From Fidelibacterota bacterium (lineage in GTDB: Bacteria > Fidelibacterota > UBA8477 > JABMPR01), in NCBI GenBank assembly GCA_021734255.1, contig JAIPJM010000002.1, forward strand, positions 62,001 through 126,000: a stretch of 64,000 nucleotides of DNA. The letters run 5' to 3'. Of this stretch, positions 1 through 64,000 are shown in pieces. The notes beneath the pieces were generated by a model. The model did no database searches and was not told the origin of the DNA. It saw nothing but the letters and a program-made list of their open reading frames with translations. How positions within the stretch are numbered: the first letter of the stretch is position 1; each line of letters starts with the position of its first letter. Both the position numbers and the translations under genes were made by a program.

Positions 1-1343
1 TACAAAAGGTCAGACAGCAATATTCCGAAGAGGGTAAGCATTGCACTGATCGTCGTAACGGCCATAATGATCGGATAGTCCCTGAACAGTACGGCATTGA
101 AACTGAGCTGACCCATACCGGGTATTGAGAAAATGGATTCTATGATGATAGAGCCAGAGATCGCCAATGGCAGTAAATTCGCCAGCATCGTGATAATAGG
201 GATGAGAGAATTTCTTAAGGCATGTTTGTAGGTGACAACCCGCTCACTCAGGCCCTTGGCCCGGGCAGTACGAATATAATCCTGGCGGATAACCTCAAGC
301 ATAGAGCCACGCATATATCTGGAGAGCGCGCTGAAACTGCCATAGGTCCAGATGATCAAGGGTAAGGCGATGTGATGCAGGAGATCCACTAATCGATCCC
401 AGGAACCCATTTCCTCATATCCTACACTGTGGAGACCTGAAACAGGGAAAACATTAAGGAAGTCCCCCCCTCCAAAGAATACGATTGCCATGGTGGCTAC
501 CCAGAAATTGGGCAGCGAATACAGAATAAAGAGGATGACGGTGGTGATCTTGTCTCCAGCCGTATACTGGTGTGTGGCAGAATAAATACCCAAAGGGATG
601 GCGATCAAGTAGGCGATGATAAAGGATGTGAAAGTGAAGATCAACGACACCGGGACGCTCTCCTTGATATGCTCCATGACGGGTCGATTGTCCTTGATCG
701 ACGTCCCGAAATCCAGGGTCATCATATTCACAAACCATCTGGGATACTGAGCATCCGTAAAAATACGGGTGAACTTGTTCCACCCGCTGAATTGATAGGC
801 ATCCCGGGCAGAACTCCTGGCCACACCAGATGTATCCGTCCCCCCATACCACCAGTTTTGCACATATTCCAATTGCTTCTCCACACTCATATCCGCACTG
901 ATACTCAATTTTTGTTTCAGGGTAAGCAATTCAAGTGCAACCAGCTTTTCCTGCTCGCTCACAGATTCCTGTTCTAATAGTTCGACAAGGAAAGGTACAG
1001 CAACTTCGTCTGCCTGCTTGATCGGCTCAACGATCTCATCATACTCTCGCCCGGTCGTTGGATTACCAGCGGCTAAATAAGCAGACACATCGGCCCAGTT
1101 TTCCTCATAATTGAAAATGGTAAAATTAAGAAGCAGGGGTTTATCCAGACCATAAATTTCCCTGGTTTGTTCGACGACCTGCTTGGCAAGATTCTGGTCT
1201 GAGGACAAGCCTGACTGCTGATTCCCCATTTTAAAGGCAGTGGGGTCACCTGGGGCCATCTTGATAATGATAAATGTAATGATAGAGATCCCGAACAGCG
1301 TGGGAAAGATCAACAGGATCCTTTTTAGAAAATATTGCCACAT
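1..1343 (-). CDS. Peptide-type ABC transporter permease (DppB/OppB family), 3' end cut by window edge
   Basis: My translation of the minus strand from the ATG at 1341-1343 stays open to the left edge, giving about 447 residues; the C-terminus is missing. It begins MWQYFLKRILLIFPTLFGIS and runs through TM1 into KMAPGDP, the usual start of DppB/OppB inner-membrane permeases. The end carries the family's EAA-like loop (RTARAKGLSERVV) and the SIFSIPGMGQL motif before the last helices. Between GLDKP (about residue 66) and LDFGTS the family normally has some 15 residues; here there are about 140, rich in charged helices that look HEAT-like. That loop lies between TM1 and TM2 and should face the periplasm. 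The start overlaps the stop of the solute-binding protein gene by one base, so the two are co-translated and probably one importer. The substrate cannot be told from sequence. Confidence 0.9.
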   Translation of the reverse strand, partial: MWQYFLKRILLIFPTLFGISIITFIIIKMAPGDPTAFKMGNQQSGLSSDQNLAKQVVEQTREIYGLDKPLLLNFTIFNYEENWADVSAYLAAGNPTTGREYDEIVEPIKQADEVAVPFLVELLEQESVSEQEKLVALELLTLKQKLSISADMSVEKQLEYVQNWWYGGTDTSGVARSSARDAYQFSGWNKFTRIFTDAQYPRWFVNMMTLDFGTSIKDNRPVMEHIKESVPVSLIFTFTSFIIAYLIAIPLGIYSATHQYTAGDKITTVILFILYSLPNFWVATMAIVFFGGGDFLNVFPVSGLHSVGYEEMGSWDRLVDLLHHIALPLIIWTYGSFSALSRYMRGSMLEVIRQDYIRTARAKGLSERVVTYKHALRNSLIPIITMLANLLPLAISGSIIIESIFSIPGMGQLSFNAVLFRDYPIIMAVTTISAMLTLFGILLSDLL

Positions 1344-3190
1344 TACAGGGCTTCCCCCAGAGCAGCATCATAACGCCACCAACTGGTCAGATTATAACCG
1401 GGACGTATGGGGATCCATTTTGTGCCTCTAAATTGCTTGAGATACGCACCGGGGTCGCGCTGATAGAACATGAAGGTGTATGGCTGTTCCTCATGCAGGA
1501 TCTCCTGGAATCTATAGTACATGGCATTTCGCTTGTCTTTGTCCAATTCCTGACGAGCCGCTTCAATTAGCGAATCCGCTTCGGCATTGCGGAAACCGAC
1601 ATAATTGGATCCTCGGTCCCCAATATTATCCGAATGCCATATCTGATAAGGATCGGTTTGTAAGCCCCCGATCCAGAGGAGACTCACCACATCGAATTGG
1701 CGGTCCCTTAAATTCTCCACATAGACTGACCACTCCAATTGACGGATCAGAACCTCTATACCGATCTTCCGCAGGTCCTCTTTCAGCATAAGTGCCATAT
1801 ATTTGGAGTTTTTTGATCCGGCAGAGATGGAGAATGTAAATCTAAAAGGAATCCCATCCTTATCCCGGATACCATCTCCATCTGTATCGACCCAACCGGC
1901 TTCCTCGATCAACTCAACCGCACGTAGTGGATCGTAGGGCCATGGTTCAATATTATGATTGTACTGCTCACCGTAGATATAGAACGGTCCGATCGTCGGG
2001 ATGCCCATTCCATAGGTGACATACTTATTATAGGATTCCAGATCAATGAGCATGGTCATGGCTTGCCGTACACGTTTATCGCTAAAATAGGGTTTGTCAT
2101 TGTTCCAGCCGATATAACTATAGGCTGGCCTGACGTAGGTGACCTTCTGATAACTTTCCAGAAATTCTTTATAGTTGGTCTGTTCAAAATACTGAATGGG
2201 TCGCATCCGGGGAACGAAGTTGAGTTCCCCGGCTTTAAGCGCCGTCAACTTTGCAGTGTAATCAGAAATGGATTTGATGATCACCTTATCCAGGTAAGCC
2301 CCATCCTCTGTGAAGCCTGGGATATACGTACTATCAGCACCCCAGTAATTCTCATTGCGGATCAGAGACATGTAGTCACCTGTTATCCAGCGTCCGAACT
2401 TGAAGGGACCGGAACCAATAATGGGTTCAGCATCTAAGCCGGCTGGTCTGCCCTGGGGGTTGGTATTGAAGGCATTGGCAAATTCCTTGACCGCGGCTTC
2501 CTCGCGGGTGATGGACGGGTCCAGGAGTTCGGTCACACTAAACCTATCCATGAGCCCTTGGGGATCCCAGACATGCTTGGGAATAACCGCAAAACCACCC
2601 ATGAATTCCAGATTCATGAAATAGGTTTCGGAGGTAACAATAGTGAAGTTGTATTTCCCTTCAGTGTAGGCATCACTGATCTTTGCATAATAGGCTCTTA
2701 GGGGTGCACAATCTACAAAAGGATTAAGAATTGCCTTGATTGTGAAGAGGGCATCCTCAGCTGTAAGTTGCTGACCATCATGCCAGTATACATTTTCTTT
2801 TAACTTAAACTTGAAGGTCTTTCCGTCTTCACTCACCGCATAGCTTTCGGCAAGTACAGGACGGCCAAATTCCCATGTCTCATAATCATAATTGAGGAGG
2901 GGTTCATAGATATAATCCAGGAATCGTTTCCCTGCGGCTGATGTTGAGGTGATGTAATTAAGGTTTTCTGGCTCTGCAGACAGTGCCATGACCAGCGTTC
3001 CCCCGGTATCGGGCGTCAGGTCAGCGGGGCTGCTGTTAAAAATGGTTTCTTCGCCCGTCAATTCTACTTTGATTCCACCAGCATTGCCGACAGTCTCAGT
3101 ATTGGCTGTGGCAACTTTCCGAACACCCAGATTGGCATAAATAAGCAGCAGAATGAAGACGGAGAATTGAATGACCAGCGATTTTTTCAT
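1343..3190 (-). CDS. Family-5 extracellular solute-binding protein (oligopeptide/dipeptide type)
   Basis: The 615-residue protein has an N-terminal hydrophobic signal or anchor (residues 1-29, no lipobox cysteine) and then the SBP_bac_5 fold. Visible family features are the GGTLVMALSAEPENLNYI opening, FKFKLKENVYWHDGQQLTAED, and the closing region with YYRFQEILHEEQPYTFMF. It would bind peptides, or another family-5 ligand such as nickel or glycosides, in the periplasm and deliver them to the permease encoded immediately downstream (one-base overlap). At 615 residues it is longer than the typical 530-550; part of the excess is the stretch between signal and domain (residues 30-60). The start lies directly after the cdsA stop, so it probably shares a transcript with cdsA. 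Ligand unknown. Confidence 0.9.
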   Translation of the reverse strand: MKKSLVIQFSVFILLLIYANLGVRKVATANTETVGNAGGIKVELTGEETIFNSSPADLTPDTGGTLVMALSAEPENLNYITSTSAAGKRFLDYIYEPLLNYDYETWEFGRPVLAESYAVSEDGKTFKFKLKENVYWHDGQQLTAEDALFTIKAILNPFVDCAPLRAYYAKISDAYTEGKYNFTIVTSETYFMNLEFMGGFAVIPKHVWDPQGLMDRFSVTELLDPSITREEAAVKEFANAFNTNPQGRPAGLDAEPIIGSGPFKFGRWITGDYMSLIRNENYWGADSTYIPGFTEDGAYLDKVIIKSISDYTAKLTALKAGELNFVPRMRPIQYFEQTNYKEFLESYQKVTYVRPAYSYIGWNNDKPYFSDKRVRQAMTMLIDLESYNKYVTYGMGIPTIGPFYIYGEQYNHNIEPWPYDPLRAVELIEEAGWVDTDGDGIRDKDGIPFRFTFSISAGSKNSKYMALMLKEDLRKIGIEVLIRQLEWSVYVENLRDRQFDVVSLLWIGGLQTDPYQIWHSDNIGDRGSNYVGFRNAEADSLIEAARQELDKDKRNAMYYRFQEILHEEQPYTFMFYQRDPGAYLKQFRGTKWIPIRPGYNLTSWWRYDAALGEAL

Positions 3191-4021
3191 TTATATCCCA
3201 ACAACCAGGGTCAAATACAAATAGCTTAATGGTGCTGCAAACAGTATTGAATCCAGCCTGTCCCAAGCCCCCCCGTGACCGGGCAACAGGTTGGAAGAGT
3301 CCTTTACACCCACGTCCCGCTTTACCAGTGATTCAGCAAAATCTCCAACCTGGCCAGCTACACCTGTGATAAGCCCCAGCATAATGGCATCAACATAGTC
3401 CAGGCCTGGTAGCCATCCTGCTTTAACGATGAGCACCAGGGCAATCAATGCACCAAACAGTCCGGAGATAGATCCTTCCCAGCTCTTATTGGGACTTACC
3501 CGGGGAAAGATCTTGTGCTTCCCGATAGCTGAACCAATAAAATATGCCATGGTATCACAAACCCATACACCGACGAATACCGTGAGGACAGCATAGCCAC
3601 CTAAATGTCCACCTGTCCCCTCATAGCCCAGTTGCTGCAAGCGGATGAAATAGGACATGGCAAGGGCGACAAACACTGTAGCGAAAAACGTAGCTGACAC
3701 ATTTTCAAGCACATGATCTCTTTTTCTGAACATTTCCCAGGCGAATAGCAAGAGTGCGGCGACAACGATCAGGTAAGTCAAGTTTTGCCCAGCTAAAAAC
3801 AACTGATCCCCCACCAGGGTGAGATACAAAACATAACCCAACCAGATATTCGGTTCCGTACCATTCGGTCTTAAAAGCTTGAACATCTCCCCCAGGATCA
3901 GAATACCTGCAACCGTAAAAAATACCATGAATGCGTCATGGGTGTAGAGCGTAAAAGCAATGAGGCTAGGAATACCTATGATCGTTACAGGGGCGCGTTT
4001 TATAACATTTTTTATCGACAT
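3191..4021 (-). CDS. cdsA: Phosphatidate cytidylyltransferase
   Basis: This 276-residue multispanning membrane enzyme makes CDP-diacylglycerol from phosphatidate and CTP, the branch point of phospholipid synthesis. The CDS signature is complete near the C-terminus (about residues 231-257): SLVKRDVGVKDSSNLLPGHG followed by GAWDRLD, including the K-D, HGG and DR.D residues of the family pattern. An upstream conserved block (SPNKSWEGSISG) is also present. About seven or eight hydrophobic helices cover the rest. Length is normal. It abuts the solute-binding protein gene with no gap and lies 85 bp after the TPR lipoprotein gene. In many bacteria cdsA sits with uppS and dxr; that context is absent here. 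Confidence 0.95.
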   Translation of the reverse strand: MSIKNVIKRAPVTIIGIPSLIAFTLYTHDAFMVFFTVAGILILGEMFKLLRPNGTEPNIWLGYVLYLTLVGDQLFLAGQNLTYLIVVAALLLFAWEMFRKRDHVLENVSATFFATVFVALAMSYFIRLQQLGYEGTGGHLGGYAVLTVFVGVWVCDTMAYFIGSAIGKHKIFPRVSPNKSWEGSISGLFGALIALVLIVKAGWLPGLDYVDAIMLGLITGVAGQVGDFAESLVKRDVGVKDSSNLLPGHGGAWDRLDSILFAAPLSYLYLTLVVGI

Positions 4022-4106
4022 AATCGAGCGTTGAAGCTATTGGCGCCGCTCCCATTAGCCAACATTTTTTCGATAGATGGCATGAACTGAGTCGCCGGAT
4101 GAGAAA

Positions 4107-6035
4107 TTACTTGTCTTCCTTGTCAGGATCATCATGTTCTACTTCCCTGCGATCCTCTCGTGATTCATCCTGTGCTTTCACTGGTTCTGCCGTTAGAACA
4201 GCAATTCTGTCTTCAGCTACAATCCGCAGTGGATCATCCGGGAAGTCCTTGATCAGCGTCTCGTAAGCGCTGAGTGCTTCATCCTTATCATAGAGAAAAT
4301 TATCATTCATCCAGGCATAATTGAAACAGGCTTTGCTACGGGTGGCCGGGGATGCTTCTGTATCCAGCCAGAGCCCTCTGTACTGCGAACTGGCTGCCGC
4401 ATAGTCCCCACGCTCGAAAAGTACCGCAATTTCATGGAGCATGGCTTTGTCCAGCACCGATTTCTCTGACCCTTCCTGCTCATCGCCCCCCAAAATGGTT
4501 TTATAATAATCCGGATAATTTTCCTCAATCTGGCTCAGAACGGCATTCCCAGCTACCGAGTCACCTCTGACGACACCCTGAGCATAGTAACGCATGTAAG
4601 CGGCTCTTTGCCTTATAAGTGAATCAGGGCTGGTAATTTCCAGGTCCTTGCATATTTCCAGCACAGTATCTACGCGGGCAAATTCGAAAAGCATGTATTC
4701 AGCCAGAGCATAGCGGTTTTCTGCCATGGATTGCAGAAATCGAGTGGAATCTTCAGCAGTGACAGGTTCTGGAACCTCCTCTTTCACTGGCTTAGGGGGT
4801 TCCTTTTTAACGACTTCTTGTGGTGGCCCCCCTATTTCATCCTCCACGGCAGCACCTCTTCTTGATCGTCTGGCAGCACTGGCCCTACTCCTGGCTGCGC
4901 TGTTTTGCATACGATCCACCTGGACAGGCTTGTAGCCAGCCAGTTGCCTGGAAAGGTTATGATACTCTAACTGGATCTCTTCATAGCGATCAAGTTGCTT
5001 GAGCCGTTTTGCTCCCATCTCGCCATATTCTGATCTTGTGAATTGTTTTCTGATATCTGAATATGCTTCTCTTGCAGCTGCATATTCTCGTAGATCAAGA
5101 AGATACAGCTCTCCCAGAAAGAAGTTTGCGGTTGCAGCTTCTTCCTTCCGGTTATAGTTCTCAACCACAGCTGACAGGCGTGAAATTGCCAGGTCGTACT
5201 CACCAAGCGACCGATACAGCTTCCCGAGTTCGATCTCCAGCTGGCCCCGTACATCCACAAATCGATCACTACCCAGCATATCCTGTATCAGTTCAATAGC
5301 TTCCTCATTCCTCCCAAGGACCTTCAGCATATTGGTTTGCCGTATAATGGCCTCTATTTTCATTGATTCTGAGGGATCATACCTGGAAACACCGCGATAA
5401 GCTTCCAATGCTCCTTCATAATGCTTCTGGCTCTCACGAATTTGTCCCAACTGGAACCTTGCGCTCGCTTTTGTATAGCCATCAGGCGAGGTCACGATAG
5501 CTTCTTCCAGGTATTTCTCGGCGAGCATAAAACTATCCTGTTTAACAGCTATCTCACCCATCATCAACAGGGCGTCAGCCTTCAGTTCCCGACTGGCTCC
5601 CCGTCTTAATATCCTGGAGGCTTCATGTCTGCCCATTTCCAGGTCACCCAGCTGAACCAGACAGCGGCCAAGCCAGAGAGGAACCTCTTCCGTGTGGGGA
5701 GAATTGCTGTACTCCAGGGCAAGTTTCTCAAAATTGCTCTTTGCAGTGGTAAATTCTTCTTTGAAATAATAGGATTTGGCGATCAGGAACTGCGCATCGT
5801 CCCGGTATTTACTCTCCGGGTATTTACTCAAGAGTTTACGGGACTTCTCAATTGACTTGGAATACAGACGCATCTCTTCCCGACTGATGTCCTCCTGCTG
5901 ATTGTCCCGTGTCAACTTCTGTGCCTCAGCATAATATTGCTCAGCATTGTAGAAGGTGTTGTAATAGGAACAGGAATTTATTCCCATGATCAAACCGATG
6001 GAAATTAAGATCGATAATTTACGAAATTGCCGCAT
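4107..6035 (-). CDS. TPR-repeat lipoprotein (BamD/YbgF-like helical repeats)
   Basis: The 642-residue product has a lipoprotein signal peptide ending in the lipobox GINSC (Cys22), so it should be anchored to a membrane on the periplasmic side. Residues about 30-350 are tetratricopeptide-like helices in tandem, with recurring A..Y...I..Y motifs as in BamD and YbgF. A basic, Pro/Glu-rich linker follows at about residues 375-430, then a second helical segment, and an acidic tail ending DDPDKEDK. I infer a scaffold for envelope complexes; no catalytic motif is visible. Its start codon lies inside the 3' end of the sirtuin gene (17 bp overlap), so translation is coupled. The exact function is not recognised. 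Confidence 0.8.
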   Translation of the reverse strand: MRQFRKLSILISIGLIMGINSCSYYNTFYNAEQYYAEAQKLTRDNQQEDISREEMRLYSKSIEKSRKLLSKYPESKYRDDAQFLIAKSYYFKEEFTTAKSNFEKLALEYSNSPHTEEVPLWLGRCLVQLGDLEMGRHEASRILRRGASRELKADALLMMGEIAVKQDSFMLAEKYLEEAIVTSPDGYTKASARFQLGQIRESQKHYEGALEAYRGVSRYDPSESMKIEAIIRQTNMLKVLGRNEEAIELIQDMLGSDRFVDVRGQLEIELGKLYRSLGEYDLAISRLSAVVENYNRKEEAATANFFLGELYLLDLREYAAAREAYSDIRKQFTRSEYGEMGAKRLKQLDRYEEIQLEYHNLSRQLAGYKPVQVDRMQNSAARSRASAARRSRRGAAVEDEIGGPPQEVVKKEPPKPVKEEVPEPVTAEDSTRFLQSMAENRYALAEYMLFEFARVDTVLEICKDLEITSPDSLIRQRAAYMRYYAQGVVRGDSVAGNAVLSQIEENYPDYYKTILGGDEQEGSEKSVLDKAMLHEIAVLFERGDYAAASSQYRGLWLDTEASPATRSKACFNYAWMNDNFLYDKDEALSAYETLIKDFPDDPLRIVAEDRIAVLTAEPVKAQDESREDRREVEHDDPDKEDK

Positions 6036-6765
6036 TAAACTCCCTGAATATTTTGGGTAGGATCTCCCCAGCTTTTCCTCGGACGCTCAGGTCTGCTGCT
6101 TCACTAAAGGGGGTTTCCTCTGGATTGACCTCAATTACAAATGCCCCTGTGTTTCTTGCTTCATAGGGCAATTGCGCTGCTGGGTAGATCAGGGCGGATG
6201 TCCCTATAGTGAAAAATATGTCACACTGGCGCGTTGCCTCGAACGCATCGCTTAATGTACTCATGGCTAATGATTCTCCAAACCATACAACATTCGGTCG
6301 CATCAGACCTCCACAGGTACAATAGGACTTCGCTCCCTTCGTACTGGCCACCTCGCTACCAGGCCGCCCACACGTAAAACATTTCTCTCGATGGATATTC
6401 CCATGAAGTTCAAGGACTGGCGCATTGCCTGCCTGCCAGTGTAATCCATCAACGTTTTGGGTTATAACCATCGAATCTGTAAATAGTTTCTGAAAATCAC
6501 TTATGGCCAAATGTGCCTTATTGGGCCTGGCTTTTTTGATCTTCTTTCTTCGGGCGGCATACCACTGCAGAACCAGATCTGGATCCTCATCAAAGCCCTG
6601 AGGACTGGCCAACTTTGTCGGGTCATATTTGCTCCAGTAGCCATCAATATCACGGAAGGTGGAGATCCCACTTTCTGCTGAGATACCAGCACCGGTAAAG
6701 AAGACCACGCGACTATTGGTTGAAAACCTACTGGCTGGAATATTGATATCTTTCATCCCCGGCAA
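6019..6765 (-). CDS. cobB: NAD-dependent protein deacylase, class III sirtuin (CobB-like)
   Basis: The protein carries all Sir2 hallmarks: the NAD pocket GAGISAESGISTFRD (about residues 25-39), TQNVDGLHWQAG with the catalytic His, and a four-cysteine zinc site (CFTCG, then CTCGG). WYAARR at residues 68-73 places Tyr69 and Arg72 where SIRT5 and E. coli CobB have the Tyr/Arg pair that recognises succinyl- and malonyl-lysine, so desuccinylase activity is likely as well as deacetylation. The longest frame starts at a TTG (6763-6765); an ATG three codons later (6754-6756) is an alternative, and neither has a clear ribosome-binding site. It is the first gene of a minus-strand run and overlaps the TPR lipoprotein gene by 17 bp. 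Confidence 0.92.
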   Translation of the reverse strand: MPGMKDINIPASRFSTNSRVVFFTGAGISAESGISTFRDIDGYWSKYDPTKLASPQGFDEDPDLVLQWYAARRKKIKKARPNKAHLAISDFQKLFTDSMVITQNVDGLHWQAGNAPVLELHGNIHREKCFTCGRPGSEVASTKGAKSYCTCGGLMRPNVVWFGESLAMSTLSDAFEATRQCDIFFTIGTSALIYPAAQLPYEARNTGAFVIEVNPEETPFSEAADLSVRGKAGEILPKIFREFNAAIS

Positions 6766-6862
6766 TATAGATTTTGAATGCCTGTTTTAAAATGCCAGCT
6801 GAACAATTGGGTCAGCATCTTAGCTTCTTTTGGGATTCATGGCCGAGCTGCGCTAAATTTCA

Positions 6863-6890
6863 TTGACGAGACTCATGCAATCATTATACT
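6863..6890 (+). promoter_or_regulatory. Sigma-70-like promoter for the M28 peptidase gene
   Basis: TTGACG at 6863-6868 and TATACT at 6885-6890 are separated by 16 bp; each matches five of six consensus positions. They lie about 40 bp before the start codon, which has a GGAGG site in front of it. Predicted by eye only. Confidence 0.5.
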
Positions 6891-6929
6891 CGATTCGTTC
6901 ATAAATTTCATCCCAACTGGAGGAGCCCC

Positions 6930-8714
6930 ATGAACCGATCGATCATCCTGCTTACATCTCTATTACTCCTGGGATGTTCAAGCTTTTTACCGCAGAATGA
7001 TACCCCCATAAGCAGTGACGAGATCAGAGACCATATCGCCTACCTGGCTTCAGATGCACTGGAAGGGAGAAAACCAGGCACACCAGGTGGGAAGGCTGCG
7101 GCAGACTATGTTGCAGAGCATTTCAAACAGATCGGCTTGACCCCGCTGGGACAAGATGGATTCCAGTCCTTTGAAGTGGTTACCAAGGTTTCTCTGGGAG
7201 CTGATAATAGCCTCACAGCTGGGAAGATCATGGGGGTACCCGGGCAGGATTACACACCGACCAGCTTTTCAGAAAATGCATCTCTCGAGGCCGGTCTCGT
7301 TTTTGTTGGTTATGGATTTGAGATCGACTCAGACACCTTGAAATGGAATGATTATCTGACGGCTGACACCCAGGACAAATGGGTCCTGATCCTGCGTGGT
7401 AGCCCTGAGACTGAAGACAATGCCCTAGAATTTGGCAGACATGCGACCTTGAGGCACAAGCTACTCGTAGCCCGGGACCATGGTGCGGCCGGTGTTGTAT
7501 TTGTTAGCGGAACCAAATTTGATGAGCAGGATGAACTCATTGAGCTCAGGATCGAGCGCAACTTCTCCAAGTCAGGGCTACCCGTCATTCATGTGACGCG
7601 TGATCTGGCTGACCGTCTATTGGCGGATGATGAGAATACCATCGCTGATCTGGAGGCCCTGATTGACTCCAAAATGAAGCCTAAAAGCTTTATCACCCGA
7701 CAGCGATTGGCTGTCAACATTGAAGTCGTTCAACATGAGGTTACCACTCAAAATGTGATCGGAGTATTGGAGGGTAGTGATCCAGTCCTGAAAGATGAAT
7801 ACCTTCTGGTGGGTGGACATTATGACCATCTGGGTTGGGGTGGCAAAGGATCAGGTTCCAGAAAACCGGATACAAGCGCCATACACAACGGTGCGGATGA
7901 CAATGCCTCAGGCGTGGCTGCCGTCCTGGAAATTGCCGAAAAATTTGCCCAAGGCTCGGATACACCGAAAAGAAGTATCATCTTTATGGCATTCGCAGCT
8001 GAAGAAATGGGATTGCTCGGTTCAAAGCATTTTACATCCAACCCCCTGGTCAAGCTCGAGCAGATAAAGCAGATGTTCAATCTCGATATGGTTGGCCGCC
8101 TGGATGATGAACGCAGGATATTGACCGCAGGGGGGACAGGAACTGCCGAAGGGATGGAAGACCTTCTGGATGAATTGGCATCCTCCAGCTTGCTGAGACT
8201 CTCCAAAACACCCGACGGATACGGTCCCTCAGATCATGCATCTTTCTATGTGGAGGATATCCCCGTACTCTTCTTTTTCACTGGGATCACAGAGGAATAC
8301 CACACCCCCGGTGATGATCTTGAAACCATTAATATTGAAGGTGAACAATTGATCGCGGAATTCACCTACGACCTGGTCCTTCGATATGCTGATCTTGATG
8401 AAACATTCATATTCCAGGAAGCCGGCCCCAAAGGACCACCCAAATCTGGAAAACGCGGAAAGGTCAAGATGGGCATCATCCCTGACTTCGCCGCCGCTGA
8501 TGCAAATGGATTTCTTCTGGGTGGTGTTGTGCCTGGTGGTCCAGCCGCCATCGCCGGCATGAAAAAGGGAGATGTTATGGTCTCTCTGGAGGGGCGATCA
8601 GTAAAAAATATTTATGATTATATGGGCCGAATGGCTGATGTAAAACCCGGTATGAGGATCTCAGTGGAAGTTCTTCGGGACGGAGAAAAGCTCATCCTGA
8701 TCGTACAACTATAG
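6930..8714 (+). CDS. M28-family zinc metallopeptidase lipoprotein with PA and PDZ domains
   Basis: The 594-residue protein has a lipoprotein signal (LLLLGC, Cys16). A PA-like insert lies at about residues 120-220, between the N-terminal segment and the peptidase core. The M28 metal-site motifs follow in order: GGHYDHLG (His), NGADDNASG (Asp), AFAAEEMGLLGS (Glu-Glu), NLDMVGR (Asp) and EEYHTPGDD (His). The C-terminal 80-90 residues form a PDZ domain (GFLLGGVVPGGPAAIAGMKKG). It should be an envelope aminopeptidase releasing N-terminal residues from peptides; the PDZ domain probably docks substrates or partners. A GGAGG site precedes the ATG. The next gene starts 9 bp downstream and is likely co-transcribed. 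The convergent gene beyond that pair limits the unit. Confidence 0.92.
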   Translation: MNRSIILLTSLLLLGCSSFLPQNDTPISSDEIRDHIAYLASDALEGRKPGTPGGKAAADYVAEHFKQIGLTPLGQDGFQSFEVVTKVSLGADNSLTAGKIMGVPGQDYTPTSFSENASLEAGLVFVGYGFEIDSDTLKWNDYLTADTQDKWVLILRGSPETEDNALEFGRHATLRHKLLVARDHGAAGVVFVSGTKFDEQDELIELRIERNFSKSGLPVIHVTRDLADRLLADDENTIADLEALIDSKMKPKSFITRQRLAVNIEVVQHEVTTQNVIGVLEGSDPVLKDEYLLVGGHYDHLGWGGKGSGSRKPDTSAIHNGADDNASGVAAVLEIAEKFAQGSDTPKRSIIFMAFAAEEMGLLGSKHFTSNPLVKLEQIKQMFNLDMVGRLDDERRILTAGGTGTAEGMEDLLDELASSSLLRLSKTPDGYGPSDHASFYVEDIPVLFFFTGITEEYHTPGDDLETINIEGEQLIAEFTYDLVLRYADLDETFIFQEAGPKGPPKSGKRGKVKMGIIPDFAAADANGFLLGGVVPGGPAAIAGMKKGDVMVSLEGRSVKNIYDYMGRMADVKPGMRISVEVLRDGEKLILIVQL

Positions 8715-8722
8715 GAATTAAG

Positions 8723-9547
8723 ATGTCTGACAACACTAAAACACAAGCCACTCTTTTATGGATCCTGGCTATTATTATCACCTTGTCATCGGTAATTTAT
8801 CAGCGAAAAACCGGTCCAACCTACCCGGTTGATGGAACCATTGATCTGGACGGGCAGATCATTGCCTACCACTTTCCTCGCTCCCAGAACACAGGCGAAA
8901 CTGCGGAGATCAAGCTGAGCTATGAAGGCCAGCCATTCAACGCCATGTTGAGATGGAAACGCTTCAAAAGTCATGATGATTGGCGCTTAACGCCGTTTAC
9001 CCACGCACCCAATCAGGCTACTGCTTACCTGCCTTCACAACCGCCTGCCGGCAAGATCATCTACGAAGTTTTACTTGGCGCCACAACGAGACCACCCATA
9101 AGCATCAGTGACGAACCGGTTATCATCAGGTTCAAGGGTGCCGTTCCTCCCCATGTGCTGATACCTCATATTCTCTTTATGTTCACTGCCATGTTTCTGG
9201 CCACACGATCCGGACTTGCTGCTTATGTGGAAAGTCCTTACACGCTACGCTACACCTTTCTGACCGGTCTATTTCTGTTGATCGGTGGTCTCATCCTGGG
9301 ACCTCTGGTTCAAAAATATGCGTTTGACGCCTATTGGACAGGCTGGCCCTGGGGTCACGACCTGACTGACAATAAAACTGCCGTGGCGTTCATTGCATGG
9401 ATATTGGCTTATTGGCAGCAGAAGCAGAAGGGGAATGCAAAGGCCTGGGTCATTGCAGCTGCGGTGATCACCTTGGCGGTTTACCTGATCCCGCATAGCG
9501 CCCTGGGATCCGAACTGGATTATACCCAGATGGAACAAGCTCAGTAA
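8723..9547 (+). CDS. Membrane protein of unknown function
   Basis: I do not recognise the 274-residue product. It has one hydrophobic helix at about residues 10-28, a polar region of about 115 residues with a beta-rich look (DGTIDLDGQIIAYHFPRS and following), and then four hydrophobic segments from about residue 140 to 260. This suggests a periplasmic Ig- or CARDB-like domain held between membrane helices. WTGWPWGHDLTDNKTAVAF in the loop between helices is distinctive, with His and acidic residues that could bind metal or haem, but that is a guess. It sits 8 bp behind the M28 peptidase gene with an AGGAA ribosome site, so it is probably the second gene of that operon. Confidence 0.7.
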   Translation: MSDNTKTQATLLWILAIIITLSSVIYQRKTGPTYPVDGTIDLDGQIIAYHFPRSQNTGETAEIKLSYEGQPFNAMLRWKRFKSHDDWRLTPFTHAPNQATAYLPSQPPAGKIIYEVLLGATTRPPISISDEPVIIRFKGAVPPHVLIPHILFMFTAMFLATRSGLAAYVESPYTLRYTFLTGLFLLIGGLILGPLVQKYAFDAYWTGWPWGHDLTDNKTAVAFIAWILAYWQQKQKGNAKAWVIAAAVITLAVYLIPHSALGSELDYTQMEQAQ

Positions 9548-9575
9548 GCTTTCGGCTCACGCTGAACCCATAATC

Positions 9576-10391
9576 TTACCAGTAGCGCTCCAGATGAATA
9601 TTTCCTGGCGATTTTTTACTGTGTTCCTGATAGCCCTCAGCTTCTAATTTTTCAAGCATAGCGGAAATCATACCCGGGTGTCCGCAAAGAAATATGTGTG
9701 TATCAGTTGGGGATGGACTGAGTCCTGCTCGTTTTTGAATGACATTTCGTTCCCATAGATCCTGGATAAATCCCGTTTCACCACCCCATTTGATGTGTTC
9801 TTCCTCCGGGTCGGTTATCGCTGGGATATAGGTAAAATTATCGCATACAGTCGCGATGGTATTCAGCTCAGACCGGTACCCAAGGTCCCAACTATGGTGA
9901 GCACCATGCACAATGACATATTGCTGACCACGATTGCATGGCAAGGTATCACGAAGCATGCTCATATAAGGAGCCAATCCTGTACCGGTCCCGAGCAACA
10001 GGATGTTCGCCCCATCCTTCACCATATCAAGTGTGAACACCCCGGTGAACTTCGGTGAAAGGAAAAGTTTATCCCCGGGCTTCAATGCAAATAGTCTGGG
10101 AGTTAATTCTCCAGATCTGACCATGGTTATATAAAACTCAATATACTCCTTAACTACCGAAGCTGAAGAAATTGAATAAGCCCTTCGAATGAGCTTTCCT
10201 GAATCTTCCACTGCAGGTTCCGCATCAGAATACTGGTGCCGAGGTGCAGACCCAGGCAAGCCCAGAACCGTGAATTGTCCAGATTTAAAATCAGGTAATT
10301 CCCAATCGTCTGGAACGACCCTGAGGATCATTAGTCCAGGTGAAACCTCTATTTTTTGGGTTACAGTTGCATTTAGCTGGTTCTTACTCAT
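9576..10391 (-). CDS. fpr: Ferredoxin/flavodoxin-NADP reductase (Fpr type)
   Basis: This cytoplasmic flavoenzyme moves electrons between NADPH and ferredoxin or flavodoxin. FAD-binding RAYSISSAS, the NADP motif GTGTGLAPYMSML and LCGHPGMI are all present, and the protein ends in ERYW, matching the aromatic C-terminus typical of the bacterial Fpr subclass. I chose the ATG at 10389-10391 (271 residues, MSKNQLNATV); a TTG five codons upstream also fits but has no better ribosome site. The gene is convergent with the membrane-protein gene and lies 62 bp downstream of the DUF72 gene on the same strand. Confidence 0.92.
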   Translation of the reverse strand: MSKNQLNATVTQKIEVSPGLMILRVVPDDWELPDFKSGQFTVLGLPGSAPRHQYSDAEPAVEDSGKLIRRAYSISSASVVKEYIEFYITMVRSGELTPRLFALKPGDKLFLSPKFTGVFTLDMVKDGANILLLGTGTGLAPYMSMLRDTLPCNRGQQYVIVHGAHHSWDLGYRSELNTIATVCDNFTYIPAITDPEEEHIKWGGETGFIQDLWERNVIQKRAGLSPSPTDTHIFLCGHPGMISAMLEKLEAEGYQEHSKKSPGNIHLERYW

Positions 10392-10453
10392 GCTTATTCC
10401 ATTCAATCCTGTTTTGTTATTGGTTCATTTCCCCGCGTATTTTTGTGCTACTA

Positions 10454-11236
10454 CTACATACTTGGACCAAGGATCTTTTTTAATTGATTGGCGTTCTTGA
10501 TCGCCTGCCCCCTGGCGTGGTTATTAAACGAAATATAAGATATTTTTGCCTGCTTCGCCATTGCTTGGATACGTGGGATCCATGCTTCCAACTCCTCCTG
10601 ACTATATAAATAATCATACCGACTCACATTGTCACCGTTCCACCAATTGTCCTTGTTTCGCCCATGGAAACGGAGATAGGCAATGTCAGACGTCACTGCA
10701 TCAAATTGCGGCATCCCGCCCTCGATATCAGGTGAATCTAACATGGATATTCCCCATTTTCTCCTGGAGAGTTCGGTAAAAACAGAATCCTTTACCCAGG
10801 CTGGATTTCGAAATTCTACAATGAGATCAAGCGCTGATAGATCTTCCAACAATTCTAGAAGGTAACGGCGATTTTCAGGTGAATATTTGAACGAAAAAGG
10901 GAACTGCAGTAATACCGCCACCAGCTTGTTACCGTCTTTCAGGATGGAAACCGCACGGAGGAAATCCTCCCTGGCTGTCTTCGCCTCCAGCCGATCATGA
11001 GTGAGGGATCGGTGCGCCTTTATCACATATTCCAACTGATGATCAAGGAACTTTTCCATTTGCTTTTCCTGGGGCATCCGGTAGTAACTGAAATTCAATT
11101 CACAGAAACCGAAGTGCTTGGAATAATAGTCCAGCCACTGTTCCCTGGAAAGATCCGGTGGATAGAAAATATCCACCCAATCTGGATACGAAAAACCTGA
11201 TGTACCGATCTGAATCTTACTTCTTCTTTTATTCAT
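10454..11236 (-). CDS. DUF72 (YecE-like) TIM-barrel protein
   Basis: The 260-residue protein matches the DUF72 family: it opens with IQIGTSGFSYPDWVDIFYP, contains FCELNFSYYRMP and YVIKAHRSLTHD, then VEFRNPAWV, and ends with YISFNNHARGQAIKNA. These are the conserved strand ends of a TIM-barrel. The biochemical role of the family is not established; sugar- or nucleic-acid-related activity has been guessed from the fold. The length is typical. The ATG is preceded by AGAGG. It may share a transcript with fpr downstream, but nothing in the sequence links the two functions. Confidence 0.88.
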   Translation of the reverse strand: MNKRRSKIQIGTSGFSYPDWVDIFYPPDLSREQWLDYYSKHFGFCELNFSYYRMPQEKQMEKFLDHQLEYVIKAHRSLTHDRLEAKTAREDFLRAVSILKDGNKLVAVLLQFPFSFKYSPENRRYLLELLEDLSALDLIVEFRNPAWVKDSVFTELSRRKWGISMLDSPDIEGGMPQFDAVTSDIAYLRFHGRNKDNWWNGDNVSRYDYLYSQEELEAWIPRIQAMAKQAKISYISFNNHARGQAIKNANQLKKILGPSM

Positions 11237-11570
11237 GCCTCTTGGTCCCAGCGATTACTTTTCCATATAAAAATAACTCTTTTTCTTCCAGGGAACATAT
11301 GAATCAGCAAGCCTTACCCTTTCCCCTACCTCACCTTTTATCAACTTTGACAGGTCCAATATATGGCGTGATTTCACTCACAATACAACGCTCAATATAT
11401 ACTTTAATTAATAGGGGTGGATATTTTCTGCTTGCAATATTGGCTCGCTGTTTAGATTCTATGCTAATGTTGTCGTTCATTCACGACATGCAGCAAAGAG
11501 GTAAAACTTTGCTGGAGGAATGATCAGGGGACCTTCGCCTTATGGCGAACCAAATAAAAATGAGGGACAG
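11237..11570 (+). other. Intergenic leader with two hairpins ahead of the repetitive lipoprotein gene
   Basis: This stretch between divergent genes holds no convincing ORF. Two short hairpins lie just before the next gene: AGCAAAG (11492-11498) pairs with CTTTGCT (11507-11513), and TTCGCC (11534-11539) pairs with GGCGAA (11544-11549). GGAGG at 11514-11518 stands between them, one base from an in-frame ATG at 11520, which is too close for normal initiation. The real start (ATG 11571) has its own GAGGGA site. The arrangement could be a regulated leader. No promoter with good spacing was found. Confidence 0.4.
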
Positions 11571-14567
11571 ATGACCAGAATTTCAATCGCAACAAAGATC
11601 AGACTGACTTTCTTGATCGCTGTGTTGTTCTCCTTCCATGCTTGTGATCTGATGGAAGAACCGAATCTACCGACTTGGACCAACACAGTTGAGTTTCCAC
11701 TTGTAACAGAGAGTGTGACGCTTGAAAGTTTAGAAGACGAAGACAATATCAGTTCGCAACTATATGATTCCACTGGCACCCGCCGGATCTTCGCGTACTC
11801 AGATACGAGTACCATGGATACCCAGAGTGTAGGTGATCAACTTATTTTTGATGACATCACCCAGGCATTTTCTCAGTCAGCTGAGGATGTGACGGTAACC
11901 GGATCAACCATCAATCAATCCAGTGGCTTTGATCCAATTGGTGTCGATCCCATTAATAAAAATATTGTTTCCGCACTGGGCCCCATTGAGCTGTCAGATA
12001 TCCCACCATCCTCAACTGATCCGATTGCACTAAACGAGATCTATCCGGCCATTAACTCTGTACCGGATGGCAACGAAGTCGTGCCCGGTGGAGACCTGGA
12101 TACGGTAAGAACTGAATTCACATTTGATGATTTTCAGTCCGCAACCTTCCTTGGTGGATCATTGGATGTCAATATCATCAATAATATGGTGATCTATTTA
12201 GGAAACGATATCAACATCCAGCTGCAGGAAGTCATTGGAGTTGATACGGTTGACATTGCTGGAGCTGCGCTTCAGTGGACAACACCGGTTGCCCCTTCCA
12301 CCAATGCCATTCAGACCCTGGACTTGACAGGATTAACACTGCCAGGAACAATTATCATCCAGATATCTGGTCAGACGATCGGGTCAGATGGACAAGCTAT
12401 ACAGATCGATAACACTGCGAGAAACTCAAGTTTTGTAATTGATATTTCGGGTTCCAACCTCCAGGTAAGTGAAGCCAACGCTCAAGTACCCTCACAGACA
12501 GTTGATGAATCCGGCACGATCACCATGGCTGCATCATCAAACAAGGTCGAGGAAGCCCTCATTTCTGAAGGTAATCTGAGCATCACAGTTGATAATCAAA
12601 TGGCTGTTGACTCAAAACTCGTTATCTCCATCCCCTCATTGGTTGATGGTGGAGGCGTCACCTTCCTCGACTCCATGGACCTGGCCGCCAGTGTACAGAG
12701 CAGTCAGACCTTTCCCATCGACGGCTACTCAATGGTCATGGATATCAACAACCAGGTTGTCGAATACACCTACCAGGTAAAAACGATCGATACAGGCAGT
12801 AATTATGTCACTTTGTCTCAGACAGATCAGGTTGACGTGACCATAGCTATGCACGGCAATGCGCCTGCCGATCAGATCGTCTTCAGTCAGATCACGGGAC
12901 AGATCGAACCTCAGTCGATCACGGATAATGGTGATATTGATGTCTCCTCTGACTCTAAGATCCTGACTGCTGACATCTCAGCTGGTTCCATTGCTATTAA
13001 CATCGACAACAGGATCAATGAGACTGGAACCTCAGCCGGTCTCCCCGAGATCACGCTGACGATCAACGAATTATTGGATGGCAGTTCCAACCCTCTGACC
13101 GACACCATGGTCCTCCAGCCGAACCCGACGTCCAATACCATGAACTTTGATCTTTCCGATTACACGCTGACCTTTCCAGATACAGCAACACAGGTGCTGA
13201 CCTACACTACTCATGTGACCACCCCTTCAGGTGAGACAGGGACCTACAAGCTGGAAGACTCTATTCTGGTGGATATCAATGTGGCAGACATGGAATTCTC
13301 AAGCGTCACAGGCTTCTTCTCACAGGATGCCATGGTTGACTCCAATGAGATCGTTCTTACTGAAGGTACAAAACTACTTGAAGCTGTGTTTGAAACAGGT
13401 GATCTGCAGTTAACAATGACCAACAACATTGGTGTGGTTGCTGACGTTGAGTTCAAGATCGATGAGTTCAAACATAAGCTCACCGATCAATCCCTGTCCA
13501 CTGCATTTGTACTTCAGGATATAACCACGCCGCAGGTATCCAATATCGATCTTTCTGACTACAATCTGGTTTTCGATACAGCTACACCAGGTGTTGATCA
13601 GGCGATCCATTATACCTCCTCTGTTGCGCTTCCAGATGACCAGGAAATGACCCTGACCTTTGGGGATTCCATCGCCATCGATGTGAACATCACCAACCTG
13701 GCCATGGCAAGTGTCACTGGAATTATCGAACCTGATACACTGACCATCGAGGAATCAGAGCAAGAGATCGCCCTTCCAGACATGGTGGCTGATCTCAAAT
13801 TTGAAAAAGTGAATATTGACATCGATTTTAACAGCAGCTTTGAAATTCCCATCGAGCTGAGTCTGTTCCTCTCGGCAACGAATGAGGATGGTGTGAGTGA
13901 AACGATCGACACGACCTTCAGTCTCACAGCACAGGATGACAGGGTCAGCATTGATGCGGCTCCCCTGCTGAATATTCATCCTGAGGCCATTGTCTCCAGC
14001 GGTATGGCAGTGGTCGGAGATGGTGTGTCTTCTAGCACGATCGCCAAGGGTCAGATGATGGCGCCAGTAATGTACATCAATGTTCCGCTTTCACTGATCA
14101 TTGAAAATCCACCCTCGCTTGCAAGTGATGCTGAAGGTGTGGATTCACCCCTACCTGATGACCAAACCATTAGTCTCGAGGAGGTTACGATCTTCGCCGA
14201 GGCGGTCAACTACTTTGAGTTTGGCGCATCAGTGATCGTGCTGGCAAGTAACGACAGTACGGATCTGGACAGTGTGAGACTTGCTCAAGGCATGGCTCAC
14301 CCAGACACACTTTTCACTCTCGAAATCCTACCCAAGGAAAACGTTGGGATCATGGGAGAGCCTGAGATCAATGAGATTATGCTTTCCTCAGATAAGATGT
14401 CAATTATCGAAGAACGATTTTTTATAAAACCACAGATCTATTTACTGGGACAAGGTAGTGAACCAGCTCGCATGTTCACAACTGACTCCCTCACCCTGAA
14501 ATCCTGGGGTAGGGTTTCCTACACGGTTCACGGAGATCAACTCTTGGAAAAGGAGACCTCACAATGA
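11571..14567 (+). CDS. Large repetitive lipoprotein, four tandem ~137-residue beta-rich units
   Basis: I do not recognise this 998-residue protein. I take the ATG at 11571, where MTRISIATKIRLTFLIAVLF runs into a lipobox-like SFHAC (Cys25) with GAGGGA upstream; a longer frame from 11520 would bury the signal. After an N-terminal region of about 270 residues, a unit recurs at about residues 302, 440, 577 and 714. Each unit opens with S.TG.IEP-type motifs, has a central L.A....G.L.....N segment and a DLSDY.L-type strand, and closes with a V.V.I...... strand. Composition is rich in Asp, Thr and Ser with almost no cysteine, as in surface adhesin-like proteins. Its stop overlaps the start of the barrel gene by 4 bp, so the two are translated together. 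Confidence 0.75.
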   Translation: MTRISIATKIRLTFLIAVLFSFHACDLMEEPNLPTWTNTVEFPLVTESVTLESLEDEDNISSQLYDSTGTRRIFAYSDTSTMDTQSVGDQLIFDDITQAFSQSAEDVTVTGSTINQSSGFDPIGVDPINKNIVSALGPIELSDIPPSSTDPIALNEIYPAINSVPDGNEVVPGGDLDTVRTEFTFDDFQSATFLGGSLDVNIINNMVIYLGNDINIQLQEVIGVDTVDIAGAALQWTTPVAPSTNAIQTLDLTGLTLPGTIIIQISGQTIGSDGQAIQIDNTARNSSFVIDISGSNLQVSEANAQVPSQTVDESGTITMAASSNKVEEALISEGNLSITVDNQMAVDSKLVISIPSLVDGGGVTFLDSMDLAASVQSSQTFPIDGYSMVMDINNQVVEYTYQVKTIDTGSNYVTLSQTDQVDVTIAMHGNAPADQIVFSQITGQIEPQSITDNGDIDVSSDSKILTADISAGSIAINIDNRINETGTSAGLPEITLTINELLDGSSNPLTDTMVLQPNPTSNTMNFDLSDYTLTFPDTATQVLTYTTHVTTPSGETGTYKLEDSILVDINVADMEFSSVTGFFSQDAMVDSNEIVLTEGTKLLEAVFETGDLQLTMTNNIGVVADVEFKIDEFKHKLTDQSLSTAFVLQDITTPQVSNIDLSDYNLVFDTATPGVDQAIHYTSSVALPDDQEMTLTFGDSIAIDVNITNLAMASVTGIIEPDTLTIEESEQEIALPDMVADLKFEKVNIDIDFNSSFEIPIELSLFLSATNEDGVSETIDTTFSLTAQDDRVSIDAAPLLNIHPEAIVSSGMAVVGDGVSSSTIAKGQMMAPVMYINVPLSLIIENPPSLASDAEGVDSPLPDDQTISLEEVTIFAEAVNYFEFGASVIVLASNDSTDLDSVRLAQGMAHPDTLFTLEILPKENVGIMGEPEINEIMLSSDKMSIIEERFFIKPQIYLLGQGSEPARMFTTDSLTLKSWGRVSYTVHGDQLLEKETSQ

Positions 14568-16462
14568 GAATACTCACGAAATTATTGTTGATGTTGAGTC
14601 TGGCTTCTTTCCTTGTTGCACAGATCGATACGACCGCGACGGAGACACCTGTAGCGGATGAGATGAATGCAGATCCTGCGGAAGAGATGACACAGGAAGC
14701 TATCGTTGCTGATACAACAGCGGCCGACAGTCTGCTGGATGAGGAGCTTTCTTCAACGGAAGCCACATCTGAAGAAGTCGAAACGATCATGGCTGATATC
14801 ATTGAGCTGCCTACCCGCGTCATCGGGCTGGTCAGTGATGGTTTTGTCACCTACTGGTCGAACGAGGGACTCGATGCTCTGGGACTTGAACAGTACCTGG
14901 ATATCACCAGGGGCGAACCAGGTCTGGTTGCAGCGCAGGCAAAAGACTGCCTGGATATTGTCTGTAACCTTTTGGCTGCGGATTCGAGTCATGCAGATTT
15001 TGTCTTCGTCACCCCCACAGATTCATCCAATGTTCAGGTGTATGAAATTGCCACCCGCACCACGGTGATCGAAGCACCTGCAGATGAGATCGCATTAGCC
15101 TTTGCTAACTTTTTGGGAGAATCGCCAGCTGAACAAGCGATCGTTGAAGAAGTTGTCACTGAGCAACCAGAAGCGGAGGCTGAGCCCATGGTGCTTGGTC
15201 CCGACCGCTCCCCTTCTTCCAAAATAAGGAATCTTCAATTTAGAAACATGGATGCGTTATTCACCAACCCAGCAAACCTGGGAAGGGATTTTGCATCCAA
15301 AACCGCCTGGAATATTCTACCTGATTTTCGGGTAAATATCCACAATTCCCTGTTAACACCTGGGTGGTATAAGGAATGGTTCACAACAGGAGAGGTGTGG
15401 GATGCTGCCATGAAGCAGGAGTATCTGAGCACCATCACTGATCAGGATCTAACCATCCGTGTTTATCCCGAATTTCAAACGATCCTGGGATTCAGGATCA
15501 AAAACTTTGGGTTTAATGCTTCCACCATTTCCCATCTAAAGGCTACCATACCCGGAAACCTGCTAGGATTGCCTATGCGGGATATCCTATTCGATGATCC
15601 CATTAAAAATGGCGGAATCGAGATTGAGGCTGTTCCACTGGTGGTGAAATCCACTCTCTCATACGCCCAGCCATTAAAAACGGCGTTTGGCGCACTGAAG
15701 GTAGGTGCCAACCTGAATGTGTATGAAGCTGCTGGATACCTGAATGTGGTGAGTGATGAGCTGCGTGTTACCCTGACGGAAGATTCTGTTGAGGTACACG
15801 CCACAGGTGAAGCATGGGTCACAGCCGGTAATGCAGAAAGTATCTTCGAGAATTTTGAAGGTGATGACATTGAGCCATCAGATCTGCTTTCAAACATCAG
15901 TTTTGGTGTAGATGTAGGTGCTGTCCTGGATCTTTATGATCGTTTGGATCAGGAGGTAGAGGTTCATGTCCTGCTGAGAAACCTGGGCGCAAAGTATAAG
16001 TGGTCCAATGTAACGCATGAACTGTGGTCATATGATCTGGTCATGCCGGCAGTCATTGAAGACGGTGATAGCATTGAAGCATACGAAACCGAAGAAACAA
16101 CCCTCATTGCTTCAGATGAAGAGCTCAGCGTGTCAGTACCTATGGTGTTTAGCCTTGGTGCTGTCTACCAGCCATTTTCCCGATTGATCGTAGGTGGCGG
16201 TATTCAGAAGGCATTCACCGATGAATACCAGCTTGGCTACAGCCCTGATCTTCAGATCTCCCTGCAAGGGACCTATTATCTATTCCCCTGGTTTGATATC
16301 AGTTACAGCCTGAAACCAAGATTTGGCGATTCCGCCCACAGCTTCGGAGGCGGATTCCATTTTGGCTTCCTTGACATGGGGATGAGAGTGAGCCTTATTA
16401 ATGGCTTCAATAGTGAAGCGAAAGGATTGGGATTCGGCTTCCACAGCAGTTTGCACTTCTAA
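14564..16462 (+). CDS. Outer-membrane beta-barrel protein, DUF5723-like, with acidic N-terminal extension
   Basis: The 632-residue product has a signal peptide (residues 1-19, cleavage after LVA). Residues 20-75 are very acidic and Ala/Glu/Thr-rich. About 75-180 form a compact alpha/beta-looking segment containing the only two cysteines (CLDIVC). From about residue 220 the protein looks like a transmembrane barrel of the DUF5723/PorV-like type: RNMDALFTNPANLGRDFAS, alternating strands, repeated aromatic-Gly strand ends, and a terminal strand ending HSSLHF with the C-terminal Phe recognised by the BAM machinery. It overlaps the preceding lipoprotein gene by 4 bp and is followed by a terminator, so the two form a bicistronic operon. 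I infer a surface lipoprotein and its barrel partner; the DUF5723 assignment is by eye. Confidence 0.7.
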   Translation: MRILTKLLLMLSLASFLVAQIDTTATETPVADEMNADPAEEMTQEAIVADTTAADSLLDEELSSTEATSEEVETIMADIIELPTRVIGLVSDGFVTYWSNEGLDALGLEQYLDITRGEPGLVAAQAKDCLDIVCNLLAADSSHADFVFVTPTDSSNVQVYEIATRTTVIEAPADEIALAFANFLGESPAEQAIVEEVVTEQPEAEAEPMVLGPDRSPSSKIRNLQFRNMDALFTNPANLGRDFASKTAWNILPDFRVNIHNSLLTPGWYKEWFTTGEVWDAAMKQEYLSTITDQDLTIRVYPEFQTILGFRIKNFGFNASTISHLKATIPGNLLGLPMRDILFDDPIKNGGIEIEAVPLVVKSTLSYAQPLKTAFGALKVGANLNVYEAAGYLNVVSDELRVTLTEDSVEVHATGEAWVTAGNAESIFENFEGDDIEPSDLLSNISFGVDVGAVLDLYDRLDQEVEVHVLLRNLGAKYKWSNVTHELWSYDLVMPAVIEDGDSIEAYETEETTLIASDEELSVSVPMVFSLGAVYQPFSRLIVGGGIQKAFTDEYQLGYSPDLQISLQGTYYLFPWFDISYSLKPRFGDSAHSFGGGFHFGFLDMGMRVSLINGFNSEAKGLGFGFHSSLHF

Positions 16463-16480
16463 GTTAATTTCTGAATAATA

Positions 16481-16514
16481 AAAAAGCCCCGTCGTCTCGA
16501 TGGGGCTTTTTTTT
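16481..16514 (+). terminator. Bidirectional intrinsic terminator
   Basis: AAAAAGCCCC (16481-16490) pairs with GGGGCTTTTT (16502-16511) around an 11-base loop, followed by more T. The A-run on the other side lets it serve the convergent Spy-like gene as well. Confidence 0.9.
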
Positions 16515-16529
16515 GTCGCTTCATAGTTG

Positions 16530-16994
16530 TCAAGGACGATTGCGAGGCTTCCCGGATCTGGGGTTTCGCCTATCCTTCATGAAATCTCTGAGTTCCTGTC
16601 TGAATTTATGTTCAAACCCTATGAATTTCAGCTGTTGCGCTGGGGTAAGATATTTGGGAAGAGACCTTAAGAAGTCCTCCCGCAGATCCTGCATTTCCTG
16701 CTGTTTTGCCAGGAATGTTTTCAGAACTTTATCCATATCCTTCTGGGACAGCTCACCTTTTTCAAGCAGCTCCTCATGCGTTTCGTGAAGTGCCTGCATC
16801 TCATGTTGCATTTTTCTAAGCTCTCGTTCATGAATCTGAAGTGCTGGCAGGAATTGAGTCGTTTGATCCTCAGTTAATTCCAATACTTCTGTCATTTTCC
16901 AGATACGCATAGCTTCCATATTTTGTGGGGGTTGAGCCAGTGACTGAGTCCCTGAGCCAACCAGTAAAATGGTCATCAATAAAATTTTCTGCAT
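16530..16994 (-). CDS. Periplasmic Spy/CpxP-like protein
   Basis: The 154-residue protein has a signal peptide (cleavage after SLAQ or nearby) and then an almost fully helical, charged domain with two LTxxQ-type motifs: LTEDQTTQFL (about residue 40) and LTPAQQLKFI (about 116). This is the pattern of the Spy/CpxP/zinc-resistance superfamily, small periplasmic chaperones and stress sensors. It starts one base after the anti-sigma-like gene, which itself overlaps the ECF sigma gene, so it is probably a target and modulator of that sigma factor. It ends at a shared bidirectional terminator. Confidence 0.8.
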   Translation of the reverse strand: MQKILLMTILLVGSGTQSLAQPPQNMEAMRIWKMTEVLELTEDQTTQFLPALQIHERELRKMQHEMQALHETHEELLEKGELSQKDMDKVLKTFLAKQQEMQDLREDFLRSLPKYLTPAQQLKFIGFEHKFRQELRDFMKDRRNPRSGKPRNRP

Positions 16995-16995
16995 C

Positions 16996-17415
16996 CTATG
17001 CCTCCTTTAAATAGCTGTAAAATGCTTCCATATCTTCGGCACTGAAGAGTTCATCAAGTTCCTCACCATTGGTACGAATGTCCAGATCGGTAACATATTC
17101 AATACTGGCATCGTATAATTCCAGGTCAGACGCCTCCAGCATGTCTTCATCCAGGATGATGGACGATGAACTATACACCCCTGCCATTAGCCATTCATCA
17201 CCTGGGGATAAATACTCTGCATCACTGGTGGGAATGGTAAAATAAAACAGCAGAGCAACCAGCATTACTGCTGGACTCGAATATATGACCCGCCTCCTGT
17301 TTCTTCTGAAACGGATCCGTTTGTTTGTTCCGCGCAGGACAGCATCCACATCCAGTGATGATTCAGGATGCATCCTAGCCTGATCTTCCCCAACCATTTT
17401 TTCAAGCCTATCCAT
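16996..17415 (-). CDS. Putative membrane anti-sigma factor
   Basis: The 139-residue protein has a basic cytoplasmic N-terminus (about residues 1-45, with RIRFRRNRRR), a single membrane helix (about 46-63, YSSPAVMLVALLFYFTI) and an acidic extracytoplasmic part ending FYSYLKEA. No HxxxCxxC zinc motif is present, so it is not a ZAS-type anti-sigma factor. I assign the role from topology and position: its ATG lies 8 bp inside the end of the ECF sigma gene, and a Spy-like periplasmic gene follows one base after its stop. The same N-terminal arrangement is common in anti-sigma proteins of this operon type. Direct homology was not recognised. Confidence 0.6.
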   Translation of the reverse strand: MDRLEKMVGEDQARMHPESSLDVDAVLRGTNKRIRFRRNRRRVIYSSPAVMLVALLFYFTIPTSDAEYLSPGDEWLMAGVYSSSSIILDEDMLEASDLELYDASIEYVTDLDIRTNGEELDELFSAEDMEAFYSYLKEA

Positions 17416-17962
17416 TGTCTCCCACCTGCTCTTTCATATATTTTTCAATTCTTTTCTTACCTTCATGAAAATGTACTTTTGCTGCATTCACGGAACATCC
17501 CACTGCTTCTGATACCTGGGCAAATGGAAGATCTTCATATATCCTTCCGATCACGACTGCTTTTTGCTTTGGTGTCAAGACCTGAAGACTTTGCTCCAAC
17601 AGCTCTGAATAGAAAATATTCTCCGAGTCCTTTTCAGGATCCGAGCCGGATATCAGTGATTTTATATCCTCCACTACAGTATAGCTCCATCGATTTCTAC
17701 GCTTCAGGTGGCTATAGCTCAAGTTGAGGGCTATTTTGAACATCCAGGTCTTGGGACTGGATTGTCCTTTGAACTGATGGCTCTTCTCCCAGACCCTGAC
17801 AAAGGTATCCTGCACGATGTCCTGTGCATCCTCAGCATTGCTCACCATTCGAATGATGAAGTTGTACAATGCTGGAGAGATCTCTCGTACCAAATGGTCG
17901 AATGCTCGGGAGTCCCGCTGCTGTACTCTTTCAAATAGCTCTTTGTCTGAATATTCAACCAT
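17408..17962 (-). CDS. ECF-family RNA polymerase sigma factor
   Basis: The 184-residue protein has sigma region 2 at about residues 20-85 (YNFIIRMVSNAEDAQDIVQD then TFVRVWE, the -10-binding helix, and KTWMFKIALNLSYSHLKRRN) and region 4 at about 125-175 (LTPKQKAVVIGRIYEDLPF, then the helix-turn-helix VSEAVGCSVNAAKVHFHEGK). Regions 1.1 and 3 are absent, as in the RpoE/SigW group. It heads an operon with a membrane anti-sigma-like protein and a Spy-like periplasmic protein, suggesting it responds to envelope stress. I could not identify an autoregulated promoter in the 89 bp upstream. Confidence 0.93.
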   Translation of the reverse strand: MVEYSDKELFERVQQRDSRAFDHLVREISPALYNFIIRMVSNAEDAQDIVQDTFVRVWEKSHQFKGQSSPKTWMFKIALNLSYSHLKRRNRWSYTVVEDIKSLISGSDPEKDSENIFYSELLEQSLQVLTPKQKAVVIGRIYEDLPFAQVSEAVGCSVNAAKVHFHEGKKRIEKYMKEQVGDNG

Positions 17963-18051
17963 TACCGAAGCTTAGATACACGTCTCTCATAAAAGGTTAA
18001 GAGACGCGCTACACTCCTGACCGTATTTATATACACAATTATTTTTGTCGA

Positions 18052-19644
18052 TCAGTTGTCGAAAACCCAGATCAATGATAAATATCGAAATCTATTGTCA
18101 GGCAATTGATTTTTCATCAGTGCAAACTCCGTATCCCAGCTTACATCTACCAGCGTGGACCAGGTCTGATCCTGGAGTACATTCCCGCCAGTGTAAGCGA
18201 GAACCAGCTTACTGACCTGGGCGGAGATCGTATAATTCAGCAGGTTAATTGCAGGTGATGATAGACCATCCTCCGGCAAGGTGCCAACGATGAACGTTTT
18301 CGGGTCAAGTGTGCCCTGTTCAGGGTCCAAAAGGTGCCTGCCCCAAATCCTTAAGTTGCCATTCAGGGCATGATTGAAGAGAGTGAACGTCTGCTCAACT
18401 TTCCATTTCAGCTGTTGACGGGACCATATCCAATCGCTTGTCCCGGATACCTGGGCGCCCTCCATGTTGATGGTCATCCTCCACGGGAGTGCCAGATCTA
18501 TACCCGCATAAGTACCCTGTGTGCCGCCCGAGTCACCCAGCCATGCGCCAACATAAGGCTTCATCACCTTGAGGTCCAGGGTTGAGCTCAGCAAGTGCAC
18601 ACTCCTGGCATTAAATTCTGGCATCCAGACCTGGTTAACTATTTGATGATGGATCCGATACTGAATACCTAAGTTGCCCATTTTTAATCTGGCATGCACT
18701 GAAGGTAGCCAATCAGATGTACCAATATTTCTTAAGCCCAGATCCATCGCTAGATTACTCGTAAAATCAAAGGGAACAATGAGATCGATAAAATGTCGTG
18801 TACTAGAGTACCCACCCAGCGCATTGGATAAGAGCCCAAGTTTAAAGCGGAGCTGTGTGATTGACCCCAGCGGCAGATCTCGGCTGTAATAGGCTACCGA
18901 ACTCAGCGAATTACGTTCACCTCCACCCCATTCCCAGCTACCGCCTTCGATCCAGATGAAAAATTCGGATGATGAGTCAGAAGAATCACTGGCGATCAAT
19001 TCCACGCTCCCACCCCAGCGATCACTATAGAGTGTATAGTCATCCCGATACACTTCCAGCTGGCTGCTAGCATCATATTCAAAGACATATATTGGATTCA
19101 CGTGACGGGCATAATTTACCTCAACATTGAGTAGCTTTGCTTTCAATTCATGCTGGATAAACAATCGATGACGCTGATCGTAGTACCCGGTCACATTTAG
19201 AAATCTTTGATGGGATCGTAATTTGGATGTCCAGCCATAGCGTGTCGAACTGCCCAGACTATTATGATACCAGACGGAAAAATCACTGAAGTCTCCATCC
19301 CCCTGCTTATAATTTACCAGGAGTGAGGGTGCCAGCGTATCCTGGGGGGTAACAAGTGTTGGATGGATCTGGTCCCAATAGGATACGGAACTATCCAAAT
19401 TGCTCCAGCCTCTACGGTCGGTATTGATGATCTCTCCGTTTATCGGATTGAGTGTCGTCAGATCTTTCCACTCCAGCATGATGATCCCGCGCATTCCAAA
19501 TGGTCGATGATACTGCAAGTGACCCCAGGTGCCAGAGACCCCGCCGAATTCAATACCTTCACTTTCTATGACGCTGGGGTAAGCGACCTGAGCAAACAGA
19601 TTTCCAGCGATCAGCGCTGTCACTACGGCGATGCAGACCCTCAT
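18052..19644 (-). CDS. Predicted outer-membrane beta-barrel protein of unknown function
   Basis: The 530-residue product has a signal peptide (MRVCIAVVTALIAGNLFA, cleavage near residue 18). The rest is dominated by alternating polar/hydrophobic strands rich in Trp, Tyr, Gly and Ser, with short turns, as in large outer-membrane barrels. I see no TonB box, plug domain or known motif. It begins one base after the stop of the S-component-like gene and belongs to the same minus-strand unit as yhaM. That makes an outer-membrane porin or receptor feeding the inner-membrane S-component possible, but this is inference from position alone. The C-terminal residues are WVFDN, not a terminal Phe. Confidence 0.6.
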   Translation of the reverse strand: MRVCIAVVTALIAGNLFAQVAYPSVIESEGIEFGGVSGTWGHLQYHRPFGMRGIIMLEWKDLTTLNPINGEIINTDRRGWSNLDSSVSYWDQIHPTLVTPQDTLAPSLLVNYKQGDGDFSDFSVWYHNSLGSSTRYGWTSKLRSHQRFLNVTGYYDQRHRLFIQHELKAKLLNVEVNYARHVNPIYVFEYDASSQLEVYRDDYTLYSDRWGGSVELIASDSSDSSSEFFIWIEGGSWEWGGGERNSLSSVAYYSRDLPLGSITQLRFKLGLLSNALGGYSSTRHFIDLIVPFDFTSNLAMDLGLRNIGTSDWLPSVHARLKMGNLGIQYRIHHQIVNQVWMPEFNARSVHLLSSTLDLKVMKPYVGAWLGDSGGTQGTYAGIDLALPWRMTINMEGAQVSGTSDWIWSRQQLKWKVEQTFTLFNHALNGNLRIWGRHLLDPEQGTLDPKTFIVGTLPEDGLSSPAINLLNYTISAQVSKLVLAYTGGNVLQDQTWSTLVDVSWDTEFALMKNQLPDNRFRYLSLIWVFDN

Positions 19645-19645
19645 C

Positions 19646-20236
19646 TCAAGCCCTCAGGAGTCGGTGCATGAGTAGTTGTCTGTTCACCAGCTTGATCATG
19701 GGAGGACCCAAAGATGAATATATCAGGGTGTTTGATACCAGGTGTGCCATATAAAAAAAGATGCCGGCACTCAGACTCCCAATGATGGTTCCTTCGGTCA
19801 TCCCCGTACTGATGGGCAGACTTAGACTCGTCAGAATATCGTAGATCAGGGTCAACATGAATCCGGCGACGCCTAAAAGGGTCGCCCGAAGTGTCACTGA
19901 GCCCAAGCGTTGGATAAGCGGTAACATGAGTCCGCCAACCAATCCCGCCAAGCCAACGCTTACGAGTTGAAACATATAGAGAACAGGAAAGGCAAGCCCT
20001 GAACCGATCGGGTTAAACGCTGAGAATATGGCCTCACCCAGGACCGCTACGAAGAGCCCACGTCGAGCCCCCAGGGCAATTCCACCTAAAAATGCCACAA
20101 AACTGATCAACTCAATATTGGGGATGAAGACAAAGATCACGCCCACAGTGACAATGAGCCCCACCCACAGAGCCTGTAAAGCGACCTGCCGATGATCATT
20201 CACTGAAAGTGCGCTTTCAGATGAGCGAATTTTCAT
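19646..20236 (-). CDS. ECF-transporter S-component-like membrane protein
   Basis: The 196-residue protein has about six hydrophobic helices from residue 22 onward and the look of energy-coupling-factor substrate-binding (S) components: a short polar N-terminus, LISFVAFLGGIALGARRGLF, then FNPIGSGLAFPVLYMFQLVS and DILTSLSLPISTG. S components bind vitamins or metals and use a shared EcfAAT module; no Ecf ATPase or T gene lies in this window. The ligand cannot be told; the GS/NPIG segment resembles cobalamin- or queuosine-type families only loosely. Its start overlaps the yhaM stop by 20 bp and its stop is one base from the outer-membrane-protein start, so the three are one operon. Confidence 0.65.
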   Translation of the reverse strand: MKIRSSESALSVNDHRQVALQALWVGLIVTVGVIFVFIPNIELISFVAFLGGIALGARRGLFVAVLGEAIFSAFNPIGSGLAFPVLYMFQLVSVGLAGLVGGLMLPLIQRLGSVTLRATLLGVAGFMLTLIYDILTSLSLPISTGMTEGTIIGSLSAGIFFYMAHLVSNTLIYSSLGPPMIKLVNRQLLMHRLLRA

Positions 20237-21200
20237 CGTCCTCCAACTCCCCCTTCAGGATCGATCGCCGAAAATAATTGAAGCGATTGGTCCAGATGCC
20301 AGCTTCTTGATCTCTCTCTATGACCTCCGACATCATATTCATCCTGGCATCCAATTCATCAATGTGGTGGAGTAGCAGTGCTTCTGGAAATTTAGGCTGT
20401 TTCGGTGACTGCCACTCATATTTACCCTGATGAGCGAGGATCATATGTTCGACCTTCATTTGCAGGTCAGCTGGGAAATCAACAATTTCCTGGATCTCAT
20501 CGCGTACCATATCTCTACCCATAACGATATGGCCGATAAGCCTCCCCCTGTCAGTGTAGCCAGGTTTCTGGGCAGGATTCAGCTCGATGAGTTTTCCAAT
20601 GTCATGGAGCAAGATGCCGGTTAAGAGCAGGTCTACATCCAATCGATAATGTTTGCCGAGTGTCCGTCCAGTGAGACTCATGGAGAGGATATGTTCAAGA
20701 TATCCGCCCAGCCAGGCGTGGTGTAACCGCATCGATGCTGGGTGGGTTTTAATGAGCTCAGCATGCTCCTTATAAATATTGGTGACCAGTTTTTTTAAGT
20801 GCTCGTTTTTCATCCCCTGAATGATTTTGCCAAGTGATTTCCACATCTGGTCGATGTTTCTCCGGGTAGCGGGTATCAATTGGGACAGGTCAAAGCCATA
20901 ATCTGCATGTTTCTCAGGAGAAGCCTGACCAATATCCTGAACCTCAAGTTGAAGCCTCTCAGCGTACTCACTCACCCGTCCCTTCACAACAACGGCATCA
21001 CCTGCTTCAAATATTTTCTCAAACGCCGGGACATCCTCCCAGACCTTAGCTTCAATATCACCTGTGTTGTCCTGTAGTTCCAATTGCAGGTAGGGGTGAT
21101 TATTCCTGGTACTTCGCAAATGTTTCTCTCGTACAAGGAAAAAACCTTGAATGTTGGTGTTCTTCTTAAAGTTCTTGATCTGTGTAATTTTGGCCGTCAT
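20217..21200 (-). CDS. yhaM: 3'-5' exoribonuclease YhaM-like (OB-fold plus HD domain)
   Basis: The 327-residue cytoplasmic protein has an N-terminal OB-fold (about residues 10-95, FFLVREKHLRSTRNNHPYLQ) and an HD phosphohydrolase domain whose metal ligands are visible as HHAWLGGYLEHILSMS and LLHDIGK, followed by GHIVMG and HMILAHQG. This is the architecture of the YhaM/CBF1 family of 3'-5' exonucleases acting on RNA (and DNA) ends. Length matches the family (about 310-330). It is the first gene of a three-gene minus-strand unit with the S-like membrane protein (20 bp overlap) and an outer-membrane protein. Upstream 170 bp are non-coding. Confidence 0.9.
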   Translation of the reverse strand: MTAKITQIKNFKKNTNIQGFFLVREKHLRSTRNNHPYLQLELQDNTGDIEAKVWEDVPAFEKIFEAGDAVVVKGRVSEYAERLQLEVQDIGQASPEKHADYGFDLSQLIPATRRNIDQMWKSLGKIIQGMKNEHLKKLVTNIYKEHAELIKTHPASMRLHHAWLGGYLEHILSMSLTGRTLGKHYRLDVDLLLTGILLHDIGKLIELNPAQKPGYTDRGRLIGHIVMGRDMVRDEIQEIVDFPADLQMKVEHMILAHQGKYEWQSPKQPKFPEALLLHHIDELDARMNMMSEVIERDQEAGIWTNRFNYFRRSILKGELEDDENSLI

Positions 21201-21370
21201 TGAAGAGTATCCTTGCCTGATTGCTGGTGTTCACAGTTTAAACCTGTATACATTCACAGACAAATTCATATCTGCGTGGGCTTAGACTAAATTTTCCTGG
21301 ATAATGATGTTCAGGAGTGGCCCAATTCTAAAAATAAAGACTCAAGCGCACAAATACTTTCTGATCAACA

Positions 21371-21973
21371 TTATTTTTTTAATAGCGAATCGCGTTCCCG
21401 CATAAAAGCAGCGTAGTCCGCTGGATCGTTCAGGTTTCGGATGGGCTGTTCATCGATCATGGGATAGTGGTAGACTGAACATTTGATGAGAACCTTATGA
21501 ATGGCACGTTCACCCTGCTCAATAGCATCTCGAAATACAGGGACACAGGATTTATCATAAAAAGCATGCAGGGGTTCCTGATTTCCATCTTCATAACGAG
21601 GGACAACCGCCGATGTATGATCGAGTTGTTTCCACATCTTTCCAATCAGGTCGATCCTCACCTCAGGAATATCCACAGCAATTACAAAATTACCGTGCGT
21701 TGGTGACGAGGCCAGAGCCGACGCCAAGCCTTCCAATGGTCCGCTCCCCTCAGTCTTGTCCTGGATGACAGGCACCCCCAGAGCTGCTAAATTGCTAGGA
21801 TCATTGGCAGAAATAATGACATGAGGAAAGTGTTTTTTCCAGATCCTCACCTGTCGCTCCAGTAAATTCTCGCTACCGATTGTGAGAAAGCGTTTATCCA
21901 AGCCCATCCGCTCAGCTTTACCTCCGGCAAGGATGATCGCTGTGCAGTTCTTGAATGTGAATTCCTGATTCAT
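21371..21973 (-). CDS. mobA: MobA-like molybdenum cofactor guanylyltransferase
   Basis: The 200-residue nucleotidyltransferase opens with the GTP-binding motif LAGGKAERMGLDKRFL (about residues 15-30), and has VIQDKTEGSGPLEGLASALA and the metal-binding region FVIAVDIPEV, where classical MobA has D(M/T)P. It would attach GMP to molybdopterin. The later HAFYDKSC and IRNLNDPADY segments are also MobA-like (the NxNTPEDL equivalent). No other molybdopterin gene lies nearby, so a related NTP-transferase role is possible. It appears monocistronic; a 227-bp gap separates it from the divergent ppiD-like gene. Confidence 0.85.
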   Translation of the reverse strand: MNQEFTFKNCTAIILAGGKAERMGLDKRFLTIGSENLLERQVRIWKKHFPHVIISANDPSNLAALGVPVIQDKTEGSGPLEGLASALASSPTHGNFVIAVDIPEVRIDLIGKMWKQLDHTSAVVPRYEDGNQEPLHAFYDKSCVPVFRDAIEQGERAIHKVLIKCSVYHYPMIDEQPIRNLNDPADYAAFMRERDSLLKK

Positions 21974-22102
21974 TTGAGATTTTTGCTCCTACCAGCTACT
22001 TCCATTTAAGTATTTATCCCCTCAGTTCCAATACTTTTGGGTTGCGCCATGCCCCGCTGAATTGTCCGAACACTATCTTGACGATACGGTGCCCTAGCGT
22101 TC

Positions 22103-22131
22103 TTGCAACCCCCTGTGTGCGCAACTATATT
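22103..22131 (+). promoter_or_regulatory. Putative sigma-70-like promoter for the PpiD-like gene
   Basis: TTGCAA (22103-22108) and TATATT (22126-22131) are spaced by 17 bp, about 70 bp before the start codon, which has a strong AGGAGG site at 22187-22192. The -35 matches four of six positions. The rest of the 227-bp gap shows no other feature. Confidence 0.35.
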
Positions 22132-22200
22132 GGGCGGCTTTTTAAACAAAATTAAGAATTATTGTTTTAGTCTTCTATAGACTCAGGAGGAATTTTAAAA

Positions 22201-24012
22201 ATGGGTGTGATGAATAAAATGCGGGACAACATGGCAGGGATCATGATCTTTCTCGTTGTTGTCTTTGTTCTAACCATGAGCATCGGTGGCTTGGTTGGGG
22301 GTGCCAATGTCATGGACCTGCTCAGCGGTAATCAACCCAATGCATTTACGCTGGTCAATGGTGATGAGATCAGCCGGGAGTCGTTCATGCGAGCTGTGCA
22401 GAACGAAACTGAAAGCTTTAGAGAAAGAAATGGTATCGAGCCCACGACCGAGCAGATGGTCCAGATCTCTGACCAAGTATGGGAAGCCATGGTTTCTCAG
22501 ACGCTCATCCGCCAGGCTGTTGAAGATCATGAGATCACTGTTTCAGAAGACGAGATACTATACTTTTTTACTGAGAGTATCCACCCCAGTGTCCAGCAGT
22601 ATTTTATTAATGAGCAGGGTCAATTCGACTATGCTGCTTACCAGAATGCTATTTCCGCTCCAGAAGCTGCAAACTTCTTCGCAGCAATGCGTCAGCAGGT
22701 TGCTGCCATCGTTCCTGTTGAGAAACTCCAGCGCAGGATCATGTCCATGGCCCAGGTATCCGATGCAGAGGTACGGTCTGAATTCATTAAAAATAACGCC
22801 ACTTATGACTTGGACTATTTCTTCGTGAAATCCACTAAGTGGGCCAGTGATGAGATCAATGTCAGTGAAAAAGAGATCAAGCAGTATTATCAAAATAATC
22901 TGGATGATTATCAGCAAGAGGAAACACGGACTCTAAAATATGTATCCCGCCCGATCTCAGCCACGGCGAGTGACTCTACCCGAGCCCTGAATCTGATCAA
23001 TGATGTCAAGGCGGATATCCTTGCTGGTGAAAATTTTGAGTCAATGGCTCAGGTCCATTCTGACGGCCCCACAGGTAAGGATGGTGGATATCTTGGCTGG
23101 TTTGGTCGAGGACGGATGGCACCTCCATTCGAAAAAGCTGCTTTCGATGCGGAAGTGGGAGAGCTTGTCGGTCCAGTACTCACTCAGTTTGGGTATCACT
23201 TGATCCTGGTTGAAGACACACGCAATAATGGTGAACCTGAAGTTGAGGCCAGACATATTCTCGTCGAAGTACGCGCCAGCGAAACCACCAAAGACAATAT
23301 GCGCCGCGAGCTCAAAAATCTGGAATTCCTGGCCGATGAGATCGGATTTGATGAAGCTGTCGATTCTCTTGACATGGAAGTAAAGACCAGCAATCCGCTG
23401 AAAGTGAAAGAAACATTTTTCTTTGGCTTGGGTTCATTCCAGTCCGCTGTACGCTTCGCCTTCCTCTCCGAGCTGGGTGATCACAGCAGTGTGCTTCAAA
23501 ACGCTGATAACTATGCCATTTTCTCGCTTGATGAGATCGATCCAGCTGGTGATCGGAAGCTTGAGGACGTAAAACCATCGATTGAAAGAAAGCTGATCAA
23601 CGATAAGAAATTGGCTCTAGCTGAAGAAACTGCAGCAGGATTCCTTTCTCAACTGAATGAAGCTGAAGACTGGACATCAATTGCCGCTAGCGACGCTCAT
23701 ATTGTTGCACAGGAAGTAATGGGTGCCAGGGCGACAGCCTCGATCCGCGGCCTTGGTCGCTATCCTGAGATCTTTGGTTTCATGGATTCAGCAGATCCCG
23801 GCGAGACATCAGCTGTATTCTCTATCCCACAAGGTGCCGTCGTGGTGCGTCTGAAGGCAAAAAGTGATTTTGACCAGGCTGCATTTGAAGCTCAATATGA
23901 TGATATATTCCAGACCCTGACGAGCAATCGCCAGAACGAGGTTTGGAACGAATATATTCAATCCTTGAGAGAGAATGCAGAGATCGTTGACAACCGGTTA
24001 CGCCTGCTCTAA
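22201..24012 (+). CDS. ppiD: Membrane-anchored peptidyl-prolyl isomerase/foldase (PpiD/SurA family)
   Basis: The 603-residue protein has a short cytoplasmic N-terminus, one membrane helix (about residues 13-36), a SurA_N-type chaperone region (VNGDEISRESFMRAVQNETE) and a parvulin domain at about residues 240-345 (GENFESMAQVHSDGPTGKDG, then GYLGWFGRGRM and FGYHLILVEDT). A degenerate second rotamase-like segment follows. This is the PpiD layout: it helps outer-membrane and secreted proteins fold as they leave the Sec translocon. Length is close to E. coli PpiD (623). A strong AGGAGG precedes the ATG. A terminator follows, so it is likely monocistronic. Confidence 0.9.
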   Translation: MGVMNKMRDNMAGIMIFLVVVFVLTMSIGGLVGGANVMDLLSGNQPNAFTLVNGDEISRESFMRAVQNETESFRERNGIEPTTEQMVQISDQVWEAMVSQTLIRQAVEDHEITVSEDEILYFFTESIHPSVQQYFINEQGQFDYAAYQNAISAPEAANFFAAMRQQVAAIVPVEKLQRRIMSMAQVSDAEVRSEFIKNNATYDLDYFFVKSTKWASDEINVSEKEIKQYYQNNLDDYQQEETRTLKYVSRPISATASDSTRALNLINDVKADILAGENFESMAQVHSDGPTGKDGGYLGWFGRGRMAPPFEKAAFDAEVGELVGPVLTQFGYHLILVEDTRNNGEPEVEARHILVEVRASETTKDNMRRELKNLEFLADEIGFDEAVDSLDMEVKTSNPLKVKETFFFGLGSFQSAVRFAFLSELGDHSSVLQNADNYAIFSLDEIDPAGDRKLEDVKPSIERKLINDKKLALAEETAAGFLSQLNEAEDWTSIAASDAHIVAQEVMGARATASIRGLGRYPEIFGFMDSADPGETSAVFSIPQGAVVVRLKAKSDFDQAAFEAQYDDIFQTLTSNRQNEVWNEYIQSLRENAEIVDNRLRLL

Positions 24013-24034
24013 GAACGGGTCTGACACATGGATT

Positions 24035-24063
24035 AAAAGGGAGAGTTTATCTCCCTTTTTTTA
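24035..24063 (+). terminator. Intrinsic terminator after the ppiD-like gene
   Basis: AAAAGGGAGA (24035-24044) pairs with TCTCCCTTTT (24050-24059) around a 5-base loop, followed by more T. Confidence 0.9.
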
Positions 24064-24143
24064 TACAATTTTGAGCTGAAATATATCTTTAAATTGTTGC
24101 AACAATCATTAGTTTGTAATACTTGGATGAAAGGGAGGGAACG

Positions 24144-24575
24144 TTGAGTAGAGCACGTATTGTTATAATCAGTATCATTGCAGTATTTATTATTCTTCAA
24201 TTAATACCCGTAAACCAGATCAATCCACCTGTCGTACAGAAGGCAGTTTTACCCACAGAAGTTGAATCAATTCTCCAGGAATCCTGTTTTGATTGTCATT
24301 CGCACGAGACAAATTGGCCCTGGTACAGCCGAATCGCTCCTGGCTCATTCCTGATCACTCATGATGTGATCGAGGGTCGCAAACATTTGAATTTCAGCGA
24401 CTTTTCGAACATGGACGCCTTTGACAGTAGCGATGTTGCCGATGAAATTCTGGAAGTATTGGAAGAGGGCAGTATGCCTCTCTCGCCCTACCTTGTCCTT
24501 CATCCCAATGCCAGTTTGAGTAATAGTGAAACTCAAATAATTATGGAATGGGCAAAAAGTTTACGCCCTTGGTGA
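24144..24575 (+). CDS. Haem-binding domain protein (cytochrome c-like, single CxxCH)
   Basis: The 143-residue protein has an N-terminal membrane helix (RARIVIISIIAVFIILQL), then ESCFDCHSHETNWPWYSRIA, a CxxCH covalent haem site followed by the tryptophan-rich segment typical of the Haem_bd (PF14376-like) family, and PASFLI/DVIEGRKHLNFSDF. It should be an inner-membrane-anchored, periplasm-facing monohaem protein; the family's role is not defined. A TTG at 24144 is the best start because AGGGAGGG lies 5 bases before it; an upstream in-frame TTG at 24123 has no such site. It stands alone between the ppiD terminator and motA. Confidence 0.82.
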   Translation: MSRARIVIISIIAVFIILQLIPVNQINPPVVQKAVLPTEVESILQESCFDCHSHETNWPWYSRIAPGSFLITHDVIEGRKHLNFSDFSNMDAFDSSDVADEILEVLEEGSMPLSPYLVLHPNASLSNSETQIIMEWAKSLRPW

Positions 24576-24613
24576 TCGATGATAGATAATAAAGCGTTTT
24601 TAATGAGGGAATT

Positions 24614-25438
24614 ATGGACATAGCAACCATCATTGGCTTGATCTTCGGCTTATTTCTGGTTTTTTTTGGAATGTCTGAACCTGGAACATTTACGCCTCCT
24701 GACACATTTTTCAACCTCCGTGGCCTCGCCATTGTACTCGGTGGTACTATTGCTGCGACCCTGGTTAACTATCCTTTTAAAAACGTGATCGGGATGTTGA
24801 AGGTGTCCCTCCAGGCCTTTTTCAATAAAGGCTCCGTCAATCCCATGGTCATGATAGATTATTTAGCACAATTTTCGGAACAGGCAAGAAAGCAGGGTCT
24901 CCCCTCGCTTGAGAATGTCATTGAAGGTATAGATAATCATTACCTGCAGATGGGTCTGGAAAATGCCATCCTGGAAAGAGATCCTAAGAAACTTGAGAAT
25001 TTTCTCGAGAACGAACTGAATTCCATGATCGAAAGGCACACAGCCGGACAGGAGATCTTCTATAACATGGGATCTTACGCGCCGGCTTTTGGACTCCTGG
25101 GAACAGTTATGGGCTTGATCCTCATGATGACCAAGCAAGCGGCCACATCCTCTGTTGGAAGCTACGCTGCAGGTGCTCAAGATTCAATGGCAGCCCTGCT
25201 GCAGGGCATGGGTATCGCACTCGTGACCACATTCTATGGTGTGCTTTTGGCCAATTTGCTCTTCATTCCTATTGCCGGGAAACTCAAAGCCAGATCGGAT
25301 GAAGAGGTACACAGTCTGAATATTATCAAGGCTGGTATCTTGAGTATCCATTCCAAGGAGCATCCGCTGATCATGCGGGAGAAACTGCTCACATTTGTTG
25401 ATAAGGACACTCGGAAGGTAGCAAGACAAAAAGAGTAA
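24614..25438 (+). CDS. motA: MotA/PomA-type stator channel protein
   Basis: The 274-residue inner-membrane protein has four predicted helices and a large cytoplasmic loop between helices 2 and 3, as in MotA/PomA. The conserved prolines of the ion path are in YAPAFGLLGTVMGLILMM (helix 3) and ANLLFIPIAGKLKAR (helix 4). The loop has RKQGLPSLENVIE, equivalent to the torque-generating charged region. MotA pentamers with a MotB dimer convert ion flow into rotation. Here the gene is followed by two different MotB genes. GAGGGA precedes the ATG. No flagellar gene lies in the window. Confidence 0.92.
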   Translation: MDIATIIGLIFGLFLVFFGMSEPGTFTPPDTFFNLRGLAIVLGGTIAATLVNYPFKNVIGMLKVSLQAFFNKGSVNPMVMIDYLAQFSEQARKQGLPSLENVIEGIDNHYLQMGLENAILERDPKKLENFLENELNSMIERHTAGQEIFYNMGSYAPAFGLLGTVMGLILMMTKQAATSSVGSYAAGAQDSMAALLQGMGIALVTTFYGVLLANLLFIPIAGKLKARSDEEVHSLNIIKAGILSIHSKEHPLIMREKLLTFVDKDTRKVARQKE

Positions 25439-25448
25439 GCTGCGCCTG

Positions 25449-26153
25449 ATGAGTAAACTCTCTTTAACAGCTGCTAGAGCTTCAAATTCCTGGAAAGTGA
25501 CTTACAGTGATCTCCTCACTGGACTGCTCTCTTTCTTTCTCCTGCTTATTATCAAAGCTGAGCAGGAATCGAACACAACCTTCAAGTTCGCAGCTCAGCT
25601 GAAAGATCAGGTTTATGCCCAGGTTCTGGATGAAAAGAGCGCCAGACAACTTGAGTGGTTGTATGTCGAGCATGCAGGACCCAAAGGGATCAAGCTTCTC
25701 ATCCCGTCCGAGATCGGGAATCAAACATTTTTCCAGTCTGGTAATGACCAGATCGTCTCTGACTTTCTCTTTTATCTGAGTACGGTAGCCGACATCGTCG
25801 AGGGCCTGGAATTGGAAAAGATACCTCAGCGCTATGCCGCCATATTCGAGCGTTTAGAAACAGCTGGAAAATCGGTCAAGATCAACGTACGCATCGAAGG
25901 TCATTCTGATGCTGTACCCCTGGGCCGCTCATCCCGGTTCCGGGATAATTGGGACCTGTCAACTGCAAGAGCTCGAGAGGTGATGCAATACTTTGTCGAA
26001 GAGACGCCTATCCCAGAAGCTTACTTTTCCATGTCCGGATATGGGCCCTTCCATCCCCTGGTGGATGTCAATCGATACGATGAGAACCGACGCGTGGAGA
26101 TCTACCTGGATATTCAGATGATCGACCTGGAGAATGGCGATGCTAAGCTCTGA
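25449..26153 (+). CDS. MotB-like stator protein, first copy (MotB/OmpA domain)
   Basis: The 234-residue protein has a short N-terminus, one membrane helix beginning WKVTYSDLLTGLLSFFLLLI with Asp21 in the position of the essential ion-carrying Asp of MotB, and a C-terminal OmpA-like peptidoglycan-binding domain (VRIEGHSDAVPL, NWDLSTARAREV, NRRVEIYLD). It is 10 bp behind motA and overlaps the second motB by 14-20 bp, so the three are one translation unit. The helix-flanking N-terminus lacks the KK/RR cluster usual in flagellar MotB. It shares the domain order, but little of the linker sequence, with the second copy. Confidence 0.85.
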   Translation: MSKLSLTAARASNSWKVTYSDLLTGLLSFFLLLIIKAEQESNTTFKFAAQLKDQVYAQVLDEKSARQLEWLYVEHAGPKGIKLLIPSEIGNQTFFQSGNDQIVSDFLFYLSTVADIVEGLELEKIPQRYAAIFERLETAGKSVKINVRIEGHSDAVPLGRSSRFRDNWDLSTARAREVMQYFVEETPIPEAYFSMSGYGPFHPLVDVNRYDENRRVEIYLDIQMIDLENGDAKL

Positions 26154-26838
26154 GAATTTAAAGGATATTGCTGGTCGCGCACGATCCAGTTGGGTGCTGT
26201 CATATGGTGATACCATCACCCTGCTCATCACATTCTTCATTATGATGATCACCGTTCGTGCCGGTCAGATCAATAAGATTCACAGATGGGTGAATGATCG
26301 TCTGGATGAGGCAGCGATAGAGATTCAAAAATCCATGGCCAATGCAGGCATGGAGGAGATCTCAGTCAGCCGTAATTCAAAAGGGGTTCAGATCACGCTA
26401 AAGGATCCACGCTTGTTCGAGGTCGCTTCAGCCGAGCCGAGATCCTCTCATATTTACCAATTGGATGCGGTTTCTGAATCGATCCAGAACCTGGCGATCT
26501 TTAGGCTGGACCAAACGGAGCATCGGAGTTTCCTGGCCGAAGTGCGGTCGGAAGGATTGAACTGGCTTGTGGAGATTCGTATTGAGGGGCATACTGACGA
26601 CATGCCGCTTACTAGAAATGCGTCCTACCGAGACAACTGGGAACTCAGTGCTGCTCGCGCCCAATCCATTATGATCCAGCTCCAGGAAAGGACGGGCCTC
26701 CCCCCGTCTATCTTTGCCATTGAGGGATTTAGTGAGTTCCAGCCGTTGGGAGACAACAATACCCAGGCTGGTCGGGAGGTTAACCGGAGGGTCGAGATCT
26801 ACATCGGCGCCTCACTTGTAAAGGATCTGGAAACCTAG
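26140..26838 (+). CDS. MotB-like stator protein, second copy (MotB/OmpA domain)
   Basis: The product is about 232 residues. I prefer the ATG at 26140, with GGAG 7 bases upstream, over the ATG at 26134, which is too close to that site. It has a membrane helix with the MotB-type Asp (WVLSYGDTITLLITFFIMMI) and a C-terminal OmpA-like domain (IRIEGHTDDMPL, NWELSAARAQSI, VNRRVEIYIG). Linker residues 60-140 are poorly conserved relative to the first copy. The pair could form a heterodimer in one stator or serve two alternate stators with the same MotA. Its 5' end lies inside the first copy's 3' end. Confidence 0.85.
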   Translation: MLSSENLKDIAGRARSSWVLSYGDTITLLITFFIMMITVRAGQINKIHRWVNDRLDEAAIEIQKSMANAGMEEISVSRNSKGVQITLKDPRLFEVASAEPRSSHIYQLDAVSESIQNLAIFRLDQTEHRSFLAEVRSEGLNWLVEIRIEGHTDDMPLTRNASYRDNWELSAARAQSIMIQLQERTGLPPSIFAIEGFSEFQPLGDNNTQAGREVNRRVEIYIGASLVKDLET

Positions 26839-26960
26839 AGCAGACCTCCTGTCGTAGCTACGACTAATCCGATCATTTCCCTTTTCGGAAACCGAATTTC
26901 TATTATTATCAATTGGAATGAAATTGGAACCTAATGCATAGCTATTTCGTATAGACATTC

Positions 26961-29900
26961 ATGAAATTAATTCTGAGTATATTGATCCTGATATCTTCTG
27001 TGGCTGCTATAGATATGACGGTACTGGAGGAATCAGGGAATCGTATCGAAATTGAGATCAATTTCGAGGACCCCACGACCGCATATATTGAGCTCGCCGA
27101 GGAACAGATCCCCTATCCCCGGTGGAGTAATGCAAGCCTGAGTTATCATCAGGAGCGCAGGCAGCTCCTTCCGCTTTTCACAGTACCCATTCTACTACCA
27201 CCTGATGGCAGTCTTCCAACTGTAGAGATCATTGAATCTGAATTTAGTAATACCGAGATTCGGACGACACCCATTACACTCAATGATGAAAGCTATTTAT
27301 ATAAAGATCTAAGCTCACGGTCCCCTGCCGAGCTGATCTCACTGCAACAGACCGAGGCCCTGGCTGATCACCAAACGGGCACGGTCCTGATCTCACCTTT
27401 GGCAGAAGCTGGTAAACGACTGAAACGTATTCATCTCGCACTCAATTTTTCTGATCTTGGAAGTGGAAGTCGTGGGACCGGTGACATGGCGCTGATTCAG
27501 AGCTATCCGAATGCAAAAATGGCAAGGTCCTGGGGCAAGCCTCAGCGTAGAACACGATCACTGGCTAAGGCTGCAGATGATCTACCCAGTGGTCTCTGGT
27601 TTAAGATCCCGATTGATAAAACCGGTATTTATCAGATCACACCAGAGGTATTCGGTGGGGATATACCTGGTAGTAATCCAAACAGCTGGATGGTGTATGC
27701 ACCGTATTATGAGGGAGTAGCACTTCCAAAGCAGCTAGAAGTAGGTTCCACACCTAAAAATTTACGATCCATAAGTATTCAGGGCAGCGGCCTGGAAGAC
27801 GGTGACTTCTCCGGTTCGGATGCCATCACATTTTTTGCACGTACGCTCAATGCTGATTTCAAGGGTGATAATTTCACCCATCTCTATGATACACAGAGAT
27901 ACTACTGGTTGTGCATTCCAGATATTGAAACACCCAATGTCAATAGTATTGCCATCTTGGAAAGTTCATCCAATAGTCCCACCGACATCATTGAGAGCTA
28001 TGAAAAAAGATTCTATCATGAAGCGGAGCTGCACAATCAACTGCACTCTGGAGAAAATTGGGTGGGTGAAAAATTATCAAAGAACGGAGATCAACTCTCA
28101 TTCAATATTACCGATGACTTTCTGGATCAGGATGGAGAGATCGATCTCAGCGCACATTTCATCTATGATTATCATGGCAATACAAGAGCAATTGACTTCG
28201 ATGTCAGCCTAAACGGTCTTCCGCTTAACACCACCGGGAAGCGGTTCAGCCTTAACCTAAGTCACCTTGTGCGCGGAACTGCCTCTGAAACAATGATGCA
28301 GAATGGAACAAACGTACTCAGTCTTAAGTACCTCTCCACTGATTCTCGTACTATGGTATACCTGGATAGCCTGAGGTTTTCATACTTTCGGCAACTTGCA
28401 CCCTCGAATGACTATCTTTTTGGAACGATCTATCCGGATAGCAGCGTAAACGAGCTAAGATTCACAGATCTCCCTACCAACTTTAAGATCTGGGATATCA
28501 GCGACCCGCAGGCTGTTGTCGAGTACGCCATCTCTGATGAACGCTTCGTCAAGGACGGATCTGGGAGTTTCGAGATCATTGGCTTTAGTGAGGATCAGGT
28601 GATTTCTTCGGTGCTCCTCCCCGCCAGCAATCTGGGTACTCCACAGCTAAGGCATCCAGATCAGCAAGCCGACTATGTGATCATCACACCTGAGCTATTT
28701 TTGGAGGAAGCAGAACAGATCAAGGAGCTCCGAGAGCAATTGGTCGACGCAAAGGAGCAATTAACTGTGAAGATCGCACGGCTGGAGGATATCTATGATG
28801 AATTCTCAGCCGGTACTCAGGATCCAGGTGCCATCAAGCACTTCCTGCACTATACATTCTTTTCCTGGCAAACCCCCAGACCCGCTTACGTGCTGCTGAT
28901 GGGTGATACAGACTATGACTATCGCAATATATCCGGGTTGAGTAAAATGCGTGTCCCCACCATCCAGATCGATGCCACCAGCGAATTGTGGACATATTCT
29001 TGTGACGATAGATTTACTTATCTAAGCTCCGGTCCGGCAGATGAGCTGCCTGATATATCGATCGGCCGCCTACCTGCGCAATCCCGAACAGAGATGGCAA
29101 ATATGGTGGATAAGATCATTGCTTATGAAACAAAGCCAGAACCTGGTACCTGGAGGAATACGCTTACGCTGGTTGCTGACGATCCGCTAAGGCCATCAAC
29201 AATAATTGAAACCGATCACATTCTTGATTCTGAGTTTATAGATTACCTGGTTCCCAATAGTATTTATGTAGATAAATTATATCTAACAGAGTACCCCGAA
29301 GTACAGGACCCTAATTCACCCTATGTTAAAAAGCCTCAGGCACGCGATGCACTGATCAAGAAATTGTACAATGGAACCCTGCTCGTGAATTATCTGGGAC
29401 ATGGTTCACCCAATGTGTGGGCCCAGGAAAATGTCCTGACCTCCTCTGATCTGGGACAGGTAAAAACAGGGATGAGACTGCCCTTTTGGGTAGCCGGCAC
29501 CTGTGATTGGGCCAAATATGATGACATTGGTGTATCCTGTGCTCCTGAGGAGCTCCTGAGAATGGAACGAAACGGAGCGGTAGGTGTACTTTCAGCCACA
29601 CGAAAGACCTACGCAACTTATAATATTATTATTATGGGTCATTTCTATAACCTGCTTTTTCCTGAAATTGAAGGTAGTCGGTCCATCGCAGTAGGAGATG
29701 CCATTAGAGTAGCAAAAAACCAGTATGGATCGAACAGCAAGAACAATGAAAAATATGTGCTTCTTTCTGACCCAGCCCTCCGCCTGGCTTCACCTCAGCG
29801 CAAAGGAAAAATTACAAATATTAGTCCCAGCGCTCTGAAAGCGATGGGAAAAGTACAATACAGTGGTATTACGGATACCGTATTGTCAGAATCTGCTATG

Positions 29901-30836
29901 GCTTCAGTGACTGTATACGACACCCCTACGCCAGTGAAAAGATATTTTGATTATAATGGGGGTACTGCAAATGCTTCTATTTCCTATGTGCTTCCCGGAC
30001 AGCGCATCTTCAGGGGCTTGGTCTCAGTGCAGGATACTCTGTTCTCAGGGTCCTTCACCCTCCCAAAAGACATCAAATATTCTGGTGAAGGTGGTATCCT
30101 GAATGTGCAGTACTGGGATGATACAGGACTGGATGGGAGTATTTATCTGGACACCTTAAAATTTCTAGGCTCTGATTCGACCACTCTGAATGAGGAAGGG
30201 CCCGATATTTTATTCCTGTCCGACAATATGGTCTTGCTGAATGGTGATAATTTTTCAGCAAATGATGCGCTGCAGGTTGAGTTGAATGATCCCCAGGGTA
30301 TCAATCTCACCGGTTCTGCCGGTCACGGTATCTCACTGGCCATTGATGAAGAATGGGAAAATGCTCAGGATCTTACAGAATTGTTCGAGTATGATCTTGA
30401 TCGATCAGACATTGGTCAACTTTCGGTTTACCTATCGGATATCCAACCTGGGGAACATCAGATATCAATTAAGGCATGGGACACGCAAAACAATCCTAAC
30501 GAATCAAGCATTCGCTTAACTTTTTTTGCTGCTACTGATTTTCGGGCATATGACCTATTTAATTTCCCCAACCCCATGACAGATCAGACAGATATCACCT
30601 ACATGCTCTCTCACGATGCTGACGTAAACGTTTCCGTATATACCCTGGCTGGCAGAAAAATTTTCCAGCAAGCCATGGGCTATCAGTCTCAGGGATTTAA
30701 CACCACCCCCTGGGATGGTCGTGATACCTATGGGAACCTGCTGGCCAATGGTGTCTACATTCTGGTGTTAGAAGCTGAAAATGATGAATTCGAAAAACCC
30801 AGCCAGATCCTCCAAAAGGTCGTCATAGCAAGATAG
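26961..30836 (+). CDS. porU: Type IX secretion sortase-like C25 cysteine peptidase (PorU)
   Basis: The 1291-residue protein has a signal peptide (residues 1-16), a long N-terminal beta-rich region, a gingipain-type C25 peptidase core at about residues 560-960, and a C-terminal FlgD-like Ig fold (NFPNPMTDQTDITYMLSHDA to NGVYILVLEAE). The catalytic dyad is visible: His814 in YLGHGSPN and Cys848 in AGTCDW. In Bacteroidetes PorU is the surface sortase that removes C-terminal sorting domains from type IX cargo and attaches cargo to the envelope; length and layout agree. PorV normally lies next to it but is not in this window. maf begins directly after its stop. No ribosome site is obvious before the ATG. 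Confidence 0.85.
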   Translation: MKLILSILILISSVAAIDMTVLEESGNRIEIEINFEDPTTAYIELAEEQIPYPRWSNASLSYHQERRQLLPLFTVPILLPPDGSLPTVEIIESEFSNTEIRTTPITLNDESYLYKDLSSRSPAELISLQQTEALADHQTGTVLISPLAEAGKRLKRIHLALNFSDLGSGSRGTGDMALIQSYPNAKMARSWGKPQRRTRSLAKAADDLPSGLWFKIPIDKTGIYQITPEVFGGDIPGSNPNSWMVYAPYYEGVALPKQLEVGSTPKNLRSISIQGSGLEDGDFSGSDAITFFARTLNADFKGDNFTHLYDTQRYYWLCIPDIETPNVNSIAILESSSNSPTDIIESYEKRFYHEAELHNQLHSGENWVGEKLSKNGDQLSFNITDDFLDQDGEIDLSAHFIYDYHGNTRAIDFDVSLNGLPLNTTGKRFSLNLSHLVRGTASETMMQNGTNVLSLKYLSTDSRTMVYLDSLRFSYFRQLAPSNDYLFGTIYPDSSVNELRFTDLPTNFKIWDISDPQAVVEYAISDERFVKDGSGSFEIIGFSEDQVISSVLLPASNLGTPQLRHPDQQADYVIITPELFLEEAEQIKELREQLVDAKEQLTVKIARLEDIYDEFSAGTQDPGAIKHFLHYTFFSWQTPRPAYVLLMGDTDYDYRNISGLSKMRVPTIQIDATSELWTYSCDDRFTYLSSGPADELPDISIGRLPAQSRTEMANMVDKIIAYETKPEPGTWRNTLTLVADDPLRPSTIIETDHILDSEFIDYLVPNSIYVDKLYLTEYPEVQDPNSPYVKKPQARDALIKKLYNGTLLVNYLGHGSPNVWAQENVLTSSDLGQVKTGMRLPFWVAGTCDWAKYDDIGVSCAPEELLRMERNGAVGVLSATRKTYATYNIIIMGHFYNLLFPEIEGSRSIAVGDAIRVAKNQYGSNSKNNEKYVLLSDPALRLASPQRKGKITNISPSALKAMGKVQYSGITDTVLSESAMASVTVYDTPTPVKRYFDYNGGTANASISYVLPGQRIFRGLVSVQDTLFSGSFTLPKDIKYSGEGGILNVQYWDDTGLDGSIYLDTLKFLGSDSTTLNEEGPDILFLSDNMVLLNGDNFSANDALQVELNDPQGINLTGSAGHGISLAIDEEWENAQDLTELFEYDLDRSDIGQLSVYLSDIQPGEHQISIKAWDTQNNPNESSIRLTFFAATDFRAYDLFNFPNPMTDQTDITYMLSHDADVNVSVYTLAGRKIFQQAMGYQSQGFNTTPWDGRDTYGNLLANGVYILVLEAENDEFEKPSQILQKVVIAR

Positions 30837-31433
30837 ATGAAAAGTGTCAGGCTCGTTCTCGCCAGTGCATCTCCAAGAAGGAAAGTTCTCCTGGAGCAGA
30901 TCGGGTTGACGTTTGAGGTCCACCCCAGTCACATTCCTGAACCTCCACTGGTGGATCAAAATCCTGCGAGTTATGCAGAAGAACTTGCCCGGGCAAAAGC
31001 GATTGAGATATCTCAGCAATTTCCTGAGCGGCTGGTTGTGGGTGCAGATACGATTGTTGTGGTTGACGAAACGGTTCTCGGCAAACCTGTCGATGACCAG
31101 GCTGCTTTTGATATGCTCTCCCTGCTTTCCAACCGATCCCACCAGGTCATCACTGCTTACAGCATTCAACTCCAGAAAGAACATCTGGAGCATACCACGC
31201 ACGTGATGACGGAAGTCCATTTCAAGGATCTTAGTCAGGCGGAAAAGATCCAATATATCCAGTCAGGAGCCGCAATAGACAAAGCAGGGTCATACGGTAT
31301 TCAGGATTATTCAGGTGTCTTTGTAGACAAGATCAATGGTTGTTTTTATAATGTTGTCGGACTGCCACTATCCCACTTTAATTCCACACTTCAATCTCTG
31401 CTGCAGGCCCATGGGCTTGAGCTGGCCCACTAA
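30837..31433 (+). CDS. maf: Maf-family nucleotide pyrophosphatase
   Basis: The 198-residue cytoplasmic protein has the Maf signature LVLASASPRRKVLLEQIG, then HVPEPP-like HIPEPPLVDQNP, VVGADTIVVVDETVLGKP and a closing KAGSYGIQDYSGVFVDKING. Maf proteins hydrolyse non-canonical or UTP/dTTP-type nucleotides and slow septum formation. The ATG follows the porU stop with no gap, so it is translationally linked to the sortase gene; this is unusual context, since maf more often sits with rng or mreBCD. Confidence 0.93.
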   Translation: MKSVRLVLASASPRRKVLLEQIGLTFEVHPSHIPEPPLVDQNPASYAEELARAKAIEISQQFPERLVVGADTIVVVDETVLGKPVDDQAAFDMLSLLSNRSHQVITAYSIQLQKEHLEHTTHVMTEVHFKDLSQAEKIQYIQSGAAIDKAGSYGIQDYSGVFVDKINGCFYNVVGLPLSHFNSTLQSLLQAHGLELAH

Positions 31434-31546
31434 CGCTTCAATTAATGAGTGACAATTTGTTAAATGGTCTGAAATGGCCTTTCTGCATGCTTGATTTGTA
31501 GGGAAAAATACTTAAACTTCCCAGCCTATAGGAAAGAGGAGTAAAC

Positions 31547-32341
31547 GTGGCTTTTCATGAAGACCTGCGGAATCATCGCTTAAAGAAAGGTTTGATCCTG
31601 GAAGATATTTCCGCGGATACCAAGATCAACATTCGGATCTTGCAAGCTTTAGAGCAGGGTGATTACCACATCCTGCCCGTTCCATACATTCGTTTATTCA
31701 TGAAAGCCTATGCCCAGGCCATTGATTACCCCGTTGAGGATATCCTGCGCGGTCTGGAGAATGAACTCAAGCTGACAGGCGAACAAGGTATCGTCTCCCA
31801 GATCAATTCAGAAATTCTGGCGACAGCTGAAAGCAGCGCAGCTGGTATGGGCAATTCAGATAGCATTCTACAAGCCACTAAAGGGTCCCAAAGCAGTACT
31901 ACCCGACTCATCGGCGGTCTATTGGTTCTGATCCTGGTGATCTTCTTCGGGAAAATGCTGCTAAACTCTGACAGCACGGATCCTGGTGGCAGAGCACGTC
32001 CCATTCTCCCCGTAATGAATCTGAGTCAAAGCCTTGATTCGCTTAGCATTGCTGACTCATTGCTGGTGTCTAACATGGATAGCGTGACCATCAACTCACT
32101 TGATTACCTATCAATCGTGATAAACAATGGCCCAGCGAAGAGCGATACGCTTTTCCACACACCGGGACAGTCTTACACCATCGTCCTCACAGACTCCATG
32201 CAATTGAATATGTATCCCAGTGAGGCGGCACTACTCTCCATCAGGCAGGACACCCTGCCTGGCTCACCCTTCAGCAATGCCTGGTTATCCCTCACTGCTG
32301 ATTCCACTGGTGGCCACTTGAGAACCTACTCAACCCTGTAA
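31547..32341 (+). CDS. rodZ: RodZ-like membrane protein with Cro-type helix-turn-helix
   Basis: The 264-residue protein has an HTH_25 domain (about residues 5-70: LRNHRLKKGLILEDISADTK, then YIRLFMKAYAQAI), a membrane helix at about 122-143 (LIGGLLVLILVIFFGKMLL) and a periplasmic DUF4115-like beta domain. This is the RodZ/YmfM plan; RodZ links MreB to the membrane and sets cell shape. The linker is Ser/Asp-rich. GAGGAG precedes the start codon, which is GTG (31547). It stands immediately before the cell-wall cluster, separated from mraZ by 292 bp. Confidence 0.85.
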   Translation: MAFHEDLRNHRLKKGLILEDISADTKINIRILQALEQGDYHILPVPYIRLFMKAYAQAIDYPVEDILRGLENELKLTGEQGIVSQINSEILATAESSAAGMGNSDSILQATKGSQSSTTRLIGGLLVLILVIFFGKMLLNSDSTDPGGRARPILPVMNLSQSLDSLSIADSLLVSNMDSVTINSLDYLSIVINNGPAKSDTLFHTPGQSYTIVLTDSMQLNMYPSEAALLSIRQDTLPGSPFSNAWLSLTADSTGGHLRTYSTL

Positions 32342-32366
32342 TAGCCCTTCGATCCTGATAAATAGC

Positions 32367-32383
32367 GTGGGATTTTAACCCAC
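32367..32383 (+). repeat. Short inverted repeat after rodZ
   Basis: GTGGG (32367-32371) and CCCAC (32379-32383) flank seven A/T bases. There is no T-run behind it, so it is a weak terminator at best. The arm contains TGGG, the core of the MraZ site, and it could be a distal operator. Confidence 0.3.
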
Positions 32384-32554
32384 TTTAACCAACTGTTGCC
32401 CTGTGCGCGTTGGGTGTAAGCGATGATATATTTATTTATCATACTGATATTAATATACTTACTAGCTTTTCATCCTAAGTCATCCCTGGCGTAATGCCCC
32501 CCCTCGCAAGTGTCGCCTAAGCAGCGCTGCCAGTAATAATTTTCATCTTTTTTC

Positions 32555-32582
32555 TTGCGAAGTGGGTAATTGAACCTAATTT
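32555..32582 (+). promoter_or_regulatory. Putative promoter of the mra/dcw operon
   Basis: TTGCGA (32555-32560) and TAATTT (32577-32582) with 16 bp between them lie about 50 bp before mraZ. The TGGGT boxes fall between and just after these elements. Weak consensus; placement agrees with MraZ autorepression. Confidence 0.35.
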
Positions 32583-32598
32583 ATGGGTAATAGTGGGT
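32563..32598 (+). promoter_or_regulatory. MraZ operator (TGGGT direct repeats)
   Basis: TGGGT occurs at 32563-32567, 32584-32588 and 32594-32598. The last two are 10 bp apart (five-base spacer) and the first is 21 bp upstream, so all three lie on the same DNA face. This is the known binding pattern of MraZ (TGGGN with five-base spacers) and stands directly before mraZ, as expected for autoregulation of the cluster. Confidence 0.7.
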
Positions 32599-32633
32599 AA
32601 TTATCCCTATTAACTATAAAGCTGAAACGGGAA

Positions 32634-33095
32634 ATGGGAACTAACACATTTACAGGTGAATTTCATTATTCAATCGATACAAAGGGTCGAGTGAATATTC
32701 CTGCGAAATTCAGAAAAGCGCTGCCAGACTCCAGTGAGGACACCTTCGTGGTCACACGTGGGCTCGATGAGAACATCGTGGTCTACTCCCTGGATAAATG
32801 GCGTGACAAGGAAGAGGATTTACTGAAGCTATCCTCGATCAAACCGGAACACCGGGCCTTCAAACGTCAGGCTACCCGCTTTGCATCACCCCTGAAGTTT
32901 GATGGTCAGGGGCGTGTTGCTATACCGGGTAACCTTCTGGAACATGCCGGGATCGAGAAAGAGGTTGTTATCATCGGAATGATCGATGAGATCGAGATCT
33001 GGGATCCGGATACGCTGAAGCGCTACGAAGAAACTGAGTTCCAACTTGATGCCGAGGACATAGAAGCCATTGATAACTATACCAGATCGTCGTGA
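32634..33095 (+). CDS. mraZ: Transcriptional regulator of the division/cell-wall cluster
   Basis: The 153-residue protein carries two AbrB-like repeats with the MraZ signatures YSIDTKGRVNIPAKFRKALP (about residues 12-31) and SPLKFDGQGRVAIPGNLLEHA (about 83-103). MraZ forms a ring-shaped oligomer that binds TGGGN repeats and represses or tunes its own operon. The TGGGT array 36-71 bp upstream is its likely target. GGGAAATGGG makes the ribosome site ambiguous: GGG lies about 5 bases before the ATG. Its stop overlaps the rsmH start by 4 bases. Confidence 0.95.
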   Translation: MGTNTFTGEFHYSIDTKGRVNIPAKFRKALPDSSEDTFVVTRGLDENIVVYSLDKWRDKEEDLLKLSSIKPEHRAFKRQATRFASPLKFDGQGRVAIPGNLLEHAGIEKEVVIIGMIDEIEIWDPDTLKRYEETEFQLDAEDIEAIDNYTRSS

Positions 33096-34039
33096 ATCAA
33101 ATAAATCAGACTCAGCCGCGTCACATACCAGTTCTGGTAGACGAGGTCTGCACCTTTCTGATCAGCGACCCCTCTGGTACATATGTCGATGGGACCTTTG
33201 GTCTCGGTGGTCATACCAGGGCTCTTTCTTCCCTGCTCAATCCTGACGCAACACTGATCGGGATCGACCAGGATCGATCTGCACTAGACCAATTATCCCC
33301 TGATTCCATTCAGCAAGATCTGCACCTGGTGTGCACGAACTTTGAAAATTTATCACAGGTCCTGAAAGATCTCCATATCGCAAAAGTAGATGGGATCCTT
33401 CTGGATCTCGGATTGAATTCCTTTTCCCTGGATGACCCGGAAAGAGGATTTGCATTCGGGCTTACGGGACCGCTGGATATGCGATTTGATAGAGATAACC
33501 CATTGACCGCTCAACGGGTTGTCAATGGATACAGCGAAAAAGCCCTGGCGGATATCATCTACCGCTATGGCGAAGAACGATATAGCAGGCGAATTGCTCG
33601 CAGAATAGTGCAGATGAGGATGGATAAACCTTTAACCACAAGTGATGAATTGAAGGAGGCTGTAGTCCGCAGTGTGGATCGCCGCTTTCAGAACAAATCA
33701 CTTGCCCGCGTTTTCCAGGCTATCCGGATCGAGGTCAATCGCGAGCTGGAGGTTCTCGAAACCATACTCCAGACTGCGTTGGATGTTCTCAGCCCACAAG
33801 GGCGAATTGCTGTTATCTCATACCATTCCCTTGAAGACCGCATGGTAAAGAATTTCTTCCGCGATCGATCCATGGATGTGCCTTTGCAACCGGGTATGAG
33901 GGACGATGAGGTACGCATCCCATTCCTGAAGCGGATCAGCAAGAAACCGGTCATTGCATCTGATGATGAGATCGCCGCTAATCCACGAGCCAGGTCAGCA
34001 AAACTAAGAGTGGCTGAGAGGACCAATCATGCCTCGTAA
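33092..34039 (+). CDS. rsmH: 16S rRNA (cytosine1402-N4)-methyltransferase
   Basis: The 315-residue SAM-dependent enzyme opens with HIPVLVDEVC and the SAM loop YVDGTFGLGGHTRALSSLL, then DGILLDLGLNSFSLDDPERG, GPLDMRFD and the C-terminal PRARSAKLRVAER. These are the family's diagnostic segments. It methylates N4 of C1402 in the ribosomal decoding centre. The start is GTG, with GTGA overlapping the mraZ stop; the end overlaps ftsL by 11 bp. Normal length. Confidence 0.96.
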   Translation: MNQINQTQPRHIPVLVDEVCTFLISDPSGTYVDGTFGLGGHTRALSSLLNPDATLIGIDQDRSALDQLSPDSIQQDLHLVCTNFENLSQVLKDLHIAKVDGILLDLGLNSFSLDDPERGFAFGLTGPLDMRFDRDNPLTAQRVVNGYSEKALADIIYRYGEERYSRRIARRIVQMRMDKPLTTSDELKEAVVRSVDRRFQNKSLARVFQAIRIEVNRELEVLETILQTALDVLSPQGRIAVISYHSLEDRMVKNFFRDRSMDVPLQPGMRDDEVRIPFLKRISKKPVIASDDEIAANPRARSAKLRVAERTNHAS

Positions 34040-34328
34040 TGAGACCAAGAATGAGATCCTCAAGACCATCCTGTACATCGGGATGATCCCTGTCGTTGCT
34101 GGTCTGTTACTTCTGTATGTCTGGCTCAGTGAAGAGGTCAGAGCCAGCGCAGTGAAGCTGGAAACGCTGAAAGCCCGTGAGATCGAACTCCGTGGTGCCT
34201 ACAATCTGGTCCAGAATGAAAGAAACCGTCTCCACAGACCTGACAATCTGTCTCGCCTGGCCAGAGAGAAGTTGGGACTGGTACAGCCGAATCCTGAACC
34301 GCGAAGAATTGTGGTATCCCTCAAATGA
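34029..34328 (+). CDS. ftsL: FtsL-like division protein
   Basis: The 99-residue bitopic protein has a membrane helix at about residues 14-34 (TILYIGMIPVVAGLLLLYVW) and a coiled-coil segment after it (ETLKAREIELRGAYNLVQNE), ending LAREKLGLVQPNPEPRRIVV, a tail typical of FtsL/DivIC proteins. FtsL bridges FtsQ/FtsB with FtsW and FtsI. Sequence conservation in the family is low, so the call rests on size, topology, the tail motif and the gene's position between rsmH and ftsI. It overlaps both neighbours. Confidence 0.85.
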   Translation: MPRNETKNEILKTILYIGMIPVVAGLLLLYVWLSEEVRASAVKLETLKAREIELRGAYNLVQNERNRLHRPDNLSRLAREKLGLVQPNPEPRRIVVSLK

Positions 34329-36301
34329 GCATGACTTACAAAAAATTCAGGGGACGCTACATCATCGTTGTCATTACATCGGTTGTGGTCTGGTCAGTGC
34401 TGGTCTCCCGGATGTTTTATATACAGGTCATTGACCCCGAAGAACTTGGGTCTGTCATCGAAACACGGTTTGAGGACAAGGTAAGCATCTCTCCCCTGCG
34501 TGGAAATTTCCTCGATCGTAATGGTAAGAAGCTCACCGATAACATTGAACATTTCACCTTTTCAGCAAATCCGCAAAAAGTAAAAGATAAGGATGCTGTC
34601 GCCCGCCTGTTCAGTAAAACCTTTGATAAAGGCAAACGTTACTATCTGAACCGCTTGACCACGACCAAATCATTTGTATACCTGGAGCGGAATGTCCCCC
34701 CAACCATTGGTAGAGAATTGAGCCAGTCACCGCTACCTGTCGGTGTCGAAGTAAAAACCGAAGTAAGACGATACTATCCCTTTGGAGATGTGGCAGCGCC
34801 CTTGATTGGTTTCGTAGGCACGGATAATCATGGATTGTCAGGGCTTGAAGCCCATTATGATCATCAGCTGTCCGGTATTACCGGCTGGAAAGAACTGGGG
34901 TCCGACGGACAAGGGAATACGCGGATAAGGGGTGGATTCAGAGAGCAGGAAGCCATCAATGGGGATGATTGTCAGTTGACCCTGGATATCGACCTGCAGA
35001 TCATCATTGAAGAAGAATTGAAAGCAGCCCTGAGGAAACACGCTGCTGAGAAGGCCATGGCAGTTCTGGTCGAGCCAAAAACAGGCGAGATCCTCGCCCT
35101 GGCCAACATTCCAGGCTTCGACCCGAATACCAGATCCAGCTTTAAGCAAGAAGCATTAAAGTCTCATCCGATCATGTCAGCCTTTGAGCCAGGTTCAACA
35201 TTTAAAGTGGTTGGTGCCACAGCTGTTCTGGAATCCAATGCCGTCCACCCCATGGACGTTTTCTACTGTGAAAAAGGCCGCTATCAACTGCACAATATAG
35301 AGATCAAGGACTGGATGAGTTTTGACAATCTTACCTTTTCCGAAGTGCTGCAGAAATCTTCGAATATCGGCACGATCAAGGCTGTCAGTAATATCAAGGA
35401 TTCCCAGTTATTCTCAATCGCTCGCAAATTCGGATTTAGCGAGAAGACTGGGATCCAGTACCCTTATGAGAATGGCGGGTCACTGAAGAATAGCAAACAC
35501 TGGTCAATGATCTCCAAGGCCGAGATATCAATTGGCTACGAAGTTTCTGTGACGAGTCTCCAATTGGCCATGGCCTATTCTGCTATCGGCAATGGTGGTG
35601 TGCTGCTCAAGCCACAGCTGATCAAATCCTTCAAAACGCCAAAAGGGTATGTAAAAGAAGTTGATAAGATGGATGCCATCCGCCGGGTTGCATCAGAAAA
35701 CACCATGCATACCCTCTCAAGTATTCTGGAAAAGGCTGTCTCGCATGGAACCGGATCCGGAGCCTACCTCCCCACACTCAATATTGCCGGAAAAACTGGC
35801 ACGGCTAAAAAATTAAAGAATGGTAAGTATGTCAGCGAATATATCGCCTCATTTGCCAGCTTCTATCCCGCTGATGACCCGGAATACACACTGATTGTTG
35901 TCATCGATGCGCCAACACGCCATGGCTATACCGGTGGTATGGTAGCAGCCCCTGTTGCCAAGGAGATCTATCGCCGGATCTATAATTTACGCGGGCCTGA
36001 TTCAGAGCCATATCTGCAGGCGTCCCTCCCTGAAGAAACGACTGACCAACCAATTTCTAAGCCCCCCCGATCGCTGGAGGGGCAATTACTGAGCTCGAAT
36101 CTACCGGTCATGAAGGCCAATACCGGCCTACTGACCATGCCTGATCTGAAAGGCATGAGTATGAAGAGCAGTTTGTCAGGTCTCTATGCCATGGGACTGG
36201 ACCCGATCGTTCACGGAAGTGGTCGTGTCATTCGCCAGATCCCAAAAGCCGGTAGCAGACTAAAACACAGACAACAGATCGAAATTTTCTTCGGTGACTG
36301 A
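34325..36301 (+). CDS. ftsI: Septal peptidoglycan transpeptidase (class B PBP) with PASTA domain
   Basis: The 658-residue protein has an N-terminal membrane helix (about residues 10-30), a PBP dimerisation region (SISPLRGNFLDRNGKKLTDN), and a transpeptidase with the three active-site motifs: STFK (in EPGSTFKVVGATA, catalytic Ser), SSN (KSSNIGT) and KTGTA. One PASTA domain closes the protein (about residues 600-658, MPDLKGMSMKSSLSGLYAMG). It crosslinks septal peptidoglycan with FtsW. C-terminal PASTA is common in FCB and Gram-positive FtsI but absent from E. coli. Starts by ATGA overlap with ftsL and shares one base with murE. Confidence 0.95.
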   Translation: MSMTYKKFRGRYIIVVITSVVVWSVLVSRMFYIQVIDPEELGSVIETRFEDKVSISPLRGNFLDRNGKKLTDNIEHFTFSANPQKVKDKDAVARLFSKTFDKGKRYYLNRLTTTKSFVYLERNVPPTIGRELSQSPLPVGVEVKTEVRRYYPFGDVAAPLIGFVGTDNHGLSGLEAHYDHQLSGITGWKELGSDGQGNTRIRGGFREQEAINGDDCQLTLDIDLQIIIEEELKAALRKHAAEKAMAVLVEPKTGEILALANIPGFDPNTRSSFKQEALKSHPIMSAFEPGSTFKVVGATAVLESNAVHPMDVFYCEKGRYQLHNIEIKDWMSFDNLTFSEVLQKSSNIGTIKAVSNIKDSQLFSIARKFGFSEKTGIQYPYENGGSLKNSKHWSMISKAEISIGYEVSVTSLQLAMAYSAIGNGGVLLKPQLIKSFKTPKGYVKEVDKMDAIRRVASENTMHTLSSILEKAVSHGTGSGAYLPTLNIAGKTGTAKKLKNGKYVSEYIASFASFYPADDPEYTLIVVIDAPTRHGYTGGMVAAPVAKEIYRRIYNLRGPDSEPYLQASLPEETTDQPISKPPRSLEGQLLSSNLPVMKANTGLLTMPDLKGMSMKSSLSGLYAMGLDPIVHGSGRVIRQIPKAGSRLKHRQQIEIFFGD

Positions 36302-37773
36302 TGAAATTGTCTAGAATCATAGAAAACCTGCCTGGATATGTGATGGATCAGGGTGACCTGAACACAGAGATCACTGCGGTCACTCATGATTCAAGAACGG
36401 TCTCTGAAGGCGCGCTTTTTGTCGCCCTCAAGGGAGAGCATTTCGATGGTCACAGTTTCATCCCTCAGATCATGGAAGCAGGTGCAGCTGCCCTTGTTTA
36501 TGAGGACGGCAGTGTGGGACTAGAGGCAAATTTCCCAGCGATAAGGGTCACCGATTCGCGACAGGCTCTTCCTCAGCTGGCAGCCAATTTTTATGAACAC
36601 CCCGAGCGAGCACTGAAGCTGATCGGGATCACAGGTACCAACGGTAAGACGTCCAGCAATTATTTTCTGGAGCATCTGCTGAATCGTGCTGGTTTCAAAG
36701 CAGGGCGTGTCGGAACAACGGGGGCTGCCTTTATGGATTATGCCCACGATCTGATCCATACCACACCAGAGTCCAGCGACCTGTATCAATTATTAAAAGA
36801 ATTTGTCAAGAGAGGTGCGGATTCTGCAACATTGGAAGTCTCTTCCCATGCACTTTCTCAGAATCGCGTAGATGGACTTGATTTTGATGCTGCGATCTTC
36901 TCTAACCTGACCCAGGACCACCTGGACTATCATAAATCTTTCGATGACTATCTGGCAGCGAAGCGTCAATTGTTCTTGGGTCTGAGAAAAGACGCCATTG
37001 CGCTCATCAACTCAGATGATCCGTATGCTGAGAAGATGGTCGTTGAGTGCCCGGCTCGAGTAATAACCTACGGTTTTAGTAAGACCGCAGACTATCAGGT
37101 CAAGCAGTACACTTTCAATGATCAGGGGACCCAGGTAGAATTATCCACGCCTGGTGGTGAATACACAATTCAGACCAATACCATCGGCCGATTCAATATT
37201 TATAACTTTATCAGTGCGTTCTCAACCGTTCTTGAATTAGGCGGCGATGTCCAGGCAATGATTCGCGCAGCAATGAGTCTCCCAATAGTTCCGGGGCGAC
37301 TGGAAAAAATGAACTACCCTGCACCTTTTAATGTTTTTGTTGACTATGCCCACACCCCGGATGCCATGTCAACCGTACTGGAAACACTCAAAGACGCCTA
37401 CCCTGACAGGAAGTTGATCACCGTATTTGGTTGTGGTGGAGACAGAGATCAGGGGAAGCGACCCATGATGGGTGAGATCGCAACACGTCTCTCCACCTTC
37501 GCCATCATTACCGATGACAATCCCAGAACAGAAGCACCCATGGATATCATCAATGCCATTGTGGAGGGTTGTCAGGGTAGAATGAACTATCTGGCTGTTC
37601 AGGATAGGACCCTGGCCATTCATACAGCACTTGAACGCGCTGAACCCGGTGACATCATCGCAATACTCGGGAAGGGTCATGAACCCTACCAGGAGATCAT
37701 GGGTGTACGAAAACCATTAAGTGATATGAATGTGATCAATGAATTCATGGTGAAAAATGGCTATTCAGCATAA
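36301..37773 (+). CDS. murE: UDP-MurNAc-tripeptide ligase (meso-DAP type)
   Basis: The 490-residue Mur ligase has the ATP loop GITGTNGKTSSNYFLEHLL (about residues 110-127), the substrate region HTTPESSDLYQLL, LDYHKSFDDYLAAKRQLF and the C-terminal VDYAHTPDAM. TDDNPRTEAP (about residue 405) contains the DNPR motif that selects meso-diaminopimelate, so this organism makes meso-DAP peptidoglycan. Length is normal. Its start shares a base with the ftsI stop and its end overlaps murF by 17 bp. Confidence 0.96.
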   Translation: MKLSRIIENLPGYVMDQGDLNTEITAVTHDSRTVSEGALFVALKGEHFDGHSFIPQIMEAGAAALVYEDGSVGLEANFPAIRVTDSRQALPQLAANFYEHPERALKLIGITGTNGKTSSNYFLEHLLNRAGFKAGRVGTTGAAFMDYAHDLIHTTPESSDLYQLLKEFVKRGADSATLEVSSHALSQNRVDGLDFDAAIFSNLTQDHLDYHKSFDDYLAAKRQLFLGLRKDAIALINSDDPYAEKMVVECPARVITYGFSKTADYQVKQYTFNDQGTQVELSTPGGEYTIQTNTIGRFNIYNFISAFSTVLELGGDVQAMIRAAMSLPIVPGRLEKMNYPAPFNVFVDYAHTPDAMSTVLETLKDAYPDRKLITVFGCGGDRDQGKRPMMGEIATRLSTFAIITDDNPRTEAPMDIINAIVEGCQGRMNYLAVQDRTLAIHTALERAEPGDIIAILGKGHEPYQEIMGVRKPLSDMNVINEFMVKNGYSA

Positions 37774-39124
37774 CACCATTCGATCACTTCCTGATATTCA
37801 GATCAAGGGAGCCTTCAGCTCCCCTGTCAGCGGCATTAGTATTGACACCAGAACTTTAAATGCAGGCGAGCTATTCGTAGCATTTAGTGGTGCCCAGGTG
37901 GACGGTCATGACTTTATCCCTAAAGCCATTTCCCGTGGCGCTTCAGCGGTCATGGCCTCCACCCACTGGGACGGTATTGAGACCTGGGATGCGTCAATTC
38001 CACTCATCCTTACAGAAGATTCTGTTAAAACCCTGGCCGAGCTGGCCCATGCCCACCGGATGCATTTTGACATACCGGTGATCGCCATTACCGGGACCAA
38101 TGGTAAAACCACGACAAAAAACCTCCTGGCCCATATCCTCAGGAAGAAATATCAGGTACTTTCAACTGATGGTAACTTCAATAATCATATTGGTTTGCCG
38201 ATTACCCTTCTGAACTTGAATGAGAAGCATGAATACGCGGTTCTGGAGATGGGCGCCAGTCAAAAGGGGGATATCAAATATCTCTGTGACATTGCAGCAC
38301 CAAGCCAGGGATTGATCACCAATATTAGCATGGCCCACACAGAATTCTTTCATGATGTAGACACGATCCAAAAGACCAAGGGTGAATTATTCGACTACCT
38401 GGAAGCCAATGGCGGTGAGGTTTTTGTGAATCTGGATGATGACCGGGTGGCAGAGATCGGCGCAGGAATGACCAGCAGGACCACCTTTTCCTTCACTGAG
38501 GGCGCGGACGCCGTATACAGCCTGGCTGATCCTGATCGTTTCGGAAGCTACGATATTAAATTTCAAAATACGACTGCGCATTTAAGCCACCCAGGAAAGG
38601 CTTTGGCATTGAATGCTGCCGCTGCAACTACCATCGCCCTGGGGAATGCTATCGAGATCGATACGGTCGTAGAAGCCCTGCAGGATTATCCTGGAGAACA
38701 GGGTCGCATGCAGCATGTTGAAGTCGGTTCCATCCATTTTCTCAATGATGCCTATAATGCCAACCCTGCCAGTGTCAGGCTAGGTCTTGAAACCCTGGGA
38801 TCATTAAAAATAGATGCGCGGAAGATCCTGGTCTTCGCTGATATGCTGGAATTGGGTGAACAGAGTCAGGAGCTCCACCTGGAAGTGGCTGAAATGGTAC
38901 TTGAAGCCGATTTTGATCACATCTTCCTGTATGGCATTGAGTCCATGGCCATCGCCCAACATCTGGAACTGAATAACTATACGTCCTTCTATTACAATGT
39001 AGAAAAAGCAGCAACAATTCAGCGATTTCTACGCATGGTCTCCAGTGGAGACCTGGTCTATCTCAAGGGATCAAGAGGCATGAAGCTGGAAGATTTTATT
39101 CAGGCTTATAAGGAGCGGAAATAA
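37757..39124 (+). CDS. murF: UDP-MurNAc-tripeptide:D-Ala-D-Ala ligase
   Basis: The 455-residue protein has ITGTNGKTTTKNLLAHILR (ATP loop, about residue 113), the N-terminal SIDTRTLNAGELFVAFSG, MGASQKGDIKYLCDIA and the late NDAYNANPASVRLGLE that is diagnostic of MurF. It adds D-Ala-D-Ala to the UDP-MurNAc-tripeptide made by MurE. Its presence between murE and mraY distinguishes this cluster from the usual Bacteroidetes order, where murF is elsewhere. It overlaps murE by 17 bp and mraY by one base. Confidence 0.96.
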   Translation: MAIQHNTIRSLPDIQIKGAFSSPVSGISIDTRTLNAGELFVAFSGAQVDGHDFIPKAISRGASAVMASTHWDGIETWDASIPLILTEDSVKTLAELAHAHRMHFDIPVIAITGTNGKTTTKNLLAHILRKKYQVLSTDGNFNNHIGLPITLLNLNEKHEYAVLEMGASQKGDIKYLCDIAAPSQGLITNISMAHTEFFHDVDTIQKTKGELFDYLEANGGEVFVNLDDDRVAEIGAGMTSRTTFSFTEGADAVYSLADPDRFGSYDIKFQNTTAHLSHPGKALALNAAAATTIALGNAIEIDTVVEALQDYPGEQGRMQHVEVGSIHFLNDAYNANPASVRLGLETLGSLKIDARKILVFADMLELGEQSQELHLEVAEMVLEADFDHIFLYGIESMAIAQHLELNNYTSFYYNVEKAATIQRFLRMVSSGDLVYLKGSRGMKLEDFIQAYKERK

Positions 39125-40233
39125 TGCTATATCACTTACTGGTACCACTTCAGGAGTATTTTTCAGCACTGAACATATTCAGGTATATTTCTTTTCGGTC
39201 AGCAAGTGCCGCCATGACCGCTGTTCTCTTCTCATTTATTGTCGGCCCCTGGATCATCAAAAAATTACACGATCGGCAGATCGGCGAAACGATCCGCACC
39301 AATGGACCCAAAACACATGACGTAAAGGCTGGCACACCCACCATGGGGGGGCTCATCATTATCGGTGCCATCCTGGTGCCCACCTTGCTTTTCGCCAGAC
39401 TGGATAACATTTATATCCAGATGATGATCGTTTCCACCATCTGGATGGGTATTGTCGGTTTTATTGACGATTACCTGAAAGCAGTGAAAAAGTCAAAAAA
39501 GGGACTCATCGCGCGTTATAAACTGTTGGGACAAGTCTCTCTGGGGCTGGCCTTAGGTGTCGTCATGATGCTGCACCCTGAGTTTGAAAATTTACGCACT
39601 GCTACCACATTCCCCTTCTTCAAAGATCTGGTGATCGATCTCAAAGCCTGGTGGATCTACATCCCCTTTGTCATTTTCGTCGTGACTGCTACCTCTAACT
39701 CGGTCAATCTCACTGATGGTCTGGATGGACTCGCCTCCGGTCTACTTGCAATTGCTGCTCTCGTATTCGCAGGAATCGCCTATGTCACCGGTCGAGCTGA
39801 CTTCAGTCAATATCTGAATATTATATATCTCCCGAGTGCAGGAGAGCTCACTGTCTTCTGTGCGGCCCTTATTGGAGCATCTATGGGTTTTCTCTGGTTC
39901 AACGCCCGACCGGCCGAGGTCTTCATGGGTGATACCGGATCATTAGCTTTAGGGGCCGCACTCGGAGCAGTGGCAGTTATGCTGAAGAAGGAATTTCTCC
40001 TGCCCTTTGCTGCTGGCGTCTTTATTCTGGAATCCATCTCCGTGATACTGCAGGTCAATTATTTTCGATACACAAAAAGGAAATATGGCGAGGGCCGACG
40101 TCTACTGAGGATGGCCCCTATCCATCACCATTTCGAACTCAAAGGCTGGGATGAGAACAAAGTTGTGATCCGTTTCTGGATCATCGGGATCATGTTCGCC
40201 TTACTCACACTGACAACATTCAAGATCAGGTAA
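39124..40233 (+). CDS. mraY: Phospho-MurNAc-pentapeptide translocase
   Basis: The 369-residue, roughly ten-helix membrane enzyme makes lipid I from UDP-MurNAc-pentapeptide and undecaprenyl phosphate. Signature segments: KAGTPTMGGLII, GFIDDYLKA with the catalytic aspartates, NSVNLTDGLDGLASGL, FMGDTGSLALGA and the closing RMAPIHHHFELKGW. These are full-length and intact. It starts within the murF stop (TAATG) and lies 2 bp before murD. Confidence 0.97.
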   Translation: MLYHLLVPLQEYFSALNIFRYISFRSASAAMTAVLFSFIVGPWIIKKLHDRQIGETIRTNGPKTHDVKAGTPTMGGLIIIGAILVPTLLFARLDNIYIQMMIVSTIWMGIVGFIDDYLKAVKKSKKGLIARYKLLGQVSLGLALGVVMMLHPEFENLRTATTFPFFKDLVIDLKAWWIYIPFVIFVVTATSNSVNLTDGLDGLASGLLAIAALVFAGIAYVTGRADFSQYLNIIYLPSAGELTVFCAALIGASMGFLWFNARPAEVFMGDTGSLALGAALGAVAVMLKKEFLLPFAAGVFILESISVILQVNYFRYTKRKYGEGRRLLRMAPIHHHFELKGWDENKVVIRFWIIGIMFALLTLTTFKIR

Positions 40234-40235
40234 TC

Positions 40236-41612
40236 GTGGAAGCATTGAATTTAAATAATAAAAAAGTAACGATACTGGGTAGCCAGCGCTCAGCCATGGG
40301 TGCAGCTCGCCTGCTCAGTCATTTTGGCGCCAAGATCCTGGTCAGCGAATTGGATGCTGATCAGTTCACGGCTGAAAAACGGCATGTATTGGCTGATATT
40401 GGGGCTGAGTTCGAGTTCGGCTACCATTCTGAGGACGTCATGGACTGTGAATTTGTGGTCGTGAGTCCAGGTATCCCTGAAAACGTTGACATCATCCAAA
40501 AGCTCAGAGCCAAAGGAATACCCATTTATTCTGAGATCGAGGTCACTTCCTGGTTTATCGATGCACCTTGCATTGCTGTCACCGGATCCAACGGTAAGAC
40601 CACAACAGTTAACCTCATTGACCATCTGCTTACCACCGCAGGCTATGACAGCTATTTGGGAGGGAACGTGGGGGTGGCTGCTTCCGAAGTTCTCCTGGAT
40701 AGTTTGAATGATAAAGCTGAGAAGCCGATCTTCGTCCTAGAGGTGAGTAGCTTTCAGCTGGATAACATCGATCGCTTTAAACCAGATGTTGGTGTCATCT
40801 TGAACCTTACACCTGATCATCTGGATCGTTATCCAAGCCTGAGTGCCTATTACGAGTCCAAATTAGGGATGCTCAAGAATTTGGATGAGCATTCGGTTGC
40901 TGTTCTCAATCAGGATGATGAGGAATTGATGAAGCGCGATATTCATTTTGAGCGCACCCGATTTTTTGCTGTGAATTCTCAGACAGGAGCTGATGCAATG
41001 CTGGCTGAGGGTATCCTGGGAATAATGAAGACAGAGGGCTGGACGCCGATCATGCCTGCCAAAGCACTTCCCCTGCCTGGGAAGCACAATTTAAGTAACG
41101 CCCTGGCCGCTGTGGCTGCCGTCCTGGAATACATCGATGATCCAGCTGTGTTGGCTCAGGGACTGATGACATTCTCAGCTGTCCCCCATCGTATTGAATA
41201 TATTGGAAAAGTGAATGGTGTCCGCTGTTACAATGACTCCAAAGCAACCAACATTGCCTCAGCAGAAGTTGCGATCAGCAGTTTCAACCAACCGCTCTGG
41301 CTCATTCTGGGAGGCAAGGACAAGGGTGGTGATTTTACCCAGCTCCTGCCTTTACTGGAGGAAAAGGCTAGAGGAGTCCTCCTGGTTGGTGCGGCAGCTG
41401 AACTCATTGAATCCCAGCTTGGTCATAGTATCCCGGTGAAAGTTTTTGAGACCATTGATGAAGCAGTGGACCATTGTTTCGATCATTCTGAAGATGGAGA
41501 TGTGCTGCTACTCTCACCAGCCTGTGCCAGCTTTGATCAGTTCCAGGGCTATGAGGCGCGTGGCGATCATTTTCGCTCCCTGGTTACCAAACGGGAAGGC
41601 TGGTCAAAATGA
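40236..41612 (+). CDS. murD: UDP-MurNAc-L-alanine:D-glutamate ligase
   Basis: The 458-residue Mur ligase opens with a Rossmann domain (KKVTILGSQRSAMGAARLLS), then AVTGSNGKTTTVNLIDHLL (ATP loop, about residue 110), EVSSFQLDNIDRFKPD and CYNDSKATN. In MurD the first domain usually shows G.G.SG; here LGSQRSAMGAA takes its place. It adds D-Glu to UDP-MurNAc-L-Ala. The start codon is GTG at 40236. The end overlaps ftsW by 4 bp. Confidence 0.95.
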   Translation: MEALNLNNKKVTILGSQRSAMGAARLLSHFGAKILVSELDADQFTAEKRHVLADIGAEFEFGYHSEDVMDCEFVVVSPGIPENVDIIQKLRAKGIPIYSEIEVTSWFIDAPCIAVTGSNGKTTTVNLIDHLLTTAGYDSYLGGNVGVAASEVLLDSLNDKAEKPIFVLEVSSFQLDNIDRFKPDVGVILNLTPDHLDRYPSLSAYYESKLGMLKNLDEHSVAVLNQDDEELMKRDIHFERTRFFAVNSQTGADAMLAEGILGIMKTEGWTPIMPAKALPLPGKHNLSNALAAVAAVLEYIDDPAVLAQGLMTFSAVPHRIEYIGKVNGVRCYNDSKATNIASAEVAISSFNQPLWLILGGKDKGGDFTQLLPLLEEKARGVLLVGAAAELIESQLGHSIPVKVFETIDEAVDHCFDHSEDGDVLLLSPACASFDQFQGYEARGDHFRSLVTKREGWSK

Positions 41613-42733
41613 ACCGTTTCCATTTAGATAAAGTGCTATTCATCATCGTTATGATCCTCTTTGTTGCCGGATCGGTGGTTATGTATTCAGCCTCCACCTC
41701 GCAGCATGCAGATTCGGCCCACTATCTGAAGCGCCATTTGATGAACGGCAGCATCGCCATCATGATCGGGATGGTCTTCTCAAGATTCCCACATCAATAC
41801 TTTCGTTCTCTGCGCTACCTCATTCTTATCGGCATCTACGTACTGCTGATCGGTGTACTGGTCAACAATAAGATGAATAATATCAGCCACCCTGCCAGAT
41901 GGCTCTACCTTGGTGGATTCAGCATCCAGGTAGCTGATTTTGTTCGCCTTGGAATGATCATATTCATCGCCGACTACCTCCATCGGAAACAGCAGGAGCT
42001 TCACGATTTCAAGACGAATATTCTTCCCATTTTCATACTGGTGGCTTCCGTGGTCGGTCTCATCGCCATCCAGCCAGATCTTTCTTCCTCTTTAATGATC
42101 ATGATGCTTTCGCTGATCCTCTTCTATCTGGGCAACGTGCAGATCAGTCACATATCGGGTTTATTATCCCTTGGGTCCATTACTGCTATCCTCTACGCCT
42201 GGAATAATGCCTACATGTGGCAACGCATCCTGACCTTCATGAATGAAAATGTGGATGTGGCAAACGACGGATTCCAGGTTCACCACTCACTCATGGGCCT
42301 CGCTCATGGCGGAATTGGTGGTGTTGGTCTCGGTAACAGCTATGTTAAGGCTTTGTTCCTCCCAGAACCACATACCGATTTCGTTTTTAGCATTCTCGGT
42401 GAAGAGTTCGGTTTCATCGGCTCATTTATTTTCCTTTTTCTTTACTTATTGATGTTTCTGAGAGGATTGCGCATTGCCAGAAATTCTGCTGATTTCTTTA
42501 GCATGTTGCTGGCCATCGGCATCAGTTTCTCTCTATTCAGTTTTGCCATGGTCAATATTGGTGTCGTAACCGGTTTTCTCCCGGTTACCGGCCTGCCGCT
42601 ACCCCTTATCTCCTACGGGGGTTCAAATTTGCTGATCACAGCCATTATGCTCGGCATTTTGTTCAATATTTCCTCCTATAACGAATCGGGTAAGATCATG
42701 TCCCATGAAAGGATGTTGAACGTTGATTTCTGA
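41609..42733 (+). CDS. ftsW: Septal peptidoglycan glycosyltransferase (SEDS family)
   Basis: The 374-residue SEDS protein has about ten helices. HPARWLYLGGFSIQVADFVRL is the conserved substrate segment, DLSSSLMIMMLS lies mid-protein, and PVTGLPLPLISYGGSNLL is the classic FtsW/RodA/SpoVE signature near the C-terminus. Position between murD and murG identifies it as FtsW rather than RodA. It polymerises septal lipid II with FtsI. ATGA overlap with murD; overlaps murG by 11 bp. Confidence 0.95.
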   Translation: MNRFHLDKVLFIIVMILFVAGSVVMYSASTSQHADSAHYLKRHLMNGSIAIMIGMVFSRFPHQYFRSLRYLILIGIYVLLIGVLVNNKMNNISHPARWLYLGGFSIQVADFVRLGMIIFIADYLHRKQQELHDFKTNILPIFILVASVVGLIAIQPDLSSSLMIMMLSLILFYLGNVQISHISGLLSLGSITAILYAWNNAYMWQRILTFMNENVDVANDGFQVHHSLMGLAHGGIGGVGLGNSYVKALFLPEPHTDFVFSILGEEFGFIGSFIFLFLYLLMFLRGLRIARNSADFFSMLLAIGISFSLFSFAMVNIGVVTGFLPVTGLPLPLISYGGSNLLITAIMLGILFNISSYNESGKIMSHERMLNVDF

Positions 42734-43877
42734 TACCAGAAAACATACGCTGCGCGTCGCCATAGCCGGTGGCGGTACTGGCGGCCATATTATTCCAGCA
42801 CTGGCGATCGCGGAGGATCTGCAGCGCAGAATTGGAACGCATGCGATCTTCTCTGATATCGAATTTTTATTCTTCGGAAGTGATTATGGGATGGAGAATA
42901 AAATAATCCCTGAGGCTGGTTTCTCATTGAAGACCTTGCCCATTCGTGGTCTCTCCCGCTCGATCTCATCAACAGGTCTCAAGCACAATCTATTATTACC
43001 CTTCCGCATGGTACGCTCCATTGCAATGGCCAATAAAGCACTGCGAGAATTCAAGCCTCACATTCTGCTTGGAACCGGTGGTTATGCCAGTGCCGTACCT
43101 GTGCGTCAGGCGCTACGAAATCATATCCCTGTGGTTCTGCAGGAACAGAATAGCTATCCCGGAATGGTCACCCGGCTATTTGCGGTAAAGGCCGCTCAGG
43201 TCTTTCTCACCTATGAAGATGCCAGACAATACCTCTCTGGTGCAAATACCCTGATGACTGGAAATCCAGTCAGACATACCCTTCAGGGCAGTGATCGAAA
43301 GGAAGCTGCAGCATATTTTGACCTCAAAGCATCCCTACCCACCCTATTTATACTGGGTGGATCTCAGGGTGCCCGGGCCATCAATCACCATTTTGTTGAA
43401 CGCATTTCGCGCTATCTGGAAAAGCTGGATATCCAGGTTCTCTGGCAGACCGGGAAGCCTGATTTTGAATACTGTCAGCGCCATGTGGGGACAAATAACA
43501 AGATCAGCCTGGTTCCGTTTATCAAGGATATGTCCAAAGCCTATTCCCTGGCTGATCTCATGGTCTGCAGAGCAGGCGCCATGACCTTGACCGAGATCAA
43601 TCATTTCGGATTGCCTGCTATTCTCATTCCCCTACCGAGTGCGGCAGGGAATCATCAGGAACATAATGCACGGAGCCAGGAAAAGGCGGGTGCAGCGAGG
43701 GTCGTTCTAGAGAGTGAATTGGCTGAGGGAGCATTTCTACCCCTCTTGGCGGACATTTTTACGAACAAGGACAAACTATCAGAGATGATGAAAGCGTCAA
43801 AGGCTCTGCAAAGAGCGGATGCTTCCAAAGACATCTGTGACAATATCATCAGGATCGTGACCACAAGTGGCAACTAG
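42723..43877 (+). CDS. murG: UDP-GlcNAc:lipid I GlcNAc transferase
   Basis: The 384-residue GT28 enzyme has the G-loop AIAGGGTGGHIIPALAIAED, then GTGGYASAVP, LQEQNSYPGMVTRLFA, FILGGSQGARAIN, and VCRAGAMTLTEI with the donor-binding residues. It adds GlcNAc to lipid I on the inner face of the membrane to give lipid II. The reading frame opens with a TTG at 42723, inside the ftsW 3' end; no ATG or GTG lies between it and the G-loop. Confidence 0.95.
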   Translation: MISDTRKHTLRVAIAGGGTGGHIIPALAIAEDLQRRIGTHAIFSDIEFLFFGSDYGMENKIIPEAGFSLKTLPIRGLSRSISSTGLKHNLLLPFRMVRSIAMANKALREFKPHILLGTGGYASAVPVRQALRNHIPVVLQEQNSYPGMVTRLFAVKAAQVFLTYEDARQYLSGANTLMTGNPVRHTLQGSDRKEAAAYFDLKASLPTLFILGGSQGARAINHHFVERISRYLEKLDIQVLWQTGKPDFEYCQRHVGTNNKISLVPFIKDMSKAYSLADLMVCRAGAMTLTEINHFGLPAILIPLPSAAGNHQEHNARSQEKAGAARVVLESELAEGAFLPLLADIFTNKDKLSEMMKASKALQRADASKDICDNIIRIVTTSGN

Positions 43878-45225
43878 AGCAGAACATATACATTTTGTAG
43901 GCATTGGTGGCATCGGTATGAGTGCCCTGGCCCTGCTATTGAGCCGACAGGGCAAGCAGGTGTCTGGAACCGATCGAACGGACAGTGTTTTGCTTGATTC
44001 ACTCCGTAAAGCAGGGATTGATATCACTATCGGTCACTCGGCCGCTGCAGTGGAGGGAGCAGATCTGCTCGTGTACTCCAGCGCCATAAAAGCTGACAAT
44101 CCAGAACGTGTCTATGCACACTCAAACGGTATTCCAGAGATCCGTCGCGCAGAAATGCTGGGACAGATCGCCAGGGCATACCAGCATACGGTAGCGATTG
44201 CTGGTACCCATGGCAAAACAACGACAACGGGTATGTGCGGACAGATCCTTATTGAAGCAGGACTCGATCCCAGCATTCTGGTCGGTGGAATTCTCCCAAA
44301 TCTGGATTCAAACCTGCGACTCGGCGCTCTTGACACAATTGTTGTTGAAGCAGATGAGTATGATCGCTCCTTCCTGGCCCTCAGCCCAGATCGAATTCTC
44401 GTCACAACACTTGAAGCAGATCATCTGGATATCTATAAGGATCTCCAGGATGTGAGAGACACATTCTTTCAATTCATATCCAAGCTAGATGAAGATAGTA
44501 TTCTCATTCTCGCCGGCGATGACCAGGAGTTGCGGGATCTGGGAAGCAGAAGTCCCATTCCCCCTATCTACTATGGTGTTTCAAAATCCGTAGACTATCA
44601 GGCGACGAATATCAAAAACGACACTTTTTCCAGTCAGTTCACCGTCGTGCATGGCGGCCGGGAACTGGGGACAATAAAGCTTAATATGCCTGGCATCCAC
44701 AATATTCTTAATGCTTTAGGATCATTATCCATGAGCATGGAAATGGGGATCGAGTTCGCAGCCATCAAACAAGGCCTGGAATCTTTTCAGGGGGTGGAGC
44801 GTCGCTTCGAGCGGAAGGGAACGCTGAATGGTGTCCTGTTCGTCGACGACTATGCCCACCATCCCTCAGAAGTGGCCGCAACGCTCAAGGCAGCTCAGAA
44901 CGGATGGCCAGATTCAAGGATCATCGCGGTATTTCAACCCCATCTCTATTCACGTACAAGAGATTTTGCCCCTGAATTTGCAGAGGCGCTGCAGATCGCT
45001 GACCTGGCTATTGTCACCGATATCTATCCTGCCAGAGAAAAACCAATACTCGGTGTTGATTCTCGCTTGATCACCGATAGCAGCCAGACCTTATTGCTCA
45101 AACCTACCATGCAAGATGTTCTGCAGTTCCTGGAAGGTGAACTTCAGGAAAACGATATCCTCATTACGCTGGGCGCCGGTGATATCTGGAAGCTGCATGA
45201 GCTGTTTTTAAAGGGAAATAGCTAA
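43867..45225 (+). CDS. murC: UDP-MurNAc:L-alanine ligase
   Basis: The 452-residue Mur ligase opens HIHFVGIGGIGMSALALLLS-type (HFVGIGGIGMSALAL), then AGTHGKTTTTGMCGQIL (ATP loop), VVEADEYDRSFL, LEADHLDIY, and VDDYAHHPSEVAATL, all typical of MurC. It adds the first L-Ala to UDP-MurNAc. Start is GTG at 43867 within the end of murG. ftsQ follows with no gap; murB and ddl, which often sit between murC and ftsQ, are absent. Confidence 0.96.
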   Translation: MATRAEHIHFVGIGGIGMSALALLLSRQGKQVSGTDRTDSVLLDSLRKAGIDITIGHSAAAVEGADLLVYSSAIKADNPERVYAHSNGIPEIRRAEMLGQIARAYQHTVAIAGTHGKTTTTGMCGQILIEAGLDPSILVGGILPNLDSNLRLGALDTIVVEADEYDRSFLALSPDRILVTTLEADHLDIYKDLQDVRDTFFQFISKLDEDSILILAGDDQELRDLGSRSPIPPIYYGVSKSVDYQATNIKNDTFSSQFTVVHGGRELGTIKLNMPGIHNILNALGSLSMSMEMGIEFAAIKQGLESFQGVERRFERKGTLNGVLFVDDYAHHPSEVAATLKAAQNGWPDSRIIAVFQPHLYSRTRDFAPEFAEALQIADLAIVTDIYPAREKPILGVDSRLITDSSQTLLLKPTMQDVLQFLEGELQENDILITLGAGDIWKLHELFLKGNS

Positions 45226-45996
45226 ATGGCCCGCAAACAGATATATAAGATCCCTCTGCTGAGCTGGCTTTTCAGTGCTGGCTTATTGCTGGTGATGCTC
45301 AGTCTAAGTGCGCTGAGTCTCGGCTATGCTAATTTTCTTCAGGCGGACGCTGTGAAGACCATCGAATTGTATGGTCAGCGAACCATGAGTCCAGAGCGGG
45401 TCAAACGTTTGACAGATGCCTACCTTGGCCAGCCGCTTCATGCGCTTGATGTGGCCAGGATTCAGGAGAGTTTCCTCGAATATCCGCTTATCAGAAATGC
45501 CAAAGTGAGTCGAGAGTATCCCAATAAACTCAATATCTACCTCTACGATGTGCTTCCTGTGGCTTATTTCATTCTGGATGGAAAATTTTATACGCTGGAC
45601 GAAAAGACGACCCTACTCCCCCTCCCAGATAAGGGGATGCTATACAATCTACCGATCATCACAGGTGCCCAGATGGATGCACGTTCGACCAACATCGGCG
45701 AAGCGCTTCAGGATGAGACGGTCACAATGCTGGTAGATTACTTAAAGATCTTACGTAAAGAACATCAGGGTATTTATCTGGATATTTCAGAGATTTCCTA
45801 TGACAAACGGGGCATCCGACTCATTTCTGCTGAACATGGTACCACCGTTTTAGTGGGCAGTGAGGAAGATGCACATCTTAGCACAAAAATTTTAGCACAG
45901 TTCATCTCAGGAGATTCGGAGGCTGGGATCATCAGCCCCTATGACTATATCGATCTTCGTTATGACCGACAGGTGATTGTAAAGGAGCGGAAATAA
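45226..45996 (+). CDS. ftsQ: FtsQ-like division protein with POTRA domain
   Basis: The 256-residue bitopic protein has a short basic cytoplasmic end, a membrane helix (about residues 13-36, LFSAGLLLVMLSLSALSLGY), a POTRA domain (about 42-112, VKTIELYGQRTMSPERVKRL to REYPNKLNIYLYDVLPVAYF) and an FtsQ/DivIB beta domain. It recruits FtsL, FtsI and FtsW to the septum. The family is poorly conserved; position between murC and ftsA supports the call. It fits its neighbours exactly, with no intergenic bases on either side. Confidence 0.9.
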   Translation: MARKQIYKIPLLSWLFSAGLLLVMLSLSALSLGYANFLQADAVKTIELYGQRTMSPERVKRLTDAYLGQPLHALDVARIQESFLEYPLIRNAKVSREYPNKLNIYLYDVLPVAYFILDGKFYTLDEKTTLLPLPDKGMLYNLPIITGAQMDARSTNIGEALQDETVTMLVDYLKILRKEHQGIYLDISEISYDKRGIRLISAEHGTTVLVGSEEDAHLSTKILAQFISGDSEAGIISPYDYIDLRYDRQVIVKERK

Positions 45997-47247
45997 ATGA
46001 ACAGTCGCGGAATTCATATTGGTCTTGATATCGGCACATCCAAGGTCTGTGCCATTGCAGCAGAGCCTGATCAGGAAGGTACCTTAAAGGTTGTTGGTGT
46101 CAGTACATCACCGTCCACAGGACTACGTCGTGGGACCATTGTTGATATAGAGGCTACAGCAAGAGCTATACGCCAGGCACTGGACGAAATCGAGGCAAGT
46201 GTCGGTATTAAAGCTGAACAGGTAACTGTTGGTATCGCCGGAGAGCATATCTACAGTTTGAACGCCACAGGCGTGATCGGTATTGCAGACCTGAGCAAAC
46301 GGGGCCATGCAAAAGAATTGGAGATCACGGAAGAGGATGTGGAACGCGTGATCGAATCAGCCAAGGCCGTCGGATTACCGAATGGTCGGCAGATCATTCA
46401 TGTTATTCCCCAGCAATTCGCTGTTGATGATGAAAGTGGTCTGAGAAATCCAGTTGGAATGAATGGTCGGCGACTGGAGGCTCAGGTCCACCTGGTTACC
46501 TCAGCCACCAGCAGCACCAAAAATATTATCTCAACCGTTCGTCATGCCGGCTGCAATGTGAAGGATTTTGTCCTGGAGCCCATCGCTTCTGCCCAGTCTG
46601 TCCTCACCGAAGAAGAAAAGCAGATCGGTGTGGGTCTGATTGATATCGGTGCCGGCACCACGGATGCCATCGTGCTCTCAAAATTTGGGGTGGAACATAC
46701 GGTTTCTCTCCCCTACGGTGGCAATCAGGTGACAACAGACATTGCCGGAATCTTACGGATCACTGAGGAGCAGGCTGATGAACTCAAACTCAAATACGGT
46801 CATAGTTTCACGGATGAAGCCGCTGCTGATAAGGTATTCGATGTGAAAGGTGTTGGTGGTAGAGAAGACCGCAATATGAATGAAGTGGAATTCTCCATGT
46901 ACATCGAAGCCCGCATGGATGAGATCCTGAAAATGGTCCAGTCGAACTTTCGGGAAAGCGGTATGCTCAAGCATCTGAATTCAGGAATCGTCCTCACCGG
47001 CGGTGGTTCAAACATCCCCGGGATCGTCTCTCTGACAAAACGAGTCTTCGAGATGCCCGTCCGTCTGGGGAATCCCATCGGATTTAATGACACAACTGAA
47101 TTGATCCAGAGCCCTGAATATGCAACAGCTACTGGTCTCATTGCTTACGCAGCAAAATTTCAATCCGAACATATGCCACGCTTTGAAAGCGGTAGTCTTT
47201 CAGGAGTGCTGGGTAAGATCAAAGATTTTTTTAAGAACAATTTTTAG
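45997..47247 (+). CDS. ftsA: Cell-division actin homologue
   Basis: The 416-residue protein has the actin-fold phosphate loops GLDIGTSKVCAIAAEP (residues about 8-23) and VGLIDIGAGTTDAIVL, the SHS2/1C subdomain (VTVGIAGEHIYSLNATGVIG), GIVLTGGGSNIPGI, and a C-terminal amphipathic helix (SGVLGKIKDFFKNNF) that binds the membrane. It tethers FtsZ to the membrane and organises the divisome. ATG directly follows the ftsQ stop; ftsZ begins 31 bp later with its own ribosome site. Confidence 0.96.
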   Translation: MNSRGIHIGLDIGTSKVCAIAAEPDQEGTLKVVGVSTSPSTGLRRGTIVDIEATARAIRQALDEIEASVGIKAEQVTVGIAGEHIYSLNATGVIGIADLSKRGHAKELEITEEDVERVIESAKAVGLPNGRQIIHVIPQQFAVDDESGLRNPVGMNGRRLEAQVHLVTSATSSTKNIISTVRHAGCNVKDFVLEPIASAQSVLTEEEKQIGVGLIDIGAGTTDAIVLSKFGVEHTVSLPYGGNQVTTDIAGILRITEEQADELKLKYGHSFTDEAAADKVFDVKGVGGREDRNMNEVEFSMYIEARMDEILKMVQSNFRESGMLKHLNSGIVLTGGGSNIPGIVSLTKRVFEMPVRLGNPIGFNDTTELIQSPEYATATGLIAYAAKFQSEHMPRFESGSLSGVLGKIKDFFKNNF

Positions 47248-47278
47248 TAAGTAAACAAGTCAAAACGGAGGATAAACC

Positions 47279-48526
47279 ATGTTATTTGAATTTGATAACC
47301 TAAAGGAACAGAAGGCTCGAATACGAGTTATCGGTGTCGGCGGAGCAGGTAGCAACGCCATCGACAGGATGGTAGACTCTGCACTCGCCGGAGTTGAGTT
47401 CATCGCTGTGAACACGGATGCACAGGCTCTCGACAACAGCAAAGCTGATGTCAAGATCCAGATCGGCAAAGCCATTACCAAGGGCCTTGGTGCTGGCGCA
47501 AAACTGCAGGTCGGTGAGGCAGCAGCTGAAGAGGACGCACAATCGATCGCCGCAGCACTTGATGGCTCAGACCTGGTGTTCATCACTGCTGGTATGGGTG
47601 GTGGAACAGGAACGGGCGCAGCCCCGGTTGTGGCCCGCATCTCTAAAGAGATCGGTGCCCTGACCATCGGTATCGTCACCACACCCTTCCGATTCGAGGG
47701 TCCACCCCGCATGAAGCGTGGTAAAGAAGGTGTTGCAAAGCTGAGAGAGCACCTGGATACACTTATCGAAATCCCCAACCAACGGATATTATCCATTGTG
47801 GACAAAACCACCAGCATGGTGGATGCATTCCTGGAAGCAGATTCTGTACTGCATCAGGCAACACGTGGTATCTCAGACCTGATCAATGTACATGGTCTGA
47901 TCAATCTGGACTATGCAGACGTCAAAACGGTCATGGAAGGCATGGGTGATGCCATTATGGGTACAGGTGTGGCTTCAGGTGATGAACGGGCTGTACTGGC
48001 CGCTCAGACCGCCATATCATCACCTCTGCTTGACGATACTAACATCCAGGGAGCTCAGGGACTGCTGATCAACATTACGGGTGGTCCAAACATGACCCTT
48101 GCTGAAGTTGATGAAGCTTCAAATCTGATCTTCGAGGAAGTTGGAGAACAGGCCAATATCATCCTTGGTGCTGTGATCGATGAGGACATGCAGGAAGAGA
48201 TGCGAGTGACGGTTATCGCTACGGGCTTCCATCATGATAGTGATCTGCGCTTTGATAATAATGAAACACAGCCTGCGCGTACATACCGCCCAAGCATGCC
48301 AGCTGCTGAAGCAAAACCAGACAACATTGACACTGAGTTGGAAATGCCAGTAGCAGACCTGAACGAGCCGATCGTGGCGACCCGCATGGACGCTACTGAT
48401 AATCGTGAACGTCTTGAAAAACCTGCCTATGAGAGGAAGAATGAAGAGGAAGATGTCATTATGCATTTCAGTGATGACCTTACCGTTCCAGCCTACATTC
48501 GTAAGCAGAATTCAATGAATATGTAA
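47279..48526 (+). CDS. ftsZ: Cell-division tubulin homologue
   Basis: The 415-residue GTPase has RVIGVGGAGSNAIDRMV, the tubulin signature GMGGGTGTGAAPVVARI, the T7 loop NLDYADVKTVM, and ends with the conserved C-terminal peptide LTVPAYIRKQ that binds FtsA and other partners. A variable linker of about 75 residues precedes that peptide. GGAGG lies 8 bases before the ATG, the clearest ribosome site in the cluster, consistent with FtsZ being made in excess. A strong terminator ends the operon. Confidence 0.98.
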   Translation: MLFEFDNLKEQKARIRVIGVGGAGSNAIDRMVDSALAGVEFIAVNTDAQALDNSKADVKIQIGKAITKGLGAGAKLQVGEAAAEEDAQSIAAALDGSDLVFITAGMGGGTGTGAAPVVARISKEIGALTIGIVTTPFRFEGPPRMKRGKEGVAKLREHLDTLIEIPNQRILSIVDKTTSMVDAFLEADSVLHQATRGISDLINVHGLINLDYADVKTVMEGMGDAIMGTGVASGDERAVLAAQTAISSPLLDDTNIQGAQGLLINITGGPNMTLAEVDEASNLIFEEVGEQANIILGAVIDEDMQEEMRVTVIATGFHHDSDLRFDNNETQPARTYRPSMPAAEAKPDNIDTELEMPVADLNEPIVATRMDATDNRERLEKPAYERKNEEEDVIMHFSDDLTVPAYIRKQNSMNM

Positions 48527-48590
48527 GCACCTGTTTTATCCTTCCAGGGATAATTCGCCTACATACACGAAACACACACCTCCGTTTCAC

Positions 48591-48629
48591 ACAAGCCCTA
48601 CTCACCTGGGAGTAGGGCTTGTCCTTTTT
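48591..48629 (+). terminator. Strong intrinsic terminator of the division/cell-wall operon
   Basis: ACAAGCCCTACTC (48591-48603) pairs perfectly over 13 bp with GAGTAGGGCTTGT (48610-48622) around a six-base loop; CC and five T follow. Confidence 0.95.
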
Positions 48630-48741
48630 AGATCACCAATAGTCACTGTCTTTCACAACTGGGTAGCCTGTTTCGCCTGAGAGTTTATATTCAGACCAAT
48701 CTTTCACACCGAATAGACCACATCAAGGGAGGTTTTCGACC

Positions 48742-50331
48742 ATGAGATCAAGTAAACCGTTTTGGGTACTGACTGTTTTAACTGTATGCTTACTGCTTTC
48801 AGGCTGTGATTCTCAGTCCATGGATACACTAAGCAGCCAGGCGACATTTGAATTTGAAGAGACCAGTATTGAAGCACTTCACCAGGGATATCGTAGCGGA
48901 CAATTCACGGTAGAGGATGTTGTAGCTGCTTATTTGGACAGGATTGAGGCGATTGACCGAAAGGGTCCAACTCTCCGATCCGTGATAGCTGTCAACCCAG
49001 ATGCCATCACTATCGCCCGGGAACTGGATACCCGGTTGCAGGACAAGCAGGAGCTTCCCCCACTCTTCGGTGTACCCATCCTCCTGAAAGACAATATTGA
49101 CACCCATGATAAAATGCCAACGACAGCTGGATCACGAGCGCTAAAGGACTCCTATCCCCTGCAGGACAGCTGGGTCACAGCCAAACTCAGGGAGGCCGGT
49201 GCCGTCATCCTGGGTAAAACGAATCTGAGCGAATGGGCAAATTTCAGGGGTGAACTCTCCTCCAGTGGCTGGAGTGGCGTAGGTGGCCAAACAAAAAACC
49301 CCTATGATATTGATCGTAATCCTTGTGGCTCAAGCTCCGGATCCGGGGTAGCTGTTTCTGCCAATCTTTGCGTTCTGGCCATAGGGACCGAGACCAATGG
49401 TTCCATCGTCTGTCCCTCCACGGCAAATGGCATTGTAGGGATCAAACCTACTGTGGGATTGGTGAGTCGCTCAGGCATTATCCCGATTGCTTACAGTCAG
49501 GATACAGCTGGCCCCATGGCGCGCTCGGTTCGGGACGCAGCTACTTGTCTGGGAGCCCTGATCGGTGAGGATAAAAGCGACCAGAAGACACTCACCAGTG
49601 CCGGCAAGGTCTATGCGGATTACACGCAATTCCTGGATGAGGATGGATTGAAGGGAAAACGAATTGGTGTTTATGCCAAGCCTGCCTCAGATCATTTTAA
49701 AGTGGATATCCTCCTTGATGAAGCGGTGGCATACCTGGAGGGTGCAGGTGCCGAGGTTATTGAAATTGAACAGGTGTTCGATCCCCAGGCGCATGGTGCC
49801 TCATTTGAGGTAATGCTTTACGAATATAAAGACGGGTTGAACACCTATTTCAAATCCCTGGGTGAGCAGGCCCCGATCAAGAACCTGGATGAATTGATCG
49901 CCTTCAATGAAGCCGATGACATAGAGATGAGCTTTTATAATCAAGCCTATCTGATCCAGGCTAACGACAAAGGAGATCTCTCCTCTACTGCATACCTGGA
50001 AGCGCTGGAAAAAATGCAAAGATTGACAAGAGCAGAAGGTATCGACAAGGTCATGGACGCCCACAAACTGGATGCCATTATCTCGCCCACGGGATCTCCA
50101 GCCTGGCTGACAGACCACACCAATGGGGATGCGTTTGTCCTTAGCTCATCCTCGGCGGCTGCCATATCGGGTTATCCCAATATCACAGTCCCCATGGGCT
50201 CGATCGAGGGCTTACCGGTTGGTCTTTCATTCTTTGGACGCGCATGGAGCGAACCCACCCTGCTTGAGATCGCCTATGCATATGAAAAAGGGACTCAACA
50301 TCGTCAAGTCCCTTTATTTAAACAGAATTAA
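48742..50331 (+). CDS. Amidase-signature-family lipoprotein
   Basis: The 529-residue protein has a lipoprotein signal (LLLSGC, Cys22) and an amidase-signature fold with its Ser-cisSer-Lys triad visible: Lys116 (ILLKDNID), the cis-Ser in NPCGSSSGSGVA (about residue 199) and the nucleophile Ser221 (GTETNGSIVCP). The opening FEFEETSIEALHQGYRSGQF is typical of the secreted amidases that are paralogues of GatA. Being lipid-anchored, it is not the tRNA amidotransferase; it probably cleaves amides or peptides in the envelope. It ends 7 bp before the convergent aminotransferase gene and has GGGAGG upstream. Confidence 0.9.
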   Translation: MRSSKPFWVLTVLTVCLLLSGCDSQSMDTLSSQATFEFEETSIEALHQGYRSGQFTVEDVVAAYLDRIEAIDRKGPTLRSVIAVNPDAITIARELDTRLQDKQELPPLFGVPILLKDNIDTHDKMPTTAGSRALKDSYPLQDSWVTAKLREAGAVILGKTNLSEWANFRGELSSSGWSGVGGQTKNPYDIDRNPCGSSSGSGVAVSANLCVLAIGTETNGSIVCPSTANGIVGIKPTVGLVSRSGIIPIAYSQDTAGPMARSVRDAATCLGALIGEDKSDQKTLTSAGKVYADYTQFLDEDGLKGKRIGVYAKPASDHFKVDILLDEAVAYLEGAGAEVIEIEQVFDPQAHGASFEVMLYEYKDGLNTYFKSLGEQAPIKNLDELIAFNEADDIEMSFYNQAYLIQANDKGDLSSTAYLEALEKMQRLTRAEGIDKVMDAHKLDAIISPTGSPAWLTDHTNGDAFVLSSSSAAAISGYPNITVPMGSIEGLPVGLSFFGRAWSEPTLLEIAYAYEKGTQHRQVPLFKQN

Positions 50332-50338
50332 TGAACGC

Positions 50339-51670
50339 TTAGAGTGAATGGATCACTTTGCGGATCGATTCACCAATGTGGTCCACGCCTGCCTCGGTCA
50401 CCGTCAGTGCCGGGGCAAGACGGACTGTGGTCTTGTGGGTTTCTTTTGCGTAGATCCCACTTTCCAGGAGTTTGAGAGACACCTTGTGCCCATCTAATCC
50501 GGGTTCATCATACATCTCAAAAGCAGTTAAGAGTCCAGCGCCTCGGCCTTCTTTTATCTTATCGGGATAGTCTGCCTTAATATCATTAAAGTGCTGGATC
50601 ATGCGCTGGCCCATTTTCTCTGCGTTCTGCGCCAGATTCATATCCACCATGGCTTTAATAGCAAACGTTGCAGTAACCGAAGCCAGTGGAAAACCGCCAA
50701 AAGTAGAGCCCTCTGAACCGGGTGTCAGCACATTGATCACATCTTTGCGCCCAGCGACAAATGAAACTGGCATGATGCCACCCCCTGCAGCTTTTCCACA
50801 GGCCATGAGGTCTGGTTTGACACCGTATAATTGATGAGCGAAGTTGGCACCCGTTCTGGCAAACCCGGTCTGAACCTCATCCATACAGAAGAGTACATTG
50901 TGCTGCTTACAGAGATCAGCCACTTGCTGGTGGTAATCGGCAGTTGGAAGGATAACACCGGCCTCACCCTGAATGGGTTCTACGATGTAGGAAGCGATCC
51001 GGTCACCCTTTTCCTTGAAGAGGGCTTTAAGTGCCTCGATATCGTTAAATGGAACAACTTCTATACCGGGAAGGAAAGGACCAAAATCATCCTTGGCCAT
51101 GGGATCTGTTGATGCAGAGACAGCAAAAAGGGACCGCCCATGAAAATTGTCAGCTGCTACCACAATGATGGCTTCATTTGCAGGTATACCCTTGACCCGA
51201 TATCCCCAGCGACGGGAAAGTTTGGCCATGAGTTCTGGTGCTTCCACACCGGCAACTTTGGGCACAACCTTGTCCATCTCAGTAATGGCGGTGGCAGCCA
51301 ACAGAAAGGCAGCCATATATTTATGGCGAATAGAGCGTGGTACTGTGGGGATCTTTTCGTCCTGCAGGTGCGCAATGACCGCATCGACGATGGTTGCGTT
51401 CAACTGACCTTGATTCACCGCTGAATAACAACACAGACCATCCAGAAGTTCTTCTTCGATGTAGGCTTTCACGCCATCAGGATCCGGTTTGCGACAGATC
51501 AATGTCGAACTATCCATGACGTGACTGACAACAACATCTTCAAGTGGTGAGTAATTCTGTCCACCTTTTTCCATTTCGATCGCTTCGTGCTCTGCAGGAC
51601 TCAGATCACCAATGCGAACGCCATTGACCGTCAGATCGTCACCGTACCCTGAGATATTCACTTTAGCCAT
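50339..51670 (-). CDS. Class III PLP-dependent aminotransferase (ornithine/acetylornithine type)
   Basis: The 443-residue enzyme has a class III core: YIVEPIQGEAGVILP, FCMDEVQTGFARTG, the PLP lysine in LMACGKAAGGGIMPVSF, and GSEGSTFGGFPLASV. These fit ornithine or acetylornithine aminotransferases, but the N-terminal 130 residues (including CRKPDPDGVKAYIEEE and CCYSAVNQGQLNATIVD) are the part most like ornithine-delta-aminotransferase, so RocD is the best guess. I start at the ATG at 51668-51670, with GGGAAGG just before it, and not at the TTG five codons further upstream. No arginine-pathway neighbours help to choose the substrate. Confidence 0.85.
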   Translation of the reverse strand: MAKVNISGYGDDLTVNGVRIGDLSPAEHEAIEMEKGGQNYSPLEDVVVSHVMDSSTLICRKPDPDGVKAYIEEELLDGLCCYSAVNQGQLNATIVDAVIAHLQDEKIPTVPRSIRHKYMAAFLLAATAITEMDKVVPKVAGVEAPELMAKLSRRWGYRVKGIPANEAIIVVAADNFHGRSLFAVSASTDPMAKDDFGPFLPGIEVVPFNDIEALKALFKEKGDRIASYIVEPIQGEAGVILPTADYHQQVADLCKQHNVLFCMDEVQTGFARTGANFAHQLYGVKPDLMACGKAAGGGIMPVSFVAGRKDVINVLTPGSEGSTFGGFPLASVTATFAIKAMVDMNLAQNAEKMGQRMIQHFNDIKADYPDKIKEGRGAGLLTAFEMYDEPGLDGHKVSLKLLESGIYAKETHKTTVRLAPALTVTEAGVDHIGESIRKVIHSL

Positions 51671-51810
51671 GCCTTCCCTTTCCAAAAAAAGTTATTTAAA
51701 ATTGCACTGAATCTAGGTGAAGCAAACTGTGTTCCAAAGTTTCTCCATCGCTTATGATCAAAATGTGTTGGATTTCTTTCAATTATCATCTAATTATCGT
51801 CGTGACAGAT

Positions 51811-52188
51811 GGGGCCGTAGCTTCCGCCTACGTCTAGACTTCGGCGGGACAGGCAGCTTCGCTACTCTGATGGTTTTGAGCTACACAACTGTGTTCATCA
51901 GTTTATCGGTTTGGACATATCAGGGTGATCAATATTGGGGCCGTAGCTTCCGCCTACGTCAAGACTTCGGCGGGACAGGCAACTTCGCTACTCTGATGGT
52001 TTTGAGCCACACAACTGTGTTCATCAGTTTATCGGTTTGGACATATCAGAGTGATCAATAATGGGGCCGTAGCTTCCGCCTACGTCAAGACTTCGGCGGG
52101 ACAGGCAACTTCGCTACTCTGATGGTTTTGAGCCATACAACTGTGTTCATCAGTTTATCGGTTTGGACATATCAGAGTGATCAATAAT
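51811..52188 (+). repeat. Three tandem 126-bp repeats abutting the tRNA-Ala gene
   Basis: Units start at 51811, 51937 and 52063, and the tRNA starts at 52189, exactly one period later. Every unit and the tRNA begin with GGGGCCGTAGCT. Units 2 and 3 differ by one base and unit 1 differs from unit 2 by five, so the copies nearest the tRNA are the newest. Each unit contains a REP-like inverted repeat (CCGCC and GGCGG about 13 bases apart, inside GTAGC and GCTAC). The last 80 bases are A/T-rich and end AATAAT or AATATT before the next GGGG. Because 126 is divisible by three the array reads as an open frame; I consider that fortuitous. Confidence 0.95.
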
Positions 52189-52261
52189 GGGGCCGTAGCT
52201 CAGTTGGGAGAGCGCTGCGTTCGCAACGCAGAGGTCAGGAGTTCGATCCTCCTCGGCTCCA
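52189..52261 (+). tRNA. tRNA-Ala (anticodon CGC)
   Basis: Full cloverleaf of 73 bases: acceptor GGGGCCG with CGGCTCC, D stem GCTC/GAGC, anticodon stem CTGCG/CGCAG with loop TTCGCAA (anticodon CGC, reading GCG), T stem AGGAG/CTCCT with TTCGATC, and discriminator A. The acceptor contains G3 opposite T70, the G3:U70 identity pair of alanine tRNAs. CCA is not encoded. The gene is preceded by the 126-bp array whose units copy its first 12 bases. Confidence 0.97.
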
Positions 52262-52405
52262 CTAAAATTCCTATTATTTCACTCATTTAGAGCACATTTC
52301 AGGTTTCGGATGGAGCCCATTATTTATACATTGGGTGGCTTTACTATATGGGTAACAAAACACATACAAAATATATACACGCAATTGATAAAGGAATCTT
52401 ACAAC

Positions 52406-53893
52406 ATGGCACTATTCAATCTGGTAAATAAGACTTATAAAGATACGGTAGAACAATCAGACCTTTACATCTTCGGAATTCATGCTGACGAGGGATTGTC
52501 CGCCGCCTTCAGTGAAAAACATCCCAATGTTTCGAAGCAGATCAGCATGGCAATGGATAAGGGAGAATTTAAAGCGAAATTGAACCAGGCCATGCTCATG
52601 TATACACCAGACTGTGAGACTGCCAGTCGCTACCTGGTCCTGGGACTGGGAGAGGCTGAAGGATTCACATCAGATCATCTGAGGCAGGTCACAGCAACAG
52701 CCGCACAAAAAGCACATGGCGTTAAGGCCGGGTCGGTCATCGTAGAATTTATGGGTGAGGACAAGTTAGAGGCTGAAGAGTCCCAAGCACTGGTGGAGGG
52801 TCTGGTAATGGGTGGCTATCGCTTCCTGGAATACCAGAAGCAGGATGATGAATACGCAGGTATCCAAAATGTCACTGTCCTTTCCAATGCAGATCTGGCA
52901 GCAGAATTGGAATACGGTCTGCAGGTCTCCGCAGGTGTGGTGCTGGCCCGCGACCTCGGTAATCACCCCTCAAACGTGGCTACTCCCACCTATCTTGCAG
53001 AAACAGCAGAACGCATTGCCAAAGACGGTGATATGAAGATCACTGTTTTTGAACGTGAAGATTTTGAAAAACTGGGCTTTGGTGGGATCCAGGGTGTTGC
53101 CCAGGGTTCCGATGTACCCCCGAAGTTCATCATTCTTGAGTACAATGGTGGTGGAGCAGATGCAAAGACGCTAGGACTTGTCGGTAAAGGACTCACCTTT
53201 GATTCTGGCGGTATTTCCATCAAACCTGCTGGTGGTATGGATGAAATGAAATTTGATATGCTGGGTGGTGCCGCCGTATTGGGGATCATGTCTGCTGTGG
53301 CACAGATAAAGCCAAAGTTGAACATTATCGCCGTGGTCCCTTCCACCGAGAACATGAGTGGCGGCAAAGCATATAAACCCGGTGACATCCTGACCGCCTA
53401 TAACGGGAAGACCATCGAGATCCTTAATACGGACGCTGAGGGTCGCCTGATCCTGGCAGATGGACTTTCCTATATCACAAAACATTATAAACTGGATGGT
53501 CTAGTAGATTTCGCAACCCTGACTGGTGCGGTGATCGTTGCCCTGGGCCACCGTTACAGCGCTGTGATGACCAATGATCAATCATTTGCAGATGAGCTAA
53601 TGGATGTTGGTGAGAAATCTCAGGACCGACTCTGGCAGTTACCCCTCGATGAAGAGTATGCCGAAGATATCAAATCCAAAATTGCGGATGTCAAGAATAC
53701 TGGAGCAGCCCGGGAAGCTGGGACCATCGCAGCGGGTGCATTCCTGCATGAATTCGTGGCAGAGGGAACCCCCTGGTGCCATGTGGATATTGCTGGAACA
53801 GGCTGGCTGAAGAAGGGTCGTCCTTATCAACCAGAAGGCCCAACAGGATCGGGTGTACGACTGATACTCGAGTTGATCAAGAGCTGGGAATAA
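52406..53893 (+). CDS. pepA: Leucyl aminopeptidase (M17)
   Basis: The 495-residue protein has an N-terminal macro-like domain and an M17 catalytic domain: KGLTFDSGGISIKPAGGMDE with metal-binding Lys and Asp, MLGGAAVLGIMS, and the signature NTDAEGRLILADGLSY. Two zinc or manganese ions cut N-terminal residues from peptides in the cytoplasm. I use the ATG at 52406 (MALFNLVNKT) with AAAGGA upstream; a longer frame from 52310 would add a stretch of no family resemblance. plsX follows after 6 bp. Confidence 0.95.
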   Translation: MALFNLVNKTYKDTVEQSDLYIFGIHADEGLSAAFSEKHPNVSKQISMAMDKGEFKAKLNQAMLMYTPDCETASRYLVLGLGEAEGFTSDHLRQVTATAAQKAHGVKAGSVIVEFMGEDKLEAEESQALVEGLVMGGYRFLEYQKQDDEYAGIQNVTVLSNADLAAELEYGLQVSAGVVLARDLGNHPSNVATPTYLAETAERIAKDGDMKITVFEREDFEKLGFGGIQGVAQGSDVPPKFIILEYNGGGADAKTLGLVGKGLTFDSGGISIKPAGGMDEMKFDMLGGAAVLGIMSAVAQIKPKLNIIAVVPSTENMSGGKAYKPGDILTAYNGKTIEILNTDAEGRLILADGLSYITKHYKLDGLVDFATLTGAVIVALGHRYSAVMTNDQSFADELMDVGEKSQDRLWQLPLDEEYAEDIKSKIADVKNTGAAREAGTIAAGAFLHEFVAEGTPWCHVDIAGTGWLKKGRPYQPEGPTGSGVRLILELIKSWE

Positions 53894-53899
53894 TCAGGA

Positions 53900-54970
53900 G
53901 TGACTACTTATCGTCTGGCAGTTGATGGTATGGGTGGGGACAATGCCCCCCATGCGATCGTAGAGGGTGTTTGCCAAGCAGCAGAAGCTGGCAACGTGGA
54001 AATTCTCGTGACGGGCGATGAGGATCTGCTGCAGCAGGAGCTGGCCCAGTATCCAAAAGTTAGGCAGCATATTGAGATCATCCATGCTGCCGATGCGATC
54101 CCCATGGATGCAAAGCCGAAAGAGATCTTCGACAAGTATCCTGATTCCTCTATGGTCAAGGCAGCTGAACTCGTGGCTTCAGGTCGCGCTGATGCACTTA
54201 TATCTGCCGGCAATACAGGTGCACTGATCCTCTCAAGTGCCCAGACCATACCCCGTATCAAGGGCGTACACAGAACGGCGCTTGCGGCTGTCTACCCGAC
54301 CAGCAACGAATTGAACAGAGATGACATCTTTTCATTGATCCTTGATGTCGGTGCAAATATTGATGTCGATCGGGATCACATGATCCACTTTGCTCTCATG
54401 GGAAATGCCTACGCTCAAAAAGTGACCGGGATCGAGAAGCCTCTGGTTGGTTTACTGAATATGGGTGCAGAGAACAATAAGGGCGGTCCTAAATATGTTG
54501 AGGTCAACCGCATTCTTGAATACCTGCCCCAGATCAACTTTAAGGGGAATATCGAAGGTAGCGATCTAATGAAGGGGATCGTGGATGTCGTTGTCACTGA
54601 AGGATTTAAGGGAAATATTGCCGTCAAGACCATGGAAGGGGTTGCAGAAGCAGCCATGGGCTTGGGCCGGCTGGCTTTTCAGAAAAAATTGATCTGGAAA
54701 TTGGGCATGATCATGCTCTCAGGCGGTATTCGCAAGATCAAGAAGATAAGCGACTATCAAGAGTATGGTGGAGCACCTATCCTTGGATTAGAGAGCCTGG
54801 TCCTGAAGTGCCACGGTCGATCGACCCCCCGGGCTATTGACAATGCCATTAAGTTGGCGATCAAGTGTATTCGCGATGACCTGGTGGAAAATATAAAAGA
54901 ATCCATCAACGCCTTCGAGCAGGAATTCACACGTCCGGACTATGATCATATAACCGGTTTCAACGATTAG
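53900..54970 (+). CDS. plsX: Phosphate acyltransferase of phospholipid synthesis
   Basis: The 356-residue cytoplasmic enzyme opens TYRLAVDGMGGDNAPHAIVE, the PlsX hallmark, and has SMVKAAELVASGRADALISA, GNTGALILSS, DVGANIDVDRDHM and VVTEGFKGNIAVKTMEG. It converts acyl-ACP to acyl-phosphate for PlsY. The start is GTG at 53900 with AGGAG overlapping it, so initiation is probably coupled to pepA. fabH, the usual next gene, is replaced by a small secreted-protein frame. Confidence 0.95.
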   Translation: MTTYRLAVDGMGGDNAPHAIVEGVCQAAEAGNVEILVTGDEDLLQQELAQYPKVRQHIEIIHAADAIPMDAKPKEIFDKYPDSSMVKAAELVASGRADALISAGNTGALILSSAQTIPRIKGVHRTALAAVYPTSNELNRDDIFSLILDVGANIDVDRDHMIHFALMGNAYAQKVTGIEKPLVGLLNMGAENNKGGPKYVEVNRILEYLPQINFKGNIEGSDLMKGIVDVVVTEGFKGNIAVKTMEGVAEAAMGLGRLAFQKKLIWKLGMIMLSGGIRKIKKISDYQEYGGAPILGLESLVLKCHGRSTPRAIDNAIKLAIKCIRDDLVENIKESINAFEQEFTRPDYDHITGFND

Positions 54971-54981
54971 GACAGACCACG

Positions 54982-55419
54982 ATATTTGAAAGCAAGCATA
55001 TAGCCATTCTCCTGGTCCTGACCCTCTTGTTTGGCGCAGGAAGTCTATACGCTGATGAACCCACCGAGGAAATGGTGCTGGTCTCTTATGCTCAGGATCT
55101 ATACAGGCAAATGGGTGTAAACATGTCCCGGTCAGCCTTCGACCTTGTGGAAATTGAAAATCAGAAGCGCGTGTTTTATATTGATTTGATCAGCAGAACA
55201 TCTACACTCTCTGGCGATCTCTTGAATGCATTTTTAATCGGTGGTGCAATATCGCAGCATGCAAAGATTCCAATGGATTTGATTGTTGTTCATGTTAACA
55301 TTGAATTCAACAATAAAGAGGACATGGTTTTGCAGGCCAGTGGTGATTGTTGCGAAAAGCTTCACTCGGATTTATTAACGGTTGAGGCATTTACTGAAAT
55401 TTGTTTGCGAATGAAATAA
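54982..55419 (+). CDS. Small secreted protein of unknown function, start codon uncertain
   Basis: The frame reads IFESKHIAILLVLTLLFGAG and then SLYADEPTEE, an excellent signal peptide (cleavage after LYA), followed by a mature part of about 120 residues (DLYRQMGVNMSRSAFDLVEI, then a DCCEKL motif with adjacent cysteines). Between the in-frame TGA at 54943-54945 and the TTG at 55027 there is no ATG, GTG or TTG. Starting at 55027 would discard most of the signal sequence. I therefore place the start tentatively at ATA 54982, which has AGGA (54969-54972) nine bases upstream; ATT/ATA starts are known but rare, and a one-base sequence error is the alternative. No family recognised. It follows plsX directly. 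Confidence 0.5.
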   Translation: MFESKHIAILLVLTLLFGAGSLYADEPTEEMVLVSYAQDLYRQMGVNMSRSAFDLVEIENQKRVFYIDLISRTSTLSGDLLNAFLIGGAISQHAKIPMDLIVVHVNIEFNNKEDMVLQASGDCCEKLHSDLLTVEAFTEICLRMK

Positions 55420-55455
55420 TAGTAATCGTTAGAGAATATGAAAAAGGAGTATAGA

Positions 55456-55749
55456 ATGACTAAAAAAACAATGCTGTTTATCGGATCCATGTTCCTTATG
55501 GCTTCTTCCGTATTTGCTGCCAGCCCATTTGAAGTTTCAATCTGGGAGCGTTATGCCGAAGGACTTGGATGGGCAGTAGTGGCCTCACTTGGTTTCTCTG
55601 TCGGTGTTGCCATCGCGTTGAAGGTATTCGATTGGTTCTCATCTGACATCGAAGAGTGGGAAGAGATCAAAAAAGGTAATTGGTCAGTCGCCATTATTTT
55701 TGTTTCTATGATCGTCATGATCGGCATTCTCGTTCATAAAGTCATCTAA
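55456..55749 (+). CDS. DUF350-like small membrane protein
   Basis: The 97-residue product has a signal-like first helix ending ASSVFA, then two more hydrophobic helices (GLGWAVVASLGFSVGVAIAL and WSVAIIFVSMIVMIGILVHK) separated by a charged loop. This is the size and pattern of DUF350/YjfL-type proteins, whose function is unknown. I use the ATG at 55456 because AAAGGAG ends 7 bases before it; an earlier ATG at 55438 contains that site in its own codons. It ends at a bidirectional terminator shared with the ABC-F gene. Confidence 0.65.
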   Translation: MTKKTMLFIGSMFLMASSVFAASPFEVSIWERYAEGLGWAVVASLGFSVGVAIALKVFDWFSSDIEEWEEIKKGNWSVAIIFVSMIVMIGILVHKVI

Positions 55750-55769
55750 CGAGTCAATCATTTCTATTA

Positions 55770-55796
55770 AAAGGCGGGTCATACCCGCCTTTTTTT
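55770..55796 (+). terminator. Bidirectional intrinsic terminator
   Basis: AAAGGCGGG (55770-55778) pairs with CCCGCCTTT (55784-55792) around a five-base loop, with seven T at 55790-55796. It overlaps the stop codon of the convergent ABC-F gene. Confidence 0.92.
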
Positions 55797-57678
55797 ATGC
55801 CAGAGATGTCTGTAATTCTTCCAGTTCCTGGAGAAGTTCCAGGTATTGTTCTTCCAGTTGGGACTTCTTTTCAAGCGCTACCTGAATAGCATTATGATCA
55901 CTGGATATCCCAGGATCATTTAATGTTGAATCAACTTCAGAGATTTGTGCTTCACACCCCTTGATCAGACCGGGGAGCTTTTTCAAGCGATTGGCTTGCT
56001 TACGTCTCTCCGCATGATCGGCAGGCGCTGCCGCTCTTTGGGAGGCGGAATCTTGAGTTTTGGTATCTGTGCTTTCTCTAGCTTCCCGAGCTTTTCGCCA
56101 CTCATAATACTCATAATTTCCAGGATAAAGCTTCACCCCACCGTTGCGGATCTCCACTATCGTATCAGTAACTGTATTAAGAAAATGACGATCATGAGAG
56201 ATACACACCATGGTACCGGTAAAACTGCTGATAGCATGTTGGACCACGTCTCTTGATCTTATATCCAAATGGTTCGTCGGCTCATCCAGCAGGATCAAAT
56301 GGGACGGAATGGCCAACATTTTTGCCAGCGCCAGGCGTGATATCTCTCCCCCGCTCAGCACCATGGTCTTTTTATCAATGGCATCTCCTGAAAACAGGAA
56401 ACTTCCCAGATAGGTCCTGACCTCCGTAACTGTCCAGGTGCGGACATGTCCGGCAACAACCTCATAAATACTTTTCTCAGGGTCCAAAGCTTCAAATTGG
56501 TGTTGCGCGAAATAGGAGCGGGTAACGCCCTCACCCCATTTCAATTCACCGCCACTCAACTTCTCGACACCAGCAAGCATTTTCATGAAAGTGGATTTTC
56601 CTGCCCCATTGGGACCGACGAGCCCAATTTTCTTGCCGCGTTCCAACAGAAAGTCCATGGAATCAAATACCTGGTTTGACCCATATGACTTGGATGTGTG
56701 CTTAAACTCTGCCACAATTCGCGCAGAGCGACCCGGTTGCGGGATGCGCAGCTTGATCGCTTGTTGGTACTTTTCTGGTGGCGGGATCCGGTCCAGTTTC
56801 TCCAGGGCCTTGATCCTGCTCTGTACCTGCTTTGCCTTGCTGTCCTTGTATCTGAAACGTTCGATAAAACGCTCTGTTTCGGCAATGAACTTCACTTGAT
56901 TTTTATAGGCGGCCTCCTGTTGGACTACCCGTAGTTCTTTCTCCTCAACATAGTGGGAATAATTGCCTTTATAATTCTGGATCTGATTGTGGTGGATCTC
57001 CATGATTTGATCAATGGTCTTATCCAGGAAGGTTCGATCGTGACTGATGAGCAGGATGGTGCCTTTCCATTCGGCAAGAAACGATTCAAGCCAGAGGAGC
57101 GATTCCAGGTCCAGATGATTCGTGGGCTCATCCAGCAGCAGTATGTCTGGTTCGCGGAAGAGCAGTTTGGCCAAAGCGATACGCATGCGCCAGCCCCCGC
57201 TGAATGATTCAAACGGGGTCAGCATCTGATCAGGTGTGAATCCCAGTCCGCCCAATACTTTCTTTGCTTTTGACTCGATGGACCATCCATCGAGTTGTTC
57301 GAATTTTGTCTGCAGTGCTCCCAGTTTAGCCAGCAATGACTGATCCTCAGGCTGGGCGGCGATCTGTTCGGAGATCAGAAGAATTTTCTCTTCTAACTCG
57401 CTGATCTCGGGGATCTCACTGAGCACTTCTGCCAAAACCGGTTTCCTGGATTCAAAATTGATCTCCTGCGGTAGATATCCGATGGAAACCTTCCCCTCTA
57501 TCTGAACAGACCCGGCGTCGGCTTCATCCTCACCAATGATCAGCCGCATGATGGTCGTTTTTCCCGATCCATTGGGACCCACCAGACCGATGCGGGCGCC
57601 GTCTTGAATAACGAGATTCATGTCCCTGAAAAGGACTTTGTCTGGGAAAGTCTTGGTGATGCTGTTGAATTGGATCAT
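55795..57678 (-). CDS. ABC-F family ribosome-associated ATPase
   Basis: The 627-residue cytoplasmic protein has two ABC domains and no membrane helices. Domain 1: GLVGPNGSGKTTIM, FSGGWRMRIALAKLL and ILLLDEPTNHLD. Domain 2: GLVGPNGAGKSTFM, LSGGEISRLALAKML and LILLDEPTNHLD. A basic linker (about residues 240-320, with RYKDSKAKQVQSRIKALEKL) enters the ribosomal E site in this family. The C-terminal coiled coil (about 545-625) is of the Uup/YheS type, suggesting a factor that resolves stalled translation or assists assembly rather than antibiotic resistance. It follows yhbY by 8 bp on the same strand. Confidence 0.93.
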   Translation of the reverse strand: MIQFNSITKTFPDKVLFRDMNLVIQDGARIGLVGPNGSGKTTIMRLIIGEDEADAGSVQIEGKVSIGYLPQEINFESRKPVLAEVLSEIPEISELEEKILLISEQIAAQPEDQSLLAKLGALQTKFEQLDGWSIESKAKKVLGGLGFTPDQMLTPFESFSGGWRMRIALAKLLFREPDILLLDEPTNHLDLESLLWLESFLAEWKGTILLISHDRTFLDKTIDQIMEIHHNQIQNYKGNYSHYVEEKELRVVQQEAAYKNQVKFIAETERFIERFRYKDSKAKQVQSRIKALEKLDRIPPPEKYQQAIKLRIPQPGRSARIVAEFKHTSKSYGSNQVFDSMDFLLERGKKIGLVGPNGAGKSTFMKMLAGVEKLSGGELKWGEGVTRSYFAQHQFEALDPEKSIYEVVAGHVRTWTVTEVRTYLGSFLFSGDAIDKKTMVLSGGEISRLALAKMLAIPSHLILLDEPTNHLDIRSRDVVQHAISSFTGTMVCISHDRHFLNTVTDTIVEIRNGGVKLYPGNYEYYEWRKAREARESTDTKTQDSASQRAAAPADHAERRKQANRLKKLPGLIKGCEAQISEVDSTLNDPGISSDHNAIQVALEKKSQLEEQYLELLQELEELQTSLA

Positions 57679-57686
57679 AGGAGAGA

Positions 57687-57983
57687 TCAGTCTGGAAGCT
57701 TGAGGCGCCTCTTCTCTGGGTCTTCGTTCATCCGATAGAGGATCAATACGTTGCCGATCAATCCAACCAACTCGGAATCTGTTTTCTTGCTAATGGACTC
57801 AGACAATTCTTTTTTTTCTGTCTTGAAAGCGATGAATTTGATCTTTATCAGTTCATGATGATCCAGTGCAGAAACGATGCTTTGTACACTTTCCTCTGTC
57901 ACCCCCATTTTACCGATGAGGACCACGGGCTTCAGATGGTTCGCATTTGCCTTTAGAAATTTTCGTTCTTTTGCTGTCAACAT
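57687..57983 (-). CDS. yhbY: YhbY-like CRM-domain ribosome-assembly protein
   Basis: This 98-residue single CRM domain reads MLTAKERKFLKANANHLKPV, then VLIGKMGVTEESV with the GxxG RNA-binding loop, and HELIKIKFI. YhbY binds pre-50S ribosomes. A tail with EDPEKRRLKLPD follows. It lies 8 bp upstream of the ABC-F gene, so two ribosome-related genes share a transcript. The MFS-like gene ends 33 bp upstream. Confidence 0.93.
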   Translation of the reverse strand: MLTAKERKFLKANANHLKPVVLIGKMGVTEESVQSIVSALDHHELIKIKFIAFKTEKKELSESISKKTDSELVGLIGNVLILYRMNEDPEKRRLKLPD

Positions 57984-58016
57984 ATGTCTGTGTTCACTCC
58001 TGTTCTAGCACCCGGT

Positions 58017-59306
58017 TTAGACTCGCGGTTGCGGGGGCGGTGCAGTTATTTCTACTTCTTGGTCTCGCTTCGTAAAATCATTGATCAGCATATAATAGAA
58101 GAAGACACCTACGGAATATAGTACGGCCGTGATGATAAATATCTGATAGTAATCCATCTCCAATTGTCGGAGGTACTGAAAGATCTTTGCGCTGATGAAC
58201 CAGGATGCACTCCAGATACTGGAGCTGAGAGCCGATATCAATTCCTGGTTTCGGGGGCCAACATATTTCATACCTAATTCACTGGTCACGGGCCCCGCCA
58301 TGTTCATGAGTGGCTGTCTAAGCATAAACGCACCGATGGCAACATAGATTGCCCAGCTGAGGTGGGACACCAGTTGAGTCATTGCCAGAACGATGAGAAA
58401 AAGGATGGCCAGGATCTGTGGAAACATGATGGCAGTTTTAAAACCATAGCGTCTCCGGATACCTGCGATGCCAAGGGTGGAGATGAAAACGATGCCTGCA
58501 GTCGCAGCACCAATGAGGCTAAAATCCTCTGAATCTAAACGGAAGACGGAATTGAAGAACAAGTTTACGAATGGAATCGTCAAGCCTGCACCAACAGCAA
58601 TGATCATGTTTGGTGTCAAGACGCGTCCGATCAGCACCCAGTCGTAATCATTCCGCATCACTTTGAAATTGGCAAAGAAAGAATCTGATGAGGAGCGGGG
58701 TTTCGCCTCTTTGATGAAAATGAGCAGAAAGATAGATAAGGTCCCTAATAATCCGATGGTAAACATGGTGTGGTACTCATCGAATACGATCTGGTGGCCA
58801 AACAACGAGATCTGCTCTACCCGGGATAAGATATTGATCAAGCTACCTGCTATGATCATGGCCATTGACCAGGTGGAGTAGCTCAAGGATATGGCCTCCG
58901 TGACCACTTCTTCTGGTTCGGAGCGCATGATAAAGGGTAATGAGCAGACATTATAGATCATGAATGAAACACCCCAAAGTACGAATAGTGGCATGATGAA
59001 CAGCTCTATCCCATGCTCCAGACAGTATAAAAGCGACAAACTAACTGAAGGGACCATGATACTGCCCGTGATGAAGAAAGGCTTCAATGGTTTTCCCTTG
59101 ATGAATATACCAAGCGGAAAAGCAAACAAGAGCGTCCCCAGAAATCGAAAGGAATTGTACTGGGCTATTACGGTGTCGGCATACCCCATCTTCCTCAAGT
59201 AAATATTCAATATCAGGATGAATGAAGAATTCACCAGCAGGAGCATGAGAGCAGCTCCGATCATCAGGAGCACGGAGGGTGAGATCTTGCGATATCTACT
59301 GAGCAT
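58017..59306 (-). CDS. MFS-type transporter, substrate unknown
   Basis: The 429-residue protein has about twelve hydrophobic helices in two halves with a charged central loop (about residues 205-220, IKEAKPRSSSDSFFANFKVM). The first loop has RFLGTLLFAFPLGIFIKGKP, like the MFS motif A region, and the C-terminus is Pro-rich and cytoplasmic. It resembles uncharacterised MFS permeases in FCB and Firmicutes genomes. Nothing points to its substrate. It lies between the zinc-ribbon membrane protein and yhbY on one strand, possibly one transcript. Confidence 0.82.
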   Translation of the reverse strand: MLSRYRKISPSVLLMIGAALMLLLVNSSFILILNIYLRKMGYADTVIAQYNSFRFLGTLLFAFPLGIFIKGKPLKPFFITGSIMVPSVSLSLLYCLEHGIELFIMPLFVLWGVSFMIYNVCSLPFIMRSEPEEVVTEAISLSYSTWSMAMIIAGSLINILSRVEQISLFGHQIVFDEYHTMFTIGLLGTLSIFLLIFIKEAKPRSSSDSFFANFKVMRNDYDWVLIGRVLTPNMIIAVGAGLTIPFVNLFFNSVFRLDSEDFSLIGAATAGIVFISTLGIAGIRRRYGFKTAIMFPQILAILFLIVLAMTQLVSHLSWAIYVAIGAFMLRQPLMNMAGPVTSELGMKYVGPRNQELISALSSSIWSASWFISAKIFQYLRQLEMDYYQIFIITAVLYSVGVFFYYMLINDFTKRDQEVEITAPPPQPRV

Positions 59307-59362
59307 TTCCCAAGCTAAATATGATGGACTTGCCCCACAATTCCATGAGGGTTAGCAATGAT

Positions 59363-59965
59363 TTATCTGGATTTGCTTGAGCGCAGTCGTAAGCCATCGA
59401 ATTCACAGGATTTGCAGTGGTAACGCCGGATCTTCATGAAGAACAGCTTACCGATAAGCCTCTGAAACCAATTACGATGAACCATATGGAGGTCCGAGCC
59501 ACATTCTGGACAGACGATCAGTTCATTATAGCGATCGATGGCCTTATTTCTGACCCGCAGACTAAATAGAGTGATGGCCATAAGAATGAGTAGATATCCG
59601 ACGATATCCGAACCTTCAACTGTCTGGAATATGTCCATGATCCCCTGGACCATCCGATTGAACAGCTGAACGACCCATTGGAAGGCAGAGATAATTCCGT
59701 GATACACCGCCACCTTGATATCCAGGTCCTCAACCACCAGGAATATGCCCAGCAGGAAGAATATACCGATCAAGACCTCTTGCCTGAATTCATTCAGGAG
59801 GGAATTCTTAAATCGTTTACTCTTTTTTCTCTGTTTTCTTCTTCTTTTTTCGGCCATAGCTACGAAACTAATAATAACCGCTGCCAGTAACATCATTTTA
59901 TTGGCGGACAGCGCTACCTTCCAGGGTGCCCTATATATGAGGATGTCTCTATCTGCTCTCTTCAT
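59363..59965 (-). CDS. Membrane protein with C-terminal zinc ribbon, unknown function
   Basis: I do not recognise this 200-residue protein. It has a hydrophobic helix near the N-terminus (about residues 22-37), a very basic segment (EKRRRKQRKKSKRFKN), two more helices (about 66-82 and 120-138), and a C-terminal four-cysteine zinc ribbon: CPECGSDL and, about 30 residues later, CKSCEF. A basic loop joins the two cysteine pairs. The ribbon probably lies in the cytoplasm. It is divergent from the NFACT gene (78 bp between starts) and is followed by the MFS-like gene. Confidence 0.65.
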   Translation of the reverse strand: MKRADRDILIYRAPWKVALSANKMMLLAAVIISFVAMAEKRRRKQRKKSKRFKNSLLNEFRQEVLIGIFFLLGIFLVVEDLDIKVAVYHGIISAFQWVVQLFNRMVQGIMDIFQTVEGSDIVGYLLILMAITLFSLRVRNKAIDRYNELIVCPECGSDLHMVHRNWFQRLIGKLFFMKIRRYHCKSCEFDGLRLRSSKSR

Positions 59966-60043
59966 GCGATTCCCGTTATTATGGGAACCCGTATCTACCG
60001 CTTATTATCTTCAAATGCATTGAAAAATATGTAGCTTCTTTGC

Positions 60044-61498
60044 ATGGATGCGAAAACCTTCATTCAATCCTGGGCTGGGTTATGGCTCTGGATGCAGTAT
60101 CTCACCCCTCGGATCGTCGGTTCCAGGATCCAGACTGCCTACACGTATAGAAAAGGTCGTTTGGACCTTGAGATCAGGTCAGAACACGATTCTTTGCTCC
60201 TCAGCTGGGAGAAGCAGGGCAACCGGGTATTGCTTTCCGCTTCCGATCGATTCTCTACACCGAAGAAGAAGGTCCTCGTTTTTACGACCTTAGCTTTGGG
60301 TGAGCTTACCATCAAGGGGATCAGTCTGAATGCGGCTGACCGTGCGCTAAAATTAAGCCTTTCCAATGGTCTGGAACTCATTTTCGGCGCCTATCCTCAG
60401 GCCTTAAATGTCTATGCGCAGAGCGGCGAGGATACGCTGGAGACCTTTTTAAAGAGCACAGGGCAGCCAGGCTTTGACCCTGAGTGGATCGGGCCTGATA
60501 ATGATCTGCCTGATCCCCTGCCGCTTGGCAGGGGCCTGCCATTCGACCTGGCACGGGCACCGGAAGGTCTTGAGCTGGATGAAGAGAATGGGACGGTAGG
60601 TTTGAAGGCGGACCGTGAAGGATCCGGCCTGACGATCGCTGAGCTCACGCACGCCGTGCAAAGACAAGCACCCGCAAAGAAGCAGGTGAATGTTCAGTCT
60701 ATCTGGAAAACGGCCACCAATGTTAAGAAACGCTGGAAAAGGAAACTGGGGAAAGTTTCAGAAGAGCTATCAGCAGCGGAGAACTGGCCGGAACTGGAGC
60801 AACAGATGCAAGCCCTGCAACTCTCCCAGGCCTTTGGAATTATGCCAGTCCATGGGAGGGTCAGCCTCAGCGCTGAGCAGTCGCCAACTGGAAAGGCTGT
60901 TTCGGTCCCGGTCGATGCGCAACTAAAGCTCTCTGAGAACATTGCCCTGCTGGCCAAGCGCATCAGAAAGAACAAAGAAAAATTAGAGACCCTGACGCAC
61001 ATCATACCGCAGATCGAATCGGATATCGAGACCCTGCTTAAGCTCATGGAAAGTGAAGACGAAGAACAACTCAAAGCCTTCCTGGTATCAAAGGGTGAAG
61101 CCCTGGAACGAGATGGGTCACAGCGCGTGGAGCGCAAACCCTATAAGCAGTACAGCTCACCTGGAGGATATGACATCCTGGTTGGCCGGACGTCCTCTGA
61201 CAACGATACGCTCACCTTTAAGATCGCTGCTAAAAATGATTGGTGGTTTCATGCCCGGCAGATCAGAGGCTCCCATGTGATCCTGCGTTGCGGAAAGACA
61301 GAGCCAGAACCTGCCGATATTTACCGAGCAGCAGAATTGGCCGCCCAGAACTCAAAAGCAAAGCACTCCGGTATTGTTGTTGTCCAGTACTGTCAGCGGA
61401 AACATCTCAGTAAACCGAAGGGCAGTAGTCCAGGAACCGTCCTCGTTCATCAGGAACAGTCAATTACAGTTGATCTGACGGATATAGAGGAAAGCTAA
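60044..61498 (+). CDS. rqcH: NFACT-family ribosome quality-control protein (RqcH-like)
   Basis: The 484-residue protein has a divergent NFACT-N domain (residues about 1-215), a helical middle (215-355, with KKRWKRKLGKVSEELSAAEN and a coiled coil) and an NFACT-R/DUF814 domain at about 365-480: SSPGGYDILVGRTSSDNDTL, WWFHARQIRGSHVILR, and AKHSGIVVVQY. Asp99-Arg100 in LNAADRALKL align by eye with the Asp97-Arg98 pair that lets Bacillus RqcH recruit Ala-tRNA, so alanine tailing of stalled nascent chains is plausible. It is shorter than B. subtilis RqcH (about 570). No ribosome site is obvious. Its 3' end overlaps hemW on the other strand by 4 bp. Confidence 0.85.
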   Translation: MDAKTFIQSWAGLWLWMQYLTPRIVGSRIQTAYTYRKGRLDLEIRSEHDSLLLSWEKQGNRVLLSASDRFSTPKKKVLVFTTLALGELTIKGISLNAADRALKLSLSNGLELIFGAYPQALNVYAQSGEDTLETFLKSTGQPGFDPEWIGPDNDLPDPLPLGRGLPFDLARAPEGLELDEENGTVGLKADREGSGLTIAELTHAVQRQAPAKKQVNVQSIWKTATNVKKRWKRKLGKVSEELSAAENWPELEQQMQALQLSQAFGIMPVHGRVSLSAEQSPTGKAVSVPVDAQLKLSENIALLAKRIRKNKEKLETLTHIIPQIESDIETLLKLMESEDEEQLKAFLVSKGEALERDGSQRVERKPYKQYSSPGGYDILVGRTSSDNDTLTFKIAAKNDWWFHARQIRGSHVILRCGKTEPEPADIYRAAELAAQNSKAKHSGIVVVQYCQRKHLSKPKGSSPGTVLVHQEQSITVDLTDIEES

Positions 61499-62652
61499 GC
61501 ATTTACGGTCATGAGATCAGCACTGATCTCATCAATGAGCGACCATCCGGCCGGTGTGACCCGTAAATGGCCTTGCTGAACACTCAGCTCCTGGCTCCAC
61601 TTTTCCAGAGTAGGCGCTTTTTCATCCAGTAAATTGATCCCGAAGCGTGATTCAAAAATATCCAGATCAAGTCCCTGGGCCAGGCGCAAGCGGGTCAGGA
61701 TCATTTCATTAGCCGCTGTCCCTGCATCGATCGTTTCGATCTCTGGGTCACAGTCACCTCTTTCCACCATGCCTGTGATATAGGATTGGAGATGTCGAGG
61801 ATTCCACCAGCGCTTCCCCTGGAAAAAGGAGTGAGCGGAGGGTCCAAAGCCGAGATAGTCAACACCGGTCCAGTAATTCAAATTATGGCGACAGCGGTAA
61901 CCGGGTCTGGAGTAATTCGAAACCTCATAATTCACATAACCATGACGCTCCAGCAGGTCTCTACCGACATCATACATCCCCGTATCAATGGACTCTTCCA
62001 ACATGTGAACGTGACCGGCATCTACCCAGCGTTTCAATGCTGTCCCCTCCTCAACCGTGAGAGAGTAGGTCGAGATATGCTCAGGTCCCAGATCGATCAA
62101 TTGTTTCAGATCAGACTCCCATATTTGTCTGGTCTGGCCGGGCACTGCAAAGATCAGATCCCCACTGACATTTGTAAATCCAGCTTTTCGGGCCATGATG
62201 TAGGCCGAAATAGCATCCTCCGGAGAATGGATCCGGCTCATAAAGGTCAAGAGCTTGGGTTGGAAACTCTGCATTCCGATACTCACCCGATTAAAGCCCA
62301 TGTTACGATAGGCTTTTAAGCGCTCCAGGGTGACCTCTCCCGGATTTACCTCCAGCCCGATCTCCACATCCTCGCCCATTTGGGTCAGCGTGCGAAGTGC
62401 ATCCAGGATGGCGGCCAGGGTATCTGGGTCCAGTAAGTTGGGAGTCCCGCCTCCAAAAAATATGGTGTCGATAAAAAATGAATTGAGATCATGCTGTTTC
62501 GAAGCAGCGTCGATCTCCTGCAAGAGTGCCTCAGCAAAAGCCGGGATATTATCCTCTGCACCTGCCAGGGAATAAAAATCGCAATACGTACACTTGGCTT
62601 TGCAAAACGGCACATGAACGTACAGGGCGAGGGGGCGGTTTGTGTTGGGCAT
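61495..62652 (-). CDS. hemW: HemW-type radical SAM haem chaperone (formerly 'coproporphyrinogen III oxidase-like')
   Basis: The roughly 385-residue protein has YVHVPFCKAKCTYCDFYS with the CxxxCxxC iron-sulfur motif and the extra cysteine found in HemW, FFGGGTPNLL, EVNPGEVTLERL, NRVSIGMQSFQ, and a C-terminal HemN_C domain (LNYWTGVDYLGFGPSAHSFF). HemW lacks the residues of true HemN and transfers haem to respiratory enzymes. I prefer the ATG at 62650-62652 over an upstream TTG; neither has a clear ribosome site. Convergent with the NFACT gene. The upstream 698 bp are full of repeats. Confidence 0.9.
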   Translation of the reverse strand: MPNTNRPLALYVHVPFCKAKCTYCDFYSLAGAEDNIPAFAEALLQEIDAASKQHDLNSFFIDTIFFGGGTPNLLDPDTLAAILDALRTLTQMGEDVEIGLEVNPGEVTLERLKAYRNMGFNRVSIGMQSFQPKLLTFMSRIHSPEDAISAYIMARKAGFTNVSGDLIFAVPGQTRQIWESDLKQLIDLGPEHISTYSLTVEEGTALKRWVDAGHVHMLEESIDTGMYDVGRDLLERHGYVNYEVSNYSRPGYRCRHNLNYWTGVDYLGFGPSAHSFFQGKRWWNPRHLQSYITGMVERGDCDPEIETIDAGTAANEMILTRLRLAQGLDLDIFESRFGINLLDEKAPTLEKWSQELSVQQGHLRVTPAGWSLIDEISADLMTVNA

Positions 62653-62718
62653 GGAGAAATCTAGACAAGAAATGGGCAATGTGAAACTTTAGTTCGTGTT
62701 GTACCTCACAGCACCCCC

Positions 62719-62741
62719 TCCGACCCGACACTCCGGTCGGA
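62719..62741 (+). repeat. REP-like hairpin
   Basis: TCCGACC (62719-62725) pairs with GGTCGGA (62735-62741) around a nine-base loop, beside CCCC and AAGGGAGG tracts. This looks like one of the widespread pyrimidine-rich intergenic elements; no second copy is in the window. Confidence 0.55.
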
Positions 62742-62880
62742 CAACTTTCCCCAAGGGAGGAGTTCTCTACCATCAGTTTGGTACAAGCTTTGATTTACTC
62801 CAGGGAAGTCCCCTCCTGGGCTTGGGGGACGAAGCTCGAACCCCGCCCCGGCGGGGATGAGCGTAGGCTGGAGCGAATGC

Positions 62881-62960
62881 GAAGGATCTTGGTCCTCTGT
62901 TTCGATGTCCACAGAAACGTCTTCGCGATCCCGACAGGCATGTCGGGAGAAGCGATCTCC
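62881..62960 (-). repeat. Mosaic 80-bp element, copy A
   Basis: Read on the minus strand: GGAGATCGC, a 24-base filler, CGCGAAGACGT, a 22-base filler, GACCAAGATCCTTC. The first filler is a perfect hairpin (TCCCGACA with TGTCGGGA, 62929-62948). It is the inverted partner of the element at 63022-63101. Confidence 0.85.
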
Positions 62961-63021
62961 ACATGATCCTACTTGGCAATTTCCTGAAATGATAATGAGT
63001 ACTTCCAATCGCCCAAGGTAT

Positions 63022-63101
63022 GGAGATCGCCGCACCTTCGACTCTGCTCAGGCTCGCGAAGACGTAAAAGCTGTTATTGTAATGAATGACCAAGATCCTT
63101 C
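63022..63101 (+). repeat. Mosaic 80-bp element, copy B
   Basis: GGAGATCGC (63022-63030), a 24-base filler, CGCGAAGACGT (63055-63065), a 22-base filler, GACCAAGATCCTTC (63088-63101). The three blocks and both spacings equal those of copy A, while the fillers differ. Similarity may continue into GCTTCGAGAGCCTCAGGATG to about 63139. Confidence 0.85.
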
Positions 63102-63350
63102 ACTACCTCTGCGACGCTTCGAGAGCCTCAGGATGACATGCCAGAGAAAACCCTCAGCATTAAATTCACATCCCCCTTGATTCCTTTTGCATGGGGCATT
63201 CCCGAGATTACTTTCGAAGGCAAGATGAACACTCAACATCCATTCTGCGCTCCAAATCAATTCTACACAACGTCACGCCCCTCTGAGTCCAGATCGGATA
63301 CCTTACGTTCAATTTTTGAATTCAATATTTATCAACCATAGAGGTTCACC

Positions 63351-64000
63351 ATGCAAAGATATAAGAACTGGGAAGCAATTACATTTGATGATATTCTGCT
63401 GGTCCCGGCAGCATCTGACGTACTCCCCCATGAGGTCGATGTAACAACCCATCTGACCAAATCCATTAAGCTCAATATTCCGTTGATGTCTGCATCCATG
63501 GATACAGTAACGGAATCGCGAATGGCCATTTCCATGGCCCGGGTAGGCGGGATCGGCATCATTCATAAAAACATGGACCCGGTGAAGCAGGCTCTGGAAG
63601 TAGATAAGGTCAAGCGCTCACAGCATGGTGTGATCACTGACCCCTTTTCTCTCACCCCAAAACATACGGTTAGAGATGCCGCTGACCTTATGGCGCGCTA
63701 TCGTATCTCTGGTGTACCTGTTGTGGTTGACGGTAAGCTCCTGGGTATCATCACCAATCGAGACATTCGTTTTGAGGAAGATTTCAGCAAGCTCATTCAA
63801 GATGCCATGACCAAGGATAATCTGATCACAGGTGATGCATCTACCAACCTTGAAGCTGCCGGTGCACTCATGAAGCAGTACAAGATCGAGAAGCTGCCCC
63901 TGGTTGATAAGGATAATAATCTTAAGGGACTGATTACGATCAAAGATATTGAAAAAGCCGTCGAGTTCCCCAATTCAGCCACCGATGAGAGTGGCCGATT
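63351..64000 (+). CDS. guaB: Inosine-5'-monophosphate dehydrogenase, N-terminal part
   Basis: My translation from the ATG at 63351 stays open to the right edge (about 216 residues). It opens [20 protein letters not shown], then [20 protein letters not shown] and [10 protein letters not shown], the conserved N-terminal barrel strands of IMPDH. A CBS pair follows (about residues 95-205: [18 protein letters not shown] and [20 protein letters not shown]). The catalytic cysteine loop and flap lie beyond the window. IMPDH makes XMP, the committed step to GMP. GAGG lies six bases upstream of the start. Confidence 0.96.

Follow-up and report, generated by a model that had tools for sequence, protein, structure and literature searches.

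What places repeated copies of the start of a tRNA gene directly in front of that gene? The question is raised by the functional tRNA-Ala(CGC) gene (52189-52262, + strand; ARAGORN; Rfam tRNA, 67 bits) of a MAG of Candidatus Neomarinimicrobiota, now Fidelibacterota, a phylum of marine bacteria; among named organisms, its nearest named relatives show 71-74% aminopeptidase identity. "The window" denotes here the whole stretch of 64,000 nucleotides that was analysed, and positions are counted from its first letter. The gene is preceded by an array of three 126-bp units on the + strand, delimited by TRF and by comparison of the units: unit 1, the outermost (51811-51936), unit 2 (51937-52062) and unit 3 (52063-52188), which abuts the tRNA. 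TRF reports a period of 126, 3.1 copies, 97% matches and a score of 742. Units 2 and 3 differ at one position, while unit 1 differs from them at five and six positions, respectively. All three units and the tRNA begin with GGGGCCGTAGCT, and an identical leader (...GTGATCAATAAT/ATT) precedes units 2 and 3 and the tRNA, whereas the bases preceding unit 1 differ. An earlier note, made from the DNA letters alone, had described units that end at the tRNA start in the same phase, are most alike near the tRNA and, except for the first, follow near-identical A/T bases; coordinates, TRF and unit comparison bear this out, and we judge its conclusion that the array grew in tandem at the tRNA edge to be right. 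The neighbouring genes encode an amidase, a class-III aminotransferase, an M17 leucyl aminopeptidase and PlsX. A promoter scan of the + strand of the window gave nothing convincing, and the array locus matches no Rfam family other than tRNA.

Each unit consists of GGGGCCGTAGCT, a 31-nt hairpin, the segment CAACTTCGCTAC, a hairpin of ~60 nt and the A/T-rich leader TGATCAATAAT, in this order. Nucleotides 1-12 of tRNA-Ala are copied with 12/12 identity at 51811-51822, 51937-51948 and 52063-52074. The 31-nt insert, TCCGCC-TACGTCAAGACTTC-GGCGGGACAGG, lies at 51823-51853 in unit 1 and at 51949-51979 and 52075-52105 in units 2 and 3, at the point where tRNA nt 12 and 13 would meet; its limits follow from an alignment with ten other tRNA loci and from matches to the covariance model R1 described below. 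Behind it, the post-insert remnant CAACTTCGCTAC (51854-51865, 51980-51991, 52106-52117) is made up of the D-arm CAG/CAA and a right arm, CTTCGCTAC, which is complementary to part of tRNA-Ala nt 6-11. Congeners keep CAGTTGGGAACCCAACTTCGC at the remnant position of their Ala-CGC copy. The second hairpin is longer and imperfect (CTCTGATGG...CATATCAGAG; by its fold, 51991-52051 in unit 2) and specific to the Ala-CGC locus. By repeat comparison, the leader occupies 52052-52062 before unit 3 and 52178-52188 before the tRNA. The earlier note was thus right that every unit carries a REP-like inverted repeat and the first 12 bases of the tRNA, but the likeness to the tRNA goes further: the unit copies the tRNA in truncated form, with nt 1-12, an insert, then nt 13 onwards. 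Two other readings were tried against this anatomy and rejected. An ordinary transposon that duplicated a 12-bp target site does not fit, since the unit resumes with tRNA nt 13 after the hairpin; nor does a tRNA intron, since the tRNA copies are incomplete, a whole tRNA stands behind them and Rfam matches that tRNA alone.

The array is not peculiar to tRNA-Ala. Searched against the whole genome, it finds matches on other contigs adjoining other tRNA genes. The survey of this genome drew on such searches and on the stretches surrounding tRNA genes and matches; in total 11 of the 39 tRNA genes carry upstream composite copies, single or arrayed. The other arrays are 4x130 bp at Arg-CCG, 4x57 bp at Pro-GGG and 2x84 bp at Met. 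At each locus the hairpin is fused to the first 12 bases of the local tRNA, not to those of tRNA-Ala: GCACCCGTAGCT at Arg-ACG, GCGCCCGTAGCT (four times) at Arg-CCG, CGGAACGTGGCG (four times) at Pro-GGG and GGGCCCATAGCT at Met. With up to one mismatch allowed, ten of the 39 tRNAs have their own nt 1-12 within 800 nt upstream, none has them downstream and none on the other strand, and in a control the 12-mers of foreign tRNAs match 9 of 1306 upstream flanks, so the upstream copies are not due to chance, and the earlier note was right to link the units to the tRNA. Ser-CGA, with a 10-nt copy, is the eleventh locus. All 20 composite copies in the genome contain the hairpin, and all stand at tRNA genes; only seven weak hairpin-only matches occur beside them, so the unit is not one that is found at many non-tRNA sites without its tRNA part. 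Upstream of the 39 tRNAs we saw no partial tRNA copy free of a hairpin.

A second type of copy occurs downstream of tRNA genes, at Pro-GGG, Lys-CTT, Ala-GGC, Ser-GGA, Ser-CGA, Val-CAC and Leu-CAG. These copies reproduce the tRNA 3' end exactly, over about 9-18 nt, and stand behind hairpins. At Lys-CTT they recur ~244 bp apart, and a terminator-like hairpin follows the copies.

A covariance model, R1, was built from the 11 loci of this genome. Since the tRNA part belongs to the model, the survey of relatives counts too few sites that have the hairpin alone and would miss tRNAs preceded by hairpins of other families; the genomes searched are draft MAGs, and the R1 E-values are rough. Among 60 genomes, R1 has full-length matches in most congeners, and the composite is found in 14 of the 18; among 245 genomes of the phylum, 43 match, in 20 of 84 genera. 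The earlier note had proposed to search the genome and its relatives; such searches find the composite at 11 tRNA genes of this genome and elsewhere in the phylum. Of 55 stretches from relatives, nearly all those with enough flank have a tRNA gene on the same strand 1-184 nt downstream. Among 55 element-tRNA pairs, our own loci included, 36 copies are identical to their tRNA at 12/12 bases and 41 at 11 or more, and in 16 of 20 further stretches from other families a copy with at least 11/12 identity stands directly before its tRNA. Arrays recur as well: 3x57 bp (Thr), 4x74 bp (Arg), 5x95 bp (Phe), 4x70 bp (Arg) and 3x103 bp (Asp), those in other families being built of identical units that keep phase with the tRNA. 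Among 30 genomes reached via other loci, the composite occurs only in genomes that turned out to belong to the same phylum (places already matched in the phylum search, or entries labelled FCB or marine bacterium); 26 others, outside the phylum, yielded no composite and one weak hairpin-only match.

The composite follows one plan: the first 12 nucleotides of its own tRNA, a hairpin of 20-45 nt (TCC...GGACAGG) and then the tRNA from nt 13 to about nt 14-35, the similarity ending anywhere in this range. Among 75 parsed copies from the phylum, the insert starts with TCC in 64 and with CCC in seven, ends most commonly in GGACAGG or GGACAAG (GGACARG), and is directly followed by CAG or CAA in 71. 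In Ser-CGA, where the CAG lies two bases further 5', the insert comes after nt 10 and again stands before CAG. The insertion target is thus a sequence, ^CAR, and not a position. The inserts are mostly 19-46 nt long, 67 of 71 fold better than shuffled versions, and their stems vary with compensating pairs (at stem position 5, C-G in 23, T-A in 20 and G-C in 11). Of 72 elements, 19 have a right arm complementary to tRNA nt 6-11, where chance would give 4.3. The ratio of G-T to A-C mismatches (43 vs 12), tried as a test of RNA versus DNA structure, was dropped because it is driven mostly by one outer position. In the congener G015, a single point of the tRNA copy at each of Lys-TTT, Arg-CCG and Val-GAC is occupied by two or three different hairpins arranged head to tail, and at Arg-ACG of the congener G007 the hairpin apex is replaced by a different palindrome or repeat, which indicates that hairpins arrive repeatedly and sit in loops.

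Comparison of congeners at the Ala-CGC locus reveals both gain and loss: three units in the genome of the window, two in G015, where the outer one is decayed, one in G006 and G013, degraded remnants in G012 and G001, and no recognisable copy in G002, G003, G005, G007, G010 and G017. What copies there are follow their own tRNA. At columns of nt 1-12 that vary between species, they match it in 27 of 34 cases against 14.7 when shuffled, a value reached in none of 2000 shuffles, which ignore relatedness. At Arg-ACG, nt 6 of the tRNA is C, G or A depending on the species, and the copy follows each change, as does the complementary right arm. The bases of the leader are often alike before the copy and before the tRNA at the loci compared. 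Near-whole pseudo-tRNAs with extra hairpins in the anticodon arm occur at Val-TAC, Ala-GGC and Val-GAC (the last in G006/G007); they keep the D-arm and the start of the T-arm, with a palindrome, TCCCGACA...TGTCGGGA, in place of the anticodon arm. Such pseudo-tRNAs, together with the variable point at which tRNA similarity stops, are expected from decay. In G001, two contigs (L270 and L274) carry the same tRNA-Ala(CGC) with a 53-nt leader, and a GIY-YIG element follows one of them only; the pair is possibly a fresh tandem duplicate or an assembly-graph effect.

The reading that we favour, if by no wide measure of confidence, is that the array consists of broken tRNA-Ala copies: tandem duplicates of the tRNA gene that were interrupted by REP-like hairpins, decayed, and were amplified and homogenised by slippage. 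From the comparison of loci we infer the following order of events. The tRNA gene would first have been duplicated in tandem together with a short leader. A REP-like hairpin of ~20-45 nt would then have entered one copy directly before the D-arm CAG/CAA, and the broken copy would have decayed until hardly anything remained beyond its 5' end, the hairpin and a portion of the D-loop. The leader and nt 1-12, present in both the broken copy and the intact tRNA, would now make up a direct repeat of ~20 bp, on which slippage or unequal exchange could gain or lose whole units in phase with the tRNA. This turnover would recopy the current first bases of the tRNA into the units, which would explain why the units match the tRNA and why those nearest to it are the youngest; growth in phase with the tRNA would likewise account for the deviating leader being confined to the first unit. 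An essential role of the copies is improbable, given that they are missing from several congeners at the Ala-CGC locus. Two observations sit less easily with the proposal. Separate duplication and insertion should also leave partial copies without a hairpin, and the lack of any upstream of the 39 tRNAs suggests that the hairpin may itself cause the duplication. Furthermore, old loci with a single copy, such as Arg-ACG, keep the 12-nt copy better than the sequence around it; slippage is a less obvious cause there, and constraint would account for the preservation equally well.

The first of these observations lends some weight to a one-step origin, in which a site-specific mobile hairpin inserts before CAG/CAA of a working tRNA and the same event restores an intact tRNA downstream. 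Such a hairpin would be REP-like, its mover possibly a single-strand transposase or another enzyme. The precise ends and target of the insert, the repeated arrivals seen in G015 and G007, and the presence of the hairpin in every upstream copy, a tighter link than the slippage model needs, keep this origin in play as a minority reading. Three Y1 transposase genes (strong PF01797 matches) are present in the genome, but none is flanked by the hairpin, for which reason RAYT genes were rejected as its source; moreover, at many loci the leader of the tRNA does not recur ahead of the first unit, and an empty site with a clean junction was not found. A role of the units in RNA is a weaker contender still. 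A tRNA-like 5' end with its hairpin could tune maturation of the pre-tRNA by competing for RNase P or for the acceptor 3' strand. The minimum-free-energy fold of the last unit with the tRNA is predicted to pair the copy with the acceptor 3' strand, so that the decoy 5' ends suggested in the earlier note are possible, and of 54 loci, 10 have CGCTTT-like, promoter-like discriminators before the first copy and one has them before the tRNA, so the units are probably transcribed. The earlier note's duplicated promoter-leader survives in part: leader bases are duplicated, but the promoter-like sequence stands before the first copy. The tracking of the own tRNA, the complementarity of the right arm and the folding of the inserts also agree with a function in the leader, though hairpins may be palindromic for any reason. 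Copy number, by contrast, is erratic (1-5), and a needed role is unlikely, as the copy is unrecognisable in six congeners and degraded in two at Ala-CGC, and copies stand at only 11 of the 39 tRNAs here. The more specific version, a lineage-wide tRNA-mimic leader RNA whose hairpin-closed second 5' end regulates the maturation of its own tRNA and whose match is kept by selection, we regard as similarly improbable.

Integrating elements classically enter tRNA genes and leave partial tRNA copies as scars, so attachment-site scars of a prophage or integrative element had to be considered. At this locus, however, the copies are 5' and not 3' fragments, have an internal insert and are in tandem; 5' copies occur solely upstream, and no integrase is found among the array neighbours. 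In a phage collection only the tRNA itself matches the array query, and in a plasmid collection the array has no match outside the tRNA. We therefore give scars of this kind hardly any credence. Scars of an element that targets the tRNA remain the best-fitting of the three readings in the earlier note, in the sense of hairpin insertions into duplicated tRNA genes. Short-read assembly could in principle have produced the array, and contigs of several congeners do break at tRNA genes, yet the units differ by 1-6 bases, the array is embedded in a contig of 200 kb, and dozens of assemblies show this architecture at independent loci; an artefact is therefore very improbable.

tRNA genes are usually regarded either as stable genes or as places where large elements dock. 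The loci described here point to a third, phylum-wide fate, in which tRNA ends are held in tandem hairpin-broken repeats that would turn over in phase with the gene. On the practical side, tRNA finders and short-read assemblies can err at hairpin-broken tRNA loci.

In the open-licence literature we found no description of bacterial tRNA 5'-end repeats with hairpins, but several known systems share parts of their anatomy. REP elements are GTAG- and CGTC-tagged palindromes associated with RAYT transposases (PMC3733652). Like them, the present hairpins are short palindromes (20-40 bp) with variable loops that occur in tandem or nested, in a genome with Y1 transposase genes. They have no GTAG or CGTC tag of their own: the GTAG that precedes the hairpin belongs to the tRNA, as its nt 7-10, and varies with it (TTAG, ATAG, TTGG, GTGG). 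As they are neither tagged nor dispersed away from tRNA genes nor found in the flanks of the transposase genes, membership of the REP/RAYT group fails, and at most the hairpins behave like REP insertions. Palindromic elements of Rickettsia likewise interrupt genes (PMC3733652), but their hosts are many protein genes, whereas the host here is a duplicated, non-functional piece of tRNA. In phage T6, the GIY-YIG nuclease SegB, encoded next to tRNA genes, drives the formation of tandem tRNA copies via microhomology at 5' ends (PMC13096335). GIY-YIG genes adjoin tRNAs in the genome of the window, too (3 of 15 within 1 kb, P 0.008), but none is present at the array of the window, so that such elements were rejected as its direct cause and are a lead only. 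Small GIY-YIG genes, some of them broken, lie directly 3' of tRNAs or pseudo-tRNAs (G000 C5:96805, C22:154184 and C59:24150; L261, L262, L270 and L049), where the tRNA end frequently bears a conserved hairpin (GAGGCTTCGTTCGAA...); in some congeners a GIY-YIG element directly follows tRNA-Ala(CGC) on its 3' side.

The nearest known system is that of the 178-bp repeats at tyrT/tyrV of E. coli (rttR/tpr region), for which RNA or protein products have been reported; rttR and tpr are annotated at the locus. In E. coli K-12 (1286000-1288500), five exact 19-mers of the tRNA-Tyr 3' end lie downstream of tyrT, one of which is the end of tyrV. The repeat unit reads AAGGTTCGA[hairpin-rich insert]ATCCTTCCCCCACCACCA, i.e. 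the T-arm is split in the T-loop after TTCGA and the exact 19-nt 3' end follows. The tyrT-tyrV spacer also holds a hairpin-split T-arm repeat. As in the window, the units are in tandem, are in phase with the tRNA end and each contain an exact piece of the tRNA, and the 3'-side copies at Pro-GGG and Val-CAC share the E. coli anatomy with its hairpin in the T-loop. Unlike the E. coli repeats, which concern one tRNA and its 3' side, those described here lie mainly on the 5' side, have their insert in the D-arm, involve many tRNAs throughout a phylum and contain a different hairpin sequence; at the locus of the window it is the 5' end that is copied, upstream and with a D-arm insert, and the 3' type is found at other tRNAs of the same genome. 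By analogy, the 5' form here and the 3' form in E. coli may represent two sides of one process with a common mechanism. The tyrT repeats thereby gain a large comparison set with defined insertion points, in the D-arm before CAG/CAA on the 5' side and in the T-loop after TTCGA on the 3' side, against which slippage, hairpin transposition and RNA function become testable as origins of tyrT-type repeats.
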